A stretch of DNA of 12,281 nucleotides from an uncultured Clostridia bacterium. Lineage in GTDB: Bacteria; Bacillota_A; Clostridia; TANB77; CAG-508. Below, piece after piece: positions 1-12,281 of the stretch. The notes below the pieces were generated by a model. The model was not told where the DNA came from and did no database searches. It saw only the letters and a list, made by a program, of their open reading frames with translations. Where the stretch lies: the NCBI GenBank assembly GCA_947588915.1, contig CANPZA010000033.1, forward strand, positions 1-12,281, written 5' to 3'. The first letter of the stretch is position 1. Every line of letters starts with the position of its first letter. The translations under genes and the position numbers were made by a program.

Positions 1-214
1 TACTTATATTTTTGCAATACTTTTTTTAATTTATTCATATTTTTTGTTTAATATTTAATTAATTATATACATAATAATGGATAAGCATTTTACGAAATTT
101 CAACAACTTAATGATATGATGTAATTAAATTACATATTGAAGATTTTACAATTATATAGTAAAACTTGAAGATATATAAAATAATATAAAATATAAAAAA
201 TCTTCCAAAAAGTG
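1..214. other. AT-rich non-coding leader region
   Basis: No coding frame of useful length is visible here. The stretch is almost all A and T. It contains an odd-centred palindrome, ATGTAATT-A-AATTACAT at 119-135, and a pair of 9-base arms, GAAGATTTT at 139-147 against AAAATCTTC at 197-205, that enclose a small ttttac/gtaaaa hairpin (144-149 with 159-164). All lie upstream of the promoter that precedes the phosphofructokinase gene, so they would act as DNA (operator or curvature) rather than as part of that transcript. No function can be assigned. Confidence 0.5.
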
Positions 215-242
215 TTGTAAAAATTTTAATTATTGATATAAT
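215..242 (+). promoter_or_regulatory. Sigma-A type promoter of the phosphofructokinase gene
   Basis: The -35 box is TTGTAA (215-220) and the -10 box is TATAAT (237-242), with a 16-base spacer and an extended -10 TGA just before the -10 box. The start of transcription would fall near 249. The Shine-Dalgarno AAGGGGG at 267-273 then precedes the ATG at 282 by 8 bases. Confidence 0.7.
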
Positions 243-281
243 AATAAAAGAAAAAAACAAGACTTTAAGGGGGATTTTATA

Positions 282-1428
282 ATGTTAAAAAAAGTAGGAA
301 TATTAGCAAATGGAGGAGATGTATCAGGATTTAACGCTGTAATAAGAGCAATAGTAAAAACAGCAGAAAATCACAATGTTGAATGTTATGGAATAATAGA
401 TGGATACAATGGATTATTAAAAAAAGACTTCCAAATATTATCAACAGCAGCAGGTGGTGAAGCAATAGGAATTTTACCAAAAGGTGGTTCTATAATTGGT
501 TCATCAACAAATGCTAATTTATTTAATTATAAAATAGTAAATGAAGATGGGCAAGTAGAATATAAAGATATGTCAGGTGAAGCAATAGAAAATATAAAAG
601 AATTTGGATTTGACTGTATATTTACATTAGGAGGAGATGGAACACAAAAATCAGCAAGAGATTTCTCAACAAAAGGAGTAAATATAATAGGAGTTCCAAA
701 AACAATAGATAATGATGTGGCATGTACTGAAATTACATTTGGCTATAATACAGCTGTATCTGTTGCAATGGAAGCAATAGATAGATTACACACAACAGGA
801 GAGACACATCACAGAATAATGGTACTAGAAGTTATGGGAAGATATGCCCGGATGGATTGCATTAGAAGCAGCAATAGCGGGTGGAGGAGATGTAGCATTA
901 ATTCCAGAAATACCTTACGATATTAATAGAGTAGCTGAGAAAATTGAAAATAGGAAAAAAAGAGGAAAAAAATTTAGTATAGTAGTAGTAGCAGAAGGAG
1001 CAAAACCAAAAGGTGGAGAGATAACAATAGCAGGAACAAGAAACAATGGGCAAGGAGTAGATAATACAAAATTAGGTGGAATTGGACAAATAGTTGCAAA
1101 ACAATTAGAAGAATTAACAGGACTAGAATCTAGAAACACAACATTAGGATATATGCAAAGGGGTGGAACACCAACAGCATTTGATAGAGTACTATCAACC
1201 AAGTATGGAACAAAAGCAATGGAACTTGCATTAGAAGGAAAATTTGGTACATTAGTAGTAATAAAAAATGGTAAATTGGATAGTGTGTCATTAGAAGAAG
1301 TTGTAGGAAGAAATACAAAAATCGGTGCAGTATCAGGAAATACAGAAGAGAGTAATTTAAGAAAAGTAACAATGGATGATGATTTAGTAAAAACAGCAAG
1401 AAATATAGGAATAAATTTAGGAGACTAA
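282..1428 (+). pseudogene. pfkA: 6-phosphofructokinase, interrupted by a single-base frameshift
   Basis: The enzyme phosphorylates fructose 6-phosphate to fructose 1,6-bisphosphate, the committing step of glycolysis, in the cytoplasm. As read, the gene is in two frames: 282-926 carries the N-terminal half and the second frame carries the rest to 1428. Removing one C from the CCC at 847-849 restores a continuous protein of about 381 residues, with MGRYA joined to GWIALEAA. Visible family signatures are the nucleotide-binding GGDG (residues 117-120), the catalytic PKTIDND (139-145), MGR (185-187) and, in the second half, LGYMQRGGTPTAFDR. It is longer than the roughly 320-residue E. coli type. 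Gly in GGDG points to ATP as donor, while Lys in PKTIDND is the residue seen in PPi-type and long-type enzymes. I cannot tell a real mutation from a sequencing or assembly error; all other signs of a functional gene are intact. Confidence 0.85.
847..849 (+). other. Frameshift site (one extra C) in pfkA
   Basis: In the first frame the codons run TAT GCC then CGG ATG, which leaves the family sequence at once and reaches a stop at 926. Reading TAT GCC, skipping one C, then GGA TGG ATT GCA restores the conserved MGRYAGW. The site has no stop codon at the shift point, slippery heptamer or visible stimulator, so programmed +1 frameshifting is unlikely. Confidence 0.85.
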
Positions 1429-1478
1429 AAAATAATATTCATCATATATAAAGTTATCAATTTTTTTTAAAAATAAAA

Positions 1479-1514
1479 ATAAATGAAGAAAACAAAAGAT
1501 GAAACTTCATTTAT
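1479..1514 (+). repeat. Weak AT-rich hairpin before the alcohol dehydrogenase
   Basis: Arms ATAAATGAAG (1479-1488) and CTTCATTTAT (1505-1514) are perfect complements of 10 bases around a 16-base loop. The hairpin ends just upstream of the Shine-Dalgarno GGGAGG at 1521-1526. It has no T-run after it and is too AT-rich for a convincing terminator. I see no strong promoter in 1429-1520, so the dehydrogenase may be read from the pfkA promoter. Confidence 0.35.
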
Positions 1515-1534
1515 AAAGATGGGAGGAAAAGAAA

Positions 1535-2695
1535 ATGAGTACAAAATTTGTGTTAAATGAAACATCATATTTTGGAAAAGGAGCAAGAGAAGAACTTGCA
1601 AATGAAATTAAAAAAAGGGGGTTTACAAAAGTATTTTTAGTTAGTGATGAAGGGCTAGTGGAAGCAGGAGTAACTGCAAAAGTTGAAGAAATACTAAAAA
1701 GGGAAAAAATAAAATACAAACTATATTCAAAAATAAAACCAAATCCAACAATTAAAAATGTACTAGATGGAGTAAAATCTTGTAAACTTTCAAAAGCAGA
1801 TGTTATAGTAGCTGTTGGAGGGGGATCTAGTATAGATACTGCAAAAGGTATATCAATAATAATGACAAATCCAGAACGAGCAGATGTAAAATCTCTAAAT
1901 GGAATATCAAATACAGTAAATAGAGGAATGCCAGTAATAGCAATACCTACAACAAGTGGAACAGCAGCAGAAGTTACAATAAACTATGTAATAACAGATG
2001 AAGAAGAAAAAATAAAAATGGTATGTGTAGATCCAAATGATATTCCAATATTATCAATAATAGATGCTGAATTAATGCAAGCTATGCCAAAAACACTTGC
2101 TGCAGCAACAGGAATGGATGCCTTAACACATGCAGTAGAAGGCTATATCACAAAAGCACATAATGAAATGTCAGACATGTTTCATATGAAGGCAATTCAA
2201 ATGATATTTAAATATTTACCATCAGCTGTAAATGAGAAAAATGAAGAAGCTGTAGAAATGATGGGAATGGCACAATATATAGCAGGAATGGGATTTTCAA
2301 ATGTAGGACTTGGAATAGTACATTCAATGGCACATCAATTAGGGGCAGTATATGATACACCACACGGAATAGCAAATGCAATGCTACTTCCAACAGTAAT
2401 GAGATTTAATGGAGAAGATCCAAATACTGCACAAAGATTTAGAGAAATACTTATTAACATAGGAAGACCAGATGCAGAGCATTTAAATGACCAAGATGTA
2501 ATAAATACTTTTGTATGGATGATATCAGAATTAAGCAAAGCAGTTGGAATAACACAAACAATAAAAGATTATGGGGCAAAAGAAGAAGATTTTGAAATGT
2601 TGGCACAAAAGGCAATGAACGATCCTTGTAAACCAGGAAATCCAAGAGAAGTAACAAAAGAAGATTTTATAGAATTATATAGAAGAGCAATGTAG
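1535..2695 (+). CDS. fucO: Iron-dependent alcohol dehydrogenase, lactaldehyde reductase (FucO) type
   Basis: A 386-residue cytoplasmic NAD(H)-dependent dehydrogenase of the group III, iron-containing family. The N-terminal dinucleotide domain carries GGGSSIDTAKG (about 95-105). The C-terminal helical domain holds the metal ligands Asp195, His199, His263 and His277, in the motifs MDALTHAVEGY, GLGIVHSMAHQLGA and TPHGIANA. Length, the segments TAAEVTINYVITDEE and MGFSNVGLG, and the spacing of ligands agree closely with E. coli FucO, which reduces lactaldehyde to 1,2-propanediol. No fucose or rhamnose genes lie in the window, so the physiological substrate may be another short aldehyde such as acetaldehyde, with NAD+ regeneration in fermentation as the role. 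The start is fixed by GGGAGG at 1521-1526, 8 bases before ATG. The gene symbol reflects family similarity; the exact substrate is inferred. Confidence 0.88.
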   Translation: MSTKFVLNETSYFGKGAREELANEIKKRGFTKVFLVSDEGLVEAGVTAKVEEILKREKIKYKLYSKIKPNPTIKNVLDGVKSCKLSKADVIVAVGGGSSIDTAKGISIIMTNPERADVKSLNGISNTVNRGMPVIAIPTTSGTAAEVTINYVITDEEEKIKMVCVDPNDIPILSIIDAELMQAMPKTLAAATGMDALTHAVEGYITKAHNEMSDMFHMKAIQMIFKYLPSAVNEKNEEAVEMMGMAQYIAGMGFSNVGLGIVHSMAHQLGAVYDTPHGIANAMLLPTVMRFNGEDPNTAQRFREILINIGRPDAEHLNDQDVINTFVWMISELSKAVGITQTIKDYGAKEEDFEMLAQKAMNDPCKPGNPREVTKEDFIELYRRAM

Positions 2696-2732
2696 TTTAG
2701 GTAAAGTAGTGCCTGTCCCAAAATTACCTAAA
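2696..2732 (+). repeat. Perfect 9-bp hairpin after the dehydrogenase stop codon
   Basis: Arms TTTAGGTAA (2696-2704) and TTACCTAAA (2724-2732) start directly after the stop codon. The 19-base loop contains GTGCCTGTCCC, the G+C-richest stretch in this spacer. No T-run follows, so it is not a typical intrinsic terminator. It may slow or process the transcript, or be a leftover of a small repeated element. Confidence 0.5.
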
Positions 2733-2737
2733 AATAC

Positions 2738-2765
2738 TTGCATTTTTATTAAAAGTATGTAATAA
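2738..2765 (+). promoter_or_regulatory. Probable promoter of the T-box valS operon
   Basis: A TTGCAT -35-like box (2738-2743) and a TAATAA -10-like box (2760-2765) are separated by 16 bases. Transcription would start near 2772, shortly before Stem I of the T-box leader. The -10 box is weak; TAATAG at 2763-2768 is an alternative. Confidence 0.45.
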
Positions 2766-2771
2766 TAGTAG

Positions 2772-3018
2772 TGTAAAAGACATAAAAAAAGAGGAGTACA
2801 TTTATACTTGCTTATAGAGAGAAGAAGTTGCAAGCTGAAAGCTTCTTTATGAAAAGGTAAATGGAAGGTAGCTTTTTTGTTGATATTCTGAGAAATTTTA
2901 AATTAGGAATATTCGTGTAAGCTGCGTTAAAAGCTAACTAAGATATAATTTTAGAAAATTATAATTAAGGTGGTACCGCGAAAATAGAACTCGCCCTTAT
3001 ACATAGGGTGAGTTTTTG
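2772..3018 (+). promoter_or_regulatory. T-box riboswitch responding to uncharged tRNA-Val
   Basis: Stem I has the specifier loop: AGTA (2795-2798) on the 5' side faces GAA (2864-2866) on the 3' side, closed by CATTT (2799-2803) pairing with AAATG (2859-2863). The codon after GAA-G is GTA (2868-2870), a valine codon, matching the downstream valS. AGAGAGAAG and GCTGAAAGC mark the apical part of Stem I. The T-box proper, AAGGTGGTACCGCG, is at 2967-2980; its TGGT would pair with an ACCA tRNA end. The antiterminator forms when AAGG and GCG pair with CGCCCTT at 2992-2998, which is the same segment used by the terminator stem. By family knowledge, uncharged tRNA-Val stabilises the antiterminator and lets transcription reach the two genes below. 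The left boundary is approximate. Confidence 0.95.
2988..3017 (+). terminator. Intrinsic terminator of the T-box leader
   Basis: ACTCGCCCT (2989-2997) pairs with AGGGTGAGT (3005-3013), with one G-U pair and a 7-base loop, and runs into a T tract ending at 3017. It is mutually exclusive with the antiterminator because both use CGCCCTT. Confidence 0.92.
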
Positions 3019-3040
3019 TTCATAATAGGGGGAAATGGAT

Positions 3041-3388
3041 ATGAAAAAGGAAGAATTTAGAGCAAGAATAGACTATAGTGAAGAAATAAAGAAACAAGAA
3101 GAAAAGAAAAATAGGATTATTGATTTTGTAATGCTTCCAACAAGAAGAGAGTTGACACAAGATGAAAAGGAAAAATATATGTCAATAAATAAAGATGAAA
3201 TTCCAGAAGGGATTATGCAGTCTGTATATGGAATTATAAAAGAAGCAATAGAAACAGGAGAAGTTGATTATAAATCAAAAGTTGTATCCAGACTTGTTGA
3301 ACTTGAACAAGTACCAGAACAATTTAGAGTAGATCCGAATAAAGAGGATAAATTGAAATTAGAAGGAGATGGTATGGATGAAAGATAA
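3041..3388 (+). CDS. Unknown small charged protein in the valS T-box operon
   Basis: I do not recognise this 115-residue protein. It is very rich in Glu, Lys, Asp and Arg, has no Cys, His or Trp, no signal peptide and no membrane segment, so it should be a soluble cytoplasmic protein. The N-terminal 30 residues look like a charged helix; the short hydrophobic patch IIDFVMLPTRREL is followed by a second helical region (about residues 55-90, VYGIIKEAIETGEVDYKSKVVSRLVELE). ATG at 3041 is preferred because AGGGGG at 3027-3032 sits 8 bases upstream; the in-frame ATG at 3035 would leave only 2 bases. It is the first gene behind the T-box and its end overlaps the valS start by 11 bases, which implies shared regulation by valine supply and translational coupling. 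A role linked to ValRS or translation is possible but unproven. Confidence 0.75.
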   Translation: MKKEEFRARIDYSEEIKKQEEKKNRIIDFVMLPTRRELTQDEKEKYMSINKDEIPEGIMQSVYGIIKEAIETGEVDYKSKVVSRLVELEQVPEQFRVDPNKEDKLKLEGDGMDER

Positions 3389-6020
3389 ATATAATCCAAA
3401 AGATTTTGAGGAAAATTTATATAAGCATTGGGAAGAAGAAGGATATTTTAAACCTAGTATGGATAAAAATAAAGAGTCATATTGTATTATGATGCCACCA
3501 CCAAATGTAACAGGAAAGTTACATATGGGTCATGCATTAGATGATACTATTCAAGATGTTTTAATTCGTTTTAAAAGAATGCAAGGATATAATACCTTAT
3601 GGCTTCCAGGTTCAGACCATGCATCTATTTCAACTGAAATGAAAGTAGTTCAAAAATTAAAAGCTGAAGGAAAAACAAAACAAGATTTAGGAAGAGAAAA
3701 ATTTATAGAAGAAGCATGGGACTGGACTAGACTTTATGGAGGTACGATTCAAGAACAACAAAGAAAGTTAGGATGTTCATGTGACTGGGAAAGAAGAAGA
3801 TTTACATTAGATGAAGGTTTATCTGATGCAGTTCTTGAGCAATTTGTAAACTTATATAATAAAGGATTAATATATAAAGGAAAAAGAATGGTAAATTGGT
3901 GTACAAATTGTAATACATCAATATCAGATGCAGAAGTAGAGTACAAGGAAGAACAATCTTATTTATGGCACATTAGGTATAAAGTAAAAGGAGAGGATGA
4001 ATATATAATAGTTGCTACAACAAGGCCTGAGACAATGCTTGGAGATACAGCAGTAGCAGTTCATCCAGATGATGAAAGATATAAAGATTTAGTTGGAAAA
4101 ACTTGTATATTGCCGATTATGAATAAAGAGATTCCAATAATTGCAGATGAATTTGTAGAAAAAGAATTTGGAACAGGAGCAGTTAAAATTACACCTGCAC
4201 ATGATATGAATGATTATCAAGCAGGATTAAGACATGATTTAGAAATAATAGAAGTATTTGATGAAAACTTTAAAATGGGAGATTTAGTTCCAGAATACAA
4301 AGGTATGGATCTTTTAGAAGCAAGAAAAAAAATAGTAGAAAAGTTGAAAGAATTAGGAGCTTTAGTAAAAATAGAAGAACATACTCATAATGTAGGAAAA
4401 TGTGAAAGATGTAAAAGTACAATAGAACCAAAAATATCAGAGCAATGGTTTGTAAAAATGAAAGAACTTGCTGAACCTGCAATTGAAGCTGTAAGAAATG
4501 ATGATGTAAAATTCATTCCAAAAAGATATGAAAAAACGTATTTTAATTGGATGGAAAATATACAAGATTGGTGTATATCAAGACAACTATGGTGGGGACA
4601 CCAAATACCAGCATACTATTGTCAAGATTGTGGACATATGATGGTTGCAAAATCAAAGCCTACAAAATGTGAAAAATGTAGTTCCAAAAAATTAGAACAA
4701 GATCCAGACACATTAGATACTTGGTTTAGTTCTGCTTTATGGCCATTTTCAACACTTGGTTGGCCAAATACACAAACAGAAGATTTAAAAACATTTTACC
4801 CTACAAATGTATTAGTTACAGGATATGATATTATATTTTTCTGGGTTGCAAGAATGGTATTTTCAGGATTAGAAGTCATGAAAGAAAAACCATTTAGTGA
4901 TGTTTTAATACATGGAATTGTTCGTGATAGTCAAGGAAGAAAAATGTCAAAAACATTAGGAAATGGTGTAGACCCAATAGAAGTTATAGAAAAATATGGG
5001 GCAGATAGTTTAAGGTTTTCAGTATTATCTGGAACAACAATGGGAAATGATATTCGCTATATGCCAGAAAAATTAGAACAAGCATCTAACTTTGCAAATA
5101 AAATATGGAATGCAGCAAAATTTGTAATAATAAATACACCTAATGAAGAGAAAGTAAAAGAATTTTGCTATAAAGTATATGATAATGAAACCAAACAATA
5201 TAATGCTGAATTATTAGAACTAGAAGATAAATGGATATTAAATAAATTAGATAAATTAGTAACAGAAATAACAAGAAATATGGATAATTATGATTTAGGA
5301 ATTGCATTAGATAATATATATAGTTTTATATGGAATGAATTTTGTGATTGGTATATTGAAATGGTAAAATCAAGGATTTATAGCCAAGATGAGGAGACTA
5401 AAGTAAAAGTAAGTTATATATTAAATCATGTACTTGGAACAACTATGAAATTATTACATCCATTTATGCCTTTTGTTACTAGTGAGATATATAGTAATTT
5501 AGTAAGATATAGTGATAAAGAATTAATGGTTTCAAGTTGGCCTGAGATGAAAGAAAAATTTCTATTTGACAAAGAAGAACAGATAATTGAAAAAATAAAA
5601 GAAATAATAGTAGAAATAAGAAATGTAAGAGCAAATAAAAATATACATCCATCTAAAAAAGCAGATTTAATATTTGTAACGAAAGATTATAAAGAAGAAT
5701 TAATGCAAGCAAAAGATTTTATATTAAAATTAGGATTTGGAAAAACTATAGAAATCCAGGAGGAAAAAATAGGAATAAAAGATGATGCTATTCAAATTTT
5801 AACAGAAGGAATTGAATTATATATGCCATTAGAAGGTCTAATTGACAAAGCTGAAGAACAAAAAAGAAAAGAAGAAGAAAGAAAAAAATTAGAGCAAGAA
5901 GTAGAAAGATGTGAAAAAATGTTATCAAATCCTGGATTTATAAATAAAGCACCACAAGCTAAAATTGATGAAGAAAAAGCAAAATTGCTAAAATATAAAA
6001 CAATGCTTGAAAAATTATAA
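3378..6020 (+). CDS. valS: Valyl-tRNA synthetase
   Basis: A class I aminoacyl-tRNA synthetase of 880 residues that charges tRNA-Val in the cytoplasm. Visible signatures are the HIGH box as HMGH (49-52) after MMPPPNVTGKL, the CP1 editing domain with TTRPETMLGD (214-223) and GTGAVKITPAHD, and the KMSKS loop as KMSKT (522-526). Cys pairs CERCKS, CQDCGH and CEKCSS look like zinc-knuckle positions. The C-terminal 65 residues are a charged coiled-coil arm with NPGFINKAPQAKIDEEKAKL, typical of ValRS. GSDHASIST replaces the more common GTDHAGIAT. Start choice: AGGAG at 3364-3368 lies 9 bases before ATG 3378, but directly abuts the in-frame ATG at 3369, so 3378 is favoured. It overlaps the preceding small gene and is under the T-box. 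Full length, with no defect seen. Confidence 0.97.
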   Translation: MKDKYNPKDFEENLYKHWEEEGYFKPSMDKNKESYCIMMPPPNVTGKLHMGHALDDTIQDVLIRFKRMQGYNTLWLPGSDHASISTEMKVVQKLKAEGKTKQDLGREKFIEEAWDWTRLYGGTIQEQQRKLGCSCDWERRRFTLDEGLSDAVLEQFVNLYNKGLIYKGKRMVNWCTNCNTSISDAEVEYKEEQSYLWHIRYKVKGEDEYIIVATTRPETMLGDTAVAVHPDDERYKDLVGKTCILPIMNKEIPIIADEFVEKEFGTGAVKITPAHDMNDYQAGLRHDLEIIEVFDENFKMGDLVPEYKGMDLLEARKKIVEKLKELGALVKIEEHTHNVGKCERCKSTIEPKISEQWFVKMKELAEPAIEAVRNDDVKFIPKRYEKTYFNWMENIQDWCISRQLWWGHQIPAYYCQDCGHMMVAKSKPTKCEKCSSKKLEQDPDTLDTWFSSALWPFSTLGWPNTQTEDLKTFYPTNVLVTGYDIIFFWVARMVFSGLEVMKEKPFSDVLIHGIVRDSQGRKMSKTLGNGVDPIEVIEKYGADSLRFSVLSGTTMGNDIRYMPEKLEQASNFANKIWNAAKFVIINTPNEEKVKEFCYKVYDNETKQYNAELLELEDKWILNKLDKLVTEITRNMDNYDLGIALDNIYSFIWNEFCDWYIEMVKSRIYSQDEETKVKVSYILNHVLGTTMKLLHPFMPFVTSEIYSNLVRYSDKELMVSSWPEMKEKFLFDKEEQIIEKIKEIIVEIRNVRANKNIHPSKKADLIFVTKDYKEELMQAKDFILKLGFGKTIEIQEEKIGIKDDAIQILTEGIELYMPLEGLIDKAEEQKRKEEERKKLEQEVERCEKMLSNPGFINKAPQAKIDEEKAKLLKYKTMLEKL

Positions 6021-6022
6021 AA

Positions 6023-6063
6023 TTAAAAGGAGTTATTTAGAATTCTAAATACTCCTTTAATTT
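6023..6063. terminator. Bidirectional terminator between valS and the acyl-CoA synthetase
   Basis: A long hairpin centred on GAATTC (6040-6045) has arms AAAGGAGTTATTTAGAA and TTCTAAATACTCCTTT with one bulged base. On the plus strand it is followed by TTTAATTTG; on the minus strand by CCTTTTAATTTT. It lies between the stop codons of two convergent genes (6020 and 6073) and should serve both. Confidence 0.85.
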
Positions 6064-6072
6064 GTGTTATTT

Positions 6073-7803
6073 TTAATCTTTTTTAATATTCATATTATCA
6101 CCATAACGCTTGATTTTTTTAGTAGTAGTTTTTTCAAATTCTTTATCACGTATGCCAAAGCTCTTAATATGTTTATAATTAGGTAGTTTCTTATTAACAC
6201 TTGACACTACATCAGAAATAAGTTTCCAAATTTCTTCTTTAGTAGGAACACTACCTTTTAAATATTCAGTAATTGCTTCAATATTAGGATAAATTTGTGC
6301 ATTTATATAAGTTTCATCATCATCTTCTTTTTGAATTCCTAAAACTAAAGCTTCGGAAATCAAAGGATTATCATTTAAATAATATTCGACTTCTTCAGGA
6401 TATATATTTTTACCGTTTTTAGTAACAATAACACTTTTACATCTTCCTGTAATATATAGATAACCATTTTCATCTATTTTACCTAGATCTCCAGTATGAA
6501 ACCAACCATCAATAATAGTTTGCTTTGTTTTTTCATCATCTTCATAATAGCCTAGCATAACATTTGGGCCTTTAACAATAATTTCACCAACACCTTCATC
6601 ATTTGGATTATCTATCTTATACTCTACATTTGGAATAGGAAGCCCAGCTGAATCATCTTTTTGAAAGAAATCAGTATTTCCTGCAACTAGAGGAGAACAT
6701 TCAGTTAAACCATAACCTTGTAAGGTAGGTAAATTTAATGCCTTAAAATCAGCAATAATATCAGGATTACAACTTGCTGCTCCGACAATGAAAACACGAA
6801 GTCTTCCACCTAAAGTATTTTTAACTTTCATTTTTACAATTTTCTTCAAATAAAAAGGTAAATCATAAAAAGGATTTTTATCATCTTTAACATATTTTTG
6901 GGGTAAAGATTTATTTAAGTTTTTAATTATATTTTTATGAACATTTTCTAACAATAGTGGAACACATAAAATAACAGAAGGATGAAATTCTAAAAGATTT
7001 TTTGTTATATAACGTAAACCTTCACAGTGACAAATAGAAGCACCACTATAAATTGGAAGTAAAAATCCTAAAGTACATTCATAAGTATGATGAAGTGGTA
7101 AAACTGAAAAAAACAAATCACTTCTTTTGACTTTTACAATTCCATAAGTAGAAAGTATATTTGAACAAATATTTCTTTGAGATAGACATACACCTTTAGC
7201 ATTTCCAGTAGTACCAGAAGTAAAAAGCAAAATACGTAGTTCATCTGGATTAATTTCTATTTTATCAAAATCATCTACACCATTATCATATAAGATTTTA
7301 CCATTTTGTAACAAAGAATCAAAACAGTTTTTATTATCTTTATCAAAATGAATAAATATTGTGTCAGGATTTTCTACTTTATTTATATTATCTATAATAT
7401 CATCTAAATTTTTACTATCACCCAAGATACAAACACATTGAGAAACATTCATAAAATTTATAATATCATCTGTATGAAGTTCTTTGTCTATTGGAACAAC
7501 AATTCCAACAATTGATGCAGCTAAATAAGAAACACACCATTTATAAGAATTTTTACCAACTACAGCAATTCTTTTATTTAAAAATCCCTTTTGAATTAAG
7601 CTTGTCCCTATATAGACAATATCATTTTTAAATTGCTCATAATTAATATTAATGATATTTCCATTTTCATCTTTTAATTTAAAAGCAATTCTAGAACGAT
7701 AAATATCTGAAGAGCGGTAAAGCATTTGCTTAAAATTAGTAACTTCTTCAGTTTTATGATATTTCATTTTTAATTGTTCTGCTACTGTAATATCTTTTTT
7801 CAT
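6073..7803 (-). CDS. AMP-forming long-chain acyl-CoA synthetase (FadD-like)
   Basis: A 576-residue member of the ANL adenylate-forming family, likely cytoplasmic or membrane-associated, that activates a fatty acid with ATP and CoA. Visible motifs are the P-loop TSGTTGNAKG (195-204), YGLTEC (364-369), the ATP-ribose Asp in GWFHTGDLG (TGD 437-439), the hinge and A8 region GRCKSVIVTKNGKNIYPEE, and the C-terminal Lys in TTTKKIKR (about 562). This order and length fit bacterial long-chain acyl-CoA synthetases; which acid it uses cannot be read from sequence. The ATG at 7803 is chosen because GGAGGT lies 5 bases upstream; the GTG 12 bases further out is part of that ribosome site region. It follows an unknown membrane protein gene by 19 bases on the same strand, so the two are probably co-transcribed. 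No beta-oxidation genes are nearby, so lipid recycling or exogenous fatty-acid use is as likely as degradation. Confidence 0.9.
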   Translation of the reverse strand: MKKDITVAEQLKMKYHKTEEVTNFKQMLYRSSDIYRSRIAFKLKDENGNIININYEQFKNDIVYIGTSLIQKGFLNKRIAVVGKNSYKWCVSYLAASIVGIVVPIDKELHTDDIINFMNVSQCVCILGDSKNLDDIIDNINKVENPDTIFIHFDKDNKNCFDSLLQNGKILYDNGVDDFDKIEINPDELRILLFTSGTTGNAKGVCLSQRNICSNILSTYGIVKVKRSDLFFSVLPLHHTYECTLGFLLPIYSGASICHCEGLRYITKNLLEFHPSVILCVPLLLENVHKNIIKNLNKSLPQKYVKDDKNPFYDLPFYLKKIVKMKVKNTLGGRLRVFIVGAASCNPDIIADFKALNLPTLQGYGLTECSPLVAGNTDFFQKDDSAGLPIPNVEYKIDNPNDEGVGEIIVKGPNVMLGYYEDDEKTKQTIIDGWFHTGDLGKIDENGYLYITGRCKSVIVTKNGKNIYPEEVEYYLNDNPLISEALVLGIQKEDDDETYINAQIYPNIEAITEYLKGSVPTKEEIWKLISDVVSSVNKKLPNYKHIKSFGIRDKEFEKTTTKKIKRYGDNMNIKKD

Positions 7804-7822
7804 TATTACCTCCACATAAATT

Positions 7823-8623
7823 TTATTTATATCTATAAAATATAAAATTTACATCTTTAGTCAAACTAATATTTCCATCATAAATAGATTTATCATTTTC
7901 TTCTATAGGAATGTCTATAAAAACACTAGTCTTATATTCTTCATCTAAATTATTTGTAATGTAGACATCAAAAGACATATTACAAGATATAGAATCTAGC
8001 TCAACATTACATCTTTTAAGTAATGAACCATCATAAGTAATAGGAATAGAAGTATCTGTTAAGGTATAATCTGTTTTTATATTTTGATTTATATAACTTA
8101 AAGTAATAGGATTTGCTAAATTATTATATAAAGTAGGAGTATCTAAATTTGCCTCATCATTTGATGTTATATTAAAATCTATATTATCTACAATTTCATT
8201 TTCTTCACTCAAAGTACTTTTTGCAAAATTATTTATACTTTTAAAATATAATTTAGGTTCACCAAGTTTAGGTAATTTATTATATTTTATATTATTTATT
8301 GTTACTTTTTTAATAGTATTTTTTAAGTTTTTTTCTTCTTTTGATGAACTATTAATAAAAAGAGCAATATCTGTATATTGATATAAGTTTTCAATAGTAA
8401 AATTAGAAACAGAACTTGTTTTGTTTTTTGCATCACAATTACTAAATAAAACAATTTTATTTGCTGTAAAAACAATTTTATCATTTTTATTTGCGAAAGA
8501 TAAAACATCTTTTGTAAAATTATTTTTTAATACATATTTATTAAGTAGCATATAAGCCAAGACAAAAACAACAATAAATAAGATAAAAGTTATAATTGTT
8601 AATATTAATTTTTTCTTATCCAT
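7823..8623 (-). CDS. Unknown membrane-anchored extracytoplasmic protein
   Basis: I do not recognise this 266-residue protein. MDKKK is followed by a single strong membrane helix (about 6-27), then a long polar segment expected outside the cell. That segment is rich in Asn, Lys, Ser, Ile and Thr, with alternating hydrophobic residues suggesting beta strands. The C-terminal part (about 170-262) looks like an immunoglobulin-like beta sandwich by pattern only (ITLSYINQNIKTDYTLTD, then paired strands to the end). Cys205 and Cys214 are nine residues apart and could form a disulphide; a third Cys is at 63. ATG 8623 is preceded by AAAGGAGGAA. It is the promoter-proximal gene of a two-gene minus-strand unit with the acyl-CoA synthetase, which may point to a role at the membrane in lipid handling, but nothing in the protein itself shows this. 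Confidence 0.8.
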   Translation of the reverse strand: MDKKKLILTIITFILFIVVFVLAYMLLNKYVLKNNFTKDVLSFANKNDKIVFTANKIVLFSNCDAKNKTSSVSNFTIENLYQYTDIALFINSSSKEEKNLKNTIKKVTINNIKYNKLPKLGEPKLYFKSINNFAKSTLSEENEIVDNIDFNITSNDEANLDTPTLYNNLANPITLSYINQNIKTDYTLTDTSIPITYDGSLLKRCNVELDSISCNMSFDVYITNNLDEEYKTSVFIDIPIEENDKSIYDGNISLTKDVNFIFYRYK

Positions 8624-8649
8624 AGATTCCTCCTTTGTATGTTACATAT

Positions 8650-8678
8650 ATAATAGTATAAAATTGAAATAAAATCAA
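8650..8678 (-). promoter_or_regulatory. Promoter of the minus-strand membrane protein / acyl-CoA synthetase unit
   Basis: Read on the minus strand, TTGATT (8678-8673) and TATTAT (8655-8650) are separated by 17 bases. Transcription would start near 8643, just ahead of the AAAGGAGG ribosome site of the gene starting at 8623. It is back-to-back with the plus-strand promoter at 8710. Confidence 0.65.
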
Positions 8679-8709
8679 GAAAAGATTTTAAATTACCACA
8701 TTTTATTAA

Positions 8710-8738
8710 TTGACAAAAAATATCAGAAAAGGTAAAAT
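8710..8738 (+). promoter_or_regulatory. Consensus promoter of the glucosaminidase gene
   Basis: TTGACA (8710-8715, perfect consensus) and TAAAAT (8733-8738) are 17 bases apart. Transcription would start near 8745, leaving only about 10 bases before the ATG at 8755, with AGGTGA (8745-8750) as the ribosome site. The TTG of the -35 box is in frame with the gene and can be mistaken for a start codon. Confidence 0.75.
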
Positions 8739-8754
8739 AATAATAGGTGATAAT

Positions 8755-10002
8755 ATGAGTGCAAAAGAAAAAGTAAAATTAAGACAAAAAATGCATATAA
8801 AAATTACATTAAAAGGTATAATTACTTTTTTGGCTTTTATAATTAGTTTATTATATGTTGTTATATTTTATAACTATTATTTTGTGAGAAATAATAGTTA
8901 TGCATATGAAACATCTTCTAATATTGAATTACCTAAAATAAGTAATGCACAAGAAATAAACTTAGAAGAGATTATAAGCAAAAATGTAATACAAGGACAA
9001 AAAGAAGAATATAGTGTTGAAGAAACTGTATTAGAATACATAACTAAATATAGAAATAATGCGAGTTTAGCAAAAGGAACAATTCAGGTTATTCAAGAGG
9101 GAAGGACTGGAAAACAAGAGATAACAACTAAAAGAACATATCAAAATGATGAAATAATTAAAGAAGAACAAATTTCATGCAAAGTAACTAAAGCATCTGT
9201 TGATAAAATAGTTGAAATTGGTACAGCAAATTATACAAATAATTATAAAGCAAAAGTTGGAGATACTTTATATGCAACTTCAGATAGATTATCAGTTATG
9301 TATGAGCCAAATGAACAATCGCAAAAAGTTGCAACCTTATCAAAACAAGATAAATTAAAAATAATGGAGATACAGGGAGATTGGTATAAAATATCTTCAA
9401 CTGGAGTAATTGGATATGTAAAAGCAGAAAGTACGACATATATAGATAATACTGTGAAAAAAGAGAATAATTCATCTGTTGGAACTAAAAGCAAAGCTGA
9501 ATTAATGTCAGGTTTTGGATTTGGTATGGCATTAAACAAGCCAAGTGGTTTAACAATAGAACAATTTAAAAAGATTTTATCAGATAGTAAAGACACAAAT
9601 AAAATTTTTGAAAATAATGCACAATATTTCTATTATATAGAAAAACAATATAACATAAATGGTGTTTTTGTAGCAGCAATCGGTATCCACGAAAGTGCTT
9701 GGGGAACATCTCAGATTTCTAAAGATAAAAATAATTTATTTGGATATGGTGCATATGATTCTAATCCATATAATGGAGCATATAATTTTTCAAATTATTC
9801 AGAATGTATAGACTTAATTGCAAGAGTACTAGTTAAATATTATTTGAATCCAAAGGGAACAAGTATTTATGGAGGAGAACAAGCAGAAGGTACATATTAT
9901 AATGGACCTACTTTAACAGGTGTTAATACAAGATATGCAACTGATAAAAATTGGGCAAATGGAGTATATACACATATGAAATATTTGTATAATAAATTGT
10001 AA
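8755..10002 (+). CDS. Membrane-anchored peptidoglycan hydrolase: G5, SH3b and glucosaminidase domains
   Basis: A 415-residue cell-wall enzyme. A basic N-terminus (MSAKEKVKLRQKMHIK) precedes one membrane helix (about 19-43) with no clear cleavage site, so it is probably anchored with its body outside. Next come a linker, a G5-like module (about 108-157, with the GTIQVIQEGRTGKQEIT segment and EIGT end), an SH3b module (about 165-226, LYATSDRLSVMYEP to GVIGYVKAE) likely binding the wall, and a C-terminal glycoside hydrolase family 73 type domain (about 265-415). The expected catalytic Glu is Glu313 in GIHESAWGTS, followed by the substrate-cleft motif NNLFGYGAYDSNPY. It should cleave glycan strands at N-acetylglucosamine during growth or cell separation. 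Start at 8755 is set by AGGTGA 4 bases upstream; extending to TTG 8710 would run through the promoter. It is a single-gene unit with its own promoter and terminator. Confidence 0.9.
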   Translation: MSAKEKVKLRQKMHIKITLKGIITFLAFIISLLYVVIFYNYYFVRNNSYAYETSSNIELPKISNAQEINLEEIISKNVIQGQKEEYSVEETVLEYITKYRNNASLAKGTIQVIQEGRTGKQEITTKRTYQNDEIIKEEQISCKVTKASVDKIVEIGTANYTNNYKAKVGDTLYATSDRLSVMYEPNEQSQKVATLSKQDKLKIMEIQGDWYKISSTGVIGYVKAESTTYIDNTVKKENNSSVGTKSKAELMSGFGFGMALNKPSGLTIEQFKKILSDSKDTNKIFENNAQYFYYIEKQYNINGVFVAAIGIHESAWGTSQISKDKNNLFGYGAYDSNPYNGAYNFSNYSECIDLIARVLVKYYLNPKGTSIYGGEQAEGTYYNGPTLTGVNTRYATDKNWANGVYTHMKYLYNKL

Positions 10003-10033
10003 AAATAAAAATATAAAAAGATAGTATTATCAG

Positions 10034-10072
10034 AAAGTATAGGAATAATTATTTCTTATACTTTTTCTTTTT
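10034..10072 (+). terminator. Intrinsic terminator after the glucosaminidase gene
   Basis: AAAGTATAGGAA (10034-10045) pairs with TTCTTATACTTT (10053-10064) with one G-U pair and a 7-base loop, followed by TTTTCTTTTT. It closes the single-gene unit. Confidence 0.88.
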
Positions 10073-10137
10073 ATATTCTAGTTATTTATTTTTACTGGTA
10101 AAAAGTAGTAAATATGTAAAAAAATTTAGAAAAATTC

Positions 10138-10166
10138 TTGATATTTTTCTAAAGTTATTGTATGAT
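10138..10166 (+). promoter_or_regulatory. Promoter of the right-hand operon
   Basis: TTGATA (10138-10143) and TATGAT (10161-10166) are separated by 17 bases. The transcript would start near 10173 with a leader of about 58 bases before the ATG at 10231. The ribosome site is AAAGGGG (10217-10223). Confidence 0.75.
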
Positions 10167-10230
10167 AGAAGGGTAAGAATGAGTATAAAGAAAAAATATC
10201 ATTAATAGGACTTATGAAAGGGGACAAGCA

Positions 10231-10641
10231 ATGAAAAAGAGTATTATAATTGTTGCAATAATTACATTAATATTGGGTATATTTTTTATAACAAGAAATG
10301 TATATGCAGCAGATAAAAAAGCAATAGATGAAGAAACAGAAAGTAAAATAGTAGAATTAAAAGAAAATGTAGCAAGCTCATTAGAGGACTATAAAGAAAA
10401 ATATGGGTCAGATGCATATGGAACTGTTGCATATATTTTAAATATAGTAAGAATTTATAGTATACCTATATGTTTCTTAGGAATTGCTATTGGTGCTATA
10501 CATCAATATGTGATAGGTGTTAGAAAATTAGATACATTAGAAAGAGGTATGGCATTTATTGTGACGTGTGTAACACTTTTAATTATTTGCCAAATTTTAC
10601 CACTGGCATTTGCTGTGTTTGTAAAATTTGGAAGGGGGTAA
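10231..10641 (+). CDS. Small secreted/membrane protein with signal peptide and two membrane helices (VirB2/TrbC-like outline)
   Basis: A 136-residue protein. A typical signal peptide (KK, then a hydrophobic core, then VYA|AD) predicts cleavage after residue 26. A charged, probably helical stretch follows (27-65, rich in Glu and Lys). Two membrane helices lie at about 75-96 and 107-131, joined by a short charged loop, RKLDTLERG. Signal peptide plus two helices with a short basic loop is the layout of VirB2/TrbC pilin-like subunits of type IV secretion systems, but the longer charged N-terminal part and the lack of a clear signature make this only a resemblance. It is the first gene of an operon: the next gene starts 3 bases after its stop codon, with the ribosome site GAAGGGGG overlapping the end of this gene. 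A holin-like or other small membrane component is an alternative. Confidence 0.75.
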   Translation: MKKSIIIVAIITLILGIFFITRNVYAADKKAIDEETESKIVELKENVASSLEDYKEKYGSDAYGTVAYILNIVRIYSIPICFLGIAIGAIHQYVIGVRKLDTLERGMAFIVTCVTLLIICQILPLAFAVFVKFGRG

Positions 10642-10644
10642 CAA

Positions 10645-12281
10645 ATGAAAGTTTTATTTGCTGTAAGCAATGAAGAGATATCAGAATCAATTGTAAAAAA
10701 ATATCAAAAAGAATATAAACAAATTATTTCATACAAGAATGTATATTACTTTAATGCAATATTGAAGGAATTACAAAAAGACAAAACTTATGATAGAATT
10801 GTTATAAGTGAAGATTTGGAGGCATTTACACATACTCAGTATGACCAAATTGACAAATTTATTTTTGAAAAATTAGATAGCATAAGTGATGAAGCATCTG
10901 ATTTAAAAGGAAATGATATACCAATCATTTTAATATGCTCTGATAGAAGAACAAAATCAGAAGGAATGCTTGTAAAGTTATTTGGAATAGGAATTTATAA
11001 TGCTATCATTGGAACTGACAGAAGTGTAGATGAAGTATGTAGATTAATAAATAGACCTCGTGCAAAGAAAGAAGCAAAATCATATTATAAAATTGATACA
11101 GAAGAAGTAAATTATCAAGCAGAGAGTGAAAATGATGTTAGTGAAATGGAAATTCAAAACATTGTTGCTCATTATAAAAGATTAGGAAAAAATGAAGACA
11201 GATATATAGATAGTTTTAATAATATAGCTGCACAATATAATGATACACAGCTAAGAATTATAACCAAATTTTTGCCATTAAATGTTAGAGCAGTATTAGA
11301 AGAAAGATCTCCAAAATATCAACAGATAATGTCTTTTAATAATAGTGTTTCTGACAGTTTGAGAAAAAGTAAAAATGAAGAAGATAGCGGACCAAGTCAA
11401 ATATTATTAAAATCACAAAATAAGGAGAGAATTCTTTCAAAGCCAGTTGTTATACCATCATCTGTTAATATGGGAGGAACAAAGAAATTAGCTAGACAAA
11501 AAGTAGAACAAAGAAAAGAAGACTCTATACAACAACAGCCACAATTACAAAGCAAACCAACTGCAAAGCAAGTAAATCGTATGGATGATTTTGAAGATGT
11601 AAAATCACAACCACAAGCTAGACAGGAGGTTATGCAAGAACCAATAATAGAAGGTTTTGAAGATTTAAATGAGCAACCTAATTATGCATCTAATGTAAAT
11701 ACACGACAACCACAAGCTAGAAGACAAGAGGTTATGCAAGAACCTGTAATAGAAGGTTTTGAAGATTTGAATGAACAATCTGATTATGCATCTAATGTAA
11801 ATACACAACAAACACAACCAAAACGTGGAAGAGGAAGACCAAGGAAAAATCCGATTGTTTCTAATGAAAATATGAATCAACCAAAACGTGGAAGAGGAAG
11901 ACCAAAAAAAGTTGTTGACACATATCAAGAAGGACAACAAGAAGAATTTATATTACCTGGATTAGAAACTCAAGAGACAGAACAAGTGGAGCCAGAAGAA
12001 GAATTTTTACCAGGATTTGAACCAGTAAATATGCAAACATCTCAAGATATACAATCATATAGACAAAATGAAACCAATCAAGAGGAAGATATAGTACTTC
12101 CAGGGTTAGAAGAAGAACCAGAAGAAATTATATTGCCAGAACTAGAACAAGAACCAGAATATAATAAAGAAAACTATTATACACAAAAACAACCAGAAAT
12201 ACAAAATAATAATTATCATAATTATAGCAATAATTATGATAACAATTATAATAATAACTATAATAATACTTATAACCCAAA
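10645..12281 (+). CDS. Partial gene: receiver-like domain with disordered, repeat-rich tail bearing AT-hooks
   Basis: Open from ATG 10645 to the window edge with no stop, at least 545 residues; the 3' end is missing. I do not recognise the whole protein. Residues 1-137 alternate beta strands and helices like a response-regulator receiver (MKVLFAVS, RIVISEDL, IPIILICSD, GIYNAIIG), but the usual acidic pair, phospho-accepting Asp and conserved Lys are not clearly in place, so it looks like a pseudo-receiver, as at the N-terminus of TadZ/CpaE proteins. A helical segment spans about 165-230. From about 240 on it is disordered: a tandem 33/34-residue repeat (322-388), two AT-hooks (KRGRGRP at 393-399 and 414-420), four LPGLE-type motifs (433-503) and an Asn/Tyr-rich stretch (from 521). 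No membrane segment is seen. Coupled to the upstream small membrane protein. A scaffold, regulator or DNA-binding role is inferred. Confidence 0.8.
   Translation, partial: MKVLFAVSNEEISESIVKKYQKEYKQIISYKNVYYFNAILKELQKDKTYDRIVISEDLEAFTHTQYDQIDKFIFEKLDSISDEASDLKGNDIPIILICSDRRTKSEGMLVKLFGIGIYNAIIGTDRSVDEVCRLINRPRAKKEAKSYYKIDTEEVNYQAESENDVSEMEIQNIVAHYKRLGKNEDRYIDSFNNIAAQYNDTQLRIITKFLPLNVRAVLEERSPKYQQIMSFNNSVSDSLRKSKNEEDSGPSQILLKSQNKERILSKPVVIPSSVNMGGTKKLARQKVEQRKEDSIQQQPQLQSKPTAKQVNRMDDFEDVKSQPQARQEVMQEPIIEGFEDLNEQPNYASNVNTRQPQARRQEVMQEPVIEGFEDLNEQSDYASNVNTQQTQPKRGRGRPRKNPIVSNENMNQPKRGRGRPKKVVDTYQEGQQEEFILPGLETQETEQVEPEEEFLPGFEPVNMQTSQDIQSYRQNETNQEEDIVLPGLEEEPEEIILPELEQEPEYNKENYYTQKQPEIQNNNYHNYSNNYDNNYNNNYNNTYNP
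11608..11808 (+). repeat. Tandem in-frame repeat of 99 and 102 bases
   Basis: Two adjacent units (11608-11706 and 11707-11808) encode QPQAR(R)QEVMQEP, then [I/V]IEGFEDLNEQ, then YASNVNT. They differ by one inserted codon (AGA) and a few substitutions, several of them silent. A partial older unit, DDFEDVK, lies just before. The close DNA identity indicates a recent duplication or ongoing unit gain and loss. Confidence 0.9.
11815..11905 (+). repeat. Duplicated AT-hook coding segment
   Basis: An identical 28-base stretch occurs at 11815-11842 and 11878-11905, a spacing of 63 bases (21 codons). Each copy encodes QPKRGRGRP, the core of the AT-hook motif that binds the minor groove of AT-rich DNA, followed by RK or KK. 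Confidence 0.88.
12205..12281 (+). repeat. Asn/Tyr-rich low-complexity coding repeat
   Basis: Short AAT-AAT-TAT type units encode runs of Asn broken by Tyr (NNYDNNYNNNYNN). The stretch continues to the window edge, so its full length is unknown. Confidence 0.85.

Follow-up and report, generated by a model that had tools for sequence, protein, structure and literature searches.

The closest described systems are proteins of the MinD/ParA fold and their relatives in pilus machines. Passages of PMC13246001 present MinD and ParA as proteins of a common fold which use different surfaces, the membrane in the case of MinD, which has an amphipathic membrane helix, and the nucleoid in the case of ParA, whose members typically bind DNA nonspecifically. 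TadZ is described, in excerpts of PMC6668835 and similarly of PMC13189830, as having an atypical Walker A motif, binding ATP and showing low ATPase activity. In addition, the abstract of PMC12077105 describes IreB as a protein controlling peptidoglycan synthesis in E. faecalis.

Here we analysed a 12,281-nucleotide stretch of DNA from an uncultured Clostridia bacterium, called the window below, in which the last and main gene encodes a relative of these proteins. We give slightly under an even chance to the reading that this gene encodes an orphan TadZ/CpaE-like anchor, in which AT-hook-type motifs stand in place of a membrane tail and would tie a membrane complex to the nucleoid.

Limits and parts of the protein

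The frame of the main gene runs from an ATG at 10645 to 12279 and is still open at the window end (Table 1). A protein search with residues 1-260 as query gave 6283 relatives among 7457 candidates, and the best 120 of the 6283 were listed. Seven of nine retrieved relatives are 755-918 aa long, and in these the linker is followed by a third conserved part, about 280 residues in length; the two others (526 and 389 aa) end at the linker; among near relatives with genomic context, the main protein has 706-920 aa. Over 13 aligned long relatives (752-918 aa), mean column identity is 94% in the N part, 28% in the linker, with gap-majority columns scored as 0, and 84% in the C part. Because the window edge cuts the gene and relatives continue into the C-domain, the low-complexity part is an internal linker and not a tail. 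The first-pass annotation had called it a tail; its view of one polypeptide composed of a receiver-like domain, a helical segment and repeat-bearing low-complexity residues otherwise stands.

Table 1. Features of the window around the main gene
Feature	Positions	Strand	Basis or remark
G5 / SH3 / glucosaminidase wall hydrolase	8710..10002	+	Pfam
Small membrane protein, 136 aa	10231..10641	+	ends 3 bases before main gene
TadZ/CpaE-like protein, 5' part (545 codons, no stop)	10645..12279	+	open reading frame
Predicted pseudo-receiver domain, residues 1-139	10645..11061	+	structure model, fold matches, residue counts
Helical segment, residues 141-232	11065..11340	+	structure model (modelled jointly with residues 1-139)
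Low-complexity linker, residues 246-545	11380..12279	+	composition; internal in full-length relatives
Repeat copy 1, EVMQEPIIEGFEDLNEQ	11626..11676	+	sequence repeat
Repeat copy 2, EVMQEPVIEGFEDLNEQ	11728..11778	+	sequence repeat
AT-hook-type motif 1, KRGRGRPRKNP, residues 393-403	11821..11853	+	conserved in relatives
AT-hook-type motif 2, KRGRGRPKK, residues 414-422	11884..11910	+	sequence, Pfam sub-threshold
LPG(L/F)E-type acidic repeats (11953, 12007, 12097; LPELE at 12133)	11953..12147	+	sequence repeat

Residues 1-139 were modelled as a receiver-like alpha/beta domain and residues 141-232 as helices (mean pLDDT 83.0) from an alignment of the window protein with 62 of the 79 near loci (63 sequences). 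Foldseek and VIA-align placed receiver domains at the top, with CpaE and TadZ receivers among the matches; these fold matches are unspecific to TadZ, and ordinary response regulators score equally. By sequence, PF00072 gave no match to the main window protein in Pfam. Kinship was supported by profile comparison with three weak matches from the class-wide sample (L099-L101, 417-537 aa), which are TadZ-type proteins: L099 adjoins an RcpC/CpaB gene, and L100 adjoins a SAF gene and a T2SSE ATPase, with the same order at L101 (by reading). Against these three, hhalign gave 97% (E 1.1e-10) for the N-domain and a weak 25% (E 7.8e-4) for the C-domain. Pfam TadZ_N was found in neither the window protein nor four relatives; two TadZ-type proteins from Tad-type loci also miss it, and a TadZ_N survey gave no information, its controls being silent. 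The receiver and TadZ likeness looked for in residues 1-140 is supported by model, fold matches and profile alignment.

The receiver sites were located from the strands of the model, not by superposition, and counted over 117 aligned rows. Residue counts and the tree described below leave out L124, L125 and L138, and residue and tail counts leave out the three TadZ-type outgroup proteins. As placed, site 8 of the acidic pair is mostly Ser or Asn and site 9 mostly Asn, with Asp at 9 in 6 rows; site 56 is Glu in 117/117, site 98 is Cys, Ala or Gly in 115, and site 122 has no Lys in any row. The response-regulator set of acceptor Asp, acidic pair, Thr/Ser and Lys is hence incomplete: the claim that the phosphorylation residues are lacking holds for Lys and Ser/Thr at the sites as placed, and is less clear for the acidic sites, Glu or Asp being present at 10, 56 and 57. 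Since 110 rows have Glu/Asp at site 10, 84 have Asp and 29 Glu at site 57, and 89 have Ser/Thr at site 99, a one-place shift could restore part of the set, not the Lys. Model and residue counts together support the prediction that residues 1-139 form a pseudo-receiver.

The C part of relatives (about 280 residues) was modelled as a MinD/ParA fold (pLDDT 86.7) from an alignment of 60 of the 78 near loci; the window protein ends before this domain. Matches to the model were led by ParA, MinD, FlhG/FleN and BcsQ, and 3fkq from E. rectale was included. We take 3fkq to be TadZ, which agrees with a paper title cited in an excerpt of PMC13189830. The P-loop of relatives is most often GTSKNGTSF. In all 115 rows reaching it, the Walker A lysine position is occupied by Thr, Val or Ile, and the Lys three places before it and three Asp are kept; the deviant Walker A of MinD, KGGxGKT, is in none of these 115 rows. 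L124 and L125, which lie outside the 115 rows, miss both lysines. With the Walker A lysine lost, nucleotide should be held statically, if at all, rather than cycled.

Further searches with the main window protein gave no match in NCBIfam and, in Pfam, reached AT_hook alone, below cut-off; PDB searches by sequence, using the full protein, the C-profile and the N-profile, gave nothing above chance. No match was found in PHROGs, and the GGDEF-like partner protein introduced below matches three PHROGs of unknown function. A phage origin was rejected, as no viral contig in one IMG/VR scan encodes a relative, and a defence system was rejected because PADLOC gave no match. A promoter scan gave 22 matches vs 15.4 +/- 4.3 in shuffles, which is not clearly above chance. 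At the other end of the window, the phosphofructokinase gene (282-1428, + strand) consists of two overlapping frames, of which 282-926 matches PFK profile positions 1-172 and 844-1428 positions 173-276 of 277; either the gene is frameshifted or the assembly is in error here.

Occurrence, pilus machines and gene neighbourhood

Of 143 genomes sampled in the order to which the genome G004 belongs, 139 have the N-domain, nearly always once. In a class-wide sample, 21 of 391 genomes match, 18 strongly and 3 weakly, and all 18 strong matches recur in the order sample; in a phylum sample the single match among 149 genomes is the centre genome. Within the samples searched, the gene is therefore confined to a single Clostridia order, where almost every genome has it. 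One of the 80 near records is from Candidatus Merdicola, a member of GTDB order TANB77. The idea that the main gene replaces the Min system was rejected, since 16 of 22 genomes tested have MinC. G370 has a second, distant copy (L132, 4842-5957, - strand), which has 371 aa and no MinD-like domain, and ends in a zinc-ribbon-like CPKC/CSDC part; RecA-like and GroES/GroEL-like genes lie nearby (by reading).

The TadZ homology of the N-domain fits an alternative in which the main protein is the working TadZ, in trans, of a pilus machine encoded elsewhere, either a divergent Tad-like system or a type IV pilus. Such machines exist: at other places these genomes carry type IV pilus operons (L139-L141, named by reading) as well as a divergent Tad-like locus (L143-L145). 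Among the 143 genomes of the order, PilB relatives occur in 122 (weakly in 14, with best E between 5e-21 and 4e-7) and a Tad-like ATPase relative in 120 (five weak, best E 4e-21 or worse), and the Tad-like locus encodes a SAF protein, a T2SSE-like ATPase and pilin-like proteins. However, this locus already encodes two small MinD/ParA-like proteins (by reading). Nine genomes, picked because the PilB and/or Tad-like ATPase search had failed, were checked with PF00437, and seven have no T2SSE match over cut-off; six of these seven (G178, G340, G375, G389, G402 and G422) keep the main gene, in assemblies that may be incomplete, and G360 has neither. Moreover, 13 genomes with only weak PilB matches keep the main gene, which is hookless in the 11 where it was retrieved. 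Because the six genomes without a T2SSE ATPase over cut-off keep the gene, an obligate pilus role was rejected, and we regard service to a distant pilus as unlikely.

The idea that these genomes are without any Tad-like system was itself rejected when weak PF00437 matches proved to be the Tad-like locus (L143 10600-19797, L144 6158-17563, L145 636-13888). Besides the SAF protein and the two MinD/ParA-like proteins, it contains a 691-699 aa membrane protein and several pilin-like genes starting MENA(S/A)KAL; its ATPase, about 650 aa long and scoring slightly above the Pfam cut-off, has a membrane segment at the N-terminus. In many genomes the ATPase is split in two adjacent frames (about 400 and 285 aa; e.g. 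G003:C1:86638-88579), so frequently that a genuine fission of the gene is suggested. Although the assemblies without pilus machines may be incomplete, two of them, G375 and G389, have in common a tandem duplication of the main gene.

For the neighbourhood of the main gene, genome contigs were scanned for relatives, and the best 80 loci of 180 relatives were used as near loci. Neighbours were named by Pfam for L004 and by BLAST to L004 and L093 elsewhere; counts exclude loci lacking room on the relevant side and L132, a short paralogue, L131 has no recognised gene, and L065 falls outside the near set, being unmatched by the start pattern. In relatives, the gene order is small membrane protein, main gene, degenerate GGDEF protein, IreB and RuvX, with DUF1292 downstream. 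Among near loci with a recognised main gene (from the best 80 of 180), the small membrane gene and the GGDEF-like gene, whose product has one transmembrane segment, each lie within 300 bases in 77/79. Over all loci with room, a relative of the small membrane gene is found within 300 bases upstream in 117/118, and the sole exception, L117, has a short ORF at this position. By reading, the 136-aa membrane protein of the window starts with a signal-like segment and has two hydrophobic segments further on.

The first-pass annotation had seen a hint of a type IV secretion or Tad-like locus continuing beyond the window, and the relatives do not support this. Neither VirB4, VirB11/CpaF, TadB/C nor VirD4 was found next to the main gene in the flanks of relatives; the degenerate GGDEF, IreB, RuvX and DUF1292 genes that do lie there are unrelated to secretion or pili, an outcome named beforehand as refuting. 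A Tad or type IV secretion locus was rejected from these flanks, and the conserved small membrane, GGDEF-like, IreB and RuvX neighbours point to a chromosomal gene group instead. The right-hand genes of the window itself are probably like those of its near relatives L002-L004.

These neighbours give rise to a second alternative, in which the main protein serves the IreB peptidoglycan pathway chiefly as a regulatory scaffold, with the pseudo-receiver and the degenerate GGDEF partner relaying a signal and the hooks only enriching it on DNA or regulating transcription. IreB lies downstream in 74/75 near and 36/40 more distant loci (110/115) and RuvX in 71/73 and 36/40 (107/113). A glucosaminidase wall hydrolase lies upstream in 53/67 near loci (4/36 more distant ones), and a D-Ala-D-Ala carboxypeptidase in L096. 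In 77/77 near loci RYMGPKF replaces GGDEF in the membrane-anchored partner, which, judged by its sequence, is a conserved pseudoenzyme. However, IreB, RuvX and DUF1292 are housekeeping neighbours and may be chance company, and the GGDEF-like gene, which follows the main gene in 76/77 near loci, is next in only 18/40 more distant ones. Shared neighbourhood with IreB and RuvX does not prove shared function, and we consider a mainly regulatory scaffold distinctly unlikely.

AT-hook-type motifs and C-terminal tails

The preferred reading, of an anchor which has exchanged a membrane tail for hooks, depends on the linker. Its 300 residues (246-545) are rich in E, Q, N and P, and they do contain several different repeated motifs, as had been noticed earlier: EVMQEPxIEGFEDLNEQ and KRGRGRP in two copies each, and LPG(L/F)E in three copies with one LPELE. 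A GRP core with basic flanks, as in AT-hooks, occurs twice. The best Pfam AT_hook stretch of the window protein, residues 414-424, reaches 16.6 bits vs a cut-off of 17.4, and four scanned relatives are also below cut-off (10.3 to 16.4 where scored). Among 122 full-length sequences, including the three TadZ-type outgroup proteins, 88 have two hook motifs, 3 have one and 31 have none. The motif occurs in 0 of 1146 other ORFs of at least 100 aa in loci L001-L080; the raw count was 1 of 1147, the single ORF being the family member of L065. Because 88 of 122 family sequences have two hooks vs 0 of 1146 other ORFs, the motif is more than chance. The suggestion that the protein gathers partners or DNA is plausible, since the repeats include two AT-hook-type motifs.

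A third alternative, along the lines of the scaffold proposed in the first-pass annotation, is that the disordered residues act generally as a multivalent scaffold or form condensates, through motifs binding proteins and not DNA. We consider this very unlikely: several acidic LPGF-type repeats exist besides the hooks, and the linkers of 13 relatives share two invariant Leu-Pro pairs, but over 79 near relatives the number of LPGF-type repeats ranges from 0 to 12, whereas that of hooks hardly departs from two. Besides the hooks and these pairs, a short stretch near residues 268-271 of P0001 is invariant in the same 13 linkers.

Returning to an exchange of hooks and tails, in a tree of 119 N-domains the hook label needs one change (support 100/100), and 89/89 rows of the clade carry hooks. 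The hook-bearing linker is confined to this one clade, so that the other outcome named beforehand as refuting, a well-known family with this tail in every member, did not arise. The tree was midpoint-rooted with long outgroup branches, and the hook/tail exchange may have gone in either direction. It represents a single evolutionary split, and the rows counted here are thus not independent events. A strict basic Leu-Phe tail pattern is found in 17/28 hookless vs 0/90 hook proteins (shuffled means 1.2 and 1.6), and a looser pattern, drawn up after viewing the sequences, in 28/28 vs 2/90 (L071 and L126); L056, a gene split over two frames, was left out of tail counts and scored as a miss in neighbour counts. 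This basic Leu-Phe tail of hookless relatives resembles the membrane-targeting tail of MinD. By the strict pattern, the hook proteins lack a C-terminal tail of the MinD type, and the C-terminus of the window protein lies beyond the window. A second basic Gly-Leu-Phe patch at the linker start occurs in 7/28 hookless vs 0/90 hook proteins.

Further test genomes were picked by match strength and frame length, not by motif. They added 40 proteins, of which six with an N-part identical to an earlier one were set aside (all with two hooks and without tail), leaving 34 unseen. Fourteen of the 34 have two hooks, and none of these has a tail by either pattern; among the 20 hookless ones, the tail is found in 8 by the strict and in 17 by the looser pattern, with 3 having none.

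Linkers of hookless proteins vary, and some are long and rich in Glu, Lys and Ala. In L096, L097, L108, L110 and L118, Glu/Lys/Ala/Arg-rich linkers replace the hook-bearing linker and look like long single helices or coiled coils. L124 and L125 have a tandem duplication, in which a pseudo-receiver-only copy (288-292 aa) precedes a long copy (1051-1354 aa); the linker of L124 is very long and acidic.

Proposed role and comparison with known systems

According to the anchor model, the pseudo-receiver and helical segment would be joined by a variable disordered linker to the MinD/ParA-fold domain, the latter as modelled from relatives. The main protein may hold the small membrane protein at a cell site, and in the hook clade the membrane-anchored degenerate GGDEF protein would be held there too. 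The hooks would grip AT-rich DNA and so tie the complex to the nucleoid, and the tail of hookless members would grip the membrane. The protein would be expected to place or time some process of the cell envelope that is linked to the IreB peptidoglycan pathway; since IreB controls peptidoglycan synthesis and the upstream genes are often wall enzymes, envelope growth may be the likeliest process.

A wider version of this model is possible but doubtful. In this version, the anchoring surface has been exchanged within one orthologous MinD/ParA-type family, a membrane tail standing against chromosome-binding AT-hooks, and the protein, with its small membrane partner and the membrane-anchored pseudo-GGDEF protein, would form an ATP-locked nucleoid-membrane tether which serves envelope growth and not pili. 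If true, a TadZ-like protein has left the pilus and become near-universal in a Clostridia order, beside a regulator of peptidoglycan synthesis. Orthologues which have conserved neighbours and differ by a membrane-like tail or DNA-hook-like motifs offer a natural test of surface change. Among the matches listed from open-licence PMC, none was seen to combine AT-hooks with TadZ/CpaE or MinD-type anchoring, which is weak evidence of absence; two of the listed papers, PMC7349988 and PMC3347997, deal by their titles with supercoiling of chromatin and with H-NS and Tn5.

The known systems each share a part of this protein. With AT-hook proteins it shares the RGRP core with basic flanks, twice; the motifs here are below the Pfam cut-off and embedded in a TadZ-like protein. 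With ParA/Soj the C-domain fold is shared, but here the DNA-binding-like part is made up of two linker motifs of the AT-hook type, and no ATP hydrolysis is expected of the P-loop. MinD has the same C-domain fold, and its basic C-terminal tail has a counterpart in most hookless relatives; in contrast to MinD, the family is without KGGxGKT and has extra N-terminal domains, and the hook clade is without such a tail, save 2/90 by the looser pattern. TadZ/CpaE (3fkq and Caulobacter CpaE 4n0p) is similar in its receiver-like and MinD/ParA-fold domains, its unusual Walker A and its N-domain kinship. The differences are that the main gene, judged by the flanks of relatives, lies outside a Tad locus, beside a small membrane protein (117/118) and near IreB (110/115), and that its product has a long linker with AT-hook-type motifs.
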